Shown in pieces: positions 1-64,000 of a stretch of DNA of 64,000 bases (positions within the stretch are counted from its first letter, which is position 1; each line of letters opens with the position of its first letter). The position numbers and the translations under genes were made by a program. Source of the DNA: Ignavibacteria bacterium (lineage in GTDB: Bacteria; Bacteroidota; Ignavibacteria; Ch128b); NCBI GenBank assembly GCA_013177855.1, contig JABLYA010000002.1, positions 248,001 through 312,000 on the forward strand, written 5' to 3'. The notes beneath the pieces were generated by a model that searched no databases, was not told the DNA's origin, and worked only from the letters and a program-made list of their open reading frames with translations.

Positions 1-507
1 TTTTTTTATCCATTCAGGATGTAATAAAGCAATATGTAATGGATCAGTAAAAGTAAGTGGTGCATCTCCAGATTTAACATTAAGAATATTTAACCAGGCA
101 TGAATTTCAAGATTCCTTTTATGTGCTTCTTGAATTATAAAATCAAGCGGATCAAACGATGGCTCTTGACCAAGTTTTCCGGTTAAGTAAGATGACCATG
201 GTTCATACCTGCTTTTGTATAAAACACTTCCCTGAGATCTTACTTGAAAATAAATTGTATTAAAATTTTTTGCTTTCAGACTATCTAAAATTTCGATGAG
301 AGATTTTTTTTGAATGACAGGATCAAAAGTTTTTGGAGGCCAATCCAGTTGATGATTGGTTGCGACCCAAACAGCTCTAACTTCTCGTTTAGGCTGTGAA
401 AAAATCAGTTCACTAAAAACTAGAATTAAGATTAATATTTGTAATGAAATCGGAAATATTTTGTTAACAAGAATTGAAATTAATTTCATCAGGAAGCTTT
501 TATTCAT
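1..507 (-). CDS. Secreted GHL10-type glycoside hydrolase-like protein, N-terminal part (cut by window edge)
   Basis: Only about 169 N-terminal residues are visible; the gene continues past the left edge. A hydrophobic leader ends near the cleavage-like SELIFSQ, followed by the family hallmark REVRAVWVATNHQLDWP and, further on, the NTIYFQVRSQG strand and EIHAWLN, as in GHL10 (DUF187) TIM-barrel proteins thought to act on polysaccharide or peptidoglycan. It resembles the neighbour at 1149-3014 in fold but keeps the more classical family N-terminus. Two in-frame ATGs are possible: 507, overlapping the upstream gene's stop by eight bases, or 489; I chose 507 because of that coupling, without a clear ribosome site for either. 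The substrate cannot be inferred. Confidence 0.85.
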   Translation of the reverse strand, partial: MNKSFLMKLISILVNKIFPISLQILILILVFSELIFSQPKREVRAVWVATNHQLDWPPKTFDPVIQKKSLIEILDSLKAKNFNTIYFQVRSQGSVLYKSRYEPWSSYLTGKLGQEPSFDPLDFIIQEAHKRNLEIHAWLNILNVKSGDAPLTFTDPLHIALLHPEWIKK

Positions 508-820
508 CTTCAATAATTACTGCAGTTCCGTAGGCAATTATTTCAGCTGCATTTTGCATTACATAAGATGTTCCAAATCTAACACCGATGATTGCATTTG
601 CTCCCAGTTCCTGCGCGTTTTTTATCATTCTATCGAGAGCCTGTTCACGAGCTTCAGCAAGTAATTTAGTGTATTCAGAAATTTCACCACCCACTAAGTT
701 TTTAAATGCAGCCAGAATGTCTTTCCCGATGTGTCTTGCTCTTACTGTGTTTCCTCGAACGATACCTAAAATTTTTACTACTTTTTTACCGGGGATAAAT
801 TCGGTTGTGGTGATAATCAT
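500..820 (-). CDS. YbjQ/UPF0145 family protein
   Basis: At 106 residues it has the usual length of the UPF0145 (YbjQ, DUF74) family and matches it end to end: an N-terminal TTTEFIPGK strand, the VRGNTVRARHIGKDI segment, the GGEISEYTKLL segment and the C-terminal ANAIIGVRFGTS block. Members form small oligomeric alpha/beta rings; some are described as heavy-metal-binding-like, but the biochemical role is not established. Its ATG overlaps the stop of the upstream membrane-protein gene by four bases (ATGA), so the two are probably co-translated, and its own stop overlaps the start of the following GHL10 gene. Cytoplasmic: no signal or membrane segment is seen. Confidence 0.85.
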   Translation of the reverse strand: MIITTTEFIPGKKVVKILGIVRGNTVRARHIGKDILAAFKNLVGGEISEYTKLLAEAREQALDRMIKNAQELGANAIIGVRFGTSYVMQNAAEIIAYGTAVIIEDE

Positions 821-1101
821 TGATTAACCTCCGAATATTTATCTCCTTTTCTTAATGTTAATCTTTCACGAATCACAGAAAATAAAAGTAAAACAAATCC
901 AATGACCGTTAGGAAAATTCCTGCTTTAACAAGTAAACTTAATTGAGTGTCTTTTAATAAAATCATAATGAATTGATACAATCCATAAGAAACTAAAATT
1001 AAAATCCCGGTGATAAATAAAAACCATCCAACAACTCGCTCAAGGCGGTTAAGAAATTTACTCCAATACAGATTGTAGTCATTTTGATTTGAATTTTTCA
1101 T
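817..1101 (-). CDS. Small two-helix membrane protein of unknown function
   Basis: A 94-residue protein with a polar N-terminus, a hydrophobic helix at about 25-48, a second at about 57-79 and a basic C-terminus (RERLTLRKGDK). I do not recognise the family. The start at 1101 is preceded by a purine-rich AGGAAGAG ribosome site. The stop overlaps the following YbjQ-family gene by four bases, so the pair is likely one translational unit. The positive residues after helix two suggest both termini are cytoplasmic. It may assist the YbjQ protein at the membrane, but that is inference from coupling alone. Confidence 0.7.
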   Translation of the reverse strand: MKNSNQNDYNLYWSKFLNRLERVVGWFLFITGILILVSYGLYQFIMILLKDTQLSLLVKAGIFLTVIGFVLLLFSVIRERLTLRKGDKYSEVNQ

Positions 1102-1148
1102 TTCTCTTCCTTACGAAATGTATAAATAAAATATTAATTAATATTTCT

Positions 1149-3014
1149 CTACTTCAAAACTATTAATTTGGTGGTTAGTGTTAATTCTGCACCTTTGACT
1201 GAACAAAAATAAACTCCTCCCGCAAGATCTATTGAATCGATTCTAATTTGATTAATTCCAGATGAATTAGAAAAACCTTCATGTGAAGTTATTTTCTGAC
1301 CGAGTAAATTGTAAAGAGCAAATTGATATTTCTGATTTGCTGGAAAAGTAAATTCAACAGTTGTAGTTGAATTAAATGGGTTCGGGTAATTAATAATTTT
1401 CATTTTATTGAAATTATCATTCAGATTTGGCGAATCAGACTCAACATCAGTGGTTACATCAGGGGAAAGCTGACGGTTTAATTTTATATAAGCCGCATCA
1501 GCTCTTACTTTTTTGCCTGCTTCAACTCCGGAATTACTCAGGATCAGGACTAAATTTCTTCCCTTATTTAAATAAACCGTAGAAAGTTTTTTCCATCTTT
1601 TATTCAATGCATTTGTTTGATCAACGATGACTGCATTTAAACTTCCCGAAGAATCAACAACAAGATATCGGGCATTATTTGCCTGATCTGGTGCAGGTAC
1701 AACAAAAGCATAAACATCATAATAACCCGAAACTGGAACATCAAAATAATAACTTACTGAAGCTGAATCGGTGCTTGTTGTGTAAATTGTTTGTCCTTCA
1801 TAACCCGGGATTAAACTTGCCGTCCAGCTTCCAAACCGAATTGCGTTTGTTTGATCAGAAATTCTTACGATTTGTTTATACTCTCTCCAATCAGGTGATG
1901 AAAATGGCGGATATGTTTTCTGCTGGTAACGATTCTCTCTCAAAGCTTGAAAGTAATTCCTTAAATCATTTGAATACCAGATTGCATTGCCTTTAAATCC
2001 TTTTGAACGAGTCACATCAATAAATTGGAAAACAGTTGAAGCTGGCAATGGATTGCTGTTAGGACTTACAGCGAACGATGGGAATGTTTTTGACTTGTCA
2101 TTAACCATCGATTGCATAAAATCTAAAATGCTCGAAAACGAAGAAGGCGTTTCAACATACATTTGAACCTGCACATTATCTATTTTATTATTGTTTACCC
2201 ACCAAACCCAATCTTGGCAAAAGTTATTATACGAAGTATATTGAGAAGCTGAATATAAGCTCGGGGCATTTGAAAGATTAAGTTTTGGTCTGAAAGTCTT
2301 AACGCTGTCGTAAACCCTTGCTTGAAATTCATTAAGTTTGTCTGCTCTCCATCTTATCCATGCTGGATCCGAATAATTTGTTGGCGGTGGTGTTCCATTG
2401 TGCTCAGCACGATAAAGTGAATCAGTATAATTATCATATCCATATTGAAGTGAAGAATATCGAATACGGTCAAGTTCAATTCCATCAACATCATAATTTC
2501 TGACAATCTCCATCACAAGGGCAATTAAAAAATCTTGAACATCTTTTCTTGTTTGAACCATCCAGTAAAAATTTGAATTATCTTTTTCGCCGCCATCAAG
2601 TCTTTTTGCGACCCAATGCGGATAAGTATCGAAAATTTTCCCTTTTCCGCTTGTTCCTGGATAATATGGTTCATAACCTCCAACAAATCCATACTCAAAC
2701 CAGGCTTCAACATGCAAACCGTGTTTATGTGCTTCAGCAATTGCTTCGGCTAAAATGTCTCTTCCATTGTAAGCTGGATCAATGTAAACGCCTGTATGTT
2801 GATAAAATACCTCACTATTCCATAAAGGATAACCACGACTCCAGACATTGACATAAATAACATTAAAATTTGCCGCAGCGATTGAATCAATTGCTTGAGC
2901 TAACGCTTCTTTCGTTCCAAGTTGATCTCGAGCAATCCAGGTTCCTCTTAATTCTTGAGCGTAGATATTTGAGCAAAATAAAGTCAATAAAAGAATAAAC
3001 AAGAATTTTTTCAT
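1149..3014 (-). CDS. T9SS-secreted GHL10-like protein with golvesin-type module
   Basis: The 621-residue protein begins with a signal peptide (cleavage near NIYA/QEL). Residues about 20-370 form a GHL10-like TIM barrel: ELRGTWIARDQLG, FNVIYVNVW, HVEAWFEYG and VDGIELDRIRYSS follow the family's strand order. About 390-530 looks like a golvesin/Xly-type beta module (YYFDVPVSGYYDVYAFV, then RADAAYIKL). The end (about 545-621) is a type A T9SS sorting domain with YPNPFNSTTTVEF and a terminal LTTKLIVLK. It is therefore predicted to be exported through the outer membrane and processed at the surface. The substrate is probably a glycan, but the barrel is divergent from classical GHL10, so catalysis is not certain. 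Confidence 0.85.
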   Translation of the reverse strand: MKKFLFILLLTLFCSNIYAQELRGTWIARDQLGTKEALAQAIDSIAAANFNVIYVNVWSRGYPLWNSEVFYQHTGVYIDPAYNGRDILAEAIAEAHKHGLHVEAWFEYGFVGGYEPYYPGTSGKGKIFDTYPHWVAKRLDGGEKDNSNFYWMVQTRKDVQDFLIALVMEIVRNYDVDGIELDRIRYSSLQYGYDNYTDSLYRAEHNGTPPPTNYSDPAWIRWRADKLNEFQARVYDSVKTFRPKLNLSNAPSLYSASQYTSYNNFCQDWVWWVNNNKIDNVQVQMYVETPSSFSSILDFMQSMVNDKSKTFPSFAVSPNSNPLPASTVFQFIDVTRSKGFKGNAIWYSNDLRNYFQALRENRYQQKTYPPFSSPDWREYKQIVRISDQTNAIRFGSWTASLIPGYEGQTIYTTSTDSASVSYYFDVPVSGYYDVYAFVVPAPDQANNARYLVVDSSGSLNAVIVDQTNALNKRWKKLSTVYLNKGRNLVLILSNSGVEAGKKVRADAAYIKLNRQLSPDVTTDVESDSPNLNDNFNKMKIINYPNPFNSTTTVEFTFPANQKYQFALYNLLGQKITSHEGFSNSSGINQIRIDSIDLAGGVYFCSVKGAELTLTTKLIVLK

Positions 3015-3061
3015 AACACCAGTCCACTTAAATTATTTTAAGATCCTCAAATCGGTTGATT

Positions 3062-3069
3062 CAAATATA
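3062..3069 (-). promoter_or_regulatory. Candidate -7 element for the 1149-3014 gene
   Basis: On the minus strand this reads TATATTTG, fitting the Bacteroidota -7 consensus TAnnTTTG, about 48 bases before the start codon at 3014. No convincing TTTG -33 box lies at 19-21 bases, so this is a half-match. Confidence 0.35.
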
Positions 3070-3221
3070 AATAATTTGAAAATCATTTAATCCAATGTAT
3101 TTGCTCTAATTAGAATTCCAGCTATTTATTGAAAAATAATCTTTAAAGTATCTCAAGATAGATTAAATCAAGAGACTGATAGTAATTAGAATTAAATCAG
3201 CAAACATCAAATTAAGTTTTG

Positions 3222-3229
3222 TAAATTTG
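3222..3229 (+). promoter_or_regulatory. Candidate -7 element for the DUF47-pit operon
   Basis: TAAATTTG matches the Bacteroidota -7 consensus TAnnTTTG and is followed by a ribosome site (GAGGA, 3241-3245) before the TTG start at 3250. No clear TTTG -33 box is present at the expected distance. Confidence 0.45.
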
Positions 3230-3249
3230 CATAACAATTTGAGGAAAAA

Positions 3250-3867
3250 TTGCTAAAGAAATTAATACCAAAAGAAGAAAAGTACTTCGAATATTTTAAT
3301 CAGCTTGCCTCCCTGCTAAGTGAAATAGCAGGAGATGTGTATAAACTTTATACCGATGTAAAAGATATCGATTCCATAGTCTCCAATCTAAAAAATAAAG
3401 AACACCAATGCGATAAGATTACTTCATCGGTCCGACACCAATTAAACCATACATTCGTCACACCATTTGATCGGGAAGATATTTTACAGTTAGTCAAACG
3501 AATGGATGATATTGCGGATATTCTTTTAGTTGCAGCCTCCCGATTCCAAATCTTCAAAATCAGCGAAAAGATTGATTATACCGATGAAATTGCCAGAATT
3601 GTAAAAGAACAAACCGAAGTAATAAATCACGCCATCCACAACCTCAAGCAGCATAAAAGCATAATTGACGAGTGCGATCGAGTCAAACACCTCGAATCAG
3701 AAGCGGATAACATTTATCATCAAGCTTTGACAAATTTATTCGAAAAAGAAAAAGATGCGATTAGTTTAATCAAGAAAAAAGAGATCTTAGATGTAATCGA
3801 AAGAGCTTCTGATATCTGCCAGTCGGTCGCAAGAATCATTGAGTCAATAACCATAAAAAATGCTTGA
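3250..3867 (+). CDS. DUF47/PhoU-like phosphate transport accessory protein
   Basis: The 205-residue, all-helical protein matches the DUF47 family (PhoU-like fold), which accompanies Pit transporters and modulates their activity. Recognisable are the LIPKEEKYFEYFNQLA start, the HQCDKIT metal-site-like segment, PFDREDILQLVKRMDDIADIL and the matching LESEADNIYHQ in the second half. The start is TTG at 3250, supported by GAGGA five bases upstream and by the family N-terminus MLKKLIPKEEK. The pit gene begins nine bases after the stop, so the two form an operon. Cytoplasmic, likely docking on the transporter. Confidence 0.92.
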   Translation: MLKKLIPKEEKYFEYFNQLASLLSEIAGDVYKLYTDVKDIDSIVSNLKNKEHQCDKITSSVRHQLNHTFVTPFDREDILQLVKRMDDIADILLVAASRFQIFKISEKIDYTDEIARIVKEQTEVINHAIHNLKQHKSIIDECDRVKHLESEADNIYHQALTNLFEKEKDAISLIKKKEILDVIERASDICQSVARIIESITIKNA

Positions 3868-3876
3868 GAAAACAAA

Positions 3877-4869
3877 ATGACAATAGTCGTACTCCTGATT
3901 TTCATCGCTCTTGTTTTTGATTTCTATAACGGAATGAATGATGCAGCAAATTCTATTGCCACAGTTGTTTCTACAAAGGTATTAACTCCTTTGCAAGGCG
4001 TTGCCTGGGCAGCATTCTTTAATTTTATAAGCGCTTTTATTTTTGGTGTTCATGTTGCCAATACAATTGGCAAAGGTATAGTTGATCCTTCAATCGTTGA
4101 TAACACTGTGATTTTTTCTGCATTAGTTGGCGCAATAATCTTAACTTCTACAGCAACTCACAATGGACTTCCAATCAGCGTTTCCCATGCAATAATTGGT
4201 GGGTTTGCTGGTGCTGGAATTATAAAAGCAGGATTTTCAGCTTTAATTCTTGCCGGTATAGTAAAAGTTGCATTGTTTATCTTTTTATCTCCTTTGATTG
4301 GGTTTCTGTTAGGACTAGTCATAAGTATAATTACATTATGGATTGTGAAAAATCAGCCTCCAAGAAAAGTAGATAAAGTTTTTCGTCAACTTCAATTAAT
4401 TTCTGCAGCTGCTTACTCGATGGGACACGGCACAAACGATGCTCAAAAAACAATGGGAATAATTACGGCTCTACTTTATTCTAATGGATTACTTAAAGAA
4501 TTTCATGTACCATTCTGGGTCGTTATTTCCTGTCATATTGCAATCGCTCTTGGAACATTGACAGGTGGTTGGAAAGTGATCAGAACACTTGGTATGCGAG
4601 TAACAAAACTAAGACCTTTCCATGGCTTTAGCGCTGAATTTTCTGCTGCTATTACTTTATTTGGTGCTTCTTCTTTTGGAATTCCAGTAAGTACAACGCA
4701 TACAATTACTGGTTCAATAATTGGCGTTGGCTCAATTCAAAATTTCTCAGCTGTAAAATGGGGAGTAGCAAAAAATATTGTTATTGCCTGGATACTAACA
4801 ATCCCACTAAGCGCCCTTTTCTCAATTATTACTTACATGATCGTTAAATTTTTTATAAATGGTTTTTAA
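3877..4869 (+). CDS. pit: Inorganic phosphate transporter, Pit family
   Basis: A 330-residue inner-membrane protein with about ten hydrophobic helices. Both copies of the duplicated PiT signature are visible: NGMNDAANSIATVVSTKVL near residue 15 and SMGHGTNDAQKTMGIITA in the second half, plus PVSTTHTITGSIIGVG near the C-terminus. Pit proteins import metal-phosphate with protons (some with sodium). The length is short for Escherichia coli PitA (about 500) but normal for the short bacterial and archaeal branch paired with DUF47 proteins, as here. It is the second gene of the operon and faces the convergent lipoprotein gene 24 bases downstream; no clear terminator hairpin lies between them. Confidence 0.95.
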   Translation: MTIVVLLIFIALVFDFYNGMNDAANSIATVVSTKVLTPLQGVAWAAFFNFISAFIFGVHVANTIGKGIVDPSIVDNTVIFSALVGAIILTSTATHNGLPISVSHAIIGGFAGAGIIKAGFSALILAGIVKVALFIFLSPLIGFLLGLVISIITLWIVKNQPPRKVDKVFRQLQLISAAAYSMGHGTNDAQKTMGIITALLYSNGLLKEFHVPFWVVISCHIAIALGTLTGGWKVIRTLGMRVTKLRPFHGFSAEFSAAITLFGASSFGIPVSTTHTITGSIIGVGSIQNFSAVKWGVAKNIVIAWILTIPLSALFSIITYMIVKFFINGF

Positions 4870-4893
4870 GTATTCCCGAATATCTTTTTAGGA

Positions 4894-6051
4894 TTACAGA
4901 ATTTTTATTTCAGTGATCTTAAGATATTTATCAAAAACTGAAAAAGTTATTCGAGCCTTTCGAGATTGCTTAGAACCACTGATCTTAAATTCCAAATCAC
5001 AAAATCCGAGCTTTGGATATTGATAACGCACACCGCCTTCATAAAATATTTTGTCATATCTTGGTTGTGATGGCTTTTTCGAAATTAGTTCTACCTTGAT
5101 GTTGTTCCCAATTCTCTTCAATACTTCATTTTCATACCATTCAGGGAATTTTTGAGGAATTAAATTCTGACTGTATCTAAAATCAACATAAGCTAAAGCA
5201 AAATCCATTAATTTTTTATCAGCCAGAGCAAAAAATTGTTGAGTGACTTCTTTAGCATTCGAAGTATATTTCGAAAAATATTCCATCCACATTTTTGATC
5301 TTTCTTCGGCAAGTTCCCTCAAAGCTGATGTGTTAGGAATGTAATAATCATCTGTTGGGACTTTCAATTCAGCAATTGTTGGTTTCTCAACTCTTGCAAA
5401 TTCTGGCAATCCAGAATAAACATAAAAATTTTTTTCTACCGGAAAACGAATTGAACTGATTGGAAAAATTCTGGGGAAAACTTCTTTTGTGGGCACAAAG
5501 AGAAGAACAACAATATTATCCCTTCGATAGAGAGCAAGGTAAATAGGAATACCTGAATACATAGTATAAAGAACTTTTTGATCGTCGCCCAGAATCCTTT
5601 TATCATCAATTGTCTTAAATTCTTGACCTATCATTTCAGTGTATAAATTCTCTAAGAACGGAAGTGCTTTTGATGCATTCTCTGCATTTTTAAACTGAAA
5701 GTAAACTATGCTAAAAGTTACATTTCTTGAAACCTCAACATAAACTCCCGTGATGCTTTTCACAAAACCTTGAGCTTCAATTTCGTCAAGGATCATTTTT
5801 AGTACTTTTTGTTTATCTTCAGGTTGATTATTGAGATTGGCTTTTTTGAATTCATTGAAATCTTTACTCTCGATTTTTTCTCTGAAATAAACGAGTAAAG
5901 GTTCAGCAGCAAAATCCTCAGTTTGAGGAAACAACTTCTCTAAATTAATTTCCTTGCTAATATTCGGTTGAATATTTTCGGTTCTCTTATCTGCATTGCA
6001 AGAAATAAACAATACTCCTGTCAATAAAATCAAAAATTTTATTCTTTTCAT
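4894..6051 (-). CDS. Putative lipoprotein at the end of the kinase operon
   Basis: Family not recognised. The 385-residue protein has a lipoprotein signal (MKRIKFLILLTGVLFISC, lipid-bearing Cys18). The rest is soluble, rich in charged and aromatic residues, with no known catalytic motif. The first half has repeated beta-like stretches (VTFSIVYFQFKNAENASKAL); the end (KARITFSVFDKYLKITEIKIL) is also strand-like. It starts 12 bases after the stop of the hybrid kinase at 6064-8571 and is in the same operon, so it could be a periplasmic or outer-membrane component of the same sensing pathway. That role is inference only. Confidence 0.7.
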   Translation of the reverse strand: MKRIKFLILLTGVLFISCNADKRTENIQPNISKEINLEKLFPQTEDFAAEPLLVYFREKIESKDFNEFKKANLNNQPEDKQKVLKMILDEIEAQGFVKSITGVYVEVSRNVTFSIVYFQFKNAENASKALPFLENLYTEMIGQEFKTIDDKRILGDDQKVLYTMYSGIPIYLALYRRDNIVVLLFVPTKEVFPRIFPISSIRFPVEKNFYVYSGLPEFARVEKPTIAELKVPTDDYYIPNTSALRELAEERSKMWMEYFSKYTSNAKEVTQQFFALADKKLMDFALAYVDFRYSQNLIPQKFPEWYENEVLKRIGNNIKVELISKKPSQPRYDKIFYEGGVRYQYPKLGFCDLEFKISGSKQSRKARITFSVFDKYLKITEIKIL

Positions 6052-6063
6052 AAATATTCCATT

Positions 6064-8571
6064 TTAAGTTGCCATTACCTGAATTAGCATCCTTGAAAGT
6101 TCTTCAAATGAGACTGGCTTGGTTCTAACTTGATTAAAGCCAAGTTCTTTTAAGCGAGATTCTGAAATAATTGATTCGGGTGAGAGTAAACCAATCATTT
6201 TTAGGTTCTCTAGTTTCAGTTTATTTCTTACTTCATCAACGACTTTCTCAGCTTCAATCTCATTCTGAATATTGATAGAATAAATCACGCAGTCAACTGG
6301 TTTATGTTTAAGGAAACTAACAAGTTTTTTACCTTCCTGAATTGTGAAATATTCAACGCCAAGCCTGACCATCAAAGATTCAAGATAAAATTGATCATCT
6401 TTATCATTGTCAATAATTAGAATTGTAGGTTTGAAAGATGATTTATGTCTTTCTTCCAGTAATTTCAAAAGATTTTCGTCGAGCTCCTCGGATTTAATTA
6501 CAGGAAATAAAACGGTAAAAGTTGAACCGACATTTACTTCACTCTCAACATAAATTTCTCCACCCATCATCTTCGTCAATTTTTGTGTGATGGTAAGTCC
6601 AAGTCCTGCGCCCTCAAAATTTCGGCTATAGCCTTCATGTGCCTGTCTGAACAATCCAAAAATATCTTTCAATGCAGACTTAGGAATTCCAATTCCTGTA
6701 TCTTTAACTGAGATGTAAAGATTTTCTCCTTCGTTCTTTGTAGTAATAGTAATTCCACCCTTTGAAGTAAATTTTATTGCGTTGTTTAGAAGATTTGTAA
6801 TTATTTGCTGGAAGCGAACCTCATCAATTCTAATGTAAGGATTGGTTGCCTTAAAATCTGTAATTATCTGTAAGCCTTTTTGTTTTGCTGTTTGTTCATA
6901 CTCGGAAACCACATCTAAGATTAGAGATTCAGCATTCCTTATTATGAATTCAAGCTTCAGTTCGTTTGATTCGATTCTCGAAATATCAATAATATCACTG
7001 ATTAATGTAAGAAGTCGTTTGCTGTTTCTGGTAATCATATCAAATAAATGTTCATTTGCTTGATATGTGTCAGGATCAATTTCGTTTTTTAGTATATCTA
7101 CAGAGCCAAGGATTATATTCACTGGTGTGCGAACCTCATGAGACATCATACTCAAAAAATTGCTTTTCAATCTATCTGATTCTTCAGCTTTAAATTTTGC
7201 ATTTCTTAATTCATCCTCGATTCTTTTTCTTTCTTCAAAATCACGAATGATAAGAATAAGAAATTCATTTTCTTCAATCTCAACATATTTGGCTGATATC
7301 TGGACATTAAAAACTTCACCGTCAGTTTTTTTAGTAACCGCTTCAAAAACTAACCCGTTGTTTTCTTTGATATTCTTTAAATAATCTTTCCATTGATTTT
7401 TAAGGTTTTCGGAGAAATAATCTAAAAGGTTTAAAGACATATTCTCAGGTTTCTCAATTTTATAAAATTCAACAAACTTGTCATTGTAATCTACAATTCG
7501 GTTTTGATTATCAACAATCACAATTGCATCATTTGCAATTTTTGTAATGTATTCATATTGCTTTTTAATTAATTCTTTTTGTTTTCTAAGTGAATCCGTT
7601 TGTTTGATTAATTCTTCCTTCTCTCTCTTAATATAAGTCATCATTATTCCAAAGAATATTGCTGTTACAGCAAAGATTGTCCCAAAAATTCTGAAATAGA
7701 TTTTTTTCAATTCTCGGTATATTTCTTCCTGGTCAAATTTAACTAGCAAAAACCAGTTATACTTTGGAAGGAAATTCACATAAGCATAAACTTTTTGACC
7801 TCTGTAATCGAGACCCTCAAAAAATTTTTTCCCGCTTGTTCTTGACTCTCGATTAAGTTGAATTGGATATAAAGCTTCTTGCAATTTAAAGGCAATGTTT
7901 CCAAGATAACGAGAATCAGAAATGTAAGTTATAACATTATCTCTTACCTGAGCTAACATCGATTCAAAACCATTTAATTGCTCAAAATCGCTCTTCAAAA
8001 TTTTGTACAAAGATTTCCTTGCATCAAATTGAGCGTAAAAAACAAAAGATTTATTATTATCAAAGGGCAATAAAACTCGAGTTTCAAAAACAGATTTATT
8101 TGTTTTATTATCATAGAACAATTCACTGATTAGAATACTATCCTGGTCAAAATTAAAATTAGATTTATCTACAAAATTTCTGTCTTCAATACTAGGACCT
8201 TTTTGGTAAATCAATTTCCCCTTTGTATCAAATATTAAGACTTCCAGCAATCCGAACTCTGAAAATTTATTATCAAACAACTCATCAAGAATTGGATTTT
8301 GACTAAACTTATTTGCACTGGTTAAAACTTTTAATTCACTCTTTAAAGTTGGAGAGTATCTTAGAGAACCCAACTTAAATCGAACATTTTCAAAAAACAT
8401 ATTAATCTTTACTTCCTGCACCTGACTTATGCTGATGAGTTTATTAACATAGTAATCAACAATCTGACTCTGAATTCTCAGGAAGGAGTAAACTCCAAAA
8501 GCAATGAACAAAACCAAGAAAATTATAGGAACGAGATAAGTCTTTGTGTTGAATTGGACAAATTTTTTCAT
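6064..8571 (-). CDS. Membrane sensor histidine kinase with degenerate C-terminal receiver
   Basis: 835 residues. A membrane helix at about 12-31 and another at about 293-313 bracket a Cache-like periplasmic sensor. Then come PAS (about 340-450), HisKA with phospho-acceptor His478 in SHEVRTP, HATPase_c (GFGLFRQ..GAGLGL region, about 580-695) and a receiver-like domain (about 715-835). The receiver is abnormal: where the downstream paralogue has LILMDISL, this protein has CVIYSINI, so the phospho-accepting Asp is Ser. The acidic pair is also altered, although the TKP lysine remains. The sensor resembles that of the adjacent kinase (LDYRGQKVYAY versus TDYRGEKVFAY), indicating tandem duplication. 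It lies three bases after that gene in the same operon. Confidence 0.92.
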   Translation of the reverse strand: MKKFVQFNTKTYLVPIIFLVLFIAFGVYSFLRIQSQIVDYYVNKLISISQVQEVKINMFFENVRFKLGSLRYSPTLKSELKVLTSANKFSQNPILDELFDNKFSEFGLLEVLIFDTKGKLIYQKGPSIEDRNFVDKSNFNFDQDSILISELFYDNKTNKSVFETRVLLPFDNNKSFVFYAQFDARKSLYKILKSDFEQLNGFESMLAQVRDNVITYISDSRYLGNIAFKLQEALYPIQLNRESRTSGKKFFEGLDYRGQKVYAYVNFLPKYNWFLLVKFDQEEIYRELKKIYFRIFGTIFAVTAIFFGIMMTYIKREKEELIKQTDSLRKQKELIKKQYEYITKIANDAIVIVDNQNRIVDYNDKFVEFYKIEKPENMSLNLLDYFSENLKNQWKDYLKNIKENNGLVFEAVTKKTDGEVFNVQISAKYVEIEENEFLILIIRDFEERKRIEDELRNAKFKAEESDRLKSNFLSMMSHEVRTPVNIILGSVDILKNEIDPDTYQANEHLFDMITRNSKRLLTLISDIIDISRIESNELKLEFIIRNAESLILDVVSEYEQTAKQKGLQIITDFKATNPYIRIDEVRFQQIITNLLNNAIKFTSKGGITITTKNEGENLYISVKDTGIGIPKSALKDIFGLFRQAHEGYSRNFEGAGLGLTITQKLTKMMGGEIYVESEVNVGSTFTVLFPVIKSEELDENLLKLLEERHKSSFKPTILIIDNDKDDQFYLESLMVRLGVEYFTIQEGKKLVSFLKHKPVDCVIYSINIQNEIEAEKVVDEVRNKLKLENLKMIGLLSPESIISESRLKELGFNQVRTKPVSFEELSRMLIQVMAT

Positions 8572-8574
8572 AGG

Positions 8575-11500
8575 TTAGTTTTTTCTTAAAAATTTGAACA
8601 ATAATTGAGATAATTGTTCCATTGTAAAAGGTTTTGCGATATAATCATCAAATCCAACAGAAAGGAAACGTTCTTTATCTCCGAGCATTGCATGAGCTGT
8701 CATAGCAATGATAGGGATCTTCTGATATTTTGGATTTCCTTTTATTATTTTCAAAGCATCTTCGCCGCTTAGTCCACCAGTTAGACTAATATCCATTAAG
8801 ATTAAATCAATGTGTTTGTTTTTTAGAATTTCAAAAGCTTGTTCTGAATCAGTTACTGAGAAATATTTTAATCCGAGCTTACTCAAAATTACTTCAACGA
8901 AATATGAATTATCTTTATTGTCCTCAACTATTAAAATTGTTGGTTCGTCAGTTTCGACCACAATTAGTTCTTTTTCTTCCTGTATTTCTTCAATCTTCTC
9001 TTCCAAATCTGCCGAAATAATTGGAAAAACTACGGTAAATGTCGAACCTTTATTCAATTCACTTTCAACATAAATCTCACCATTCATCATTGTAACTAAT
9101 TTTTTAGTAATTGCAAGTCCGAGTCCAGCACCTTCAAAATTCCGATTGTATCCTTCTTCAGCCTGACGGAAAAATTCAAATAAATGTGGAAAATATTCTT
9201 TTGGAATTCCTATACCTGTGTCTTTAACCGAGACATAAACTTTATTTGATTTGACTTCGGCTGATACGGTAACTCCTCCTCTGGAAGTAAATTTAATTGC
9301 ATTTGAAATTAAATTGGACATTATCTGATTAAATCTTAAATCATCAACTTTGATAAATACATTTTCAATATTTACTTCATCTCTTAACTCAAGACCTTTT
9401 GCAGCAGCTTCATCAACAAATTCTTCAATTGCATTCTTCAATAATGTCTTTACATCATAAATATTAAAATTAAGTTTCATCTCATTAGATTCAATTCTTG
9501 AAATATCAATGATGTCATTGATTAAAGTTATTAGTCGCTTGCTGTTTCTTTCGATTACACTAAAAACATGATCTTTCTCTGGAAAATCATTTGGATCGAT
9601 CGCACCTTTAATTATATCAAGAAAACCAAGAATAACATTGAGCGGTGTTCTAACTTCGTGAGACATCATTGATAGAAAATTGCTTTTAATTCTATCGGAC
9701 TCTTCTGCTTTTAATCTTGCTCGTTTTAATTCTTCTTCTGCTTTAATTCTTTCTGTTACATCTTTTTTAATTGCGACAAATGAAACTATCTGATCATTTT
9801 CATTCTTAATTGGCGAAATGAGCATTTCTTCAGTATATAAACTTCCATCTTTCTTTTTATTGACCAGAATCCCTTGCCAGGATTTTCCGGATAGAATTGT
9901 CTGCCATAGATCTTTATAAAATTCATCTGGCTGAACTCCGGATTTTAAAATTCTTGGAGTTCCGCCCTTAATTTCCTCAAGAGTGTATCCTGTGATTCTT
10001 TCAAAAGCAGGATTTACATATTCGATCACACCATTGACATCAGTAATCATCATCATCTCATCAGTATTCTCAACAGCACGAGTTAATTTTTCTAAGTATT
10101 CAAGGAATTTCTTTCGTTCTGTTATATCTCGGATGAACATTTGAACAACTTTCTCGCCGCCTAGTTCAACAATGCTCAGATTAATCTCAGCATCAAAAAT
10201 TTCGCCGTTAGTTCGCTTCAATTTTAAATAAAAAGATTTCCCTTCTCCTTTTTCAGGGAATTCAATTAAATCCAGAATTTCGTTGACAATCTTCTCATCT
10301 GGTTCCGCAATAAAGTTTTCGAAATTTTGATTGAGAAGATCTTCCTTTAAAATTCCAAATAGTTTACCAGCTTTAGAGTTACAATCAACAATTAAATTCT
10401 TTTTCAAAACCAAAATTGAATCATAGGCCTGCTCAAACAGTGTATGAAATTTCTTTTCTGATTCCTTTAACTGGAATTCGGTTTTCTTCCTGTCCTCAAT
10501 ATTTCTAATTATTGCGACCAAGAATAATTCATTATTAATTGAAATAATCTTCGCAGAAATTTCTACAAAAAACTTGTGCCCTGTTCGATTGATATGAATA
10601 GATTCATAAACTGAACCTGAATCGTTTCTTAATCGATTTAATAAACTAACCCATTCAACACGGTTTTCTGGAGCCTCAAGTAAAACAAACGGTCTCCCTT
10701 TTAACTCAGTTAAAGAATACCCATACATTTCTACAGCTTTATCGTTTGCTTCTACAATAGTTCCATCCTTGCTTATCAGGAAGAATGCATCATTAGCATA
10801 TTTACTAATAATCTGGTATTTCTGAGTCATCAGATTTTGCATCTTCTGAATTTCAAGCTCTCGTTTTATTTTCTCAACTTCTTCTCTTCTCCACAATACA
10901 CCAAGCACTACTATGAAAAGGAAAAGAATAAGAACGATTGACCCAGAAATTGTATATAAAATTTTATTAGTTGATATAAGAACTTCTTTCTTGTCGATTT
11001 TGCTTACAAGGAACCAGTTCAATAAAGGTATATAAGTCGAATAAGCAAAAACTTTCTCACCTCTATAATCAGTACCCTCTATTATTCCTTTTCTCGAAAC
11101 ATTCATTTTTTTACCAGGAATCTCTTCAGCTCCAGTTTTTGATTTTAATGTTATATCTGAACTGAAGAGAAATCTCAATTCATTTAAGTAAATCAATTCG
11201 CCATTTTCTTCTGCAAGGAGAAGTGTTTCGAGAGTTGATTTTTGTGCGGTAAAAGTATTAATCAATGGAAAAATAGTTTTTCGAGCGTCGGAAATTAGAA
11301 TTAAATAGTAATCCGGTTTTGAAAGATTAGGCTTGGTAAAGATACCCGTTGCAATTTCACAGATTGGAATTATGTTTTCATAAATCGGATTTCTTTTCTT
11401 TAAGATTTTTGATACAAAGAAATAATTTTCAGAATCGAACTCAGAAATTTCGCTTTTAGTCGATGGGCTAATATCATAAAGAATATTTTGATATGAATAA

Positions 11501-11874
11501 ATTCTGTTAAAAGAACTATCGTAAATAACAATGGTGATTAATTTTTTATCTACGATTTCCTTCTTAAAAAAATCATCAAGTAAAGTACGATTTCTCAGAT
11601 CATTTTGATTTCTCAGATAACTTAATAACAGCCCTTTGAAATTTTCTGACTTTGTTAAAACTTCACAAGAAATCTTTGTATCAACATACCATTCAGAAAG
11701 ATTTTTCTCTTCCTTTTCTGCAACAAGTCGAAGAAATTTTTGTTCTTCATCAATTAATCTGTTTCTCTCAAACTGATAAAGGATATACTCCAACCCAAGA
11801 ATTGTCAGGGTAAGAATTACGAAAATCGTAATTATTGTATTTCGTGAAAGTATATTTTCAATTTTTTCTTTCAT
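8575..11874 (-). CDS. Multi-PAS hybrid sensor histidine kinase
   Basis: About 1,099 residues from the ATG at 11874; a TTG at 11883 in frame is less likely. Two membrane helices (about 10-30 and 310-330) flank a Cache-like periplasmic region. Three PAS domains follow (about 360-725; the third includes MITDVNGVIEYVNPAFERITGYT), then HisKA with SHEVRTPLN (His739), HATPase_c (DTGIGIPKEYFP, GAGLGLAIT) and an intact receiver with LILMDISL (Asp1028), a conserved TAHA and an AKPF lysine. It should autophosphorylate and pass phosphate to its own receiver. No DNA-binding output is fused or adjacent, so the final partner is elsewhere. First of two paralogues in tandem; the next starts three bases downstream. 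Confidence 0.93.
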   Translation of the reverse strand: MKEKIENILSRNTIITIFVILTLTILGLEYILYQFERNRLIDEEQKFLRLVAEKEEKNLSEWYVDTKISCEVLTKSENFKGLLLSYLRNQNDLRNRTLLDDFFKKEIVDKKLITIVIYDSSFNRIYSYQNILYDISPSTKSEISEFDSENYFFVSKILKKRNPIYENIIPICEIATGIFTKPNLSKPDYYLILISDARKTIFPLINTFTAQKSTLETLLLAEENGELIYLNELRFLFSSDITLKSKTGAEEIPGKKMNVSRKGIIEGTDYRGEKVFAYSTYIPLLNWFLVSKIDKKEVLISTNKILYTISGSIVLILFLFIVVLGVLWRREEVEKIKRELEIQKMQNLMTQKYQIISKYANDAFFLISKDGTIVEANDKAVEMYGYSLTELKGRPFVLLEAPENRVEWVSLLNRLRNDSGSVYESIHINRTGHKFFVEISAKIISINNELFLVAIIRNIEDRKKTEFQLKESEKKFHTLFEQAYDSILVLKKNLIVDCNSKAGKLFGILKEDLLNQNFENFIAEPDEKIVNEILDLIEFPEKGEGKSFYLKLKRTNGEIFDAEINLSIVELGGEKVVQMFIRDITERKKFLEYLEKLTRAVENTDEMMMITDVNGVIEYVNPAFERITGYTLEEIKGGTPRILKSGVQPDEFYKDLWQTILSGKSWQGILVNKKKDGSLYTEEMLISPIKNENDQIVSFVAIKKDVTERIKAEEELKRARLKAEESDRIKSNFLSMMSHEVRTPLNVILGFLDIIKGAIDPNDFPEKDHVFSVIERNSKRLITLINDIIDISRIESNEMKLNFNIYDVKTLLKNAIEEFVDEAAAKGLELRDEVNIENVFIKVDDLRFNQIMSNLISNAIKFTSRGGVTVSAEVKSNKVYVSVKDTGIGIPKEYFPHLFEFFRQAEEGYNRNFEGAGLGLAITKKLVTMMNGEIYVESELNKGSTFTVVFPIISADLEEKIEEIQEEKELIVVETDEPTILIVEDNKDNSYFVEVILSKLGLKYFSVTDSEQAFEILKNKHIDLILMDISLTGGLSGEDALKIIKGNPKYQKIPIIAMTAHAMLGDKERFLSVGFDDYIAKPFTMEQLSQLLFKFLRKN

Positions 11875-11922
11875 AAAATTCAATCAAGATATTTCAATGA
11901 AATAAATAACTTGTTGATGTTC

Positions 11923-13038
11923 TTAATTCCTAAAAATTGGCAATGTAAATGTAAATGTAGTCCCAACTCCTTTCACACTATCAACGGTGATTGAACTATT
12001 AATTAAATCGAGATATCGTTTCGTTAACGCTAGTCCGAGTCCATTGCCTTCATATGGTCTATTAAATCCATCCTCTTCCTGACTAAATGGTTCAAAAATA
12101 TGATCTAAATATTCTTCGCTAATTCCAATTCCTGTATCTTTGATTGAACAGAATAAAATTGTCTCGTTCTTATTTGGAAAAGTTTCTATTTTAATGTAAC
12201 CTTTATTAGTGAATTTTATTGCGTTTTCTATAAGATTTGTTAAAACTCTATTCAGAGCGGGTTTATCAGCCAGAATTTGTAGATGTTTCTCATCTAAATT
12301 GAGAAAAATTTCCAATTTTTTACTTTCTATTTCAGACTTAAATTCACTTAAAACTTTTTGAACCTCTTCCTTTAAATTAGTTGGTTCAATATTGATCTGG
12401 TAATTACCCGTGTCTATTTGAGAAAGCTCAAGTATTTGCGTTAGCGTTCTATATAATCTTTTAATTCCAATTTGAAAATTTCCAATCAAATCGAATTCAG
12501 ATTCGCTTACTTTGCCTTTCACAGTTTCAAGGATTAAATCACCAAAACCAATTATAGCATTTAAAGGTGTTCTAATTTCATGAGATAAGTTGGCAAGGAA
12601 TGCATTTTTCAACCTATTTGCTTCAGCTGCTTCGTCTTTAGCAATTCTTATTTCTTCCTGAGCAAGTTTAACTTCTGAAATATCTTTATGTGTAATTACA
12701 AGATATTCTACTTCACCTTCATCATTTAGAAGTGGGAATAAAGTTGATTCAACCCAGATTGTATAACCTTTACCTTGTTCTAAAAGAGTATCGTAATATC
12801 CCTCTAGAAAAAGTGTCTGTTTGGCTTCAAAAATTTGTTTTATTTTATCTAAGAGATTTGAAGTCATTAAAATTTTATCATCAAATAAATTATAATTCTC
12901 AAGATGTTCTTTTTTAATTCCCCACAATTTTTCAAATGCTTCGTTATGATAAACAGGTTTGCCCAGTTTGTCAAAAACAATTACTCCGACTGGAATTTTA
13001 TCAATCATTATCTTGAAATATTCAAGTTTTGGTTCCAT
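11923..13038 (-). CDS. Soluble PAS sensor histidine kinase
   Basis: 371 residues without membrane segments. An N-terminal PAS domain (about 1-125; GVIVFDKLGKPVYHNEAFEKLWG) with a PAC-like tail is followed by HisKA (FLANLSHEIRTPLNAIIGFGD, His153) and HATPase_c (NRVLTNLIENAIKFTN, DTGIGISEEYLDHIF, GNGLGLALTKRY). All catalytic boxes appear intact. It is the first gene of a likely operon with the two hybrid kinases and the lipoprotein gene (gaps of about 48, 3 and 12 bases). It may feed phosphate to the hybrid receiver of the next gene, but this is inference from order only. Confidence 0.92.
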   Translation of the reverse strand: MEPKLEYFKIMIDKIPVGVIVFDKLGKPVYHNEAFEKLWGIKKEHLENYNLFDDKILMTSNLLDKIKQIFEAKQTLFLEGYYDTLLEQGKGYTIWVESTLFPLLNDEGEVEYLVITHKDISEVKLAQEEIRIAKDEAAEANRLKNAFLANLSHEIRTPLNAIIGFGDLILETVKGKVSESEFDLIGNFQIGIKRLYRTLTQILELSQIDTGNYQINIEPTNLKEEVQKVLSEFKSEIESKKLEIFLNLDEKHLQILADKPALNRVLTNLIENAIKFTNKGYIKIETFPNKNETILFCSIKDTGIGISEEYLDHIFEPFSQEEDGFNRPYEGNGLGLALTKRYLDLINSSITVDSVKGVGTTFTFTLPIFRN

Positions 13039-13093
13039 AATTTTTATTTTTTATTAATTATCGATTACAAGTATTTACGATTTAAATTCTTTA

Positions 13094-13101
13094 CAAACTT
13101 A
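13094..13101 (-). promoter_or_regulatory. Candidate -7 element for the kinase operon
   Basis: The minus strand reads TAAGTTTG, a match to TAnnTTTG, 56 bases before the start of the PAS kinase gene. No matching -33 box is seen, so support is partial. The 172-base gap here otherwise shows no gene. Confidence 0.35.
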
Positions 13102-13210
13102 TGTATAAAATTTAAAAAGAATTAAAGTAAAAAAAATAAAAATTTAGATTTAGGAAATGTGTCTTAAATTTCTTACTGCAAAATAATCCATTTGAAATTT
13201 AGGACAAACA

Positions 13211-14524
13211 TCAGACGATAGGAAGGGAGAAATAAAAAGTTGCCCCTTTGTTTGGTTCTGATACGTAGTAGATTCTTCCATTATGATTATCAATAATCTT
13301 TTTCACAATCAATAATCCATAACCTTTGCCTTCAACGCCTGTATTAATTTTATGAATGAAAAGTTGTTTTTGTATATCCTGAGGAATGCCGGGACCATTA
13401 TCATTAATTTTTACAACAACTTGATTACTTTCCTGATCATGAAAGGTTGATATCCTTATGTGGCAGTCAGATTTTTTCTCAACAGAGTTTGAAATCAAAT
13501 TTATAATAACCTGTTCTATTTGTTCGTGATCGTATTCAAGTAATGGAACTTTGTCTAAGTTTAATTCAAAAGTTACCTCTTTAAATTTCTTTGTCTTCTT
13601 GATGTAACTAACAATATTTCTAATGCTTCTGTTAATATCACCCAGATTTTTAGAAACTTCAAATCTTGTGGATGCAATTAGAGCTTGTGCGTATCTTTGT
13701 ATCTTTCTAATGCTCTCTGAGGCAATCTCAAGTTTCTGGATTAGTTGTTCTAAAGTTTCTCCATCAACCGGTTGATTTTCATTTATTCTCTGGATTCGTT
13801 TCAAGACACTTTCGTTTTCAAGTAATGCAAGATGAACAAAGTTCTGAACTTCCTGACCAATTTGAGCATTTAATTCTTTCTTTAATACAAGTCTTTCTGA
13901 TTTGATTAACTTTTCGTGCATCTCTTGAACTTCATTAAAGGCACGATCAAGATTATGATATAGTTTAGCATTCCGAATTGCAATAGCAGCATGTCCAGCA
14001 AGAATTTCGAACATTCTGATAGTTTCAGATTTTTTAAGATTGGTTAGTTTTTTACTATCAACATAAATTACACCAATCTTTTCGCCATTGGTAATTAAAG
14101 GTGTACATATTATTGTTTGAAGTTCAAGATTCATTATGCTTTGACGTGATTGGAAATTCCTATCTGCTCTGGCATCTTCAATGTAGATAGTTTCGCCTAA
14201 GTCAAAAGCATCTTTCACAACGCTTTTGCTTATTTCGAAATCTTCTTCTGGAAGGAATTCGCCATTAATATTCATGCCGACTTTATATCTCAAATCATTG
14301 GAGTCATCCAGGAGGAGGAGAAAACCTCTCTCTGCTCGAGCAAGCTTAATTGCATTGTACATAACAAGGTTTAATACTTCTTCGAGAATTAGAGAATTAT
14401 TAATTTTTTGTACAATATTTAATATCATTTCTATATTCTCTTGACCTAAACCCTTTTCCTGACTTGCATCATCATTCAGAGAGAAAATTTTATTTTGCTG
14501 AGATATAAAGTCGGCGAAACGCAT
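13211..14524 (-). CDS. GAF-domain histidine kinase homologue lacking the phospho-acceptor His
   Basis: 437 residues, soluble. A GAF domain occupies about 35-190 (SLILEEVLNLVMYNAIKLAR, FQSRQSIMN, GVIYVDSK, AGHAAIAIRNA), then a coiled linker and a helical dimerisation-like region, then HATPase_c (about 325-437) with QVIINLISNSVEKKS, NDNGPGIPQ and GKGYGLLIVKKI. In the helix that normally carries the xHExxNP box the sequence is QIGQEVQNF, so the phospho-accepting His is Gln224. The ATP-binding boxes remain. It may therefore be a pseudokinase, an ATP-dependent phosphatase or a scaffold. The upstream TPR gene ends 11 bases before it and is probably co-transcribed. Confidence 0.88.
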   Translation of the reverse strand: MRFADFISQQNKIFSLNDDASQEKGLGQENIEMILNIVQKINNSLILEEVLNLVMYNAIKLARAERGFLLLLDDSNDLRYKVGMNINGEFLPEEDFEISKSVVKDAFDLGETIYIEDARADRNFQSRQSIMNLELQTIICTPLITNGEKIGVIYVDSKKLTNLKKSETIRMFEILAGHAAIAIRNAKLYHNLDRAFNEVQEMHEKLIKSERLVLKKELNAQIGQEVQNFVHLALLENESVLKRIQRINENQPVDGETLEQLIQKLEIASESIRKIQRYAQALIASTRFEVSKNLGDINRSIRNIVSYIKKTKKFKEVTFELNLDKVPLLEYDHEQIEQVIINLISNSVEKKSDCHIRISTFHDQESNQVVVKINDNGPGIPQDIQKQLFIHKINTGVEGKGYGLLIVKKIIDNHNGRIYYVSEPNKGATFYFSLPIV

Positions 14525-14535
14525 AATCTATTCCT

Positions 14536-15786
14536 TTACTTTGAACTGTTTGTTCTATCGATTACAATTTTTACTCTTTCCAGATTTTCCTTAGCACCGA
14601 GCTTGCTAAAATATTGCTCCGAAATTTTCAAATATTCCCTTGCTAAATCTGCTTTATTCCACTTTCGATACAAAATACCAAGTTCATAAGCAGCTTCTGC
14701 AAAATTCAACAAACTTTCGATTTCTTCGCTTAATCGCAAGCTCGTTAGCAGATATGTTTCTGCAATTTCAAAGTTGGAAGTATCACGCTGAATTATACCT
14801 TTGATCTTATATGTATCAGCTAAACCTACTCTGTCCATAATTTTGTAAAATACTTCCATCGCTCTTATACAATATTCCATAGCCATAGCGTATTCTTCCA
14901 GCTTAGCATAAACATCTCCCTTACCGAGGTAGGCTAACCCAGTAGATAAATAATAATTTGCTTCGAGTGCATATTCAAGGCTTCGATCAAATTCTGTGAG
15001 TGCGGCTTCAAGCTCACCACGGTTTTTGAAGAGCATTCCCATATTATATCGCACCAAAGAGAGGCGCTTTAGATCCATTAACTTTTCAAAAGAAGCTAAT
15101 GCTCTCTTAAAATGAGTTACCGCTTCATCCCAATGGCTTTGAATTGTCTTTAAATTTCCAATATTCATTTCAACGATACCAATCCAGAGTTCATCTTTCA
15201 TCTTTGAAAATGCACTCAAAGCATCATTGAAATTTTTTAATGCACTTTTAATTGCACCTTTTTCAGATTTAATAATTCCTGTCAGATTATCAACCCGCGC
15301 AAGGCCTTTTTTATCTTTTTTCTCATTAAAAATCTGGCGTGCTTTCTTTAAATCATTTTCAGCCAGCTTCCATCTTGATGAACGGACATAAACTTCCGCT
15401 CTATTAAAATAGGCTTGTGCAACAAGACTTAAATATTTTTTCTTATTCTCTGCAAGGTGAATTAGTAGTGAATATACATATTCTGAATAATTCACTTCAC
15501 CAAAGTCAAGACAAATTTTTCCAAGCTCAAGAAGGTAACCTAAATATAGATCTTCCTTTAAATTTTTCTGACAGAAACTCAGTAAATTATCGGAATAAAA
15601 TTTAACTCGAATGTCGTCTATTTCCTTTAAATCATCCTTACTATCTTTTCTGACTTTTAGTAGAAGCTCCTGCTCAAGTTTTTCCGCTTTTTCTAAGATA
15701 ATTTTTAAGTCGTTAATTAGATTTTCACCACAATATCTACTGGATAGCTCGAACAACTCATTTATGAACTTCTTAATTCTTTCCAT
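14536..15786 (-). CDS. TPR-repeat protein
   Basis: 416 residues made almost wholly of tetratricopeptide-like helical pairs, with about seven recognisable repeats such as AQAYFNRAEVYVRSSRWKLA, WDEAVTHFKRALASFEKL and GLAYLGKGDVYAKLEEYAMA. There is no signal peptide, enzyme domain or DNA-binding motif. Such proteins are adaptors; here the setting is a signalling block, with the GAF kinase homologue 11 bases downstream and a lipoprotein gene upstream. The repeats resemble those in the C-terminal half of the large kinase at 18094-21717, so a shared ancestry or partner is possible. No specific role can be assigned. Confidence 0.85.
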   Translation of the reverse strand: MERIKKFINELFELSSRYCGENLINDLKIILEKAEKLEQELLLKVRKDSKDDLKEIDDIRVKFYSDNLLSFCQKNLKEDLYLGYLLELGKICLDFGEVNYSEYVYSLLIHLAENKKKYLSLVAQAYFNRAEVYVRSSRWKLAENDLKKARQIFNEKKDKKGLARVDNLTGIIKSEKGAIKSALKNFNDALSAFSKMKDELWIGIVEMNIGNLKTIQSHWDEAVTHFKRALASFEKLMDLKRLSLVRYNMGMLFKNRGELEAALTEFDRSLEYALEANYYLSTGLAYLGKGDVYAKLEEYAMAMEYCIRAMEVFYKIMDRVGLADTYKIKGIIQRDTSNFEIAETYLLTSLRLSEEIESLLNFAEAAYELGILYRKWNKADLAREYLKISEQYFSKLGAKENLERVKIVIDRTNSSK

Positions 15787-15826
15787 TTTATTATTCCTCT
15801 CGCATTTAAACTATCCAATAGATTAA

Positions 15827-16393
15827 TTAATTACCCCATCCATATCTTGAAAAATGATCTGTTCTAAAACTTACACTTGTCTCAGTATAATAATATGGTC
15901 CTTTTACTTTTTCCCACTTGCCTGCTTCTTCATTGAAATAATAGACTTTAAGTTTCTTTGCCTCTTTTTGAGTTAAACCAAATCTAGAAAAGTCTAAAGT
16001 AACAACGACATTTCCATTAAATTGCATCGATGGACCGAACTCAACCCAGCTAAATTCTTGATCGGCGGCAGTAACTGTGAATGTAGTTGTTTCATTAAAT
16101 GTGAATGGTGGAATGTAAACATAATTTCCAAAAGTTTCGTCTCCACCGACTACCCCACCAACAGCAGGATCAAGAGTTGCACTTGCGGTTGCAACTGTAC
16201 TGATAGAATTCATTTTTGGATTAGTAATTGCTCTAAGGAAAGTAACTCCTGCAGGGGGAGTATTCTTGTCCTGAATTGTTTGGGTTAATGATTGGTCAAC
16301 TGGTGCAACTGGCGAAATTGTTTCTTGGCAACCAGTTACTAAAAGTGTGCTGACAAAAAGCACAACAACGAGGGAAATTGTTAATTTTTTCAT
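15827..16393 (-). CDS. Lipoprotein with ZU5-like beta domain
   Basis: 188 residues with a lipoprotein signal ending at the lipobox VTGC. After a Pro/Thr-rich spacer the C-terminal half resembles ZU5-like modules of surface proteins: YIPPFTFNETTTFTVTAA, then FSWVEFGPSMQFNGNV, a tyrosine-rich strand (LKVYYFNEEAGKWEKVKG) and the end SFRTDHFSRYGW, which is the usual closing motif. An excellent ribosome site (AGGAGAG) precedes the ATG. It is probably exposed at the periplasmic or outer surface. A 325-base upstream region with direct repeats suggests its own promoter. The ligand or function is unknown. Confidence 0.82.
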   Translation of the reverse strand: MKKLTISLVVVLFVSTLLVTGCQETISPVAPVDQSLTQTIQDKNTPPAGVTFLRAITNPKMNSISTVATASATLDPAVGGVVGGDETFGNYVYIPPFTFNETTTFTVTAADQEFSWVEFGPSMQFNGNVVVTLDFSRFGLTQKEAKKLKVYYFNEEAGKWEKVKGPYYYTETSVSFRTDHFSRYGWGN

Positions 16394-16718
16394 GGTACTC
16401 TCCTGATTTTTTTGTTAAACATGTTTTTTTTAACTGTATATTAAAAGTCAATTTGTATGCCCAATGAAAAAGCTTAAAAAATAGATTAATTATAAGATTA
16501 GGATAAAAATTAGTGGCTAATATTACTCACTTTGCTAATATTATTAATTAACCCATATTAAATAGGAATGAAAAAAGCCACGAAATATTAAAATTTTTTA
16601 GTAGAATTTTAAACTTTTACGAAAAAATAATTTTAACAATCTGCTGTTAATTTTTTGTTTTGCAATACATTGTTTATTGCTTTGATTTTAACTGTAAAAA
16701 ATTTTTACAAGCTTTTGA
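16394..16718. other. Intergenic region, no gene seen
   Basis: This 325-base stretch separates the lipoprotein gene from the end of the sigma-54-type activator gene. It is very AT-rich, with no convincing reading frame, and contains the 10-base direct repeats annotated separately. I see no clear sigma-54 -24/-12 promoter and no strong terminator hairpin. Confidence 0.5.
16516..16543. repeat. Pair of 10-base direct repeats, possible operator
   Basis: GCTAATATTA occurs at 16516-16525 and again at 16534-16543, 18 bases apart start to start, about 120-150 bases upstream of the lipoprotein gene. Spacing near two helical turns would suit paired regulator binding. This is only a possibility in such AT-rich DNA. 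Confidence 0.35.
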
Positions 16719-18092
16719 TCAATATTTTTCATTTAAGATCTTTAGAAGACTTGGACGTGAAATTCCTAAAATTTTTGCTGCTTGAGTCTTATTACCATCC
16801 ACAAGTTTTAATACTTCCCGCGCTAAATCATAAGTTACATCTTCTATTCTTGCTTTATCAATTTCCACTTTCAATTCAATAAAGTTTTTCTTCATTGTTG
16901 AAAGAATTTCGCTTGAACCTAGATGAATATATTTTTCATTAATTATTCTTGTATCAGATAAAAGAATAGCCCGCTCAATAACATTGGAAAGTTCACGTAT
17001 ATTGCCAGGCCAGGAATATTGTAATAGAAGCTGTTTAGCTTTCTGCGTAAATCCCTCTTTGTTTTCGTTATATTTCTTATTGAATTGGTCTAAGAAAAAT
17101 TCAGCTAATGGAACAATATCTTCTTTTCGTTCTCTTAATGGCGGTAAACTTATAGAAATTACTTTTAATCTATAGTATAAATCAGCTCTAAACAGTTTTT
17201 CTTCAACTAATCTGTCTAAGTTTTGATTTGTTGCTGCAATAATTCTGCAATCAATCTTTATATCTTTAATACCGCCTACTCTTTTTATAGTTTTATTCTC
17301 AATTGCGCGCAATAACTTAACCTGTAAACTCAGATTTAAGTCACCTATTTCATCAAGAAAAATAGTTCCGTTCTCAGCAATTTCCATTAAACCCGGCTTA
17401 GAATTTTTTGCATCAGTAAAAGCTCCTTTTTCATAACCAAAAAGTTCAGATTCGAATAGATTTTCGGCGATTGCGGAGGTGTTCAATTCTATAAAAGGAG
17501 ATTCTGCACGATTCGAGTTGTAGTGTATTGCTTTTGCAAATAATTCCTTTCCTGTTCCAGTTTCACCTAACAATAAAACTGTTGCATCACTTTTATATGA
17601 AACTTTTTTTGCAATCTCTACACACTCAAGAAATTTTGGTGATTTGCCAATTAAATTTTCAAAACTAAATTTTTGATAAACTTTCTTCCTATTAATTTGA
17701 ATTTCCAATTGTGTTTTTAAGGAATCGACTCTTTCAACAACATCATTTCTTAAAACGAATTCATCATCAGGGAAATAATAAATGTTTGTAAAACCTAAGC
17801 GACTTATCAGTGTCAACTCTTTTGCCTGACCATTGCTTAATGAAATAAATACATTATTAGGATTTATTATTCCCTCAATTTTCTTGAAGAAATCTAAAAT
17901 CTCACTACTTAAGGAATTAAGATTAAATACAAATAATGCATTCTGAATTTTGATGATAAATTCACTTGAAGCTTCACTAAACTCTACTTGAGAAATATTG
18001 ACATCCTTAATTGTCTTAAATAACCAGTCAATATTTTCGAGTGTGCCTTTAGAATTAATTATTACAACTTTTATTTTGTCTAAACTTCCCAT
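16719..18092 (-). CDS. Sigma-54-type enhancer-binding transcriptional activator
   Basis: 457 residues. Residues about 145-385 are an AAA+ activator domain: Walker A GETGTGKE (176-183), Walker B FLDEIGDL (Asp247, Glu248), arginine-finger region LYYRL and the WPGNIRELSNVIERA box. The sigma-54 contact loop reads GAFTDA (223-228) instead of GAFTGA; this variant occurs naturally, so function may be retained. A Fis-type helix-turn-helix ends the protein (DGNKTQAAKILGISRPSLL). The N-terminal 125 residues look like a divergent receiver fold without a phospho-accepting Asp (FVFNLNSL at that place). It starts one base after the stop of the Ser/Thr kinase gene, so a non-phosphorylation or kinase-linked input is likely. 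Confidence 0.92.
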   Translation of the reverse strand: MGSLDKIKVVIINSKGTLENIDWLFKTIKDVNISQVEFSEASSEFIIKIQNALFVFNLNSLSSEILDFFKKIEGIINPNNVFISLSNGQAKELTLISRLGFTNIYYFPDDEFVLRNDVVERVDSLKTQLEIQINRKKVYQKFSFENLIGKSPKFLECVEIAKKVSYKSDATVLLLGETGTGKELFAKAIHYNSNRAESPFIELNTSAIAENLFESELFGYEKGAFTDAKNSKPGLMEIAENGTIFLDEIGDLNLSLQVKLLRAIENKTIKRVGGIKDIKIDCRIIAATNQNLDRLVEEKLFRADLYYRLKVISISLPPLRERKEDIVPLAEFFLDQFNKKYNENKEGFTQKAKQLLLQYSWPGNIRELSNVIERAILLSDTRIINEKYIHLGSSEILSTMKKNFIELKVEIDKARIEDVTYDLAREVLKLVDGNKTQAAKILGISRPSLLKILNEKY

Positions 18093-18093
18093 A

Positions 18094-21000
18094 TCAGAAG
18101 TTATTAATTACTTTCTCGATTTTTTTAAGTGTTCTTTTCCTTAATGGATGTGCAAAATAAGAAATTTTGAAATTGTTATCTGAAATCTTAGACCCAAGAT
18201 AGTCAATAACGAGCTTAGCTTTTTTAAAATACTCAAGCCCCTTATTAACAGCCCCTTTGATTAAATATTCTTCACCAATTGCGACCAGAATTTGGTATGT
18301 TACTTCTCCAATATATGCATTCTCAATGTGTTTCATTGCTTGTGTATAATAAAAGAGAGATGATTCAGGTAAGTTCGAACCAGGTCTTTTTGATGCGTCT
18401 CCAAGGATCAAGTTTGCTTCTGCGATTAGTAAATTGTTTTTGTTAAAATAATCATTCAATTGGAGTTCATTATAAAATGTTAAGATATTGGAAAAATTAC
18501 CCGTATAAATGTTTAATCGCATTAGATCTAAAGTGCTTTTGCAGTAAAAATATTTTCCATCAAGTTCATTAAAAAGTTCTCTTGCTAAATTGAGTTTTAT
18601 CTCTGAATCGGAATAGTTTTTTTCTTCGAGACTTAATAAGCCTTCAAGATAAAGGTAATTCTGTAATTGAGTAGCTTGCATTTTATGATTTTCGATAATT
18701 TTAATTAAATCTGAAGAAACCTCTCTTAGTTTTTCCTTTTGATTAAACATATAATAAATCAGTCCTAGCAAAAACAAACCCTGACATTGCCCTTCTACAT
18801 CTACCAGCTTTATCGAAAGTTGAATTGATTTATTCACATAATCCAGCGCCAGTTCATAATCACTCATCAAAAAAGATGTCTCTGCTAAATTATAAAGCGA
18901 TAGTGCTTCACCAAATTGATCATTAATTTTTTCAAAAATTACCTGTGCGTCTTTATAATATTTAATTGCTTCTTCAAGATTTATGTTTTCAAAAAAAGAA
19001 ATCCCGATATTATTTAATATTAATGCTTTTTTTGAAAGATCACCTATGGATTCATTTAGCTCCAGAGCTTGTTTCCAATATCTTAATGCTTCTTCTTGTT
19101 TGTTCTGTAGATTAAAAACATTTCCAAGATTCATCAAAATTTGTGATGACTTAATTTTATTATTTTGGGCTTCGTAAATCTCGAGGGCTTCTTTAAAGTA
19201 CGACACTGCATCGGAATAAAATCCAGCTTTTGAATTTGCTATGCCAAGATTATTGTAAACAGCTGCTCTGGTTGCAGGAGATAAAATTTCTGAATAATCG
19301 TTGAGAAGATTTTTGCATTTACTCATCGCAAGAGTATAGTTACCCTGACTCAGTTCAAGATTAATTTCCTGCAATTCAACATCTACCTTTTGTTGGTCTG
19401 TTCGGGCATAGCGATATGCGTTATCGAAATTATCGTATGCATCTTCAATATTACCTGTTTTATATTTTAATATGGCGAGCATTAAATAAATTTCGAAGAG
19501 TTTATTTTCATCTTTTATAGTTTTATTTAGAATTTCATTTAGAACATCTTCTGCCTTTTTAAACTCAGCCTGATTAAAGTAACATTTCGCAAGATTAAAT
19601 CTAATCTGAATTAGTTCATCAGTTCTATTCTCCAGTTCAATACATTTTAATAAATATTTTTCCATTGATGAAAAAGAAAAATATTTTTCAGCTTCTGAAG
19701 CTGCTCTCAAATAATACTCTAAAGCTTTTTCTTTAAAATTTGCTCGCTCATAAAATTCAGCTGTAATGAAAGATGGATAGTTTTCTTTCTCAAAAAACCG
19801 AGCCAACGATAAATTAAGGTCCTGATCGTATTTCGTTTTCGAAACTATAAACCTTTTTATTCCCCCAGATGGGAAAAACACTAATTCATCTCTGCCAGAA
19901 ATTTCAATCCATCCGAATGAACTTAAAAATTCACTCTCTTTTTTGAGCTGATTAAATTCTATATCTAAGATCTTCGAAAGATCTTTTAAATTAATTGGGA
20001 AATTAATTAATGATAATAAGTCCAGCATCCTTTTCTGGATCAATGTGAGATTCTGAATTTTTAATTCGTAAGATTTCTGAGAAAGTTGTTCAATGTCTAT
20101 TTGTTGAAGTTTTTCATAATTAAGTTTAAAACCTGTCGAATTGAAAATAATTATTTTCTCAAAGAACAGATTACTTAACAACTCATTCATTTCATTAATT
20201 GATCTGGAAGTATATTCGATAAGCAAATCAGTTACATCTTCATACGGAAAATTGAACTTAAAATAAGCCCTCAGCATTTTAATAATATCATCCCTAGAAA
20301 GCGGTGAAAGAATAATTTCTTCGCGGTTTTTAATTTTTTCAATCTCTTGATATCGAATAAAAGCTGTATCAACCGCAACAACAAACTTTACACCTAAATC
20401 TTCTAAAGATGGGAAAATGTAATAGAAAAATTCTTTTGTACTTTGATCAAGATTTTGAAAATCATCGATTATAACGAAGAACTTTAGTTTTCTTGCTAGA
20501 TCAATAAGTATTTCTGCAAGAAAATTTCTTCTATTTTCAACATACTCGGCCTGGCTAATCGAAGCGCTGTATAAATCTCTAACACGCTTAATTTCCAGTT
20601 TTAAATTGTCTTCATTCTCAAACTTTTTAAGACGAATAATTTTTTCAATTTGATTGAGCAAAACATCAAGTATGTTATAAGTTGAGCTTTGCTCTTTTGA
20701 GACATTCAGAAAAAAATAAATGTTTCTCTGATTTTCCAGATGATCAATAAATTTTTTCAACAAGTATGATTTACCCATTCCCTCTTCTGATATGATAATA
20801 ATGGTAGATAGATTATTGTTTTCTCGCTTCGAAAATTCTTTTAATTTTTTTAATTCTTCTTCTCGTGCGAAATGAACTCGAGGAATGTACCAGATATTTT
20901 CTATTTTCCTGAAATTTTCAGGAATCAAATCAAGTATTTGAAGCGAATTTTGAAATCTATCATCAGGATTTTTTTCTAAAAGTTTTAGAACAATTTGTCT

Positions 21001-21717
21001 CAAAAAATCGGGATAAATATCGGGCAAACCTTGAGGTTTCTCCTCAAGATGCTTTTTCAAGAGCTCAATTTCGTTTTCAGAATAGAATGGCGGCTCTCCT
21101 TTTAAAACATGATAAAGCGTTGCCCCAAGTGAATACAAATCTGTTCTATGATCAACTTCTTTACCACTTATTAATTCTGGAGAAATATAAAGAGGTGTTC
21201 CTTTTACATAAGAAGATTTTAATGCACTAAATCCAAAATCAATCAGTTTTATATTCAAATTGTTTTTATCGTTACCTTCAATTAATATGTTTTCAGGACG
21301 CAGATCATAGTGAATAATATTTAATTGATGAATATAGTAGAGAGTTAAAGAAATTTGATTTAATGCTCTCAAAAAATCCTCGAGATGCTCACCTTGAACC
21401 GGAGATGAAAAAAAATCTAAAAAGTTTTTACCATCAACATACTCAGAAATGTAAAAATAAGAGTCGAGATAACTTGTATCATCACAATCTGTAATTACTC
21501 CAAACTCATAAGCCTTAACGATGTTTGGATGATTTAAGCTGTACAGAAGATTGAATTCGCTTCTTAAAGATTCGATTTCATCGAGATTTAATTTTTCTGA
21601 TGGAATTATTTTTATTGCATAAAACTTTCCCGGCAGAAGTAAATCTTCAGCAAGAAAAACCTGACTTCTGCCGCTTCCGAGAAATTTTAATATTTTATAT
21701 CTCGAGTTTATGATCAT
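18094..21717 (-). CDS. Ser/Thr protein kinase-NTPase-TPR signalling protein
   Basis: 1,207 residues, no membrane segment. A eukaryote-like kinase domain (about 7-265) has the glycine loop GSGRSQVFLAED, Lys36 in AIKII, catalytic loop HYDLRPEN (Asp138) and DFG (160-162). The HRDLKPEN consensus is altered: Arg to Tyr and the catalytic-loop Lys to Arg140. An NTPase module follows (Walker A EEGMGKS near 311-317; Walker B-like VIIDDFQNLD), then a winged-helix-like segment and about fifteen TPR units to the C-terminus. The order kinase-STAND-like ATPase-TPR recalls PknK/MalT-like regulators. The start overlaps the stop of the ABC permease gene by four bases and the activator gene follows directly, tying the protein to peptide transport and sigma-54-type control. 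Confidence 0.9.
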   Translation of the reverse strand: MIINSRYKILKFLGSGRSQVFLAEDLLLPGKFYAIKIIPSEKLNLDEIESLRSEFNLLYSLNHPNIVKAYEFGVITDCDDTSYLDSYFYISEYVDGKNFLDFFSSPVQGEHLEDFLRALNQISLTLYYIHQLNIIHYDLRPENILIEGNDKNNLNIKLIDFGFSALKSSYVKGTPLYISPELISGKEVDHRTDLYSLGATLYHVLKGEPPFYSENEIELLKKHLEEKPQGLPDIYPDFLRQIVLKLLEKNPDDRFQNSLQILDLIPENFRKIENIWYIPRVHFAREEELKKLKEFSKRENNNLSTIIIISEEGMGKSYLLKKFIDHLENQRNIYFFLNVSKEQSSTYNILDVLLNQIEKIIRLKKFENEDNLKLEIKRVRDLYSASISQAEYVENRRNFLAEILIDLARKLKFFVIIDDFQNLDQSTKEFFYYIFPSLEDLGVKFVVAVDTAFIRYQEIEKIKNREEIILSPLSRDDIIKMLRAYFKFNFPYEDVTDLLIEYTSRSINEMNELLSNLFFEKIIIFNSTGFKLNYEKLQQIDIEQLSQKSYELKIQNLTLIQKRMLDLLSLINFPINLKDLSKILDIEFNQLKKESEFLSSFGWIEISGRDELVFFPSGGIKRFIVSKTKYDQDLNLSLARFFEKENYPSFITAEFYERANFKEKALEYYLRAASEAEKYFSFSSMEKYLLKCIELENRTDELIQIRFNLAKCYFNQAEFKKAEDVLNEILNKTIKDENKLFEIYLMLAILKYKTGNIEDAYDNFDNAYRYARTDQQKVDVELQEINLELSQGNYTLAMSKCKNLLNDYSEILSPATRAAVYNNLGIANSKAGFYSDAVSYFKEALEIYEAQNNKIKSSQILMNLGNVFNLQNKQEEALRYWKQALELNESIGDLSKKALILNNIGISFFENINLEEAIKYYKDAQVIFEKINDQFGEALSLYNLAETSFLMSDYELALDYVNKSIQLSIKLVDVEGQCQGLFLLGLIYYMFNQKEKLREVSSDLIKIIENHKMQATQLQNYLYLEGLLSLEEKNYSDSEIKLNLARELFNELDGKYFYCKSTLDLMRLNIYTGNFSNILTFYNELQLNDYFNKNNLLIAEANLILGDASKRPGSNLPESSLFYYTQAMKHIENAYIGEVTYQILVAIGEEYLIKGAVNKGLEYFKKAKLVIDYLGSKISDNNFKISYFAHPLRKRTLKKIEKVINNF

Positions 21718-23012
21718 TTTAAATCAGACTTTTTAAGTCCTTCTCCAATCAGATTAAATGTTAATACAATTATAATTAATGCAAATCCCGATGAAAAAGA
21801 AATCCAGCTTGCTGAGGAAAAATAATCATAACCCGTTTTGATAATTCCTCCGAGAGTTGGCGTAGGAGGCTGGACACCAAGTCCGAGAAAACTCAATGCC
21901 GATTCTGCAATAACCACATTACTGAATTGAAAAATTAATGTAATCAAAATAGGAGCAAAAGTATTTGGAAGAATATGGTTCAAGACAATTTTAAATTTTT
22001 TTTGACCAACTAGAAGCAAAGTCTGAACAAATTCTTTTTTCATACAGGCTAAGGTTTCATTCCTTGCAAGGCGAGCTATAAACATCCAACCCGAAAAACC
22101 GAATACAAGTATCAGCAAAAGGATTGAATTGCCCAGGAACGCAATTAAAAAAATCACAAAGAAAAGAATTGGAAATGAAAGAAAGAAATCAACTGCTCGC
22201 ATTAACAGATTGTCTATAAAACCCCCAAAAACACCAGCTGAATAGCCAATTAAACTTCCGAGCAAAAATGATACAAACACAGATAAGACGCCAATAAAAA
22301 AAGAAATGCGTATTCCATAAATTATCCTGCTTAATAAATCTCTGCCAAATTCATCTGTGCCGAGTAAAAATACTTTTGAATAAATATTTGGTTTTCCATT
22401 CTCATTTTCGATTTCATCTATTGAAAATTTATCAATCAACATGTTTTTGATTAAATGAACTGATGAACCTTCAATTTTCATTTGTTCGAAATAAATTTTA
22501 TTCTCTTCATTAAAACTTTCAAACAAAATTTTTTCGATTTTTTCTAATTCGCTTAATCTACTTTCTTTTGATTTTAATTTCACATACTTTACACTCTCTA
22601 ATGGTTTGAGAAATTTAGTTAATTGAATGTCTTTATGAAAAGAAGGATTATCAGGGCTGATTATTGGTGCTGTTAATGTTATAACTATGAGAATGTAAGC
22701 TAAATCAATTCCTATCAAAAATTCTGTATTAACTTTTCTCAGGGAGTGAGTTAATTTTTCAAACAGCTTTAATTTCAAGAGCTTGAAATAATTCAATACA
22801 AATAAAATCGTTAATATTATGAATACTAACGAAAACAGGAGGCCAGATATAAAGTCTAATTCTTGAATTTGCCCGAAGCTTAAATCAAGTGACGAAATTT
22901 TGAAATACAAAAACTTTAAACCCAGAAAAATCTTATCAATGCTTAATACCAAAAGCCCTGAAGTGAAAATTAAAACTGCGAAAAGATTGATATTAATCTT
23001 TTTTTCAGTCAT
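21714..23012 (-). CDS. Peptide ABC transporter permease, DppC/OppC type
   Basis: 432 residues. The last 230 form a binding-protein-dependent permease domain: LLGTDEFGRDLLSRIIYGIR is the DppC hallmark, followed by five helices, the ATPase-contact EAA loop (around ETLACMKKEFVQTLLLVG) and ALSFLGLGVQPPTPTLG. The N-terminal 200 residues are longer than usual (DppC is about 300): they hold three extra hydrophobic helices and a charged loop between them. It pairs with the DppB-type permease gene four bases upstream. Its stop overlaps the Ser/Thr kinase gene by four bases, an unusual neighbour for a peptide transporter. Confidence 0.93.
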   Translation of the reverse strand: MTEKKININLFAVLIFTSGLLVLSIDKIFLGLKFLYFKISSLDLSFGQIQELDFISGLLFSLVFIILTILFVLNYFKLLKLKLFEKLTHSLRKVNTEFLIGIDLAYILIVITLTAPIISPDNPSFHKDIQLTKFLKPLESVKYVKLKSKESRLSELEKIEKILFESFNEENKIYFEQMKIEGSSVHLIKNMLIDKFSIDEIENENGKPNIYSKVFLLGTDEFGRDLLSRIIYGIRISFFIGVLSVFVSFLLGSLIGYSAGVFGGFIDNLLMRAVDFFLSFPILFFVIFLIAFLGNSILLLILVFGFSGWMFIARLARNETLACMKKEFVQTLLLVGQKKFKIVLNHILPNTFAPILITLIFQFSNVVIAESALSFLGLGVQPPTPTLGGIIKTGYDYFSSASWISFSSGFALIIIVLTFNLIGEGLKKSDLK

Positions 23013-23016
23013 AATT

Positions 23017-24006
23017 CTAATGAGATATTATATCGAAAGAAAATCTTGGATTAAAGCGGGCAATTAATATATCAGCAAGCAGATTACCAATTATTACCAT
23101 TAAACCAGAAATCATTACACAAGTAATAATGACAGGATAATCTCGAGTGAAAATTGAACCGACCATCAACTTCCCCATTCCAGGAAGAGAAAAGACTGTT
23201 TCGGTGATTAATGTTTTACTCAGCAATGAACCTATTTCCATTCCGAGAATTGTGATGTATGAGATTAATGCATTTGGAAGTATATGTTTTTTCCTGATAA
23301 CATCTTCGGGAATTCCATTTGCTCGTAATGCGATTATAAAACCTTCGTTGCTTACATTTATCAAACTTTCTCTTAAATATCGAATTGAAAAAGAGACTGA
23401 TGTAATAGTCAATGTAAGTACAGGTAAAGTTAAATGATGTATTAAGTCAAGAAGTTTTTGCGGGAAATTCATTTCATAATAATTATAAGAAAACATTTGA
23501 GATGAAGGGAAAATTTTTAAAACGATTGAGCCGAAATAAATAAGAACAATTGCAACAAGAAAAGATGGCGCGCTGTAAATTACCAAAGCAAGTTTATCAA
23601 TTATCAAATCTATTTTCTTGCCGGAATTTTTGAGTAGAAATAGTCCAAGAGGAATTGTAATAAATATTTGAAGTACAAAAGCAGTTAGAGAAATTGATAA
23701 GGTCACAAGGATCGATTCAGCGAGCAAGTCTAGAACAGGTTTTTTATAAATAATTGAATATCCAAAATCACCTTTAAGCACATTTTTAATCCAGTTAAGA
23801 AATTGAAGAGAGATAGGTTTATCGAAACCAAACTCGTTTTTAATTTGTTCAGAGAGTTCACTGCCAAGTTTTGGAGAATAATATTGTTGAAAAGGATCAC
23901 CTGGTAAAATATGCATTAAAAAGAACACAACACAAACAAGGATTAAAATCATAACAATTGAAGATAAAAATCTTGTCAATATGAACTTTGATAATCTCTT
24001 TCTCAT
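23017..24006 (-). CDS. Peptide ABC transporter permease, DppB/OppB type
   Basis: About 329 residues from the ATG at 24006 (ATGA overlap with the stop of the binding-protein gene); an in-frame ATG at 24021 is an alternative. The DppB pattern is clear: N-terminal helix FILTRFLSSIVMILILVCVV, the HILPGDPFQQYY segment, KPISLQFLNWIKNVLKGDFG with the typical GDFGYSI, the EAA loop (LRANGIPEDVIRKKHILPNA) and FSLPGMGKLMV. It is one half of the inner-membrane channel for oligopeptides. The gene order binding protein-B-C is standard, but the ATPase genes are divergent here. Confidence 0.93.
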   Translation of the reverse strand: MRKRLSKFILTRFLSSIVMILILVCVVFFLMHILPGDPFQQYYSPKLGSELSEQIKNEFGFDKPISLQFLNWIKNVLKGDFGYSIIYKKPVLDLLAESILVTLSISLTAFVLQIFITIPLGLFLLKNSGKKIDLIIDKLALVIYSAPSFLVAIVLIYFGSIVLKIFPSSQMFSYNYYEMNFPQKLLDLIHHLTLPVLTLTITSVSFSIRYLRESLINVSNEGFIIALRANGIPEDVIRKKHILPNALISYITILGMEIGSLLSKTLITETVFSLPGMGKLMVGSIFTRDYPVIITCVMISGLMVIIGNLLADILIARFNPRFSFDIISH

Positions 24007-25661
24007 TTCTCGATGTACCATTCCCAGATTCTATTTGTGAAAGCAATTGGGTTGAATTTGGTATTCTTCAATCTTTGATTATAAGCTATGATATTATCAA
24101 TCCAGTATAGAAATGTAACTGGTTGGTCCTGTTGCAAAATTTCCTGAAATGTGAGTATTAGTTTCCTTTTTTCTTCAAATGAATTTGTTTTACGCAATTC
24201 AGAAAAAATCTGATCAATGTCAGGGTTTTGATAACTACAGACATTAAAAATATTTTTATTCAAATCAGAACCCCAGAAAGGTTCAAGGTCAAGGTCAAGT
24301 GGAATTGTCCATCCAGCAATCCAGGCATCAAGCTTCTTCTCAAACATATTTGAAAAGAATAAAGAAGTTTCAAGTATTTCAATTTCAACATCAATTCCAA
24401 TTTTTTGTAAATCTTTCTTAATAATAGTTGCGGCAAATTCACGATGAGGCTTACCGGACGCAATTGTTAGTTTAAATTTAAATGGTACTCCATCTTTGTC
24501 TAGAATTTTATCTCTATCTGTATCTCTCCAACCATTCTTATAAAGAATTTTTTTTGCTTCTTCAGGATTGTATTGAATTGTTTTTAGTGAAGGATTCACA
24601 AACGCTGTAAAAATAGGAGATATTGGAGATTCAGCTAAGTGCGCAAATTCACCGAAATAACCATTCAAAATTTCTCTTCTATTAATTGCCATAGTTAAAG
24701 CAAGTCGAACTTCCCTATTACCAAATAATGGATGCGGTTTGATAACCTTACCATTAGATTTCCTATAAATCTGATGATCAATATTATTCCAACCTATGTA
24801 ATCATAATCTCTGCCGCTGATCTTTTCTACTTTTATTTGTGGAAATTCTCTTTTCAAAATCTCAGCATCGGAAGGATGAACATCGGTAACTAAATCAACT
24901 TCACCATTTTTTAATTGATTGATCCTTGATGTATAATCAGTGATTACTTTAAATATTAATTTTTTTATAAGTGGAATTTTATCAAAATAATCCGGCTCAT
25001 TCTTTACAAGAACAATCTGTTGTTGTCTTTGATAGTTTTCAACTTTATAAGGACCAATTCCGACTGGTTTAAAATTTACTTCGTGATTAAAAATGTCTTT
25101 TAATGGAATTTTCTTGAAAATATGCTCTGGCAGAATGGGGAGACCCGTCACAAATAAAGGATCTTCAACCTTTGATGAAAAATTGAATGTAATAGTTGAA
25201 TCATTTAAGACCACAAATGATTTTTTATAGTCAACCATTCCACTTTTATCATGAATAAAAAATCTCTCAATATCCTGCCTTACGCTCATTACATCAGGAT
25301 GGGTATAAAGGTAATATGTGTATTGAACATCTTTAGCAGTGAACTTTTCACCATCAGACCATTTCAAATTAGTTTTCAGTGTATAAGTGATGCTTTTTTT
25401 GTCGTTGGATATTTCCCAGCTTGCAGCAAGATTGGGATAGTAAACTAATTTGCCTGAATCAGAAATAAATTCAGAATAAGTTAATGAGGAGAAAATTAAA
25501 TCATTGATCAAACCAGAAACTATATCATTCGAATAAAGTGGATTAAAAAAATCTACATCGTTTTTAATTGCAATAAAAAGCTCGGATTGGGAAACCTTCG
25601 CTTGAGAGAATTCAGCTTTTTCCCTGCAAGAAAAAAAATTAAAAGAGATGAATAATATCAA
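24003..25661 (-). CDS. Peptide ABC transporter substrate-binding lipoprotein (start frame broken)
   Basis: 552 residues from TTG 25661 of an extracellular solute-binding protein family 5 (DppA/OppA-like) member: LVYYPNLAASWEISNDKKSI, LKWSDGEKFTAKDVQYTYYL, PVGIGPYKVENYQ, REVRLALTMAINRREIL and NPEEAKKILYKNGW are all in family order. The natural start is probably ATG 25687, with AGGA seven bases upstream, but after ATG a run of seven A puts the signal peptide out of frame. With one more A it would read MKKNLISFLLILFISFNFFSC, an ideal lipoprotein signal with the same lipid-bearing Cys. As written, only weak starts (TTG 25661) remain. It should capture peptides in the periplasm for the two permeases downstream. 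Confidence 0.9.
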   Translation of the reverse strand: MILFISFNFFSCREKAEFSQAKVSQSELFIAIKNDVDFFNPLYSNDIVSGLINDLIFSSLTYSEFISDSGKLVYYPNLAASWEISNDKKSITYTLKTNLKWSDGEKFTAKDVQYTYYLYTHPDVMSVRQDIERFFIHDKSGMVDYKKSFVVLNDSTITFNFSSKVEDPLFVTGLPILPEHIFKKIPLKDIFNHEVNFKPVGIGPYKVENYQRQQQIVLVKNEPDYFDKIPLIKKLIFKVITDYTSRINQLKNGEVDLVTDVHPSDAEILKREFPQIKVEKISGRDYDYIGWNNIDHQIYRKSNGKVIKPHPLFGNREVRLALTMAINRREILNGYFGEFAHLAESPISPIFTAFVNPSLKTIQYNPEEAKKILYKNGWRDTDRDKILDKDGVPFKFKLTIASGKPHREFAATIIKKDLQKIGIDVEIEILETSLFFSNMFEKKLDAWIAGWTIPLDLDLEPFWGSDLNKNIFNVCSYQNPDIDQIFSELRKTNSFEEKRKLILTFQEILQQDQPVTFLYWIDNIIAYNQRLKNTKFNPIAFTNRIWEWYIEK

Positions 25662-25677
25662 AAGGAAGGAAATTAAG

Positions 25678-25684
25678 TTTTTTT
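25678..25684 (-). other. A7 tract with one-base frame break at start of binding-protein gene
   Basis: On the minus strand ATG (25687-25685) is followed by seven A residues and then CTTAATT. This frame stops after four codons, while the frame one base over encodes the expected signal peptide joined to the intact binding protein. One added A repairs the gene. It may be a consensus error in a homopolymer or a transcriptional slippage site. Confidence 0.7.
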
Positions 25685-25764
25685 CATCGATTATTCCTAA
25701 CCGTCATTGATGATTTTTTTTATCAATTTAATATATTGACTTCAAGTTTGAAATAAGAAAAAGA

Positions 25765-26544
25765 ATGTCTGAAGAGAATAACATTATTCATATTGCAAAA
25801 TTAAAAGTTTCTGTAATAAAAGAAGGCAGGGTCATTTTAAACGGAATAGACTTTAAATGTAATCAATCAGAAATTCTAATAATCTTAGGTAAAAATGGTA
25901 CAGGGAAAACCACACTGGCTTTGAGTCTAACTCGATTGTTAAATCCCAATACTTTTTCAATAGAAGGAAAGATTTTCTTTAAAGATCAAAATCTACTTGA
26001 AGTTGATGAGAAAAGTCTATTAAAAATTAGACGACAAAACATAGGCTACATTCTACAAAATCCATTCTCAGCTTTTAATCCTGTTTATCGTATTAAAAAT
26101 CAACTCGAAGAAATAAGCAAATTGAAAAACATCCCATTTGAAAATTTTATCCAGTTGATGAATGAATTAGATTTAGTTAATTACAATCAAATACTTAATA
26201 AATATCCTTTCGAATTAAGCGGGGGAATGCTGCAGCGTCTTTCAGCAATTCGAGTTCTTGCTTCAAATCCTGAACTAATAATCGCAGATGAACCAACCTC
26301 AGCACTAGATAAACCAATCTCAAATCAACTCATTAGTTTATTAACTGATTATGTAAAAACCAGAAAGGCGGCTTTAATTTTTATAACTCAAGATTTTTCA
26401 ATTGCCGAAAGATTTGCAAATAAAGTTTTATTCTTAACAAAAGGAAAACTAATTCCATTTTCAATGAAAGACGAATTCACAGAAAACACAAATAATTTCG
26501 AGATTGATTTACTCTTGAATTCATACAAGCAATTAAAATTATGA
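25765..26544 (+). CDS. Peptide ABC transporter ATP-binding protein, DppD/OppD type
   Basis: 259 residues with Walker A GKNGTGKTTL, the Q-loop ILQNPFSAFNPV (typical of the Opp/Dpp ATPases), signature LSGGMLQRL, Walker B LIIADEPTSALD and switch region FITQDFS. The usual switch histidine (THD) is replaced by QD here. It is shorter than DppD (about 325), lacking the C-terminal oligopeptide-specific extension and its iron-sulfur-type cysteines. It is divergent from the binding-protein gene across about 77 bases and overlaps the next ATPase by four bases. With that partner it most likely powers the DppBC-type permease encoded on the other strand. Confidence 0.92.
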   Translation: MSEENNIIHIAKLKVSVIKEGRVILNGIDFKCNQSEILIILGKNGTGKTTLALSLTRLLNPNTFSIEGKIFFKDQNLLEVDEKSLLKIRRQNIGYILQNPFSAFNPVYRIKNQLEEISKLKNIPFENFIQLMNELDLVNYNQILNKYPFELSGGMLQRLSAIRVLASNPELIIADEPTSALDKPISNQLISLLTDYVKTRKAALIFITQDFSIAERFANKVLFLTKGKLIPFSMKDEFTENTNNFEIDLLLNSYKQLKL

Positions 26545-27311
26545 ATAATCAAATAATCTTACGACTTAAAGACATCTCCTTTGAAGTAAAAGTTGGAAAC
26601 TCAATTCAAAAAATATTAAATAATGTAAATCTTGAGATATATAAATCAGAAATTTTTGGATTGACTGGAGAATCCGGCTCTGGAAAAACTACGATTGGAA
26701 AAATTATTTCGGGACTTGAAAAACCAACTGCGGGTAAAAAGTATTTCTACGAAAAAGAGTTCATTGGAATAGAACCTGAACACAAAATTCAATTCTTATT
26801 TCAAAACTATACAGCCACTCATGATCCATTACAAAAAATTGATAAAGCCTTTAATGAAATTCTAAAACTTAAGAAAGAACCATCGGAAATATGGTTTCAT
26901 TCTAAAAAAGAAATTTTAAATCTTGTCGGCTTAAGCGATGAAGTCCTTGTTCTTTATCCTTCTCAATTAAGCGGCGGGCAACTTCAAAGACTAGCTCTGG
27001 CAAAACTTTTAATTCTTAAACCAGATCTTCTGATTTTAGATGAACCTTTTGCCTCGCAGGATGTAGCTTCAATTTTGAATCTTCTTAAACTCTTTCAGGA
27101 GATAAATCAAAGATATGGAACTACATTTCTTATCATTTCACATGAACTTCCTTATCTTTTAAAAATTGCAAATAGAATAGGTTTTATTAAAGATGGAGAG
27201 ATAATTGAGATAATAAATATCGACCGACTTGATGGTAAAAGGAAAATTCCTAAACCGTCTTCAAAATATGCAGAATTTCTTTTTCAATCTTTCGGCATAA
27301 AAACATTTTAA
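26541..27311 (+). CDS. Peptide ABC transporter ATP-binding protein, DppF/OppF type
   Basis: 256 residues: Walker A GESGSGKTTI, Q-loop FLFQNYTATHDPL, signature LSGGQLQRLA, Walker B LLILDEPFASQD and an intact switch His in IISHELPYL. The early QNYTATHDP loop is the DppF style (usually QNP.S.L.P). The C-terminal oligopeptide extension of the family is largely absent (normal about 320). It overlaps the DppD-type gene by four bases and ends before a strong hairpin at 27388-27411. Because the first ATPase lacks the switch His and this one has it, the pair may have one catalytic and one weaker site, a pattern known in several ABC heterodimers. Confidence 0.92.
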   Translation: MNNQIILRLKDISFEVKVGNSIQKILNNVNLEIYKSEIFGLTGESGSGKTTIGKIISGLEKPTAGKKYFYEKEFIGIEPEHKIQFLFQNYTATHDPLQKIDKAFNEILKLKKEPSEIWFHSKKEILNLVGLSDEVLVLYPSQLSGGQLQRLALAKLLILKPDLLILDEPFASQDVASILNLLKLFQEINQRYGTTFLIISHELPYLLKIANRIGFIKDGEIIEIINIDRLDGKRKIPKPSSKYAEFLFQSFGIKTF

Positions 27312-27387
27312 ATTCTTCTGTTAGCAGGAGTAAAAAAGTTATTATTTGCGAAGAGTTAAATTAGATCAAATGAAAATTTAAAATTAA

Positions 27388-27411
27388 AAAGCCGAACTTT
27401 CGTTCGGCTTT
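27388..27411. terminator. Bidirectional terminator between ATPase operon and tRNA
   Basis: The 10-base stem AAAGCCGAAC/GTTCGGCTTT closes a TTTC loop (27398-27401). T-rich flanks lie on both strands, so it can end the ATPase transcript (+) and the tRNA transcript (-). Confidence 0.88.
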
Positions 27412-27415
27412 AACT

Positions 27416-27491
<76 letters not shown>

Positions 27492-27553
27492 GTGTTTTCA
27501 ATTGCAAATTTACAAAATTTGAAAATGCTCTCAAAATTTTGTCTTTATCAACT

Positions 27554-28054
27554 CTATCGTTTCTTAATAATCTTTTTCGGTGTCAATCCAAAATTATAAT
27601 CTTTATCGTAAACTTCTATTGTTCCATCAGATCTTTTCTTCAAAACCTGTTTTGGTGTAAGACCATAATTGTATTCTTTATCATATATCAAAATTTCATT
27701 ATTCGATTGTTCTTTAACCGAAATCTTTGGAATTATACCATAGTTGTAATCTTTATCATAAATTTTGTAACCAGTCGAGAAATCTTTTTCAATTTTTTGC
27801 TTTGGAATTAAACCGTAAAAATAATCTTTATCGTACACTTGATAACTGTCATCATAATTTTTCTTGATTTGCTTTTTAGGTATCAGTCCGTAGTTATAAT
27901 CTCGGTCGTAAACTTTAAAATCACCATTTAGGTCTTTTTCAATTCTTTCTTTTGGTAACAGCCCAAAGTTATAATCTTTTGAATAGATATCCCATTTATT
28001 CTGAGAGAAAGCTATTGATATCGAAAAGATTAATAAAAGAATTAAGGGTTTCAT
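27554..28054 (-). CDS. Secreted protein of six 25-residue repeats
   Basis: 166 residues. After a signal peptide (cleavage near SIAFS/Q) the whole protein is six tandem copies of a 25-residue unit, consensus (I/V)YDKDYNYGL(I/T)PK followed by a variable, lysine-rich 12 residues. Copies begin at DIYSKDYNFG, VYDRDYNYG, VYDKDYFYG, IYDKDYNYG, IYDKEYNYG and VYDKDYNFG. The acidic YDKDYNYG turn could bind calcium or a ligand, and the tyrosines give a strand-turn-strand look. No sorting domain or lipobox is seen. It is a single gene, preceded by a region without clear promoter boxes. I do not recognise the family; the fold may be WG-like or a small beta repeat. Confidence 0.85.
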   Translation of the reverse strand: MKPLILLLIFSISIAFSQNKWDIYSKDYNFGLLPKERIEKDLNGDFKVYDRDYNYGLIPKKQIKKNYDDSYQVYDKDYFYGLIPKQKIEKDFSTGYKIYDKDYNYGIIPKISVKEQSNNEILIYDKEYNYGLTPKQVLKKRSDGTIEVYDKDYNFGLTPKKIIKKR

Positions 28055-28231
28055 CTTCCCGCCATTTATTTTGTTTAAAGTTAGTATAAAACCTGTTTCT
28101 ATTCAACAGACGATTTCAAAGGCAGGGAGATTTTACAAATATTATCTCAGAAACAAAGAAATATAAATTAATTTTGTTTGAATCGAATGATTATCTTTCG
28201 AAATAAGATTAAACAAGATATCAGTGTATTA

Positions 28232-28462
28232 TCACTTAAAACTTCTATATAATTTATTTAGATCTTCAACAAATTTTTCGATATCAGCATCTGAATAACC
28301 TTTTTCCTTTGATGCTGATTCAAGAGTTCCCCAGATTGGTTCACCGCAAACAAGGCAACGAATTCCTTTATCCATTAAATATTTCACCGCTTCGGGTTTT
28401 AACACAACCAATTCTTCAATTGTAATTTCTTTAGTAATTGTTTTGGTCGATGTCTCACTCAT
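28232..28462 (-). CDS. DUF1858-type redox-disulfide protein
   Basis: 76 residues matching the DUF1858 domain, called hybrid-cluster-protein-associated redox disulfide domain: TIEELVVLKPEAVKYLMDKGI, then the paired cysteines CLVC, then the TLESASKEKGYSDADIEKFVEDLN tail. Such proteins are small cytoplasmic dithiol proteins near sulfur, nitrosative or anaerobic genes. The start overlaps the stop of the upstream DUF6132-like gene by eight bases. It is the last gene of the ECF-sigma redox cluster, and a terminator was not seen after it. Confidence 0.85.
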   Translation of the reverse strand: MSETSTKTITKEITIEELVVLKPEAVKYLMDKGIRCLVCGEPIWGTLESASKEKGYSDADIEKFVEDLNKLYRSFK

Positions 28463-28682
28463 TTTCTTTCTCCACTTTTTTCTCCGCAGTCGGGAAACCA
28501 GCTATTGCTCCAATTAACATCCCATATAAACTTGAAGTATACCATTTTGAAGTAATCGGGCAACTTCCATTATAGCAACCAATGAAATAATAGTAAAGAT
28601 AACCGCCAATAAATCCAATCAAAGAAAATAAAACAAGTTTAAAATATTTTTTTCGAGTAATTGACATCATCAATTCTTTCAC
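28455..28682 (-). CDS. DUF6132-like small membrane protein
   Basis: 75 residues with a membrane helix (LVLFSLIGFIGGYLYYYFI), then the family motif CYNGSCPITSKWYTSSLYG and a second helix. The start is GTG 28682, supported by GGAG seven bases before it and by a four-base overlap with the gene upstream; ATG 28670 is the alternative. Proteins with this CP-I-S motif are common beside rhodanese, YgaP-like and thioredoxin genes in Bacteroidota; the function is not established. It belongs to the redox operon and is a relative of the smaller protein at 29567-29740. Confidence 0.85.
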   Translation of the reverse strand: MKELMMSITRKKYFKLVLFSLIGFIGGYLYYYFIGCYNGSCPITSKWYTSSLYGMLIGAIAGFPTAEKKVEKENE

Positions 28683-29335
28683 GAAATAACTCCAATGCTT
28701 TCATATATTTTATCAAGCAGCATATCTTCAGGGACTGCTCCTTCAATGAAATCATTCTCGTTAATTATCGTTCTTGGAACTCCCATTACATTATATTTTC
28801 TTGCAAGATGTGGGAATTCAGTTGCTTCAACCATATCCGATTTAATTTTTGGATTCAAATAAGCGAACTTATGGGCAGCAATAACAGCACGAGGACAATA
28901 TGGACAAGTTGGAGTTACATAAACTTGAAGATGAACATCTTTATCAATTGCCTTTACTTTTTCAATTACATCCGCGCTTAAATCAACTTCGCCTGTCCCG
29001 ACCATTTTAATATCCTCAAGCAAGGATGCAAATTCATAACCTGAAGGAATACCATAATATCTGATACCAAAATCTTTATCACCCTCACCTTCAAGAATTA
29101 CTATGGCTGGAATTTTATCAATACCATATAATTCAGCCTTATCTTTATCAATCACAAAATTGTAAACTTCGAGTTTGAGTTTGTCTGAAGTTTGAACGAG
29201 TTCTTCAAGCAAAGTTCTTGTTTCACGGCAGTACATACATTCAATTTCCTGCGTAAACATTACAATCTTTACGTCCTTTTTCAAAACCGACAACTGTTTT
29301 GAAATTTCTTTTTGCAATTTTTCATCAATAAACAT
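28679..29335 (-). CDS. Glutaredoxin-like protein disulfide oxidoreductase (two thioredoxin folds)
   Basis: About 218 residues from ATG 29335, placed behind the site AGAGGTG; a GTG at 29344 and ATG 29341 are alternatives. The protein has two thioredoxin folds, each with a CxxC: CMYC in the N-terminal half and CPYC (TPTCPYCPRAV) in the second. The length and layout match the protein disulfide oxidoreductase/PDO family (TIGR02187-like) of thermophiles and anaerobes. Conserved cis-proline blocks are present (GIDKIPAIVI and NVMGVPRTII). It is a cytoplasmic thiol-disulfide enzyme and the likely soluble partner of the membrane thioredoxin and DUF proteins in this cluster. Confidence 0.9.
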   Translation of the reverse strand: MFIDEKLQKEISKQLSVLKKDVKIVMFTQEIECMYCRETRTLLEELVQTSDKLKLEVYNFVIDKDKAELYGIDKIPAIVILEGEGDKDFGIRYYGIPSGYEFASLLEDIKMVGTGEVDLSADVIEKVKAIDKDVHLQVYVTPTCPYCPRAVIAAHKFAYLNPKIKSDMVEATEFPHLARKYNVMGVPRTIINENDFIEGAVPEDMLLDKIYESIGVIS

Positions 29336-29350
29336 AAACATCACCTCTTC

Positions 29351-29545
29351 TTATTTTTCATCTTTTGAAGTATTAATCTTAAATGGTAAATAAGCAGGGC
29401 AAAATCTAAAATAAGCTGTTAATAAAGGAATAAATCCTAAAAATCCCCACCAGTTTTTTGATGGATCAATTACTGCAAAAATTAGAAGAACAACACCTAA
29501 AATTGCTCTTAAAATCTGATCTGTTTTGCCAACATTCTTTTTCAT
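29351..29545 (-). CDS. DUF2892 (YgaP transmembrane-type) protein
   Basis: 64 residues matching the DUF2892 inner-membrane domain: NVGKTDQILRAILGVVLL, a second helix WWGFLGFIPLLTAYFRF and the closing FCPAYLPF with its single Cys. This domain forms the membrane anchor of the rhodanese YgaP, but here it stands alone. The gene has a very good ribosome site (AAAGGAGA). It starts 21 bases after the DUF6132-like gene and precedes the disulfide oxidoreductase gene. A role in membrane sulfur or thiol handling is inferred from the company it keeps. Confidence 0.88.
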   Translation of the reverse strand: MKKNVGKTDQILRAILGVVLLIFAVIDPSKNWWGFLGFIPLLTAYFRFCPAYLPFKINTSKDEK

Positions 29546-29566
29546 TTTTAATTCTCCTTTAATTTG

Positions 29567-29740
29567 TTACAGATTTTTGTTACTTGTAATTAAATAACCG
29601 AGTAAAGCAAAATATAAAGTTGATATTTTGGGATTACATAAAATAGGACAAACACCCATAGTATGTTTACTGAAAAACTTTCCGATAAAATATCCAGATA
29701 TTCCGCCAATCAAAACACCTGCCACTTGAAGCATTGTCAT
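29567..29740 (-). CDS. Second DUF6132-like small membrane protein (57 residues)
   Basis: A 57-residue reading frame too short for common gene finders. It starts at ATG 29740, overlapping the stop of the DUF302 gene by four bases (ATGA), and ends at TAA 29567-29569. The protein shows one glycine-rich helix (VAGVLIGGISGYFIGKFF), a loop with GVCPILCNPK and a second helix (STLYFALLGYLI). Helix-CP-I-loop-STLYG/A-helix is the same arrangement as in the protein at 28455-28682, whose motif is GSCPITS. It carries two cysteines in the loop. I take it to be a real gene because of the coupling, the motif and uninterrupted family structure. Confidence 0.8.
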   Translation of the reverse strand: MTMLQVAGVLIGGISGYFIGKFFSKHTMGVCPILCNPKISTLYFALLGYLITSNKNL

Positions 29741-30126
29741 TGACTTACCTCGATAATTATTTCTTTAATGATTCTTTCGACTTGCTTCGCCACATCACTA
29801 ATTTGGTTCATCCCAAGTTTTTCAATCATCTCTACAGGATCTGGTGCTGAAATGTAATTTCTCCCGTCTTTTTCATAAACAAGAATTTTGCAAGGCAAAA
29901 TTGAACCGAAATTTTTATCCTGACTTAAAACAAGATGAGCAAATTTTGGATTGCAAAGCTCAACAATAGAATAGTTTTCAATTTGAAAACCTTTTTCATT
30001 CAATATGTCACTTACACGATGTATGTGCTGGACACGAAAACTGTGTTTTTCAGCGAGACTTTCAATCTCTTTTAAGATTTGATCAAACGGCTTATTTACT
30101 TGAACTGTGAAATTCATTTTTCCCAT
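29737..30126 (-). CDS. DUF302 family protein
   Basis: 129 residues of the DUF302 family (TT1751-like alpha/beta fold): FTVQVNKPFDQILKEIESLAEKHSF, then YSIVELCNPKFAHLVL with a conserved Cys, FGSILPCKILVYE and AKQVERIIKEII. The CNP and LPCK cysteines are the family's shared positions. Members are found next to sulfur oxidation and thioredoxin genes; the activity is unknown, although a thiol or metal role is suggested. The ATG overlaps the thioredoxin gene's stop by one base (TAATG), and the following gene overlaps its stop by four, so all three are translationally coupled. Confidence 0.9.
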   Translation of the reverse strand: MGKMNFTVQVNKPFDQILKEIESLAEKHSFRVQHIHRVSDILNEKGFQIENYSIVELCNPKFAHLVLSQDKNFGSILPCKILVYEKDGRNYISAPDPVEMIEKLGMNQISDVAKQVERIIKEIIIEVSQ

Positions 30127-30530
30127 TAAATGGATTGATATTCTTTTAATAATTTTTCTTCATCTTGAAAGCCGATTAAAAATTCTTTCACAAGATTTCC
30201 TTTCATAAGAGCAATACTTGGAGTTCCCATAATTCCAAAGACTCTTGCAAGTTGTAAATCCTTCGATATGTCCACACTTAAAACATTATAATTAAATCTT
30301 TTCAGTTTTTCAATTATTGGTGATTGATAACGACAAGCAGAGCAATTTGGTGAATAAAAATAAATCAACAACTTGTCTTTATCGAAATAGTTTCGCAATT
30401 CTGGTCTAATCTTACCCAGATCAATTGTTTGACCAGAAATCTTCTTGCTTCTAAAAATCAAATAATATTGAAAAGCAAAGAAGAGAGTTAAAAATCCAAA
30501 AATTAAAATTATTACATAAACCATAGTCAC
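30126..30530 (-). CDS. Membrane-anchored thioredoxin-like protein
   Basis: 134 residues: an N-terminal membrane helix (VYVIILIFGFLTLFFAFQYY), then a thioredoxin fold with active site CSAC in YFYSPNCSACRYQSPI and the cis-Pro block FGIMGTPSIALMK. The start is GTG 30530 or, more conventionally, ATG 30524. The predicted topology is uncertain: positive residues follow the helix (FRSKK), which favours a cytoplasmic thioredoxin domain. It opens the redox operon and is preceded by the shared ECF-type motif at 30538-30562. It probably reduces or oxidises the small membrane cysteine proteins that follow. Confidence 0.9.
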   Translation of the reverse strand: MTMVYVIILIFGFLTLFFAFQYYLIFRSKKISGQTIDLGKIRPELRNYFDKDKLLIYFYSPNCSACRYQSPIIEKLKRFNYNVLSVDISKDLQLARVFGIMGTPSIALMKGNLVKEFLIGFQDEEKLLKEYQSI

Positions 30531-30537
30531 ACAATAA

Positions 30538-30562
30538 GATGAGATAAAATTATGAAAGTTTC
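30538..30562 (-). promoter_or_regulatory. ECF-type promoter candidate before the redox genes
   Basis: The minus strand reads GAAAC (30562-30558), 16 bases, CATC (30541-30538): an ECF-like -35/-10 arrangement (GAAC-type and CGTC-type boxes at about 16 bases). The same layout occurs before the sigma gene. The CATC ends seven bases before GTG 30530, so the transcript would be leaderless or nearly so. Confidence 0.55.
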
Positions 30563-30594
30563 AAGGAAGGTTTGATGGATGGATCGAGTGTCTT

Positions 30595-30858
30595 TTATTT
30601 ATCGTCCTTATCCTGCAATCCCAAAAAAGCTAAAAGTCTCTCGTGAGCACCTTCGGGCAAATCCGTTTTATATTCACGGAATAGTTTTACAGTTTTTTCG
30701 AGTTGATCATAAAAATTGCTGCAATTCTCACATTCCTTGAGATGTTCCTGAATTGCAACACAAAGTGGTGAATCTGGTAATTCACCGAGATGCTCACAGA
30801 CCTGATTGATAACTTCCTTGCAGGTCAATTTATTGTTCGAAGTAAGGTTTAAGTTCAT
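30595..30858 (-). CDS. Zinc-finger anti-sigma factor
   Basis: 87 residues. The core HLKECENC matches the zinc-binding HxxxCxxC motif of ZAS anti-sigma domains, preceded by an N-terminal cysteine region (LTCKEVINQVCEHLGEL). The usual fourth ligand is probably the earlier His/Cys (CEHLGE). The C-terminus is short and lacks a membrane helix, so it is cytoplasmic and may sense redox state through zinc release, as in RsrA. It overlaps the 3' end of the sigma gene by 29 bases, a strong sign of a cognate sigma/anti-sigma pair. Confidence 0.88.
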   Translation of the reverse strand: MNLNLTSNNKLTCKEVINQVCEHLGELPDSPLCVAIQEHLKECENCSNFYDQLEKTVKLFREYKTDLPEGAHERLLAFLGLQDKDDK

Positions 30859-31402
30859 TTCTTAAAAATAACCTTGCTCTGTGTAATCTTGATTTTACTG
30901 CTGGAATACTAATTCCAAGTGTTTCAGCTGTTTCTTGAGTTGAAAGTCCTTCCACATCTCTTAACATAAAAACAATTCGATAATCTGGTGGAAGTTTTTC
31001 AATGGCTTCATCCATTATTTTTTTTAATTCATCATTAAGTAATTTGTCTTCTGGTAAATCTGACCAATGTTTAACTTCTGGCTCTTCAAAATCAAACTCT
31101 TCTTCATCAATAGAATGAAATTTATCTTTATGAACTTCAGAACGAGCCATCATTAAACAATGATTTACCACAATGCGATAAAGCCAGGTTGAGAACTTCG
31201 ACTTACCGTCAAACTGATGCAGGGATTTTATAACACTCATAAATGTTTCCTGCATCGTGTTTTCGGCTTTTTCACGATTACGACAAATTTTAAATGCAAA
31301 ACTAAAAATGGTCTTTTCGTATTTAGTAACCAGCTCAGCTAAAGCTTTTTTATCTCCTGCTTTGGCTCGTTCAATGAGTTCTAATTCTTTTTGTTCAATC
31401 AT
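30830..31402 (-). CDS. ECF-family RNA polymerase sigma factor (redox cluster)
   Basis: 190 residues of a sigma-70 ECF factor. Region 2 is clear (FSFAFKICRNREKAENTMQETFMSVIKSLHQF, STWLYRIVVNHCLM), followed by an acidic linker and region 4 (LPPDYRIVFMLRDVEGLSTQETAETLGISIPAVKSRLHRAR). Start ATG 31402 has no ribosome site; the -10-like CATC of the motif at 31405-31429 ends two bases before it. It should direct transcription of its own gene and the redox genes through the shared motif. The paired anti-sigma gene follows with overlap. Confidence 0.95.
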   Translation of the reverse strand: MIEQKELELIERAKAGDKKALAELVTKYEKTIFSFAFKICRNREKAENTMQETFMSVIKSLHQFDGKSKFSTWLYRIVVNHCLMMARSEVHKDKFHSIDEEEFDFEEPEVKHWSDLPEDKLLNDELKKIMDEAIEKLPPDYRIVFMLRDVEGLSTQETAETLGISIPAVKSRLHRARLFLRNELKPYFEQ

Positions 31403-31404
31403 TG

Positions 31405-31429
31405 GATGAATTATTAATTAAAAAGTTTC
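31405..31429 (-). promoter_or_regulatory. ECF-type promoter candidate before the sigma gene
   Basis: The minus strand reads GAAAC (31429-31425), a 16-base AT-only spacer and CATC (31408-31405). It is the same bipartite layout as at 30538-30562, extending to GAAACTTT and TCATC in both. Its closeness to the start codon (two bases) argues for a leaderless mRNA or for start heterogeneity. Confidence 0.55.
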
Positions 31430-31489
31430 TAATCGGAATGCAATTTAATGAAAATCTGAAGTTGATTTCAGGAGTAATTGAAAGGCTTT

Positions 31490-32041
31490 TCATTCAAACT
31501 CTTCAGCTCTCCATCCGCCGGTTCGTCTAAGCCCAAGAACCTGTTGAAGTTTGTTAACGAATGCATTGATGTATTCATCAACTGTTTTCGGTACAAAATA
31601 CATTGGTGGAGATATAGGCATAACAATTACACCTTCACGGGAAAGAAAAGAAAGCTGTTCAAGTGTGTTTGTAGCAAGCGGCGTTTCTCTCACACACAAG
31701 ATCATTTTATATCTTTCTTTCAGGCAAACTTGAGCTGTGCGAGTAATCAAAGTATCTCCAATTCCAGATGCAATCTTTCCTATTGTGGATGTGGATGCAG
31801 GAATTACAACAAAAGCATCAAAGTAATTTGAACCAGACGCTGGCGGTGCGGTTAAATCAGAATCTTTAAAAATATTTTTAACATAAGGCCGAAGTGTATT
31901 TTCACTCTCCCCCGTTTCATCTTGAAGAACAACCTTACCCCATTTACTAACAACTAAAAATTTATCAGCTTCTGTTTTTTTTAGAAATTCAACTGCAAAA
32001 ATTGATCCCGATGAACCAGTAATTCCTACTACTATTTTCAA
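31490..32041 (-). CDS. ubiX: UbiX-type flavin prenyltransferase
   Basis: 183 residues of the UbiX/Pad1 family, which make prenylated FMN for UbiD-type decarboxylases. Visible motifs: GITGSSGSIFAVEFL (FMN phosphate loop), VIPASTSTIGKIASGIGDTLITRTAQ, then the prenyl-phosphate site region RYKMILCVRETPL and ending VLGL. The start is TTG 32041, supported by GGAG seven bases upstream, and it lies two bases after the ubiA stop. Together with UbiA it suggests a quinone pathway; in anaerobes the futalosine menaquinone route uses UbiX/UbiA-like MqnM and MqnP, which may fit this gene pair. Confidence 0.93.
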   Translation of the reverse strand: MKIVVGITGSSGSIFAVEFLKKTEADKFLVVSKWGKVVLQDETGESENTLRPYVKNIFKDSDLTAPPASGSNYFDAFVVIPASTSTIGKIASGIGDTLITRTAQVCLKERYKMILCVRETPLATNTLEQLSFLSREGVIVMPISPPMYFVPKTVDEYINAFVNKLQQVLGLRRTGGWRAEEFE

Positions 32042-32043
32042 TT

Positions 32044-32880
32044 TTAGACTCCTCGAACTATTACCATTAAAAACACTACAAAACTGACAACAGCATTTAG
32101 TTTGAAAAACGCCAGCTCTACATCTTTTTCAGCAAATTTATGTTCGAAGTAATAAAGTACCGCAACGCCAATTAAAAACAGAAACGATAAAATATTTCTT
32201 GTCTGCGAAATAAAAAGTAAGAAAAGAAAGACATAAGAAATTATATGTAAAACAACAGAATAAAAAAGAGCTCTCTTCTTACCAAATTTCACTGGAAATG
32301 ATTTCAAATTATTCGCTCGATCAAATTCTTCATCAAGCGTTGAGTAAATTATATCGAAACTGGTTGCCCAAAATAAAGTGAATAAACTCAATAAAGCGCC
32401 TGGAGTTATATTTTCAAATGAGTTTTTGACTGCAAACCAACCACCGAGTGGTCCCATTGATAAACCTAATCCAACACCGAAATGAGCGAAGTAAGTAAAT
32501 CTCTTCATATAAGGATAAAAAATAAAGACTACAATTGGAATTGGAGAAAGATAAAAACAAAATTCTGATATCAAATAAGCTGTCCCAAAATAACCAGCAA
32601 GGGAGATGAACAAAATTAGGTATGCTTTAGGATAAGAAATCTTTCCACTTGGAATTTCACGAGCTTTTGTTCGGGGATTTCTTCGGTCAATTTCTGCATC
32701 AATTATTCGGTTTGCTGTCATTGCAGAGATTCTGGCAAATATTGCAGCGAACAAAACAAGCAAAAGCAATCTTACAGGCGGAAAAGTATCAGAGGCTAAA
32801 AAAACACCAGCATAGATGAGTGGAAGCGAGAAAAGAGTATGTTCAACTTTAATGAAGTTAAGGTATTTTTTGATATCCAT
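32044..32880 (-). CDS. ubiA: UbiA-type prenyltransferase (possibly MqnP)
   Basis: 278 residues, eight or nine membrane helices. Both aspartate-rich motifs of the UbiA superfamily are seen: the first as NRIIDAEIDRRNPRT and the second as STLDEEFDRANN. They bind magnesium and prenyl diphosphate. RTKAREIPSG is typical of 4-hydroxybenzoate-type prenyltransferases and their menaquinone relatives. The neighbour ubiX starts two bases downstream. Because no 4-hydroxybenzoate genes are seen, the aromatic substrate is uncertain; a role in futalosine-route menaquinone synthesis is plausible for this lineage. Divergent from rpsT. Confidence 0.9.
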   Translation of the reverse strand: MDIKKYLNFIKVEHTLFSLPLIYAGVFLASDTFPPVRLLLLVLFAAIFARISAMTANRIIDAEIDRRNPRTKAREIPSGKISYPKAYLILFISLAGYFGTAYLISEFCFYLSPIPIVVFIFYPYMKRFTYFAHFGVGLGLSMGPLGGWFAVKNSFENITPGALLSLFTLFWATSFDIIYSTLDEEFDRANNLKSFPVKFGKKRALFYSVVLHIISYVFLFLLFISQTRNILSFLFLIGVAVLYYFEHKFAEKDVELAFFKLNAVVSFVVFLMVIVRGV

Positions 32881-32968
32881 AATTTCACAAATTTTAATGC
32901 AATTTAGTTTAATTATAAAGTTTGTTCAATGATAGTTTTAAGCATCGATTTGTTTCAATATCATTAAA

Positions 32969-32999
32969 TTTGAAACAACTTAATTTTTACTTAAATTTG
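32969..32999 (+). promoter_or_regulatory. Promoter of rpsT (Bacteroidota type)
   Basis: TTTG (32969-32972), a 19-base spacer and TAAATTTG (32992-32999): a perfect -33/-7 pair of the Bacteroidota consensus. The transcript would start about 33006, just before AAGGAG (33008-33013) and ATG 33019. Confidence 0.8.
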
Positions 33000-33018
33000 T
33001 GAAAAATAAGGAGATTTG

Positions 33019-33276
33019 ATGGCTACACATAAATCGGCTATTAAAAGACATAGACAGAGCCTGAAAAGACGAGCGATGAATCGTGCAAGAAAGAGCGAGC
33101 TAAAAACCTGGATAAAGAAAGTAAGAACTGCTCAAGATAAAGAAACTGCACGAGCTGCCTATAACAAAGTCGTTTCGCTGCTAGATAAATTAGCAACTAA
33201 AGGCATTATCCATAAAAACAAAGCTTCCAATCAAAAGTCAAAATTGGCTTTGTTTATTAATAAACTCGAAAAGTAA
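33019..33276 (+). CDS. rpsT: 30S ribosomal protein S20
   Basis: 85 residues, strongly basic and helical, as expected for S20, which binds 16S rRNA early in assembly. The N-terminal ATHKSAIKRHRQSLKRR and internal AARAAYNKVVSLLDKLATKG-type block, with KGIIHKNKASNQKSKLA, match the family. Start is ATG 33019, behind AAGGAG; an in-frame TTG three bases upstream is not needed. It has its own promoter and a terminator hairpin (33302-33333), making a single-gene transcript, as is common for rpsT. Confidence 0.96.
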   Translation: MATHKSAIKRHRQSLKRRAMNRARKSELKTWIKKVRTAQDKETARAAYNKVVSLLDKLATKGIIHKNKASNQKSKLALFINKLEK

Positions 33277-33301
33277 ATAAAAGATTATATTTTCTTTTTT
33301 G

Positions 33302-33333
33302 AGCTTTTTGGTACACGCCAAAAAGCTTTTTTA
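33302..33333 (+). terminator. Terminator of rpsT
   Basis: A perfect 10-base stem (AGCTTTTTGG at 33302-33311 with CCAAAAAGCT at 33318-33327) closes a six-base loop and is followed by a T-run. It stands 26 bases after the rpsT stop. Confidence 0.88.
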
Positions 33334-33577
33334 TTTTAAATTAAGCCTTAACCTCTGTATTCCTGAAAATAATAATACCATACTAAATTTAATCTCAACC
33401 AATCCAAAATCTTGTAACCATTTCAATTGAATTCACCGCTCTATGAATTTTAAAGTTCATTTTTTAGATGATATGTTTTTAATTCACAATCATTATAAAA
33501 ACGATTTTCACGAATTATTTTAGAAGGGATTGATTTGATCGGCGAATAATTTAATTTCACTAAAAAATAGATATTAA
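33334..33577. other. Intergenic region, no gene seen
   Basis: Between the rpsT terminator and the end of the lipoprotein gene there is about 240 bases of AT-rich DNA without a plausible reading frame. I see no RNA-like fold or promoter that stands out. Confidence 0.5.
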
Positions 33578-34150
33578 CTAAAATTTTTTAAGACTTGAAA
33601 TGACACTCTCCTGAACGGAGTAAAGTTCTATTAACGAAATTTTACCAGATCCTTTCCCGGTTGTGTAAGCTATGCTTTCAAAATAATCATCATCTGCCTG
33701 GGTGATAACGACTCTTGCAATTTGATGATCACCAAAGCCATATTCAAAAGATGCATAGATTAAATTTCCATTCTTGAAAAGCTTTGGAGTCAGATTTAGT
33801 CTGAAGGATTTCTCATTTTTTCTTTTATGTAGAGTCAATGAGGTACGAGCAAGAGAAATTAATTGCTCGTTTTGAGCTTTTACAATTTGCTTTGATAGTG
33901 AATTAATTTTTTTGACTACAATAACCGATGTGTAGTTTTCATTGACAAGCCATATTTCATTTGCATTGTAGTTATTATCTTTCGTTGGAAACCAATTTGG
34001 AGGTACCAAAACAAAAAAATCTCTGTCTCGCGATTCTGCCCTCTCATTAGTGAGTTTGAATATCCGATATTCTGATTCACTTATTCTTAATGATGGGAGA
34101 CATCCCGAGACAGAGATTACAACTACAATTATTGCAAATAATTTCTTCAA
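33578..34150 (-). CDS. Putative lipoprotein following porV
   Basis: 190 residues with a lipoprotein signal (MKKLFAIIVVVISVSGC). The mature part has a FFVLVPPNWFPTKDNNYNANEIWLV stretch and later KLFKNGNLIYASFEYGFGDH; I do not recognise the family. The start is TTG 34150, in a TTGA overlap with the porV-like stop, chosen because the signal peptide begins there. This coupling suggests an outer-membrane lipoprotein that works with the PorV-like protein, but no direct evidence exists. Confidence 0.75.
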   Translation of the reverse strand: MKKLFAIIVVVISVSGCLPSLRISESEYRIFKLTNERAESRDRDFFVLVPPNWFPTKDNNYNANEIWLVNENYTSVIVVKKINSLSKQIVKAQNEQLISLARTSLTLHKRKNEKSFRLNLTPKLFKNGNLIYASFEYGFGDHQIARVVITQADDDYFESIAYTTGKGSGKISLIELYSVQESVISSLKKF

Positions 34151-35169
34151 TCGTTCAATCTTTGATATTTGGGCTCTTGCAGAGTTAACATCAATGAAAT
34201 TCTGTGGGTATTTCCAAGTTCCCCCTGACGATCAAACTTAACAAACGAATAATCAATATTTAATTTTGGAAGCACAATTCCCGCACCTAAAGTCAATTGC
34301 TTGACATCATTGTAACCAAATCTAACTGAAATAAGATTATCATAAGTATATTCAAGTCCAGAATGGAAATCAAAACTAACTGGACCAACATTAAGCATAG
34401 AAGCAAATCTTCTATTTTCAAATCTTATATCAGCATCGAAAGCGGGGGTAAGAGTGCCTTTCAAAACATTTAACTGATAAGCGGCTCCAATTTTCAAAGT
34501 TGGTGAAATTAATTGAGTTGTTCCGTTATCCCAGGCGACAATAGTTGTTGTAATGTCTTGTAAATTTGCACCGAGATACAAATCATCAAAAGGTGAGTAA
34601 ATTGCACCAATATCGAAACCAATTCCCCAGGCACCAAACTCAGCAATGTCTCTCTTAATAACTTTTAAGTTAGCTCCGTAAGAAATTTTATCATTATATT
34701 TTTTTGCAAATGAAAAAAGAAATGCCCAATCAGCGTAATTAAACTCTGTAATCTTTGAATAGTCCAGGATCTCATTATCATCAAGATTAAGATTTCCATT
34801 AAGATCAACTAAAGCATTTCTAGTATCCGGAATTCCATCAACTCCAAGTCTAATTACACTAAAAGCGAGCGTCATATCTGATTTATACGGAAGAGCTACT
34901 GCACCATAATTATAGTTTACCAAACCTGCAAATCTTTCATCGTGCATTATCATCGCTTGAGGATAATCGAGGCGTGTTAAACCAGCAGGATTCCAATAAC
35001 CAGCCGATACATCATTAGCAATAGCAGTGAATGCGCTTCCCATTCCAAGAGCTCGCCCGCCAACTCCAATTGCTAAAAATTCTCCAGAGTATTTGCCAAC
35101 CGACATACCCTGGGAAAAGGCAGAAGAAGAAATGACAAATAAAACGAGAGTGAAGATTAGCTTTTTCAT
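34147..35169 (-). CDS. porV: PorV/PorQ-type outer-membrane protein of the T9SS
   Basis: About 340 residues from ATG 35169 (behind AAGGTG); an in-frame start ten codons earlier is unlikely. After the signal peptide comes the family hallmark FLAIGVGGRALGMGSAFTAIANDVSAGYWNPAGL, followed by FadL-like barrel strands to the aromatic-hydrophobic end. The family (UPF0164/PorV, PorQ) includes the shuttle that takes cargo with C-terminal sorting domains to the T9SS attachment complex. The T9SS cargo genes in this window give it a likely job. Which of PorV or PorQ it is cannot be fixed from sequence alone. Confidence 0.85.
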   Translation of the reverse strand: MKKLIFTLVLFVISSSAFSQGMSVGKYSGEFLAIGVGGRALGMGSAFTAIANDVSAGYWNPAGLTRLDYPQAMIMHDERFAGLVNYNYGAVALPYKSDMTLAFSVIRLGVDGIPDTRNALVDLNGNLNLDDNEILDYSKITEFNYADWAFLFSFAKKYNDKISYGANLKVIKRDIAEFGAWGIGFDIGAIYSPFDDLYLGANLQDITTTIVAWDNGTTQLISPTLKIGAAYQLNVLKGTLTPAFDADIRFENRRFASMLNVGPVSFDFHSGLEYTYDNLISVRFGYNDVKQLTLGAGIVLPKLNIDYSFVKFDRQGELGNTHRISLMLTLQEPKYQRLND

Positions 35170-35304
35170 TTTTTCACCTTCCTTTAGTTTATTGAACATA
35201 GTAGCAATTTGGGTATGTCGATTGTCCTCTCTTTGTTAATTACAATATTTTAATCAGAAATTAAAAAATCAAGTAAGTTTTCGATAAAATAATTTGAAGT
35301 CAAA

Positions 35305-36675
35305 TCACTTGTTAAAATTCATAATATCAGAATAAATCACAAAAGCCATAAATAAAAGCAAAATTATAAACCCAATATTTTGAATTATAATTTTAACTTT
35401 AGGAGAAATTTCTCGCCTTAGTATTCCTTCAAGAAGAACAATTATAATGTGACCACCATCGAGAACTGGAAACGGAAGAATATTTATAATTGCAAGACTA
35501 AGACTTAGAAGGGCAATAAAATTAATAAAGCTCAATAAATTAATGTCCGCAGTTTGTGCTGCCATCTGAGCAATTTTAATTGGTCCACCAAATGCATTTG
35601 AAAACTCAACTCTTCCAGTGATGACTTTAGCAATGATTGAGAAAAAGAGCATGATATTTTCACCGATGTTTTCAAAAGCTTTTAGACCTGCCTGCAAAAA
35701 GTCATAATGTTCAAATTCTATTGGGGCATAAATAATTATTCCGCTAAGGATGCCAATTTTTCCATCTTTAGTTGGGGTGACTTGTACTTTTAGGGTATCA
35801 TTACCTCTTTTAATAACCATCTCGAGAGGTTTTTCAGGCGATGAACTGATAATATCAATTAACTGCCTGGATGAGATTATTTCTTGATTATTTACATAAA
35901 GAATTGTGTCGTTTTTTTTCAAGCCAGCTGCTTCGGCTCGAGAATTTGCAATTACATCAGCAACAAACACTTTTGTTTCTCTTGGCAAAAATGATAATCC
36001 TGTTTTTTTATCAATTTGAAGAAGTTTGCTTTCAATTTGAAGATCTATAACCTTTCCATTTCTTTCTACTTTTACATTAATTTCTTCACCAATCTTTTTT
36101 ACAAAGATGAAATTCAAAATTTCATCCCAATATTTAACTGGTTTATCATCAATGAAAAGAATTTTATCACCCGTTTGAAATCCAGCAAGCTCAAGTGCAC
36201 TTTTGTGCGGAACATATCCGATTGTAGTTGTTAGAAGGTGCTGCGAAGGTTTTACAAAATTAATTCCCCAAAATATCATCAAAGCAAGCAATACATTCAT
36301 TAAAACACCTGCTGATAGAACGAAAAGTTTCTTGCCTGTTGACTTAGATCTAAATTCCCAGGGTTTTGGTTCATGTTGAAGGAAATCTTTATCCAAACTT
36401 TCGTCAATCATTCCAGCGACTTTAACATAACCGCCAAGTGGAAGAATACATACTCGATAATCAGTATCGCCTTCAAGATCAACATCTTTGGGAAGAGAGC
36501 CAAAACTAAAACCCAATTTTTTATTATAACCAAATAATCTTTGACCAAAACCAATTGCAAAAGCATCAACACGCATTCCTGAAAGTTTTGCTGCAATGAA
36601 GTGGCCAAACTCATGGACAAAAACAAGAATAGCGATTGTGATAACGAAATAAAGAAGAGAATTAAGAAATTCCAT
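35305..36675 (-). CDS. rseP: RseP-type site-2 metalloprotease
   Basis: 456 residues of the M50 family. The zinc site HEFGH (in FVHEFGHFIAAKLSG) sits in the first membrane helix, a PDZ tandem follows (AGFQTGDKILFIDDK and AGLKKNDTILYVNNQ), and the second metal motif FPVLDGGHI is near the end. Members cleave membrane-bound anti-sigma factors after a first cut, releasing sigma factors. That fits the membrane protein beside the second ECF sigma gene (37924-39138), though linkage is unproven. It overlaps the end of dxr by 14 bases, the classic dxr-rseP order. Confidence 0.93.
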   Translation of the reverse strand: MEFLNSLLYFVITIAILVFVHEFGHFIAAKLSGMRVDAFAIGFGQRLFGYNKKLGFSFGSLPKDVDLEGDTDYRVCILPLGGYVKVAGMIDESLDKDFLQHEPKPWEFRSKSTGKKLFVLSAGVLMNVLLALMIFWGINFVKPSQHLLTTTIGYVPHKSALELAGFQTGDKILFIDDKPVKYWDEILNFIFVKKIGEEINVKVERNGKVIDLQIESKLLQIDKKTGLSFLPRETKVFVADVIANSRAEAAGLKKNDTILYVNNQEIISSRQLIDIISSSPEKPLEMVIKRGNDTLKVQVTPTKDGKIGILSGIIIYAPIEFEHYDFLQAGLKAFENIGENIMLFFSIIAKVITGRVEFSNAFGGPIKIAQMAAQTADINLLSFINFIALLSLSLAIINILPFPVLDGGHIIIVLLEGILRREISPKVKIIIQNIGFIILLLFMAFVIYSDIMNFNK

Positions 36676-37828
36676 AATTCACCTTGGTTGATTTTTGATA
36701 ATAAGACCGCACCTTTGCATCAAATTCAAAAATTTCATTAAGATCGAGTTCTTTTGTAGAACCAAACTTATCAAGTGCATCTTCAATAATTTCAGGGATC
36801 TGTGTGAATTTAATTTCATTATTTAAAAACTTCTGAACAGCTACTTCATTAGCAGCATTTAAAATAACGGGATAACTTCCACCTAATTCCAGACTTTTAT
36901 AAGCAAGAGCCAGACATTTAAATTTTTCAAAATCAGGTTCAAGAAAAGTCAATTGAGAATATTTCATAAAATCCATTGATGAATAACTTATGGGAAATCT
37001 CTCGGGATAACTCAAAGCATACTGAATTGGAAGTTTCATATCAGGAATACCCATCTGTGCTTTAATTGAGCCGTCAATAAATTCGACCATTGAATGAATA
37101 ATTGATTGAGGATGAATGATAACTTTTATTTTATCTTTCGGCAGTCCAAATAACCAGTGAGCTTCTATCACTTCAAGACCTTTGTTCATCATCGTAGCTG
37201 AATCGATTGTGATCTTATTTCCCATTTTCCAGTTCGGATGATTAAGTGCCTCTTCAATTGTAATATTTTCAAAATCATCAAAATCTCGATTAAGGAAAGG
37301 TCCGCCAGATGCGGTGAGTATTATCCTTTTTATTTGTTCTTTTTTCTCTCCAATAAGACATTGAAGAATTGCCGAATGTTCAGAGTCAATCGGAATAATA
37401 ATCGAACCAAATTCTTGAGCAAGTCTGGTTATGATGTGTCCTGCTACAACAAGAGTTTCTTTATTCGCTAATGCGATTTTTTTGCCCGACTTTGCAGCTT
37501 CTATTGTTGATTCCAGCCCAGCAAAACCAACCATTGCAGCAATAACTATATCAATGTCTTCTTCAACAATAATCTTTATAAGATCTGATCGTGAATAAAC
37601 CTTGAATGGCAAATTAGATTCTTTTAATTGATTGTAAGCATTATCATCGGTAACAATGATCCCTTGGGGATTGAATTTTTTAGCCTGCTCAATTAATAAA
37701 TCAATTCGAGTATTAGTTGATAGATATTTAACCGCAAACTTGTCTGAATTCTTTTCAATTACTTCAAGAGCAGAAGTCCCAATTGAACCTGTCGAGCCAA
37801 GTATAATTATGTTTTGCTTAGATTTCAT
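36662..37828 (-). CDS. dxr: 1-deoxy-D-xylulose 5-phosphate reductoisomerase
   Basis: 388 residues, normal for DXR (IspC), the second enzyme of the MEP isoprenoid route, converting DXP to MEP with NADPH. The NADPH fold opens with ILGSTGSIGTSALEVI, the metal and substrate region shows DSEHSAI and TASGGPFLNR, and SATMMNKGLEVIEAHWLF and LNAANEVAVQKFL follow. It precedes rseP with a 14-base overlap. All expected catalytic blocks are intact. Together with UppP nearby it reflects the isoprenoid and cell-wall supply theme common near rseP. Confidence 0.96.
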   Translation of the reverse strand: MKSKQNIIILGSTGSIGTSALEVIEKNSDKFAVKYLSTNTRIDLLIEQAKKFNPQGIIVTDDNAYNQLKESNLPFKVYSRSDLIKIIVEEDIDIVIAAMVGFAGLESTIEAAKSGKKIALANKETLVVAGHIITRLAQEFGSIIIPIDSEHSAILQCLIGEKKEQIKRIILTASGGPFLNRDFDDFENITIEEALNHPNWKMGNKITIDSATMMNKGLEVIEAHWLFGLPKDKIKVIIHPQSIIHSMVEFIDGSIKAQMGIPDMKLPIQYALSYPERFPISYSSMDFMKYSQLTFLEPDFEKFKCLALAYKSLELGGSYPVILNAANEVAVQKFLNNEIKFTQIPEIIEDALDKFGSTKELDLNEIFEFDAKVRSYYQKSTKVNYGIS

Positions 37829-37923
37829 TAAATAACTTCAATTTTCAACTCAATATATCAATTTTCCTTAAAAAATAAGGAGCAGAAACTTACATCTAAG
37901 AAAAAATTCGTATATATCTTTCT

Positions 37924-38523
37924 CTACTTTCTCCTCGAATTAATCATTCTAATTGAATCTTTATTGTGATTGAAGTTATTCAATCTTTCCATTTCATTTT
38001 TGAAGATAACTTCAGGAGGCGGAATGCGAATAGTGATTGGTTCATCTGGGAATGGAAAATTTACAAATGCTGGTGAGTTTGGATTTTCATTTTCAGAGGA
38101 GTAATCCCTCTCATCGAGATTGATTCCTGGTCCAAGATTTAAATTTATTTTATCCCGTTTGACGACATAATCTCGTTTTTTTGGAACCGAAATTTTCTGA
38201 GGTTCAGTTTTTGTGATTTGTTTAGTCTCCTGAATTACAGGAATTGCTTTTTCAATTGAAGACTCAACAGAGTTAATCTTAATTTGATTATTGCTTACCG
38301 TATTAACAATAAGAACAGCAACTAAAATAATTGTCAAAGCAGGCACATAAATCGGATTATAGTAAGTAATTATGAACCTCCTGAAAATTGATTCTCCCGA
38401 AGTTTTACTGTTTTCGTATTTATGAATTCGTTCCAGAAGTTTTTGTTCAAAACCTTCGGGGGCACATTGTTTTGGTAAATTTTTTAAATCTGTAAGCAAT
38501 TTTTCGATATTATTTGTTCCCAT
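37924..38523 (-). CDS. Single-pass membrane protein, candidate anti-sigma factor
   Basis: 199 residues. The cytoplasmic N-terminus (about 1-50) is helical (CAPEGFEQKLLERIHKYE), a membrane helix follows (YVPALTIILVAVLIVNTV) and the rest is a periplasmic, proline-rich tail with PFPDEPITIRIPPPEV. It begins three bases after the ECF sigma gene and overlaps it in no other way, which is the usual place and topology of a membrane anti-sigma factor. A zinc motif is not visible. Cleavage by RseP (35305-36675) could be part of its control, but this is inference. Confidence 0.7.
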   Translation of the reverse strand: MGTNNIEKLLTDLKNLPKQCAPEGFEQKLLERIHKYENSKTSGESIFRRFIITYYNPIYVPALTIILVAVLIVNTVSNNQIKINSVESSIEKAIPVIQETKQITKTEPQKISVPKKRDYVVKRDKINLNLGPGINLDERDYSSENENPNSPAFVNFPFPDEPITIRIPPPEVIFKNEMERLNNFNHNKDSIRMINSRRK

Positions 38524-38526
38524 AGC

Positions 38527-39138
38527 TTATTCATAATATATGTCTTTTAATAGTTCTTGTAAGCGGGCTCTCCCGCGATTAATCCGTGATTTTACTGTTC
38601 CAATTTTTAATCCAGTAATTTCAGCAATTTCTTCATAAGAAAGTTCTTGAATATCTCGTAAGATTATTAACTCACGATAAATCGGTTTAACTTTTAGCAA
38701 AGCTTTCTGTATTATTTCACTTTTTATATTGCTGTCGGTTTGAAGATCGGGACGATATCTTTCATCTGGCAGTTCATATTCACTAATTTCTTCACCTTCT
38801 TCTTTCGAATTTCCACTGTGAATTGAAAAGATTGCGCGTCTGTTCCTCCGACGAAGTTCTGTTTTTGCCAGATTTGCTGCTATTGTATAAATCCATGTAG
38901 AGAATTTAGCTACGGTTGTATAGTAGTCTTTATTCCGATAAAGTCTGAAAAATGTCTCCTGCAAAATATCTTCAGCTAGATCTTTAGAGCCGACAAATTT
39001 AAAAATAAAGTTCATTAATGGGTCCTTATATCTTCTGACTAATTCATTATAAATATCAATAGAATTAGTCTTCTGAAATTCGAGAATTAATTCTTCGTCA
39101 GTTTTTTCGGCTAATTGTTTTTTGTCAAGTTTATCCAT
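38527..39138 (-). CDS. ECF-family RNA polymerase sigma factor (second)
   Basis: 203 residues from ATG 39138; a TTG at 39171 that overlaps holA is an alternative. Region 2 includes NEFIFKFV-like FVGSKDLAEDILQETFFRLYRN and FSTWIYTIAANLAKTELRRRNRR; region 4 includes VKPIYRELIILRDIQELSYEEIAEITGLKIGTVKSRINRGRA. It is longer in the acidic linker than the redox-cluster sigma at 30830. The gene follows holA and precedes the membrane protein that may be its anti-sigma factor. The signal is probably envelope stress, judged from topology and neighbours. Confidence 0.93.
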   Translation of the reverse strand: MDKLDKKQLAEKTDEELILEFQKTNSIDIYNELVRRYKDPLMNFIFKFVGSKDLAEDILQETFFRLYRNKDYYTTVAKFSTWIYTIAANLAKTELRRRNRRAIFSIHSGNSKEEGEEISEYELPDERYRPDLQTDSNIKSEIIQKALLKVKPIYRELIILRDIQELSYEEIAEITGLKIGTVKSRINRGRARLQELLKDIYYE

Positions 39139-39167
39139 TAAACTTAGATATGTATTAGTGGTTCCTG

Positions 39168-40238
39168 TCAAAGCTTATTTATTGCCAGTCCAATCTCTGA
39201 AATCATTGCTGTGTAAAGAACATCATCTTTAATGTTCATTGATTTTAATTCTATATCTTTTCTTAGCAAAATATCAAAAATTTTTTCAAGTTCTTCAAAC
39301 TTATACCGTTTGGATGCAGCTTCATAATCCTTTAGAAAAAATGGATGACAGCCAATAATAGCTGCCACTTTCTCGTCTACTTTGTATTGATTCTTGATTT
39401 CATTAAATGTCAAAAGGCTGAAGAAGTATTTTTGAAGCATACTTATGATATAAACGAGCGGTTGATTGTTTTGAATTAAATTCAATCCAATTCTCAAAGC
39501 CTGACTTAAATCTTTATCCCGAAATGCATTTTGTAAATCAAAGATTGAATATTTTCTAATTGGAATTAAAAATTTCTTAATGGCTTCGATATCAACTTTT
39601 TTTAATCCTTCAATTGAAATGAATAAACGATTTAATTCTGATTCTAAATCATAAAGGTTATTTCCAACTGTCAGGTAAATATATTTAATGGTTTCATTGT
39701 CAATTTGAATTTTCTTTTCCCGGAATTTCTGCTCAATAAATTCGAATATCTCTTTTTCATAAACTCGTCGAGCATGAAAGAATGGAATTAGCTTGGAAGA
39801 GTCTTTATAAAATTTCAATCTCATATCAATTTTATCGTAATGAGTTAAATAAAGATAAGTCGCTGGATTTGGATTTTTGAGATATTCGAGTAATTGTTTT
39901 GTTGGACCAGCTGATTTTGAGGATTTTGTATTCAATTCTATTCCGTCATCATCAGATGAGGGACTGGATTTAATGTAGCTTCCAAAATTTTTTACCAGTA
40001 GAATTCGACCGGAACTGAACAAAGTATTTTGATTTGCAAGATCAATTAAATCATTCAGCTTGTAATCATTAGCAGAAATATTAGTGAATTCCAACGATTT
40101 TTTATTTGCAAATTCTTCAAGTTTTTCGATTGCCTTATCAATGAAAAAAGTCTCTTCCCCGTAAATCAAAGCATTTGAAGGTATATCTTCGTTATTTATT
40201 TTATTAAATAATAATTTAATATCCTGCGGATCAGCCAT
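39168..40238 (-). CDS. holA: DNA polymerase III delta subunit
   Basis: 356 residues of the delta subunit, the clamp-loader wrench that opens the sliding clamp. The recognised blocks are LIYGEETFFIDKAIEKL near the N-terminus, NPNPATYLYLTHYDKIDMR, LTVGNNLYDLESELNRLFIS and the C-terminal AFRDKDLSQALRIGLNLIQN collar helices. HolA is poorly conserved, so the match rests on pattern and length. An acidic low-complexity loop (SSPSSDDDGIELNTKSSKS) interrupts the ATPase-like fold. The ATG overlaps the end of the tiny MetS-like gene by eight bases. Confidence 0.9.
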   Translation of the reverse strand: MADPQDIKLLFNKINNEDIPSNALIYGEETFFIDKAIEKLEEFANKKSLEFTNISANDYKLNDLIDLANQNTLFSSGRILLVKNFGSYIKSSPSSDDDGIELNTKSSKSAGPTKQLLEYLKNPNPATYLYLTHYDKIDMRLKFYKDSSKLIPFFHARRVYEKEIFEFIEQKFREKKIQIDNETIKYIYLTVGNNLYDLESELNRLFISIEGLKKVDIEAIKKFLIPIRKYSIFDLQNAFRDKDLSQALRIGLNLIQNNQPLVYIISMLQKYFFSLLTFNEIKNQYKVDEKVAAIIGCHPFFLKDYEAASKRYKFEELEKIFDILLRKDIELKSMNIKDDVLYTAMISEIGLAINKL

Positions 40239-40341
40239 TTTTCATTTTATTATTTCTTAGAGCCTTAAATAAAAGAAATATAAATCCACCCCAAACGATC
40301 GTAATCGAAAGAATCATTACAATGATTGATCTATAATCCAT
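40231..40341 (-). CDS. MetS-like small subunit of an NSS transporter (36 residues)
   Basis: Read from ATG 40341 to TGA 40231-40233, this 36-residue peptide has a short acidic start (MDYRSI), one hydrophobic helix (IIVMILSITIVWGGFIFLL) and a basic end (KALRNNKMKNG). It starts four bases after the stop of the NSS transporter gene and overlaps holA by eight bases. MetPS-type transporters carry just such a one-helix small subunit with the TIVWGG-type core, and MetS is needed for transport in Corynebacterium. The place and sequence make this the likely partner of the transporter at 40346-41803. Confidence 0.8.
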   Translation of the reverse strand: MDYRSIIVMILSITIVWGGFIFLLFKALRNNKMKNG

Positions 40342-40345
40342 AATT

Positions 40346-41803
40346 TTACTTCACCTTTGCTGCAATTTTTTTATTAGCTAAGAGCAAAATTAAAATTACA
40401 ATGAGCCATTGAAAAATTGCTGTTCCAGCTGATTCGGGCTTAAAAGGATTATACCATTCCGCTTCCCAATTAAACGAAGCGGTAATCCACCAGAATAGAA
40501 GAATAATTGCCTGCAAAGGAATCAAAAATATAATTACAAAATTAAACCAACTTCCAAATTTAATTTCATTATCTGTGTCGTTGAGTATTTGTTCTCTAAA
40601 TTTATTAACACCAAATTTTATTACAGCAAATGCAATAAAACCTCCGCTCAAAATTAATGCAACGCCCCACACCCAATCTTGATTGATCAAAAATTTTAAA
40701 TTCAAGCTGGAAGGAAGTCCACAGATAAATGCAAGTGTTAAAACAATTCCAATTGCTTTTTTTCTTTCCATTCCAAAATCAATGAGGGTTTTTGTTGCAA
40801 GCTCTACAAGAGAAATTAAAGATGTTAATGCTGCAAAAGTTAGGGCAAGGAAAAATAGAAATGTAAATATATTCTGGACAAAGAAACCACCTGGCATATG
40901 CTTAAAAAGATTCGGCAAAGAAATAAAGGTTAATCCAGTATTTGCAGGACCTGAAACAGAAATTTCCTTTAATGCATCTCCAGTAGTCAATGCGAAAACA
41001 GTTGCAAAGATTGTCATACCAGCGAGTAAAGAAATTGAATTATTTCCAAAAGCAATGAGTGCGCCATTTATTGTTGTATCTTCTTTTTTTCTTGCATAAG
41101 CTGCAGCATAGACCAGAATTAAACCCCACCCAGCTCCTGTATCCCATGCATTTTGCGTTAAAGCCTGTATCCAAACTTTATGATTCAACAGAAGATTTAG
41201 ATCGGGCTTAAAAAAATATTCAATTCCTCTAATAGCATCAGGAAGAAAAATTGCTCTTAAAAACAAAAGGATAAGAATTAATACAAGTGTAGGAACTAAA
41301 ACTTTACTAATTTTTTCAATCCCACCTTTAACGCCACGATAAATAACATGACCTGAAATCGAAATTGCAATTAAATGAAACAGAACTGGTTGATAACTTG
41401 AGCTAAAATTATTCCAGTATTCTGAATAATCATTAACCATTAAAAGACCATCAGTAAAAATTGCGGTGAGATATTTAATGCACCAGCCTGTCACAACTGA
41501 GTAATAAAACATAATAGCAGTCGATACCAACACAACAAAACCTCCCATCCAGGCATATTTTTCACCAGCCAGTTGAACGAATGCGCCAACAGGACCTTTT
41601 CGAGTATATTTACCAATTGTAAATTCAAGGATGATTAAAGGTATAGACCAGATTAAAAGAAAAATTATCCATGGGATTAAAAACGAGCCGCCGCCATTTT
41701 GTGCAACGATTCTTGAAAAACGCCAGATATTTCCTGTGCCTACAGCTATCCCTAAAACAGAAACAAGTAAAGCCCATCTTGAAGAAAATGTTTCTTCTTT
41801 CAT
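40346..41803 (-). CDS. Sodium-dependent amino acid transporter, NSS family
   Basis: 485 residues with about 12 membrane helices. The N-terminal NSS motif is clear: GTGNIWRFSRIVAQNGGGSF, where helix 1 unwinds to bind sodium and substrate, followed by helix 2 PLIILEFTIGKY and later AWDTGAGWGLILVYAAAY and SLISLVELATK. Substrates are probably amino acids such as methionine or branched-chain types, in line with MetP relatives that have a one-helix partner; such a partner follows four bases downstream. It stands in a long housekeeping operon between cyclophilin and holA genes. Confidence 0.93.
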   Translation of the reverse strand: MKEETFSSRWALLVSVLGIAVGTGNIWRFSRIVAQNGGGSFLIPWIIFLLIWSIPLIILEFTIGKYTRKGPVGAFVQLAGEKYAWMGGFVVLVSTAIMFYYSVVTGWCIKYLTAIFTDGLLMVNDYSEYWNNFSSSYQPVLFHLIAISISGHVIYRGVKGGIEKISKVLVPTLVLILILLFLRAIFLPDAIRGIEYFFKPDLNLLLNHKVWIQALTQNAWDTGAGWGLILVYAAAYARKKEDTTINGALIAFGNNSISLLAGMTIFATVFALTTGDALKEISVSGPANTGLTFISLPNLFKHMPGGFFVQNIFTFLFFLALTFAALTSLISLVELATKTLIDFGMERKKAIGIVLTLAFICGLPSSLNLKFLINQDWVWGVALILSGGFIAFAVIKFGVNKFREQILNDTDNEIKFGSWFNFVIIFLIPLQAIILLFWWITASFNWEAEWYNPFKPESAGTAIFQWLIVILILLLANKKIAAKVK

Positions 41804-41808
41804 AGGAA

Positions 41809-42399
41809 TTACTTTTTAATTTTTCTTCTCTCGATTCTTACTTTCTTCATCACAACATCTTTCACAGGTCTATCACCGGGTTTAATTGTTTCCACTTTAC
41901 CAATTTTTCTAACTACATCCATACCTTTTATAACTTGACCAAAGATTGAGTGTTTGTTATCTAACCATGGAGTTGGTGCAAGAGTAATAAAGAATTGACT
42001 TCCGTTCGTATTGGGACCTGCATTTGCCATCGAAAGGACTCCAGCCTTGTCATGTTTTAAATCTGGATGGAATTCATCTTCAAAAGGATGGCCATAAATG
42101 CTTTCTCCGCCTCTTCCAGTTCCTGTTGGATCTCCACCCTGAATTACAAAATTATCAATCACACGATGGAAAATTACTCCGTCATAATATCCTTTTTCTG
42201 CAAGTCCGACAAAGTTTGCAACTGTCTTTGGGGCTTTATCTTCAAAAAGTTCACATTCAAATGTTCCCATATTAGTTTCAAAGACTGCAACAAGTTGAGT
42301 CTTTGTTTCTTTCTTAACTGCAGATTTTGAGTTTTGAGAAAACGAAATTTGACTTGAAGTAAAAATTATAGCTAAAGTCAGCAGAAATAAGTTCTTCAT
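41809..42399 (-). CDS. Secreted cyclophilin-type peptidyl-prolyl isomerase
   Basis: 196 residues with a signal peptide (cleavage near SSQISFS/Q), then a cyclophilin fold. The catalytic core [19 protein letters not shown] includes the active Arg and Phe, and [22 protein letters not shown] is the second hallmark. It is periplasmic and catalyses proline isomerisation during protein folding. The FEDEF and [16 protein letters not shown] segments are typical of bacterial PpiA/B relatives. It follows uppP by 14 bases and precedes the NSS transporter gene by five. Confidence 0.95.
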
Positions 42400-42413
42400 A
42401 ATTTGTCCTCCAC

Positions 42414-43238
42414 TTATGGTTGAATGAAATTATTACTAATTAAAACTAATAGTAAAATTCCTAAAATTATTCGATACCAGATGAAAACATAAGTTGAATG
42501 TGTTCTCAAATATCTCAATAAAAGTTCAATAGCAAGAATACCACTTAAGAACGAAAACGCTGTTGCAATTACAAGACTCACAATTCCTTGATGTGTTAAT
42601 TCCGGAAGAATTTTATAAAACTCGTACACTCCACTGAGCAAAACTGCAGGCACGCTTAATAAAAAAGAAAATCTTGCAGCTGTTTCACGATTAAGTCCCG
42701 CAAATAATCCGCCAGTAATGGTAACCCCTGATCTTGATGCACCAGGAATTAATGCAAACGCTTGAGCAATTCCAACGATCAATGCTTTAGGTAATGTCAG
42801 TTCACTCATATCAAGATTTTTTTTCGAAAATTTCTCAGCCAGAGCCAGAATTATCGCGAAAAATATTAGCGAAAAACTTATTACATAAAGGGATCGAAAT
42901 TCATTCTCAATTAATTTTTCAAGAGCTAATCCAAAGATTATAATTGGTATAGTTCCGATTATTATGTACCAGCCGAGTTTTGAATCAATATCGGTGATAA
43001 ATTTTTTTTCAAAAAAATTGGTAATTACTTTCTTATAAATTCTTATTAAATCCTTCAAAAAATAAATTATCACTGCAAGCATAGTTCCAATCTGAATTAC
43101 AGCGGAAAATGCAGCTCCTGGATCATCCCATCCAAAAAGTGATGGAACGATTCTAAGGTGAGCTGTGCTGCTAATTGGTAAAAATTCAGTTAGTCCCTGA
43201 ACAATACCAAGTACAATTGCTTTAATTATATCTTCCAT
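42414..43238 (-). CDS. uppP: Undecaprenyl-diphosphate phosphatase
   Basis: 274 residues, about eight membrane helices, matching UppP/BacA, which removes phosphate from undecaprenyl diphosphate to recycle the cell-wall lipid carrier. The catalytic blocks are [18 protein letters not shown] with the (E/Q)xxxE acid pair and [18 protein letters not shown]. The length is normal. The gene's start overlaps the stop of the preceding outer-membrane protein gene by one base, and cyclophilin follows. Bacitracin resistance on overexpression is a known property of the family. Confidence 0.95.
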
Positions 43239-43888
43239 TAAAATCTATACCTCATTCCTAATTTTATTCCAAATGAATTAAAAGATAAATTTAGCTGTTC
43301 ATTATGTTGTTGAGTGATTATAAAATTATCAAACATTAAATCGCTCATAAATGCTTGACGATAGCTCATACCGACTTCTGCCTGTAGTGTGTAGCTTAGT
43401 GAAGCATAAAAAGTTGATTTAAGATTAAATGCAAATCCTTTTGTTGTTTCAGTAATTTTTTGAATCGTCATTGGCTGGGTTTCATTTGCCGATCCTAAGA
43501 TGTAACTAATTCCAAATCCAGCTTGAAAGCCATAGTAACCATAATTCAAATCATACAAAAAGTTTAATTCGGGGATGTAAAAAACATATTCAAACTCGTA
43601 AACACCAAGTCCGTAATTATTTGTAAAAGAATTCAAAGTGTAACCGAAAGAGGTCTCAACTGAAACATTTGGCAAAAGCGTAGTTCCAATTAATCCATAA
43701 AATTCGATTGCCGAATGCGTTTGATCTCTTCTATTTCTAAAATTCCAATTGTAATGGAGATAATCATTTAGTTTTTCCATCGTCACTATGTTGTAGCCCA
43801 TTCCTCCGGAAATATAAAATTCCTGACCTTTAACATTTAATAATGGAATCAGTAATGAAATACAGATGAATAAAAATATTTTTCTCAT
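43238..43888 (-). CDS. Outer-membrane beta-barrel protein
   Basis: About 216 residues from ATG 43888; an in-frame ATG ten codons upstream lacks a signal. The signal peptide is MRKIFLFICISLLIPLLNVKG. The rest has alternating polar and aromatic strands (FYISGGMGYNIVTMEKLND, FAFNLKSTFYASLSYTLQAEVGMSY) and ends in a barrel-type aromatic (MRYRF), fit for an eight- to ten-stranded barrel. The function is unknown. It is probably the first gene of the uppP-cyclophilin operon. Confidence 0.8.
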   Translation of the reverse strand: MRKIFLFICISLLIPLLNVKGQEFYISGGMGYNIVTMEKLNDYLHYNWNFRNRRDQTHSAIEFYGLIGTTLLPNVSVETSFGYTLNSFTNNYGLGVYEFEYVFYIPELNFLYDLNYGYYGFQAGFGISYILGSANETQPMTIQKITETTKGFAFNLKSTFYASLSYTLQAEVGMSYRQAFMSDLMFDNFIITQQHNEQLNLSFNSFGIKLGMRYRF

Positions 43889-44205
43889 ACTCAAAAATTT
43901 GAAGTGTAAAGTTATCAATCGTAAGTGATTTAATCAAAAAGATCGTGTGAGAATTAAAGTATGATGTAAAAAAAATCTAAGAATTTGTAGTGATAGAATT
44001 AATTTAATTCGGCTAAAACTTCCTGATTTGAAACTAAATGAGATAACTCAGGTTTGGTTGAAACTTAAATAAAATGCTGTTAAAGCTTTAATCTCAAATC
44101 TGGATTAACTCAAAAAAACAAAATCCCATAAAAATACTCAGAGCTTAAAAAATTGAGCCGTTTGAAAAATTTGACTATATATTTTTAATAAATCTTCCGC
44201 TATGA
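43889..44205. other. Intergenic region, no gene seen
   Basis: A 317-base AT-rich spacer between the barrel-protein gene and the end of the T9SS cargo gene. I find no plausible coding frame, no clear TTTG/TAnnTTTG promoter on the minus strand, and no RNA-like fold worth calling. Confidence 0.5.
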
Positions 44206-44988
44206 TTACTTCAATAAAATCATCTTCCTAATCTCAGAATAATTGCCGCTTTTCAACTGATAGAAATAAACTCCAGATGAAATTGATTTATCATTCAAAT
44301 CTTCGGTTGAAAATTTAAGCTCATAAGTTCCAGCACTTAAGTTTTCATTAATAAGAGTTGTGATTTCTTTACCATACAAATCAAAAATCTTAAGTGTAGT
44401 AAATCCGTCTTTAGGTAAATTAAATTTAATTATTGTAGATGGATTAAAAGGATTGGGATAATTCTGGTAAAGGAAAAACTTATCCGGGTTTAAGTCGATG
44501 TCAACAGAGGTTCTTAAAATTCTCAAATTCCAAATTGGGCTCGGCTCACTCCAACCAACACCATTTCTTGCTGTAACCCGCCAATAGTTATATTCAGACA
44601 TCATATAGGTAAGATTAATTGATATCGTTGTGTCTGATAAAATCGTATCTATTACAGGATTGTTAAAAGTATTGTTGGTTGCATATTCAAATCGATAAGC
44701 ATCAACATCAGGTTCAGAATGTAACCAGCTAAAAGTAATTACTCCTGGATTAATAATTATAGTATCATTTGGGGGATTCATAAGCTGAACCTGATTAGGG
44801 ACATTCAAAGGTAAAGTTTTGAAACTCCACACCTCAGACCAATCACTTGAACCATAACTTGCAATTGCTCTCACACGCCAATAATAAATTGTTCCTCTTG
44901 AAAGTTTAACTAAAGTTTTGAAAGTATCAACAAGAGTTGAATCAGAGAAAATTTTATTTGTAAAAAGACTATCTGTAGCCACTTCCAA
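44206..44988 (-). CDS. C-terminal half of frame-broken T9SS cargo protein (FN3 and sorting domain)
   Basis: The open frame runs from the A7 tract (45011-45017) to 44206; ATG 44988 is only its first Met. It encodes the end of one fibronectin-III domain, a second one (PNQVQLMNPPNDTIIINPG to GWSEPSPIWNLRIL) and a type A sorting domain (YQNYPNPFNPSTIIKFNLP, GVYFYQLKSGNYSEIRKMIL). It begins without a signal peptide and aligns in frame with the sister protein at 47978-49375. So I read it as the second part of the gene whose first half is 45008-45829, not as a separate gene. Confidence 0.85.
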   Translation of the reverse strand: MEVATDSLFTNKIFSDSTLVDTFKTLVKLSRGTIYYWRVRAIASYGSSDWSEVWSFKTLPLNVPNQVQLMNPPNDTIIINPGVITFSWLHSEPDVDAYRFEYATNNTFNNPVIDTILSDTTISINLTYMMSEYNYWRVTARNGVGWSEPSPIWNLRILRTSVDIDLNPDKFFLYQNYPNPFNPSTIIKFNLPKDGFTTLKIFDLYGKEITTLINENLSAGTYELKFSTEDLNDKSISSGVYFYQLKSGNYSEIRKMILLK

Positions 44989-45007
44989 TCCATATCGAAT
45001 TGCCTGA

Positions 45008-45829
45008 TTATTTTTTTGCCCAGTTGAGTGAGATTGTAACTGGTTGATTTAATGATTTATTGGGTGGATGTATTAATTGAGGCGTCGCAACAAAGATGTT
45101 TGCCCTTCTTATTGCAGCCTGATAAACTTCTTTTGTATCTCTATTCTGAATAAAAGCAACAATATGTGAATTTTCTAAATTCCAATTTGAATTCCAGCTG
45201 AATACTCTTGAAAAAGTTTTTGTCTCATTTGGATTAATTGTAAAAACTTCGCCATTATGATTCGGGTACATTTTTCTCATAACAAAGTTATGTTTTGGAT
45301 CCCCATTTGGACCTGTATAATTTATATCCGATTCAACTACTGCAACATGCAAAACAAGCGTACCCGAAGGAATCGGATTATTATCTGAAGTAACTTGAAT
45401 TGTCAAGTTTCCGCCGGTTGCAGCATTAACATTTCCAAGAATTTTAATCTCAAACTGACTTGAAGTTATCATTGAATTTTGCAGAAGAATTATCCATGTA
45501 GATGCACTGGAAGAACCATCAGATGTTCCATTAATAATTCCACGAGGGACATAATTTGTGCTGTAGTAATTAGTTCTTCCCGCATTTTCAGTTGTGTTTG
45601 CAAGATAGAATGGGTCATTGCCTGGCGAGGGCCACCAAACATGATATTTTATAACAGCGACTCTATCTTTGTTCGAATAATTTTTATACCAGCTATCAAA
45701 ATATGGATTTTGTGCTGCACAGGGTCCACAGGTTGTGCTCGTAAATATTTCAGCCAATACTGTTCTTTCAAACGCAAAGATATTGGAAACAGTGAGAAAC
45801 GTAATTAAGAGTAATAGAAATTTCTTCAT
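45008..45829 (-). CDS. N-terminal half of frame-broken T9SS cargo protein (Omp28-like thioredoxin fold)
   Basis: Read from ATG 45829 behind GGAG; TTG 45844 is a weaker option. A signal peptide (cleavage near SNIFA/FER) precedes an Omp28-like domain with thioredoxin-type FTSTTCGPCAAQNPYFD. The frame closes just as a fibronectin-III domain begins (ISLNWAKK, then stop), right at a seven-A run. Removing one A lets the protein continue as NNQAIRYGLEVATDSLF and on to the sorting domain, matching the homologue's LTLNWSQVSGATNYHLQVAKDS. The full product would be about 540 residues and exported. Confidence 0.85.
   Translation of the reverse strand: MKKFLLLLITFLTVSNIFAFERTVLAEIFTSTTCGPCAAQNPYFDSWYKNYSNKDRVAVIKYHVWWPSPGNDPFYLANTTENAGRTNYYSTNYVPRGIINGTSDGSSSASTWIILLQNSMITSSQFEIKILGNVNAATGGNLTIQVTSDNNPIPSGTLVLHVAVVESDINYTGPNGDPKHNFVMRKMYPNHNGEVFTINPNETKTFSRVFSWNSNWNLENSHIVAFIQNRDTKEVYQAAIRRANIFVATPQLIHPPNKSLNQPVTISLNWAKK
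45011..45017 (-). other. A7 tract with one-base frame break in the T9SS cargo gene
   Basis: On the minus strand TGGGC is followed by seven A then TAAT. The read frame stops at TAA directly, while six A would fuse the two halves in frame across a fibronectin-III domain. Opposite in sign to the break at 25678-25684, yet also a seven-A run. Confidence 0.75.
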
Positions 45830-45840
45830 TTCAATCTCCA

Positions 45841-47463
45841 TCAAATGTTAGTTGTTAATGATAATCTGAATCCATCGAAAGGAAGGACCTGACGACAAAT
45901 TCCATTAGAGCAAACTGTTCCTCCTCTTTCTTTTCCATAATTAATGATAAGAGTATGATTTGAACCAATCCTGTAACCTCCTTCAAAAACTAGCCAATTC
46001 TTTCTATTCTCTAACTCAAATTTATTCGTTGTTAATTCATATCTCAATCCAAGAGAATATTTTGAAAAGAAATTAAATGAAATTGAAAAAAACTGATTGA
46101 AAAATTTTTCTGATTGAGGGAATTCAAATATCCACTGAGATTCTGAGATGAATTTTGTGCTTAGATAAACGTTCCACACTTTTTGAATTTCGAGTGGAAT
46201 TGTAGTTATTCTTGTTGGTTGAATTGGATTGGTGAAATTCATTCTTTCATTAATTGTTTCGCTCCTTCTATTAAAGCCCAGTCGAATGTATGAATCAATT
46301 TCATCGGGCAGATAGTATTCAACATCAAAATAAATTTCCCAGAAAGGCGAACGAAGTTTATTTAATGATGGGAAAAGATCACTGCCAACTTTTTTTCTTT
46401 CGAATTGAAAAGTTGAAAGGTCAAGTTCATAATCGTAATGTCTTGATGAAAGAGCAATATTTGCATTAAATGTAATTGAACTTGAAGGAGAGAAAAACGC
46501 ATCGATCTGGAAACCAACTTCATCATTGAAATCAACAACATGAGGTAATCTCTGCGTCAATGTAAAAATATGTTCTTTATGTACAGTTGGAGGATTTTGA
46601 AATGGCAAAGCCCTTGTGGGTCTGAAAATATCCGTTCTTCTTGACGGATCAACAATATCAAAACGATAATCTTTATACTCAAATGTAATTCCAAAACCTT
46701 CTGTTGAATAAGAAAGTGAAGAATAGAAACCAGAACCTTTCGAAGTATCTTTTCCACTCAGACTTGTTCTTTTAATTGCATAAGATGCGAATAAATCAAA
46801 GTCCCACAATTTTGTTTTAAAGAAAAATTCAGGAATGTGTACTTCGATTGTATCCATTCTTGAAATCACAGATGGCAGATAACCTTCCGACCAGGTGAAA
46901 TTTGCGCCTACCGAGAAATCTTTAATCGGAGTAATTTCAAGTGAAGCCGCGCGGACTTTGTATTTTTCAGAACGCAAATTGCCAAGATAAATGCTCAAAG
47001 GTTCATTATAATTTAAATCACCACCAATCATCTGAGCTTTGAGAAAATCATTTTCGTAAGATAGTTTCAATCCGTCAATTCCATTATCAAAAGCTAAATT
47101 TCTATTTTCAAATAAATTTATTGAGAGGCCCCTCGCAAAAAGTGTATAAAAATCTCCAGCACGAAGATTTAAACCTGAAGTTCCAAATTCAATAAATCTT
47201 TTTCTTAAGCCTATGAAATTAAATCCATATTCTGGAGGATTACTATATTCAAGCCTGAAGCCCACAGTTAATTTTGGAACGAAGATTCTCACATCAGAAA
47301 AATTTTCAAAATAGTTTTTCTTAATCCGAGCCTGCCTTTCTCCAAAGAATTCAAATCCGCTGCCAGCTTTAAGATAATTTGAAACTGAAGTGGATATATC
47401 TTGAGAGTAGATTGAATGAACAAAAATTAAAAACAACATCAGTGTAAAAATATTTTTAATCAA
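45841..47463 (-). CDS. DUF6029-type outer-membrane protein
   Basis: 540 residues with a signal peptide (MIKNIFTLMLFLIFVHSIYS/Q) and a long series of beta strands that look like an outer-membrane barrel (RAGDFYTLFARGLSINLFENR, VRAASLEITPIKDFSVGANF, LGLRYELTTNK). The length and the YFYTLFARG-like opening agree with the DUF6029 family of Bacteroidota; function unknown. The start is TTG 47463, supported by GGAGG six bases upstream. It lies between the TlpA-like gene and the frame-broken cargo gene in one operon, so it may be a surface partner of these redox-fold proteins. Confidence 0.8.
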   Translation of the reverse strand: MIKNIFTLMLFLIFVHSIYSQDISTSVSNYLKAGSGFEFFGERQARIKKNYFENFSDVRIFVPKLTVGFRLEYSNPPEYGFNFIGLRKRFIEFGTSGLNLRAGDFYTLFARGLSINLFENRNLAFDNGIDGLKLSYENDFLKAQMIGGDLNYNEPLSIYLGNLRSEKYKVRAASLEITPIKDFSVGANFTWSEGYLPSVISRMDTIEVHIPEFFFKTKLWDFDLFASYAIKRTSLSGKDTSKGSGFYSSLSYSTEGFGITFEYKDYRFDIVDPSRRTDIFRPTRALPFQNPPTVHKEHIFTLTQRLPHVVDFNDEVGFQIDAFFSPSSSITFNANIALSSRHYDYELDLSTFQFERKKVGSDLFPSLNKLRSPFWEIYFDVEYYLPDEIDSYIRLGFNRRSETINERMNFTNPIQPTRITTIPLEIQKVWNVYLSTKFISESQWIFEFPQSEKFFNQFFSISFNFFSKYSLGLRYELTTNKFELENRKNWLVFEGGYRIGSNHTLIINYGKERGGTVCSNGICRQVLPFDGFRLSLTTNI

Positions 47464-47485
47464 TGTAAACCTCCCGATTGATTAA

Positions 47486-47968
47486 TTATTTCAGAAGGGA
47501 TTGAATATCTTTTACAATTTCTTTTTCATCTCCAGGAAGGTAACTATTTCTGACTTTGACAACTTTTCCATCTTTATCTATAAGCAGAGAATAAGGCAAA
47601 CTATTTCCATTTAATTTTTTAAAGACTTCTTGATTCGGGTCAAGTAAAACAGGGAAAGTATACTTCTGCCCGGCAATAAATGACTTAACTTTGGATGTAC
47701 TTCTCGGGGAATCAATATTTATCGTAATTAAATTAAATTCTTTTTCTCTGAAGTCATCATAAATTTGTTGAATGGCTTTTAATTCAGTACGGCAAGGCAC
47801 GCACCACATTGCCCAGAAATTAATATAAACAGGCCCTTTCTTTAATAATTCATAAAGTGAAATTTTCTCGCCCGTTATTGTCTCAAGTCTAAAATCAGGT
47901 GTTGATTTGGTTTGTGCGTAAAGATTAGAAATTAGAATGAAGATGAAAAACAAATAAAACTTTTTCAT
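47486..47968 (-). CDS. TlpA-family periplasmic thioredoxin
   Basis: 160 residues: a signal peptide (cleavage near SNLYA/Q), then a TlpA/ResA-like fold with active site WCVPC in INFWAMWCVPCRTELKAI, a central strand FPVLLDPNQEVFKKL and cis-Pro block GNSLPYSLLIDKDGKV. Such proteins reduce or oxidise disulfides outside the cytoplasm. It comes nine bases after the T9SS FN3 gene and 22 before the DUF6029 gene. Since the operon's last gene also has a thioredoxin-like CGPC domain, a shared extracellular thiol task is likely. Confidence 0.92.
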   Translation of the reverse strand: MKKFYLFFIFILISNLYAQTKSTPDFRLETITGEKISLYELLKKGPVYINFWAMWCVPCRTELKAIQQIYDDFREKEFNLITINIDSPRSTSKVKSFIAGQKYTFPVLLDPNQEVFKKLNGNSLPYSLLIDKDGKVVKVRNSYLPGDEKEIVKDIQSLLK

Positions 47969-47977
47969 ACGAACTTC

Positions 47978-49375
47978 CTACTTTAAATAAATCATTTTTT
48001 TTACAATTGAATTGTGATTTGCAATAAGTTGATAGAAAAAAATTCCTGAGGACTGAACATTCTTTAATCCCAGTTGAGAGAAATCAAATTCAAACTGGTA
48101 ATTCCCGGCTTTCTGAAATCCAAAATCTTTTTCAAAAACGCTTTGACCCAGAGAATTGTAGATTATAATTTTTGTAAATGAATCGACGGGAAGTTGATAA
48201 GAAATTTTTGTAACCGAGTTAAAAGGATTTGGAAAATTCTGATGCAAAACAAATTCTTTTGATTGAAATATTTTGTCATCAATCGATGTTGTAATTGTGG
48301 TAAAATACCATATTTCTGAATCATCACTTGAGCCTGCAAGATTATTTGCAACAACTTTCCAGAAATATTTTTTGTTATTCTCAAGATTAGATGCAATGAA
48401 AAATGTATCAGTTAAAGTTTCATTAATTACAAGACTAATAAAATTCGAATCTTCGCTGACAAATAAAGTGTAGTTTTCAGCTTCAGGGGAAGAAAACCAA
48501 TTAAACTCTACAGGAATCGAAATCCCAACTGCTCCTTTTGGCGGTGAGTTCAAGTTTGGAGGCGATGGTGGATTCTGTTTCGTTGTAAAATTCCACACTG
48601 ACGAAAACTCACTCCAGCCTGCATTGTTTTTTGCCCGTACTCTCCAGAAATATTTTGTCTTACTTTGAAGTTGTACTTCTTTTGAATTGTTTGTGATTGT
48701 TGAGTCATTAAAGACAATCAGATTAAAAACCGAATCCTTAGCAACCTGCAAATGATAATTAGTTGCACCGCTAACCTGCGACCAATTTAATGTTAATCTT
48801 AAATCAACATTAATTGATCCGTTGGCAGGTGAAATTAAATATGGCTGTGAAGGAGGAAGATTGCCGGTCAAATTATAAGTAATGATCATTTTTAATTTGT
48901 TTAAAACACCTGGATTGGAAACTACAAGACTATCCTTTCCATTCATTGATTTATTTACAACTACTCCGCCAAAAAAATCCTGAAGTAATCCGGTTATTCC
49001 AGAAGGCAGATTCCAACTGATAGTAATTGTAGTTCCACTTCCAACCTGATATCTTACTTCATGAATTTGCTGCCCCTGATAATTTATTGAACCCTGTCTG
49101 TAATCTTTCAAAACACCTTCACCGAGTTCAGGAATGTTAATATCATAACCGACAAACCTTGCATCAAAAATTCCCGAAGGTGGAAGAGGCGGTTGTTCCA
49201 TTTCATCCAGATGAGTATCAATTCCATTAGTAGCTGTTGGATCTAATCCAAAGTAGAGAGTTTTTGACCTTAAACCGTCTGAAACATTAATGGGGATATT
49301 AACTTGCGGAACTATTTGAGCAAAAATATTTCCCGCAAAAAAATAAATTGAAGCTATGATTAAGATTCTTCTCAT
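47978..49375 (-). CDS. T9SS-exported protein with two fibronectin-III domains
   Basis: 465 residues. After a signal peptide (cleavage near GNIFA/Q) the first 190 residues are an unrecognised domain (TLYFGLDPTATNGIDTHLDE). Two fibronectin-III domains follow (SQPYLISPANGSINVDLRL to NAGWSEFSSVWNFTT; SPPNLNSPPKGAVGI to EIWYFTT). The end is a type A sorting domain with LHQNFPNPFNSVTKISYQL. It is the first gene of the operon with tlpA-like, DUF6029 and cargo genes. The N-terminal TLYFGLDPTATNGID phrase recurs in other Ignavibacteria proteins; its role is unknown. Confidence 0.88.
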   Translation of the reverse strand: MRRILIIASIYFFAGNIFAQIVPQVNIPINVSDGLRSKTLYFGLDPTATNGIDTHLDEMEQPPLPPSGIFDARFVGYDINIPELGEGVLKDYRQGSINYQGQQIHEVRYQVGSGTTITISWNLPSGITGLLQDFFGGVVVNKSMNGKDSLVVSNPGVLNKLKMIITYNLTGNLPPSQPYLISPANGSINVDLRLTLNWSQVSGATNYHLQVAKDSVFNLIVFNDSTITNNSKEVQLQSKTKYFWRVRAKNNAGWSEFSSVWNFTTKQNPPSPPNLNSPPKGAVGISIPVEFNWFSSPEAENYTLFVSEDSNFISLVINETLTDTFFIASNLENNKKYFWKVVANNLAGSSDDSEIWYFTTITTSIDDKIFQSKEFVLHQNFPNPFNSVTKISYQLPVDSFTKIIIYNSLGQSVFEKDFGFQKAGNYQFEFDFSQLGLKNVQSSGIFFYQLIANHNSIVKKMIYLK

Positions 49376-49614
49376 TTCACCTGTCTTTTTATTTTTTTAA
49401 AGATAAAGTTTTTGGTGGATAAATTCTTAATTAAAATTCCAATGAAAATGTGAAATGAAATTCCTTCTAGCGATTGGAACTCAAACATTTAATTCAGCTC
49501 CAGTAAAAAACTAAAAGCCAACTACAAATGAATTGTTTTGAAGACCAGTCACCTCAAGATTTTTAAATAATAATCTACGAATAAAAATTTCTTAATAATT
49601 CTTAATCTATGAGT

Positions 49615-50265
49615 TCAAAATCTCGAACTGAATTTTTTCAAGTCTTTTAAGTTATCAATAACTTCAACTCCGCATTTCTCAAGTTCAATCTTTGACTGAT
49701 GACCTGATGAAAGTAAAATACAACGACAACCGAGTTCAATGGAAACTTCAAAATCGTGAACTGTATCTCCAATCAGTAAAATTTCATCAGGTTTTGCATC
49801 AATTTTATTCAACAATTTCTTTCCGAGATCAATTTTACTTTCTGCATAAATGTTATCCAATCCATCTATATTTTTAAAGAATTTTTTCAATCCAAATCTC
49901 TCTACAATTTCAAAAAGAGTATGCTCAGAGTAAGCAGAAAGAATTGATTGCTCAAGTCCTCTGTTATGGAAATATTGAACTATTTCTTCTGCACCATCGG
50001 CAAGTTTTGCTTGATATTTTTTCTGTTCATAGCGATCCATCCACTCTTTACCAATTTTAGTGAAGTCTAATTTTTCCAGATCAAATCCAGCTCTTCTATA
50101 ATATTCAATTACAGGAAAAGTAAAAATATCTTTGTATCGACTTTTTGAAATTCTTTGATAATTATATTTTTCAAGCAGCCAATTTATATTTTCAACACAA
50201 AGATCAACATCATCAAAAAGGGTTCCATTCCAGTCCCAGATGATATGTTTGATTCTAAATGTCAT
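49615..50265 (-). CDS. HAD-family phosphatase (phosphoglycolate phosphatase-like)
   Basis: 216 residues of the haloacid dehalogenase superfamily. Motif I is DWNGTLFDD with the nucleophilic Asp, motif II is in SILSAYSE, motif III is the K of AESKIDLGKK and motif IV is IGDTVHDFEVS. The cap is helical, as in phosphoglycolate phosphatases and related subfamily IA enzymes. No substrate can be named. It stands 16 bases after the TM2 gene and may be co-transcribed with it and DUF2752. Cytoplasmic. Confidence 0.92.
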   Translation of the reverse strand: MTFRIKHIIWDWNGTLFDDVDLCVENINWLLEKYNYQRISKSRYKDIFTFPVIEYYRRAGFDLEKLDFTKIGKEWMDRYEQKKYQAKLADGAEEIVQYFHNRGLEQSILSAYSEHTLFEIVERFGLKKFFKNIDGLDNIYAESKIDLGKKLLNKIDAKPDEILLIGDTVHDFEVSIELGCRCILLSSGHQSKIELEKCGVEVIDNLKDLKKFSSRF

Positions 50266-50281
50266 AAATCAAACTCCGGAA

Positions 50282-50635
50282 CTACATACCCCTTTTAATA
50301 ATTGTTGCAACTTCCCTTGCAACATTTGAATTGTATTCAAATGCAAGTTTTCTATGATTTATTAAATCTATAATTGTACCAATGAAGCAAAGCCCAGCTG
50401 TCAAAAGATAAAGAATTCCCATTCCAATTTGATTAAGCAAGAATCGATGAATGCCCGAAATACCAAGAAATCCAACCAATGCGGTCAACAAAATTAAAGT
50501 TGGATCTTTTCTTCTATTGCGATAAATAACCGCAAATTGTGCGAGTTGTTGTTCATCGAAATCATTTGTTAATCTTTGAACAAACATTAACTCTTCCCCT
50601 TCGAGCTCAGGAAGATAGGTGAATATGTTAGGCAT
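50282..50635 (-). CDS. TM2-domain membrane protein
   Basis: 117 residues. A soluble N-terminus (LPELEGEELMFVQRL) is followed by a TM2 domain: KDPTLILLTALVGFLGISGIHRFLLNQ, then GMGILYLLTAGLCFIGTIIDLI. Members are small membrane proteins of unknown function that often pair with DUF2752 genes, as here (overlap of eight bases). The C-terminus is a soluble tail (FEYNSNVAREVATIIKRG). The pair may form a small membrane complex. Confidence 0.9.
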   Translation of the reverse strand: MPNIFTYLPELEGEELMFVQRLTNDFDEQQLAQFAVIYRNRRKDPTLILLTALVGFLGISGIHRFLLNQIGMGILYLLTAGLCFIGTIIDLINHRKLAFEYNSNVAREVATIIKRGM

Positions 50636-50954
50636 AATGTTCTCTCCTTAGTTTTATTATTAGTTGAATTATTCTAAAAATAATTATAATTAGTGCAAAA
50701 AGTCCTAATGGATGAACCTGGAAAGATTCTAAAATTCTAAAATGAAAGATCATCGAAATCGATCTCCCAAGTCCGCATCCTGGACAAAATTGAAAACCCA
50801 TATTTGTTAATGGACAAACTGAAAAGTGATTTTGTTCAGGAATTATAAATGCTAAATAGAACAAACCGCCGAGCCAGAAAACTAATTCAAGATTTTTAAA
50901 GATGAATAAAACAATTTTTTTGAGTTGAATGAATATTGATTTTTGCATTTTCAT
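50628..50954 (-). CDS. DUF2752-family membrane protein
   Basis: About 108 residues from ATG 50954; ATG 50948 is an alternative, and longer starts would invade the divergent gene's promoter. The family core FSVCPLTNMGFQFCPGCGLGRSI has three cysteines, and two to three helices surround it (LVFWLGGLFYLAFII; LGLFALIIIIFRIIQLII). Members occur with TM2 genes; no function is established. It overlaps the TM2 gene by eight bases and is divergent from the acyl-CoA synthetase gene, about 69 bases away. Confidence 0.85.
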   Translation of the reverse strand: MKMQKSIFIQLKKIVLFIFKNLELVFWLGGLFYLAFIIPEQNHFSVCPLTNMGFQFCPGCGLGRSISMIFHFRILESFQVHPLGLFALIIIIFRIIQLIIKLRREHYA

Positions 50955-50958
50955 TTTG

Positions 50959-50991
50959 TTTGACGAATAAAACATACAAAGGTTATATTCA
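50959..50991 (+). promoter_or_regulatory. Candidate promoter of the acyl-CoA synthetase gene
   Basis: TTTG (50959-50962), a 21-base spacer and TATATTCA (50984-50991): close to TTTG-N19/21-TAnnTTTG with two changes in the -7 box. The predicted transcript starts about 25 bases before ATG 51023. Confidence 0.45.
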
Positions 50992-51022
50992 CATTGCAAA
51001 ATACAAAGTAAAGAGGAATAAT

Positions 51023-53134
51023 ATGACAGCTGAAACTCTTTCCAATTTCTTCTATCCAAAAAACATTTTGCTTGTGGGTGCATCTTCTAAACCAAAATCA
51101 ATTGGATACGAAATTTTGAGATCAATTATCAATTTTGGATATGGTGGGAAAATTTTTGTCGTTAATCCAAAAACTGATGAAATCTTAGGAATTAAATGCA
51201 ACAAAACTATTGATGAAATTGAAGACCAGATTTCTCTTGCGATAATTCTTGTCCCCAAAAATCTCGTTTTCGATAGTTTAAAATCCTGTGCATCAAAACA
51301 AATTAAGAATGTTGTAATCATCACAGCTGGATTCCGTGAAGTTGGAAACGAAGGAGCTGAACTTGAAGAACAAATTACTGAATTTGCAAAAGCCAACGGG
51401 ATTAGACTGATTGGTCCAAATTGTATGGGTTTAATAAATACCGATGCTGATGTTAGACTAAATGCAACCTTTGCAGCCGAAGTCCCACATTATTCACCTG
51501 TTTCATTTCTCTCACAGAGCGGCGCACTGGCTGCAGCTGTCCTAAACACAATTTCTCTGACAGGATACTCTTTTGGTCAATTTGCAAGCATCGGTAACAA
51601 AGCCGATGTCAACGAAAATGATTTGCTCGAATTCTGGTGGAAAGACGAAAAGACAAAAGTTATTACAATGTATCTTGAGTCATTTGAAGATGGAAGAAAA
51701 TTTTTTGATCTCGCAAACAAAGTAACAAAACAAAAACCTGTTATTGTCCTAAAAGCAGCAAGAACAAAATCCGGGTCATCTGCAGCATCATCTCATACTG
51801 GTGCAATTGCAACTCAAGATGATATTGTAAACGCCGCATTAAAACAAAGTGGATGTATTCGTGTGGATACAATTGAAGAAATGTTTGAGACAGCAAATGC
51901 ATTCCTGAAATTAAAGAACGTTTCTGGTAAAAGAGTAGCTGTTCTTACAAATGCCGGTGGACCTGCAATTTTATGTGTGGATGAAATTGAAAAGCAGGGA
52001 CTTGAAGTTTCACAATTAACAGATCAAACCAAAAATAAATTAAGAGAAATTCTCCATCCTGAAGCAAGTATCAAAAATCCTGTTGATATGCTGCCAGGTG
52101 CCGATGCAAATACTTATCGTCTTGCTTCGAAAATTTTAACAGATGATGAAAATGTAGATGCATTAATTGCAATCTTTGTTGAGCCTGTGATGATCGATTC
52201 TTTTGAAGTAATCTATCAATTAGCGGAAGAACAAAAACTGAATTCAAAACCTATATTCATCGTGAACTTTCCACTTCCACATTTCTGGGAGAAATGGAAA
52301 GAAAACGGAATTAAAGAAGCTCTCATAATCAAATCAGTTGAGCTTGCTCCATTAATTATAAAAAATTTCTATGATTACTATGAAAAAAGAAAAATCCAGA
52401 AAGAGGCAGCAAATTATTTGGATGAAAATTCCAGAGATGCAATTAAAAAAGTAATTATGAATGCAAAAAGTAAAATAGTTGAACCTTCATTTCTGACTTC
52501 CAAAGAAAGTCATAAAATTTTAAAGACCTTGAAACTGCCAATTGCGAAAAGCAAATACTTCAAATCCAGAAAAGAATTAATTGAAATTTCTAAAAACTTT
52601 GATTATCCCTGTGCCCTTAAAATTTCGAGCAGAAAATTTACTCACAAATCTGATATTGGTGGTGTAGTCTTAAACATAAAAGATAAAAAAACATTATTGA
52701 AAGCCTTTGATGATTTGAAATCAAATCTTGAAAAAAGAAAATTAATCGATGCAATTGATGAATTTGAAGTTCAAGAATTTTTTGAGGGAAATATCGAAGT
52801 AATAATCGGTGGTTACAGAGATAAATCTTTTGGTCCCGTTGTACTTTTTGGTGCTGGTGGAAAACTCGTAGAAGTAATTAAGGACAAAAATCTTGCTTTG
52901 GCTCCATTATCAAAAAATGATGCAATGAAACTAATTGAAAGCTCCAAAATTTATCCATTGCTTAAAGGATTTAGAGACATCGAAGAAACAAATCTCGATC
53001 TCTTAATCGAGCTTCTTTGTAAAGTTTCACAATTAATTTCTGAGTTTGATGAGATTTCAGAAATTGACCTTAATCCGGTGATGATCAAAGTTAAAACAAT
53101 CAAGATTGTTGACTATCGAATTAAAATTGCCTAA
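51023..53134 (+). CDS. Acyl-CoA synthetase (ADP-forming), fused alpha and beta
   Basis: 703 residues from ATG 51023 behind AGAGGA. The order is a CoA-binding domain (FFYPKNILLVGASSKPKSIGYEI), a succinyl-CoA synthetase-like flavodoxin part with the active-site His258 in SSHTGAIATQDD, and a C-terminal ATP-grasp domain (YPCALKISSRKFTHKSDIGGVV to DEISEIDLNPVMI). This is the fused NDP-forming acetyl/acyl-CoA synthetase type that converts acyl-CoA, ADP and phosphate to acid and ATP in fermentation, or the reverse. It lacks a GNAT domain, so it is not the Pat acetyltransferase. A single-gene operon. Confidence 0.93.
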   Translation: MTAETLSNFFYPKNILLVGASSKPKSIGYEILRSIINFGYGGKIFVVNPKTDEILGIKCNKTIDEIEDQISLAIILVPKNLVFDSLKSCASKQIKNVVIITAGFREVGNEGAELEEQITEFAKANGIRLIGPNCMGLINTDADVRLNATFAAEVPHYSPVSFLSQSGALAAAVLNTISLTGYSFGQFASIGNKADVNENDLLEFWWKDEKTKVITMYLESFEDGRKFFDLANKVTKQKPVIVLKAARTKSGSSAASSHTGAIATQDDIVNAALKQSGCIRVDTIEEMFETANAFLKLKNVSGKRVAVLTNAGGPAILCVDEIEKQGLEVSQLTDQTKNKLREILHPEASIKNPVDMLPGADANTYRLASKILTDDENVDALIAIFVEPVMIDSFEVIYQLAEEQKLNSKPIFIVNFPLPHFWEKWKENGIKEALIIKSVELAPLIIKNFYDYYEKRKIQKEAANYLDENSRDAIKKVIMNAKSKIVEPSFLTSKESHKILKTLKLPIAKSKYFKSRKELIEISKNFDYPCALKISSRKFTHKSDIGGVVLNIKDKKTLLKAFDDLKSNLEKRKLIDAIDEFEVQEFFEGNIEVIIGGYRDKSFGPVVLFGAGGKLVEVIKDKNLALAPLSKNDAMKLIESSKIYPLLKGFRDIEETNLDLLIELLCKVSQLISEFDEISEIDLNPVMIKVKTIKIVDYRIKIA

Positions 53135-53275
53135 TGCAAAAATTTATTTGTTAAATCAAATTTGAAATTTATTCTCTTAGTTTATAATTTATTTTTAGAA
53201 TGTGAAGGTTGCTTATGAGATTTGACTGGTTGTTCCCTCGGCCTCCTTCATAATTTTCAACTAAAATTTATTTTT

Positions 53276-55051
53276 ATGTTTACATTTAGATTATCATTTA
53301 TTATAATAATTTTAGTTTGCTCGCTTGCTGCTCAGGATCTGAAATCAATTATAGATTCAGTAAACAAATTACCCGCCACAGAATATCTTGCCAATCTTTA
53401 TAAATCAAAATCAATCTTTGAAGAAAACCTGGTGAGAGCAAAATCTATCGGTTACAAATCTGGCGAGGCAAAAGCATTAAATATTCTTGCAATAATCTAT
53501 TACCTGATGGGTAATTACGAAAAATCCACAGAATTTAACATACAATCATTAAAAATTTTTGAGGAAATCAAAGAGTACGAAGAACTGGCTAATGCATACG
53601 GTGAATATGGTTATCAGATGAAAAGACGAGAACTTGCAAAAGCTCACCAATATATGTTAAAAGGAATACAAATAGCTGAAAAATATAAACTTAGCAAACC
53701 AACACTGGCCAAGCTTTATGATAACTTTGGTGTATTAAAAGAAATGGAAGGTAAAGTTGATAGTGCTTTATTACTTTATAATAAAGCTCTAAAACTTAAG
53801 TATGATTTGTATGATTCAATTGGTATTCCATTTAGTCTTAACAAAATTGCAAATGCAAAAGCACTTCAGGGAAAGTTTAAAGAAGCTTATACCATCTTAA
53901 ACCAATCTGATAAATTCAGAGCAAAAGAAAAAAATGATTTTGGCAAAGCGGATAATCTGGCTTATTACGGCGATTTTTTCACAATGGAAGGAAAAATTGA
54001 TTCAGCGATTAAATATTATCAAAGTTCTCTTGATCTATCTCTTAAAAATGGATATACATTCCTGATTGAATATTGTTATAGACAGCTTTCTGATCTTTAT
54101 GAGAAAAAATCTGATTTCAAAAATGCTTTTATTAATTTCAAAAAATACTCTGCTTATAAAGACAGCATTACCAATTTATCAACCAATCAAAGAATTGCTG
54201 AACTTGAACTTGCATTCGAAACAAGCGAAAAAGACAAATTAATTGCCCAGCAACAACTTCAGCTCAAACAAAGAGCAATTTTATTTATCTCGGTTGGAAC
54301 AACTTTGTTGTTCATAGTACTTGCAATGGTTGGTCTGTATACTTATCAGATTCAAAAAAGAAAAGCTATTGCAAAAGAAATGGATTTGGTAAAACAACTC
54401 TCATTGGAAGAAGCAAACAAAAAAGTTATTGAAGAAAAATTGAGAATTTCAAGAGAATTGCATGATAATACTGGTTCACAACTGACATTTATAATTAGCG
54501 CATTGGATAATTTAAAATACTCAATAAGTGATGAGTCATTGCTTGAAAAGATAAACAATATTAACAACTTCACCCGCTCATCTCTTAACGAATTGAGAAA
54601 TACAATTTGGGCAATGAAACATGAAACTGGAAATTTGTCTGATTTGATTTTAAAGATTAGAGATTATTTGAACAGGATTAAACCGAGTATTGCAAATCTA
54701 AACCTTAATGTCATAAATAATACTCAAAAAGAATATCGTCTCAATTCAGCACAACTCTTAAATCTCTTCAGAATTTTTCAGGAATGCTTGCAAAATATAA
54801 TTAAACACGCCAACGCTACCGAAGCTCAGATTATATTCAATGATTCTAAAGATGGATTTACCATGCAAATTTGTGATAATGGAATAGGTATAGAAAACTC
54901 ATTAAGTCTCGAAAGTTCAGGTTTAGATTCTCTAAAAATCCGTGCCGAAGAATCAAAAGGGAAAATGTATATCGAGAAAAATCAAACCAATGATGTCTCG
55001 TGCGGAACAAAACTCATTTTTGAAATTCAAGCTGAAGTTTCGGGCAATTAG
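53276..55051 (+). CDS. TPR-sensor histidine kinase (NarL-type system)
   Basis: 591 residues from ATG 53276; an in-frame TTG at 53222 is less likely because a signal peptide starts at 53276 (MFTFRLSFIIIILVCSLAAQ). A periplasmic region of about seven TPR units (GKVDSALLLYNKALKLK) precedes a membrane helix (about 333-352) and a coiled coil. Next is a HisKA_3 dimerisation domain with phospho-acceptor His396 in RELHDNTGSQLT and a HATPase_c domain (IFQECLQNIIKHANATEAQI, DNGIGIENS). It pairs with the NarL regulator 62 bases downstream and senses an unknown periplasmic cue through TPR repeats. Confidence 0.93.
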   Translation: MFTFRLSFIIIILVCSLAAQDLKSIIDSVNKLPATEYLANLYKSKSIFEENLVRAKSIGYKSGEAKALNILAIIYYLMGNYEKSTEFNIQSLKIFEEIKEYEELANAYGEYGYQMKRRELAKAHQYMLKGIQIAEKYKLSKPTLAKLYDNFGVLKEMEGKVDSALLLYNKALKLKYDLYDSIGIPFSLNKIANAKALQGKFKEAYTILNQSDKFRAKEKNDFGKADNLAYYGDFFTMEGKIDSAIKYYQSSLDLSLKNGYTFLIEYCYRQLSDLYEKKSDFKNAFINFKKYSAYKDSITNLSTNQRIAELELAFETSEKDKLIAQQQLQLKQRAILFISVGTTLLFIVLAMVGLYTYQIQKRKAIAKEMDLVKQLSLEEANKKVIEEKLRISRELHDNTGSQLTFIISALDNLKYSISDESLLEKINNINNFTRSSLNELRNTIWAMKHETGNLSDLILKIRDYLNRIKPSIANLNLNVINNTQKEYRLNSAQLLNLFRIFQECLQNIIKHANATEAQIIFNDSKDGFTMQICDNGIGIENSLSLESSGLDSLKIRAEESKGKMYIEKNQTNDVSCGTKLIFEIQAEVSGN

Positions 55052-55113
55052 GCATTTGACGTATTTATCTATTCTTTTCAATCATTATTTTTAAGTGAGA
55101 ATTTTATCAGGAT

Positions 55114-55788
55114 ATGAAAATCAAAATTGCAATAACCGAGGACAATAAAATAATTGCTCAATCATTTGTAGAAAAATTATCTCTTTTTTCGACTGAACTG
55201 GAAATTAAATTTATTGCAAAAAATGGAGTTGAACTGCTCAATAAACTAAAATCAAACCGGGATATAGATGTAATTTTGATGGATATTGAAATGCCTGAAA
55301 TGGATGGAATTCAAGCAACTTATGAAGTGAAAAATCTTTATCCACAAATCAAAATTCTAATTCTAACAGTTTTTGATGATGATGATAAAATTTTCAAAGC
55401 AATTCAGAATGGAGCATCTGGTTATCTCTTAAAAGAAGAAAGTCCAGAAGCAATTTTTAATTCCATTAAAATTATTATGGAAGGTGGAGCTACTATGTCT
55501 CCATCAATTGCATCGAAGATTTTAAGTATAATGAGAAAAGCTGAAATTAAATCTGAAGAGGATAAAAGTAACGAAAAAATCAAAACTGAAACTTTTGATC
55601 TTTCTCAGAGAGAAATAGAGGTTCTTGAAAAATTGAAGCAAGGCAAAGATTATAAAAAGATCGCTGATGAACTTTTTATTTCGCCCTCAACTGTCAGGAA
55701 ACATCTCGAAAACATTTATTTAAAATTACATGTTCACAACAAAATGCAAGCCGTTCAAAAAGCAATGGAACATAAAATCATTAAATAA
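55114..55788 (+). CDS. NarL/LuxR-family response regulator
   Basis: 224 residues. The receiver (about 3-120) has the acidic pair TEDN, phospho-acceptor Asp57 in ILMDIEMPEMDG, the Thr/Ser switch LTVFDDDD and the Lys of LKEE. A LuxR-type helix-turn-helix is at the C-terminus (LSQREIEVLEKLKQGKDYKKIADELFISPSTVRKHLENIY). It is the partner of the TPR kinase upstream and should act as a transcription factor. The acidic stretch FDDDDK after the switch residue is unusual but not disabling. Confidence 0.95.
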   Translation: MKIKIAITEDNKIIAQSFVEKLSLFSTELEIKFIAKNGVELLNKLKSNRDIDVILMDIEMPEMDGIQATYEVKNLYPQIKILILTVFDDDDKIFKAIQNGASGYLLKEESPEAIFNSIKIIMEGGATMSPSIASKILSIMRKAEIKSEEDKSNEKIKTETFDLSQREIEVLEKLKQGKDYKKIADELFISPSTVRKHLENIYLKLHVHNKMQAVQKAMEHKIIK

Positions 55789-55826
55789 TCTCCTGCAATT
55801 TCTGACTTCAATTCACCGTTTCTTTA

Positions 55827-56480
55827 TCAATCTTCAAAATCAAGCAAACTTAATTCTGGTAACCCTTCAAATAATTCATTTAACGAAAAATGATAATTTA
55901 CAACAACACCCTTGTGCTCACCATTAACCACATCTCCTTTACCCGATGCTCGTCTAAATCTTCTTGAACTATTCTTATCATTTAATCTTATTTTTCTTAA
56001 AAAGTCAATTTCCTGCGAAAAATATCTTCTACTTGTCTGATTAGGACCATTTATGCAGGGACGTTTCATCAAACACCAAACAACGAAGATCGGTTTTTGT
56101 TCTTTGTCTTTAATCTCAAAATATCTTTCAAGATCGCTTAAATTTAATGCGACTGTTTCGCTTGGAATTAAACCCGAGTGAGGCAGTTGTTTTTGAATGG
56201 ACATAAATGCTCGCTGTTGAACTTTAACTTCGATGAAGAGCAAAGTTTCTTCAGATGCGTTTTTCTTTTTTATTTCTAAATCTGGGTAGCCTTTATCAAA
56301 TGTTTTTACAGCGATTAAATTCTTATAGGTGGAATTAATTAGATTAATAATTTCTTTTTCTACAGCTTCTGAGAAATTTGAATCATGTTCAAATATATAT
56401 TCATCCTTAGATTTTCCATCACATCTTGTTTCGCAGACATTGCAATCAAATTTATAAGGACCAAGTTTTACATAAGGCAT
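55827..56480 (-). CDS. Putative restriction endonuclease (PD-(D/E)XK)
   Basis: 217 residues, family not recognised from sequence alone. The core GYPDLEI...LLFIEVKVQ has Asp67, Glu84 and Lys86 in the order of a PD-(D/E)XK nuclease. An N-terminal cluster FDCNVCETRCDG and a later CLMKRPC could bind zinc. It lies 84 bases downstream of a CcrM/HinfI-type methyltransferase on the same strand, as restriction genes usually do. A type II endonuclease recognising the same site is the best reading; the Cys clusters may instead mark a nicking or HNH-like repair nuclease. Confidence 0.65.
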   Translation of the reverse strand: MPYVKLGPYKFDCNVCETRCDGKSKDEYIFEHDSNFSEAVEKEIINLINSTYKNLIAVKTFDKGYPDLEIKKKNASEETLLFIEVKVQQRAFMSIQKQLPHSGLIPSETVALNLSDLERYFEIKDKEQKPIFVVWCLMKRPCINGPNQTSRRYFSQEIDFLRKIRLNDKNSSRRFRRASGKGDVVNGEHKGVVVNYHFSLNELFEGLPELSLLDFED

Positions 56481-56564
56481 AAATTTTTACAAATGAATTC
56501 AAAATTAATGAGCTATCATTATTGGTTTAATTTCAAGTCAGAACAAAGTCCGATGCTTTAAAAA

Positions 56565-57704
56565 CTATTCTTCACTAAAATCACTCAAAAAAAGAGATTC
56601 TTCGGATAAATTAGAAGAGCTTAAAAATTTCTTTGCATATTCTTCTCTCAGATTATCAATACTGACTAATTTACCGTTTCTCTTAACAAACCAGAATGTC
56701 CAGCCGTTATTTCGCTCTCTGTTCAAAATCTTTGCGCTTATTTTATGAATTGAACCTGCTTCATCTTCGTAATTTAGAGAAGCATCTGCCATTACTTGAG
56801 CTTTGTATTTTTCATCGCTTGAATATAAAAACTCTCCAATTTCGATTAAGCCTTTTTCAATCAAACTTCCAAATGAAACTTTTGGTTTTTTTCTTTCAAC
56901 TTTGTACTCAAGAAATTTTTTATCAATTGGTTTTACTTTTTTCAATCTCTCGTTCGAGACTTTGATATAAAAATCTTCTTTTTCAAAACCGATGAAGTTT
57001 CTTCCAAGTCGTTTCGCAACTGCAGCAGTCGTTCCACTTCCTGAAAAAGGATCTAAAACAACATCCTCTGGATTTGATGTGGAAAGAATTATTCTATAAA
57101 GGAGTTCTTCCGGTTTCTGAGTTGAATGAGCTTTCTGACCATTTACTTTAATTCTTTCACTACCCTGACAGATTGGGATGTACCAATCACTTCTCATTTG
57201 TAAATCGTCATTCATTACTTTCATTGAATGATAGTGAAATGTGTATCTGGAGTTTTTTGACTTAGTTGCCCAGATCAAAGTTTCGTGAGCATTGTTAAAA
57301 CGCGTTCCTTTAAAATTTGGCATTGGATTATTTTTAATCCAGATAATGTCGTTTAAAATCCAGTAACCTAAATTTTGCATTATCGCACCGACCCGGAAGA
57401 TATTGTGATAAGTTCCTATAACCCAGATGCTTCCAGTTTGCTTTAATATTCTTTTACACTCGCTTAACCATTTCTTTGTAAAATTATCATAATCTTCAAA
57501 TGTATTAAATTTGTCCCATTCATCATCAACTGGATCAACTTTAGATTGGTCTGGTCGATAAAGTTCATTATTTAGTTGAAGATTATACGGCGGATCTGCA
57601 AAAATTAAATCGATTGACTCGTCGGGAATTTTTTTAAGCAATTCGATACAATCGCCTTGATAAATTTTGTTAAGTTCAAAATCGCCAATTTTACTTATGC
57701 TCAT
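56565..57704 (-). CDS. Adenine-specific DNA methyltransferase, CcrM/HinfI type
   Basis: 379 residues of a beta-class N6-adenine methyltransferase: the catalytic DPPY (ADPPYNLQL, Asp37) comes first, and the AdoMet loop DPFSGSGTTAAVAKRLGRNFIGFE is near 218. The target-recognition part and a C-terminal RAMA domain (about 270-375; KPKVSFGSLIEKGLIEIGEFLYS, then NNGWTFWFVKRNGKLVSI) resemble CcrM and M.HinfI, which modify GANTC. GANTC is thus the likely site, by family inference only. The putative endonuclease is the next gene. This may be a full restriction-modification pair or, if the nuclease is dead, an epigenetic regulator. Confidence 0.92.
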   Translation of the reverse strand: MSISKIGDFELNKIYQGDCIELLKKIPDESIDLIFADPPYNLQLNNELYRPDQSKVDPVDDEWDKFNTFEDYDNFTKKWLSECKRILKQTGSIWVIGTYHNIFRVGAIMQNLGYWILNDIIWIKNNPMPNFKGTRFNNAHETLIWATKSKNSRYTFHYHSMKVMNDDLQMRSDWYIPICQGSERIKVNGQKAHSTQKPEELLYRIILSTSNPEDVVLDPFSGSGTTAAVAKRLGRNFIGFEKEDFYIKVSNERLKKVKPIDKKFLEYKVERKKPKVSFGSLIEKGLIEIGEFLYSSDEKYKAQVMADASLNYEDEAGSIHKISAKILNRERNNGWTFWFVKRNGKLVSIDNLREEYAKKFLSSSNLSEESLFLSDFSEE

Positions 57705-57907
57705 TTTTCAATAAGAATTTATTCGTATCTAACCTCTCGTAATAATATAAAAATTTAAGATAAATAAAATCGTTTCGTTGAAAAAAATTGCTTATTTGTT
57801 CCTTACAATCTCAAATCCATTTGTTAGTAAATATTAAAATCTAAATTTCCAAATTGCATAGAAATCCATACTTTGGAATGAACAAGCCAAATAATTAATT
57901 TATTCAT

Positions 57908-59782
57908 ATGAAGATATCAGATAAATCAATAAAAGAAGTTTTACTGCGAGCCGACATTTTAACTGTAGTTGGAAACTATGTGACATTAAAACCTGTTGGT
58001 CGAAACTATGTTGCGCTCTGCCCGTTTCATAAAGAGAAGAATCCATCTTTTACAGTCTCACCACAAAAACAGTTATTTCATTGCTTCGGATGCAAAGCTG
58101 GTGGAACTGTTGTTGACTTCTTAATGAAAATTGAAAATTATAGTTTCCCTGAAGCGATTGAACATTTAGCTAAATTATTCGGGATCAAAATTGAATACGA
58201 AGGTACTTCTTCTTTCCAACAAGACGAAGAAATTAATAAACTCTATGAATATTCACTTATCGCATCTGAATATTTTGTGGATAAACTTTTCAATACAAAT
58301 GAAGGGAAAAATGCACTCAAGTACCTCAAGAGCAGAGGAATTCATGAATCCACAATTAAAAATTTTAGATTGGGATATGCATTAAGTGCCTGGGATGGAT
58401 TTGTGAATTTTATTCGTTCAAATAATTATGACTTCGAAATTTTTGAAAAGCTTGGGATTATAATAAAAAAAGAAAATGGTGAATATTATGACAGATTCCG
58501 AGGAAGAATTATCTTTCCAGTATTTTCCGTTACTGGCCGTGTAATTGCTTTCGGCGGCAGAATAATCATAGACGATAAAGATCAACCTAAATACTTAAAC
58601 TCGCCTGAATCAAAAATCTACACAAAAGGAAAAACTCTCTTTGGACTTTATCAGACTAAAGATGAAATAAGAAAAAGTCAGGCAGCAATTCTTGTTGAAG
58701 GTTATATGGATTTTCTTTCACTTTATCAGAGCGGGATTAAAAATGTTGTAGCTTCTGCCGGCACAGCCCTTACAATGGATCAAATTATTCTTCTTTCAAG
58801 GACATCGTCGAATTTGTATCTGGTTTTTGACGGAGATGATGCTGGACAAAAAGCTGCGATTCGTGCAATTGAGCTTTTACTCCAAACAGATGTTAATTTC
58901 AAAATTGTTGCTTTGCCTGAAAAAGAAGATCCTGATTCTTTTATTAAAAACTATGGAGTTGATGAATTTAGAAAGTTAATTGAAAATGGAGAAAATTATA
59001 TCAACTACATTTACAAACTGGCAGAAAGAAACAATGCGTTAAGTGATATAAATTCAAAATTAAAAGTTGTCGACAGCTTAATAGAATTCACTGCCAAAGT
59101 TAAAGACCCGGTCAGACGTGAACTGCTCGGAAGAGAAATTGCCTCAAAATTTAAATTGACCAGCAACTCGGTTCTTCAAAAATTGGATCGAGTTGTTAAA
59201 AATTACAAGAAAACAGAACAAAGACAGGAAGAACTAAATCTAGAAATTGAAACACGCAAAAAAGACTCAACCAAATATCCTGAACTTTCGCCTGCTGAAC
59301 GGGGAATGCTCAAATTAATCTGTGAAGTCGAATACATTTATCTTGAACCAATTTTCTCAAACCTCAACGAAAATGATTTTATCAATCCACTCGCTGGAGA
59401 AATCTTCAAAGTCTTGAAAAATTATTATTTGGATTCAACAGCAGGAGAAAAGATAAACAGTCTTTTAATTCTTGGTCAACTCGAGCGTGAAGAACTGAAA
59501 AGTCTCTTTGCCGATGCTCTGACTGAAAGATACAAAGTAAGTGAAGGTTGGGAGGATATTGTACAGAATAATATCTCGGATAATTACATTGAAAAAACTA
59601 TAACTGATTATATAAAAAAATTAAAAGAACTCTCACTCACCAAAAGAATTGAAGAATTAATGCAAAAAGCTAATTCTACAATTGATTATAATGAAATGTC
59701 TCAAATACTTAAAGAAGTTGATAAGTTGATAAAAGAAAAAAAGTTTTATCAGGAAAGCTTTGAGGTGAAATTAATTCACTAA
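57908..59782 (+). CDS. dnaG: DNA primase
   Basis: 624 residues, normal for DnaG, which makes RNA primers for replication. The N-terminal CHC2 zinc finger is intact (CPFHKEKNPSFTVS with Cys38 and His41, CFGC with Cys59 and Cys62). The TOPRIM core follows (ILVEGYMDFLSLYQSGI, ASAGTALT, VFDGDDAGQKAA) and a C-terminal helicase-binding region. It is divergent from the methyltransferase gene across 203 bases, and its stop overlaps the stop of the convergent membrane protein gene by four bases. Confidence 0.97.
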   Translation: MKISDKSIKEVLLRADILTVVGNYVTLKPVGRNYVALCPFHKEKNPSFTVSPQKQLFHCFGCKAGGTVVDFLMKIENYSFPEAIEHLAKLFGIKIEYEGTSSFQQDEEINKLYEYSLIASEYFVDKLFNTNEGKNALKYLKSRGIHESTIKNFRLGYALSAWDGFVNFIRSNNYDFEIFEKLGIIIKKENGEYYDRFRGRIIFPVFSVTGRVIAFGGRIIIDDKDQPKYLNSPESKIYTKGKTLFGLYQTKDEIRKSQAAILVEGYMDFLSLYQSGIKNVVASAGTALTMDQIILLSRTSSNLYLVFDGDDAGQKAAIRAIELLLQTDVNFKIVALPEKEDPDSFIKNYGVDEFRKLIENGENYINYIYKLAERNNALSDINSKLKVVDSLIEFTAKVKDPVRRELLGREIASKFKLTSNSVLQKLDRVVKNYKKTEQRQEELNLEIETRKKDSTKYPELSPAERGMLKLICEVEYIYLEPIFSNLNENDFINPLAGEIFKVLKNYYLDSTAGEKINSLLILGQLEREELKSLFADALTERYKVSEGWEDIVQNNISDNYIEKTITDYIKKLKELSLTKRIEELMQKANSTIDYNEMSQILKEVDKLIKEKKFYQESFEVKLIH

Positions 59783-60486
59783 TTTTTTATTTCTGCTTTC
59801 AAAAAAGAATACAAATAATTCATTCCAATTAATAAACATCCACCTGTAAAAAGCACCCAATTAAATTTCTGCGGTACATAGTTCTGAATTACATCCCAGA
59901 ATTTTTGCTTTTCTGTAATGTTTGAAAGCTCGGTCCAGAAATTATGTTCAGTAAATAAATTGAGATAGTCATAAATAAAAGTATAAATGATTATCAACAC
60001 CCCAGCAGAAATTAAAATCAGTTGCATAGAAGAAAATTTTATTTGATAATTTTTCTCACTCAAATAAACATAAATCAGCGCAATCATAATCATCCCAATT
60101 GAGCAAATGACAGGTGCTAAAACTGGTCCAATCCATGTAATTGGGATTAAAAACAAGACATCCCATTCAAGAATTGTTTGGGGCCAGTTCAAAAAAAGTT
60201 TTAGAGCTACATAGTAAAAAATATCCCACACACCAAAAGTAAAAATGAAAAACGAAAATCTTTCACCTTTTGTTTTTCCTAATATCCAGCCAATTGTTGT
60301 AAGCATTATAATAGTGCAGAATTCTCTAACAATTTCGATCCTGAGCATTTGAGGATCTAAAAATGTCAGCGGAAATCTGAAACCATCAGGATAATATATT
60401 GCCCTTAAGTACACAACGACTATTGCTTCAAGAAATCCAAACGAAACTCCAAAAATTGATGCTGGAATAAATCGTTTCATAATCAT
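59779..60486 (-). CDS. Membrane protein of unknown function
   Basis: 235 residues with about seven hydrophobic helices (for example FIPASIFGVSFGFLEAIVVVY and LFLIPITWIGPVLAPVICSI). I do not recognise the family. A conserved-looking FGFLEAIVVVYLRAIYYP segment contains a Glu and Arg in a membrane region, which could matter for function. The C-terminal region is polar (ITEKQKFWDVIQNYVPQKFN) before a last helix. ATG 60486 and the in-frame ATG 60480 are both possible. Its end overlaps the dnaG end; the inverted repeat at 60527-60546 lies upstream. Confidence 0.75.
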   Translation of the reverse strand: MIMKRFIPASIFGVSFGFLEAIVVVYLRAIYYPDGFRFPLTFLDPQMLRIEIVREFCTIIMLTTIGWILGKTKGERFSFFIFTFGVWDIFYYVALKLFLNWPQTILEWDVLFLIPITWIGPVLAPVICSIGMIMIALIYVYLSEKNYQIKFSSMQLILISAGVLIIIYTFIYDYLNLFTEHNFWTELSNITEKQKFWDVIQNYVPQKFNWVLFTGGCLLIGMNYLYSFLKAEIKN

Positions 60487-60526
60487 ATTAAAATTAAAAT
60501 GTTAAGAATATCAAATCAAGAAAGCT

Positions 60527-60546
60527 CGATTAATCACAGTTAATCG
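60527..60546. repeat. Perfect 7-base inverted repeat
   Basis: CGATTAA (60527-60533) and TTAATCG (60540-60546) flank a six-base spacer TCACAG. There is no T-tail, so it is not a typical terminator. It lies about 41 bases upstream of the membrane-protein gene start and could be an operator. Confidence 0.35.
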
Positions 60547-60832
60547 CAGTATTTAGATTATATAAATCAAACGAAATGAAAGACGCATTTCTAAAATTTG
60601 AAGAACATAGAAGCTAAAAGAAACAAAACTAACTATCCGCTCAGGGATTTATAGCAAAGAAATAAACATTAGAATTATTTCATTGAGATATTTTAAAAGC
60701 ATTGAAAGTCTTGATAGTTTGATGACATAGCATGTTTAATGTGATTATAATCAATAATGGAGAAAGAATTTATGAAAGGTTCAGATTTTACTTTTTAATC
60801 AACAATTGAAACACTTTCCCGCCATTTATCAA

Positions 60833-60864
60833 ATTGATAATAAAAGCCGTTCAAACTATATTTG
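60833..60864 (+). promoter_or_regulatory. Promoter of the PpiD-like gene (Bacteroidota type)
   Basis: ATTG (60833-60836), a 20-base spacer and TATATTTG (60857-60864) match TTTG-N19/21-TAnnTTTG with one change. The start codon is at 60910 behind AGGAGAT, giving a leader of about 40 bases. Confidence 0.7.
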
Positions 60865-60909
60865 TATACTTTTTGCAATTAAAAAAATGACTATTTAGGA
60901 GATATTTGA

Positions 60910-63009
60910 ATGGCTATTATGACTAAAATGCGGGATAATATGCCCGCAATTTTAATCGGGCTTGTTGTAATGTTCTTAATTACAATTGTTTTTGACTGGG
61001 GAATGAACTATCTCGGACTTACTTCTCAAAGAAATGACCCGGTCATTGGCAGTGTTAATGGAAGAGAAATTAAATATCTGGAATTCAATAAAATAGTTGA
61101 TCAGGCAAGAGAGAATCAAAAAGCTCAATCGGGGCAGGATATTGAAGATGATCAGCTTCCAATGTTCCGAGATCAGGTCTGGGAATCTTATGTCAATCAA
61201 ATATTAATTGAGCAGGAAGTTGAAAAGTTAGGCATCAAGGTTACTGATGACGAAATCTACGAAATTATCACAGGCGAAAATCCTCCTGAATTCTTAAAAA
61301 GAAATTTTATTGACTCACTTGGCAATTTTAATCGTCAGCTTTATTTACAAGCCATAATGGATCCAAGAAATAAAGAAGCACTTGCTCAGGCTGAAGATTA
61401 TGTAAAACAACAAAGATTACAGGAAAAACTGATCGCATATCTCAAAGCAACAATCGTTGTCCCCGAGAATGAAATTAAAAAACGATTTATGGAACAAAAT
61501 GTAAAAGCAGACGCAAAATTTGTCTTATTCGATTTGAATTCCATTAAGGACAACGATATCTCCTACAACGAGGATGATCTCAAAGCTTATTACAAGAAAA
61601 ACATTGATCAATATAAAGTTGAAGCACAACGCAAACTTAAGTATGTAATTTTTAGAAGGCAGCCGAGCAAAGCAGATAGTCAATCAGTATTTAACAGCTT
61701 AAAAGCTATTGCAGAGGAAGCAAAGAAAGATCCTGATTTTGCTGGACTGATTAAACTTTATTCAAATAAAGAATATTCTGAAAGAGCAATTCTCCATGGA
61801 TCATTGCCATACGAAAGTGAAGTAGAATTATATAAACATAATGTTGGAGATGTTGTTGGACCGGTTTTAACTTACTCTGGTTATTCAATTTTCAAAATAG
61901 TAAGAGATAGTCTTGGCGCAGATGAATATGTTCATGCATCTCACATCTTAATTCCAATTGCAGGTGATAGTGTAGCCGCTTTAAACAAAGCCAGGGATAT
62001 TTTACAGCAAATTAAGAATGGTGCTGATTTCGCAAAGTTAGCTAAAGATTATTCACTTGATCCTATCTCTGCTTCCCGTGGCGGTGATCTTGGCTGGTTT
62101 GGGAAAGGAATGATGGTACCCCCATTTGAAAAAGCAGCATTTAACGCAAAGATTGGTGAAGTTGTTGGTCCCGTTAGAACTGATTATGGTTACCACATCA
62201 TCAAAGTTCATGATAAAAGTAAAAGAATTATTATTGCTGCCGAGTTAAATCAACCGATTAAAATTTCTCCTCAAACTGAAGAAGAACTTTACAATGCTGC
62301 ACAAGATTTTGCATACATTGTTCAGAAAAATGGAAACTTCGAAAAAGAAGCAGAGCTGATGAAATATCAGGTTCAAGAAACTGCACCTTTCAACGAAAAA
62401 TCTGAATTCATTCCAGGAATTGGAATGTATAAACAGCTTGTAAAATTTGCCTTCGACAATAAAGTTGGTGAAGTTAGCGAAGTTTTCCCTACCAGTCAGG
62501 GATATGTTGTTGCAATGGTTTCAGATGCAACTGATGCTGGTTTCAAAAGCTTTGATGAAGTAAAGGAAACCATTAAGCAAGCAGTAATCAAAGAAAAGAA
62601 ATATGAAATCTTAAAGAAAAAAGCAGAAGAAATGCGAAAGAAAATTCCCGCAGGACAGGGACTTGAATATTTAAAGAACATTGATACAAGCATTGTAATT
62701 ACTCAAACAGGTCTCTTTAACTATGGACAATTTGTCGGTGGTGGAGTTGGTAGAGATTTCGCATTTAATTTTGCTGCTTTCAAATTGAATGTCGGTCAGG
62801 TTTCTGAACCCATAAAAGGGAATAGAGGTTATTATCTTATTGAACTTGTGTCCAAACAAGATTTTGACAAAACAGCTTTTGATATTCAAAAGAACACTAT
62901 ACGAAATCAAATACTTCAGGAAAAACAAAATACAATTATCAGCAGCTGGATGAATGAATTGAAAAAGAAAGCCAAAATTGAAGACTTAAGATTTAAGTAC
63001 TACCGATAA
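60910..63009 (+). CDS. ppiD: PpiD/SurA-type periplasmic peptidyl-prolyl isomerase
   Basis: 699 residues. An N-terminal membrane helix (AILIGLVVMFLITIVFDWGM) anchors a periplasmic chaperone. SurA-like helical parts come first (YVNQILIEQEVEKLGIKVTDDEI), then a clear parvulin domain (about 340-440; ASHILIPIAGDS, GGDLGWFGKGMMVPPFEKAAF, GYHIIKVHD) and a second, degenerate parvulin-like region (GQVSEPIKGNRGYYLIELV). This layout matches PpiD, a folding factor at the SecYEG exit. The start lies behind a good ribosome site (AGGAGAT), and the gene stands alone. Confidence 0.92.
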   Translation: MAIMTKMRDNMPAILIGLVVMFLITIVFDWGMNYLGLTSQRNDPVIGSVNGREIKYLEFNKIVDQARENQKAQSGQDIEDDQLPMFRDQVWESYVNQILIEQEVEKLGIKVTDDEIYEIITGENPPEFLKRNFIDSLGNFNRQLYLQAIMDPRNKEALAQAEDYVKQQRLQEKLIAYLKATIVVPENEIKKRFMEQNVKADAKFVLFDLNSIKDNDISYNEDDLKAYYKKNIDQYKVEAQRKLKYVIFRRQPSKADSQSVFNSLKAIAEEAKKDPDFAGLIKLYSNKEYSERAILHGSLPYESEVELYKHNVGDVVGPVLTYSGYSIFKIVRDSLGADEYVHASHILIPIAGDSVAALNKARDILQQIKNGADFAKLAKDYSLDPISASRGGDLGWFGKGMMVPPFEKAAFNAKIGEVVGPVRTDYGYHIIKVHDKSKRIIIAAELNQPIKISPQTEEELYNAAQDFAYIVQKNGNFEKEAELMKYQVQETAPFNEKSEFIPGIGMYKQLVKFAFDNKVGEVSEVFPTSQGYVVAMVSDATDAGFKSFDEVKETIKQAVIKEKKYEILKKKAEEMRKKIPAGQGLEYLKNIDTSIVITQTGLFNYGQFVGGGVGRDFAFNFAAFKLNVGQVSEPIKGNRGYYLIELVSKQDFDKTAFDIQKNTIRNQILQEKQNTIISSWMNELKKKAKIEDLRFKYYR

Positions 63010-63035
63010 TCAGGTTTCTAATTAATTCAAAACTA

Positions 63036-63066
63036 AAAATGGACGGTTCAGCCGTCCATTTTTATT
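63036..63066. terminator. Terminator between ppiD and the YgfK-like gene
   Basis: The stem pairs AAATGGACGG with CCGTCCATTT around a TTCAG loop (63047-63051) and is followed by a T-run. It can end the ppiD transcript and, in reverse, the convergent gene whose stop is at 63090. Confidence 0.88.
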
Positions 63067-63089
63067 TTAAATCAAAAGTGATTTTAGTT

Positions 63090-64000
63090 TTATGCCTCAA
63101 GAAGATAACTGTAATCTTTAACTAAGATTTCTGTCAACTTCCAAATTTTTTCATTTTCTCTTTGAATAAACTGATAGTCGCCTGATAGATTTTTGAGATC
63201 TTCAAGTTTAATTCTTTGAGCAACATTATTCTTGTTTGTTCTGATATAAATGAATTCACCATTTATAAAAAATCCTGGAGATTCACTTCGATTAAACTCA
63301 ATTTCATCAGAGAATATTGTGAATTTATCTTTGAAAGGTTTTCCATTGTAAGGACAAAATGTTTCACAGTTTCCGCATTCATTGCAGATTTTATCAATAT
63401 GAACAATTTGAAATTGATCTTTAAAACCATCGTCTACATTAATTGAAACATTTGCTCGATTAGGACAAACCTCAACACACTTATTGCACACAGAATCGCA
63501 CATCAAACAACGGGAAGCTTCTTTTATTAAATCATCATCAAATGAAAATTTAATTTTCCCTCTTAATTCAATTTGCCTGCTTATCATTTCTTTACGATAA
63601 TCTTTTTTCAATTTGAAATTTACATTGATGCCTTCCCGTCGAATTATTTCTTCTGCAGCTTTTTTCCCATCGGAGATTGATTCAACTACAGTTGAAGGTC
63701 CCCGCAAAGTATCACCTCCAACAAAAACATTTTCAATATTTGTTTCATTTGTTTCAGCATTAACCAGCAGTTTTAATTTCGAATCAAAATCAATTTTATT
63801 TCTCTTAAGAAACTCATAATCCGTATGTTCTCCAATCGCAGTTATCACTGAGTCAATTCTGAATTCTTCAAATTCGTTTTCAACTGGTATAGACTTCGGT
63901 CTTCCATCCTGATCAAATTCACCAGGTTTCATCTTTTGACATTTTAAAATTCCATTCTGAAACTCAACTGGCTGGAGCAAATCAAAAAATTTCACACCAT
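63090..64000 (-). CDS. ygfK: YgfK-like FAD/Fe-S oxidoreductase, C-terminal part (cut by window edge)
   Basis: About 303 residues of the C-terminus are visible; the frame stays open to the right edge (no in-frame stop before it), so the GTG at 63995 is not the true start. It ends a GltD-like NAD(P)-binding flavoprotein domain (SVITAIGEHTDYEF, VFVGGDTLRGPSTVVESISDGKKAAEEI) and adds two [4Fe-4S]-type cysteine clusters (CDSVCNKCVEVCPNRA and CNECGNCETFCPYNG). The layout matches YgfK, described as a putative selenate reductase subunit in Escherichia coli. Its role here could be electron transfer for purine or seleno-compound metabolism, but the upstream genes are not in view. Confidence 0.85.
   Translation of the reverse strand, partial: GVKFFDLLQPVEFQNGILKCQKMKPGEFDQDGRPKSIPVENEFEEFRIDSVITAIGEHTDYEFLKRNKIDFDSKLKLLVNAETNETNIENVFVGGDTLRGPSTVVESISDGKKAAEEIIRREGINVNFKLKKDYRKEMISRQIELRGKIKFSFDDDLIKEASRCLMCDSVCNKCVEVCPNRANVSINVDDGFKDQFQIVHIDKICNECGNCETFCPYNGKPFKDKFTIFSDEIEFNRSESPGFFINGEFIYIRTNKNNVAQRIKLEDLKNLSGDYQFIQRENEKIWKLTEILVKDYSYLLEA

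Follow-up and report, generated by a model that had tools for sequence, protein, structure and literature searches.

Within the window, by which we mean the whole stretch of 64,000 nucleotides of Ignavibacteria DNA analyzed here, one minus-strand gene encodes a small protein in which the motif YDKDYNYG recurs at a constant spacing. The locus raises the question of whether these repeats are the product of a recent expansion, which fold they are likely to adopt and what a protein composed of them could do for the cell.

Layout of the repeat gene

The coordinates of the gene, its units and its immediate downstream neighbors are listed in Table 1. The preliminary description had the protein made entirely of six 25-residue repeats. 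The six units were recovered, while an 18-residue signal-peptide-like leader had been omitted and the sixth unit comprises only 22 residues. The leader was judged to be Sec-signal-like by eye and ends in ..FSQ, and several other proteins of the window carry similar N termini with a hydrophobic stretch closing in ..SQ or ..AQ. Judging from this N terminus, the repeat protein is probably exported by the Sec route. Its mature form is basic (calculated pI 9.1), and the gene is present as a single copy in its own genome. The search for a promoter did not single out a candidate, with 7 sigma-70-like sites found and 5.1 expected from shuffles.

Table 1. Features of the repeat gene and of the region directly downstream (positions in the window)
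Feature	Position	Strand	Remarks
Repeat protein gene	27554..28054	minus	ATG start, 166 codons plus TAG stop; purifying selection
Signal-peptide-like N terminus, residues 1-18	28001..28054	minus	Read from sequence
Unit 1, residues 20-44	27923..27997	minus	
Unit 2, residues 45-69	27848..27922	minus	
Unit 3, residues 70-94	27773..27847	minus	
Unit 4, residues 95-119	27698..27772	minus	
Unit 5, residues 120-144	27623..27697	minus	
Unit 6, residues 145-166	27557..27622	minus	Three residues short (22 of 25)
tRNA-Met (CAT)	27416..27491	minus	Just downstream of the repeat gene; same neighbor in L005
Terminator-like hairpin	27388..27411	minus	After the tRNA

Periodicity and age of the repeats

The exact 25-residue period proposed earlier was borne out by five units of 25 residues and one of 22. 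Self-identity across residues 19-166 reached 0.49 at an offset of 25 and 0.46-0.47 at offsets of 50 and 75, while the highest value among 2000 shuffles (offsets 5 to 79) was 0.22. Among the 57 stop-to-stop frames of at least 120 codons in the window, periodicity was strongest in the repeat gene (0.41 with the leader included). The second-strongest frame (0.28) has the same 25-residue period and was taken to be the antisense shadow of the repeat gene.

Recent repeat expansion, the explanation offered in the preliminary description, was contradicted at the DNA level. Tandem Repeats Finder at a score of 50 reported no DNA repeat at the gene, and the repeats thus exist at the level of the protein, where any two units are 40-64% identical (mean 49%), with a mean DNA identity of 0.58. 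Where two units share a residue, the codons differ in 88 of 176 unit-pair cells compared to 78.7 expected under random codon use, and pS and pN between units average 0.85 and 0.31, respectively, all of these figures being derived from 15 unit pairs that are not independent of each other. Synonymous sites between units are saturated, from which it follows that the duplications date far back and that protein-level selection has kept the copies similar since. The repeats are therefore old and maintained by selection rather than recently expanded, and the locus behaves as a real gene whose units vary freely at synonymous and far less at replacement sites. It provides a clean case of a lineage-restricted gene with repeats that appear fresh when viewed as protein, yet are old and under selection when viewed as DNA.

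Which residues have been retained is apparent from ten units, six from the window and four from the relative described below (L005). Y5, Y9, G12 and P15 are invariant in all ten, D6, N10 and K16 are kept in nine, and position 7 is either K or R, while position 8 is D in five units, E in four and T in one. Together these residues form a near-constant core, YDKDYN[YF]GLxPK, followed by a more variable spacer. Position 19 of this spacer is I, V or L in 10/10 units, position 2 is aromatic or aliphatic in 10/10, and position 4 is so in 9/10 (I or V, with the single Ala not counted).

Occurrence of the repeat in other genomes

The gene is genus-restricted among the sampled genomes. In the set of nearest genomes the repeat was present in 2 of 61, namely the host genome and a second genome of that genus, and a two-unit profile detected it in 2 of the 6 genomes of the order and in 2 of 391 sampled genomes of the class, both belonging to this genus. 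A scan of genome contigs, which detects close relatives only, likewise yielded a single relative, the Ignavibacteria MAG contig CALDZP010000045.1 (contig C45 of G001). In a sample of the phylum (n=395), three weak matches were found besides the genome of origin (E 0.0075 to 0.0099 over 15-27 residues). They were rejected as homologues, since the repeat is absent from the translated stretches of about 200 residues that surround them. An origin from a phage or plasmid was dismissed as well, since phage and plasmid records yielded nothing at E <= 1, and searches of viral contigs with the protein and the unit profile did not find the repeat.

In the relative, the repeat (L005) occupies the same place in the same gene order, beside tRNA-Met and genes of a dipeptide-type transporter. 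Its last three units are 62% identical to those of the window over 77 residues, and 59% identical when aligned one unit earlier. This 62% falls inside the range of 54-71% identity obtained for four neighboring transporter proteins of the two species. For the same three units pS is 0.74 and pN 0.23. The four units of L005 fit units 2, 3, 5 and 6 of the window about as well as units 3, 4, 5 and 6. They are split over two frames, one spacing measures 74 instead of 75 bases, and no start codon was visible. An interspersed repeat stands ahead of the units (L005 1-335, G001 contig C45). Read from its sequence, the gene of the relative looks broken, either because it is decaying or because the assembly is faulty; in the former case its function would be dispensable there. 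The interspersed repeat, which contains GTCATTGCGACCCGCCAAAGGCGGGGAAGCAATC, is present in 23 copies in G001 (at most 3 mismatches) and was found in none of five further genomes searched within the order, including that of the window.

Family and literature searches

The preliminary description knew of no named family for the repeat, in agreement with the searches of Pfam, NCBIfam, PHROGs and PDB sequences, which gave no convincing match. All four Pfam matches were under the cut-off. The best of them, Allatostatin (E 0.011), was rejected because it lies below its cut-off and its 11-position model matches 5 residues. PHROGs returned seven weak matches, none with a stretch passing on its own, the best being of unknown function (E 0.0018 over 16 residues). 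A search of PDB sequences with the repeat protein returned nothing up to E 10, while the unit profile retrieved two NisB chains only (E 1.5) at the same limit, and the PDB searches up to E 10 likewise gave no sequence match to OspA/OspB. DUF3836 (PF12930) was absent from Pfam scans up to E 10 with both the protein and unit pairs, and the host genome contains one weak, below-cut-off match to it on another contig. Neither EF-hand nor any other calcium-binding family was listed in the Pfam and NCBIfam scans of the protein or in those with unit pairs. RHS/YD, MORN and beta-flower repeats did not appear in the Pfam scans up to E 10, in which the HMMER filters may drop very weak matches. Within the collection of papers searched, the literature contained neither the motif string YDKDYNYG, nor DUF3836, nor 'Ignavibacteria' together with 'tandem repeat protein'.

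Predicted fold and structural matches

The expectation of a regular fold was supported by structure prediction, in which each unit was modeled as one beta hairpin. AlphaFold2 was queried with units 3-6 and a four-row alignment built from the window protein and L005. The best of five models reached a pLDDT of 78.7 and a pTM of 0.65, while the other four scored 74.0, 55.2, 54.8 and 51.0. This confidence may be inflated, given that the alignment has only four rows and one of these is the window protein again, offset by two units. Strands were predicted at about positions 15-22 of a unit and 1-6 of the next, and the best model contains three complete hairpins, with three of its four units also forming a helical turn at positions 10-12. 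The full-length prediction from the single sequence was poor (pLDDT 39.9), and its strands fell at almost identical places within the unit.

Comparison of the model with known structures gave no match at E <= 0.001 in either the PDB or the viral library of Foldseek. Most of the PDB leaders were propeller proteins of the WD40 type, the best with an E of 0.018 and a probability of 0.98, and they had an rmsd of 6-9 (8.8 for the match with the best E) and query TM-scores of about 0.3-0.4. The viral library returned a mixture that includes WD-repeat, bulb-type lectin and MORN names (best E 0.049), with the MORN-repeat viral proteins at E 0.16 and 0.78. VIA-align, with which 985 chains were realigned, placed 3msw at the top (Z 7.0, rmsd 3.9, 91 aligned residues), along with 4r8o (DUF3836; Z 6.6, rmsd 3.4, 79 aligned) and the plant protein 1zxu (Z 6.0, rmsd 3.0, 81 aligned), while OspA chains reached a Z of up to 4.8 and WD40 chains about 3; by the tool's own warning, a Z below 8 may reflect no more than a commonly occurring arrangement. 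MORN, RHS and beta-flower folds were not among the 50 VIA-align matches listed. The two programs disagree on the nearest fold of the model, Foldseek favoring WD40 and VIA-align favoring sheets, and neither match can be considered safe.

The two leading sheet proteins, 3msw (BF3112 of Bacteroides fragilis, of unknown function) and 4r8o (a DUF3836 protein of Bacteroides vulgatus), are small bacterial proteins like the repeat protein, with which they share only 8-10% identity. OspA of Borrelia has a free-standing hairpin meander, and the VIA-align matches of the model to the antiparallel sheet of OspA/OspB are weak and without a counterpart in sequence. RHS/YD, MORN and beta-flower repeats consist of short tandem units with one hairpin each, and the predicted architecture of the repeat protein resembles them in both respects, but their period and core motif are unlike those found here. 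By its predicted fold, the repeat protein is an unnamed, genus-restricted variant of tandem beta-hairpin proteins in the broad sense. Confirmation of the hairpin array would enlarge the catalogue of beta-hairpin repeats by one unnamed unit; the protein alone opens no long-standing question and is a modest, lineage-specific curiosity.

Proposed function and alternative readings

The reading we prefer, to which we assign a rough probability of 0.45, is that this single-copy gene, restricted to its genus, encodes an exported antiparallel beta-hairpin array with loops that bind something outside the cell. The data establish the open frame, its repeats, the selection on them and, for the genomes sampled, the confinement to one genus. 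Export and hairpin fold are predicted features, and the binding role is our inference. In this model, a small basic protein would leave the cytoplasm by the Sec route, and each 25-residue unit would form one antiparallel hairpin, after which comes the loop YDKDYNYGLxPK (unit positions 5-16) that may carry a short helical turn at N-Y-G. Six units could align six copies of this Tyr/Asp/Asn/Lys loop along one sheet, which might then act as a binding scaffold in the periplasm or on the cell surface. The partner of such a sheet would presumably be repetitive or multivalent, for example a glycan, an envelope polymer or another protein. It is rather unlikely, though conceivable, that the protein represents an entirely new family in which this hairpin unit with its Y-D-K-D-Y-N-Y-G-L-x-P-K loop is closed or lined up six-fold as a surface binding array of one Ignavibacteria genus, in an arrangement that does not occur among solved structures.

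Several other readings of the same units were weighed. Calcium binding, mentioned as a possibility in the preliminary description, would have the loop D-x-[D/E]-x-N of a secreted protein chelate the ion and thereby rigidify the array, and D6-x-[D/E]8-x-N10 is indeed complete in 7 of 10 units as counted by eye. However, the invariant positions are Tyr5, Tyr9, Gly12 and Pro15, while D6 is missing from one unit and position 8 varies among D, E and T. Position 17, which we take to be the equivalent of EF-hand loop position 12 from the EF-hand geometry, carries an acidic residue in one unit out of ten. Given also the basic pI and the lack of any listed calcium-binding family, the sequence does not appear to support this claim, and we regard it as improbable. 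We are similarly doubtful of a curli-like matrix protein with strand-loop-strand units stacking into extracellular fibres. The small size, the signal-like start, the tandem strand-loop-strand units and the kept Tyr, Asn and Gly residues would fit such a protein, but matches to CsgG and to curlin repeats were 0 each in the genome at the cut-offs used (E <= 0.001 and E <= 0.01, respectively) with an E. coli control positive in both. Stacking in register would, by inference, bring like charges together at positions 7, 16, 20 and 21, and the modeled list of strands reads as a meander rather than a solenoid. The units might alternatively serve as whole or partial blades in a small, closed protein of propeller-like or toroidal shape instead of an open sheet, as the WD40 leaders in the PDB and the WD-repeat proteins and bulb-type lectins in the viral library (E 0.049 and weaker) would suggest. 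The low TM-scores and high rmsd of these matches and the Z of about 3 for WD40 chains make this quite improbable, as does the prediction of two strands per unit, where a WD40 blade has four.

Two further readings were considered. A chance repetitive open frame or a decaying relic would account for the rarity of the repeat (2/391 class genomes) and for the broken appearance of its sole relative, and is nonetheless very improbable considering that pN is far below pS between units as well as between species and that the open frame begins with a signal-like stretch and holds a strict 25-residue register. The least probable reading, which we hardly credit, is a precursor from which several short peptides, the YDKDYN[YF]GLxPK cores, are cut out at basic sites. 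It draws on the contrast between the near-constant core and the more variable spacer, on basic residues that, by eye, stand side by side in 3 of the 6 units of the window and in 2 of the 4 in the relative, and on the oligopeptide-type transporter beside the gene in both species. A dibasic site is, however, missing in half of the units, the spacer keeps strand-type positions (2, 4 and 19), no processing enzyme was noticed by eye among the adjacent genes of the window, and the transporter ATPase is present in G003-G005, genomes in which the repeat was not detected.

Genomic surroundings

On its upstream side, the repeat gene is separated by 177 bases from a cluster of small redox-type genes on the minus strand. 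By Pfam, these encode two thioredoxin-like proteins, a DUF302 protein, a YgaP-like membrane protein and a DUF6132 protein, along with a match to DUF1858 below its cut-off, while two more small proteins of the cluster matched nothing in Pfam at E <= 0.001. The cluster (28232-31402, minus) itself lies downstream of ECF-sigma-factor-like and small anti-sigma-like genes, named by eye, and the small protein encoded at 30595-30858 drew no hit in the Pfam scan.

A search of nine genomes recovered tRNA-Met loci in seven of them (G001, G003, G004, G010, G014, G023 and G055), of which the first four were read. The neighborhood is conserved at the locus of G001, while the loci of G003, G004 and G010 have different neighbors and no repeat ORF was seen there. 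A conserved partner gene was rejected, as the latter three loci have other neighbors and the transporter ATPase was found in genomes in which the repeat was not. Since the slot is variable between genomes, the neighbors say little about the function of the repeat gene. The lack of the repeat in G002 (88% complete) says little because neither the transporter ATPase nor the tRNA was found in this genome. In G003, GIY-YIG-like frames (by eye) at L014 3037-3279 and L019 2-172 are identical over 57 shared residues. One of them closes a contig and the other opens a different one, with the transporter genes close by and tRNA-Met adjacent. The break between the contigs may fall within the duplicated GIY-YIG-like gene.
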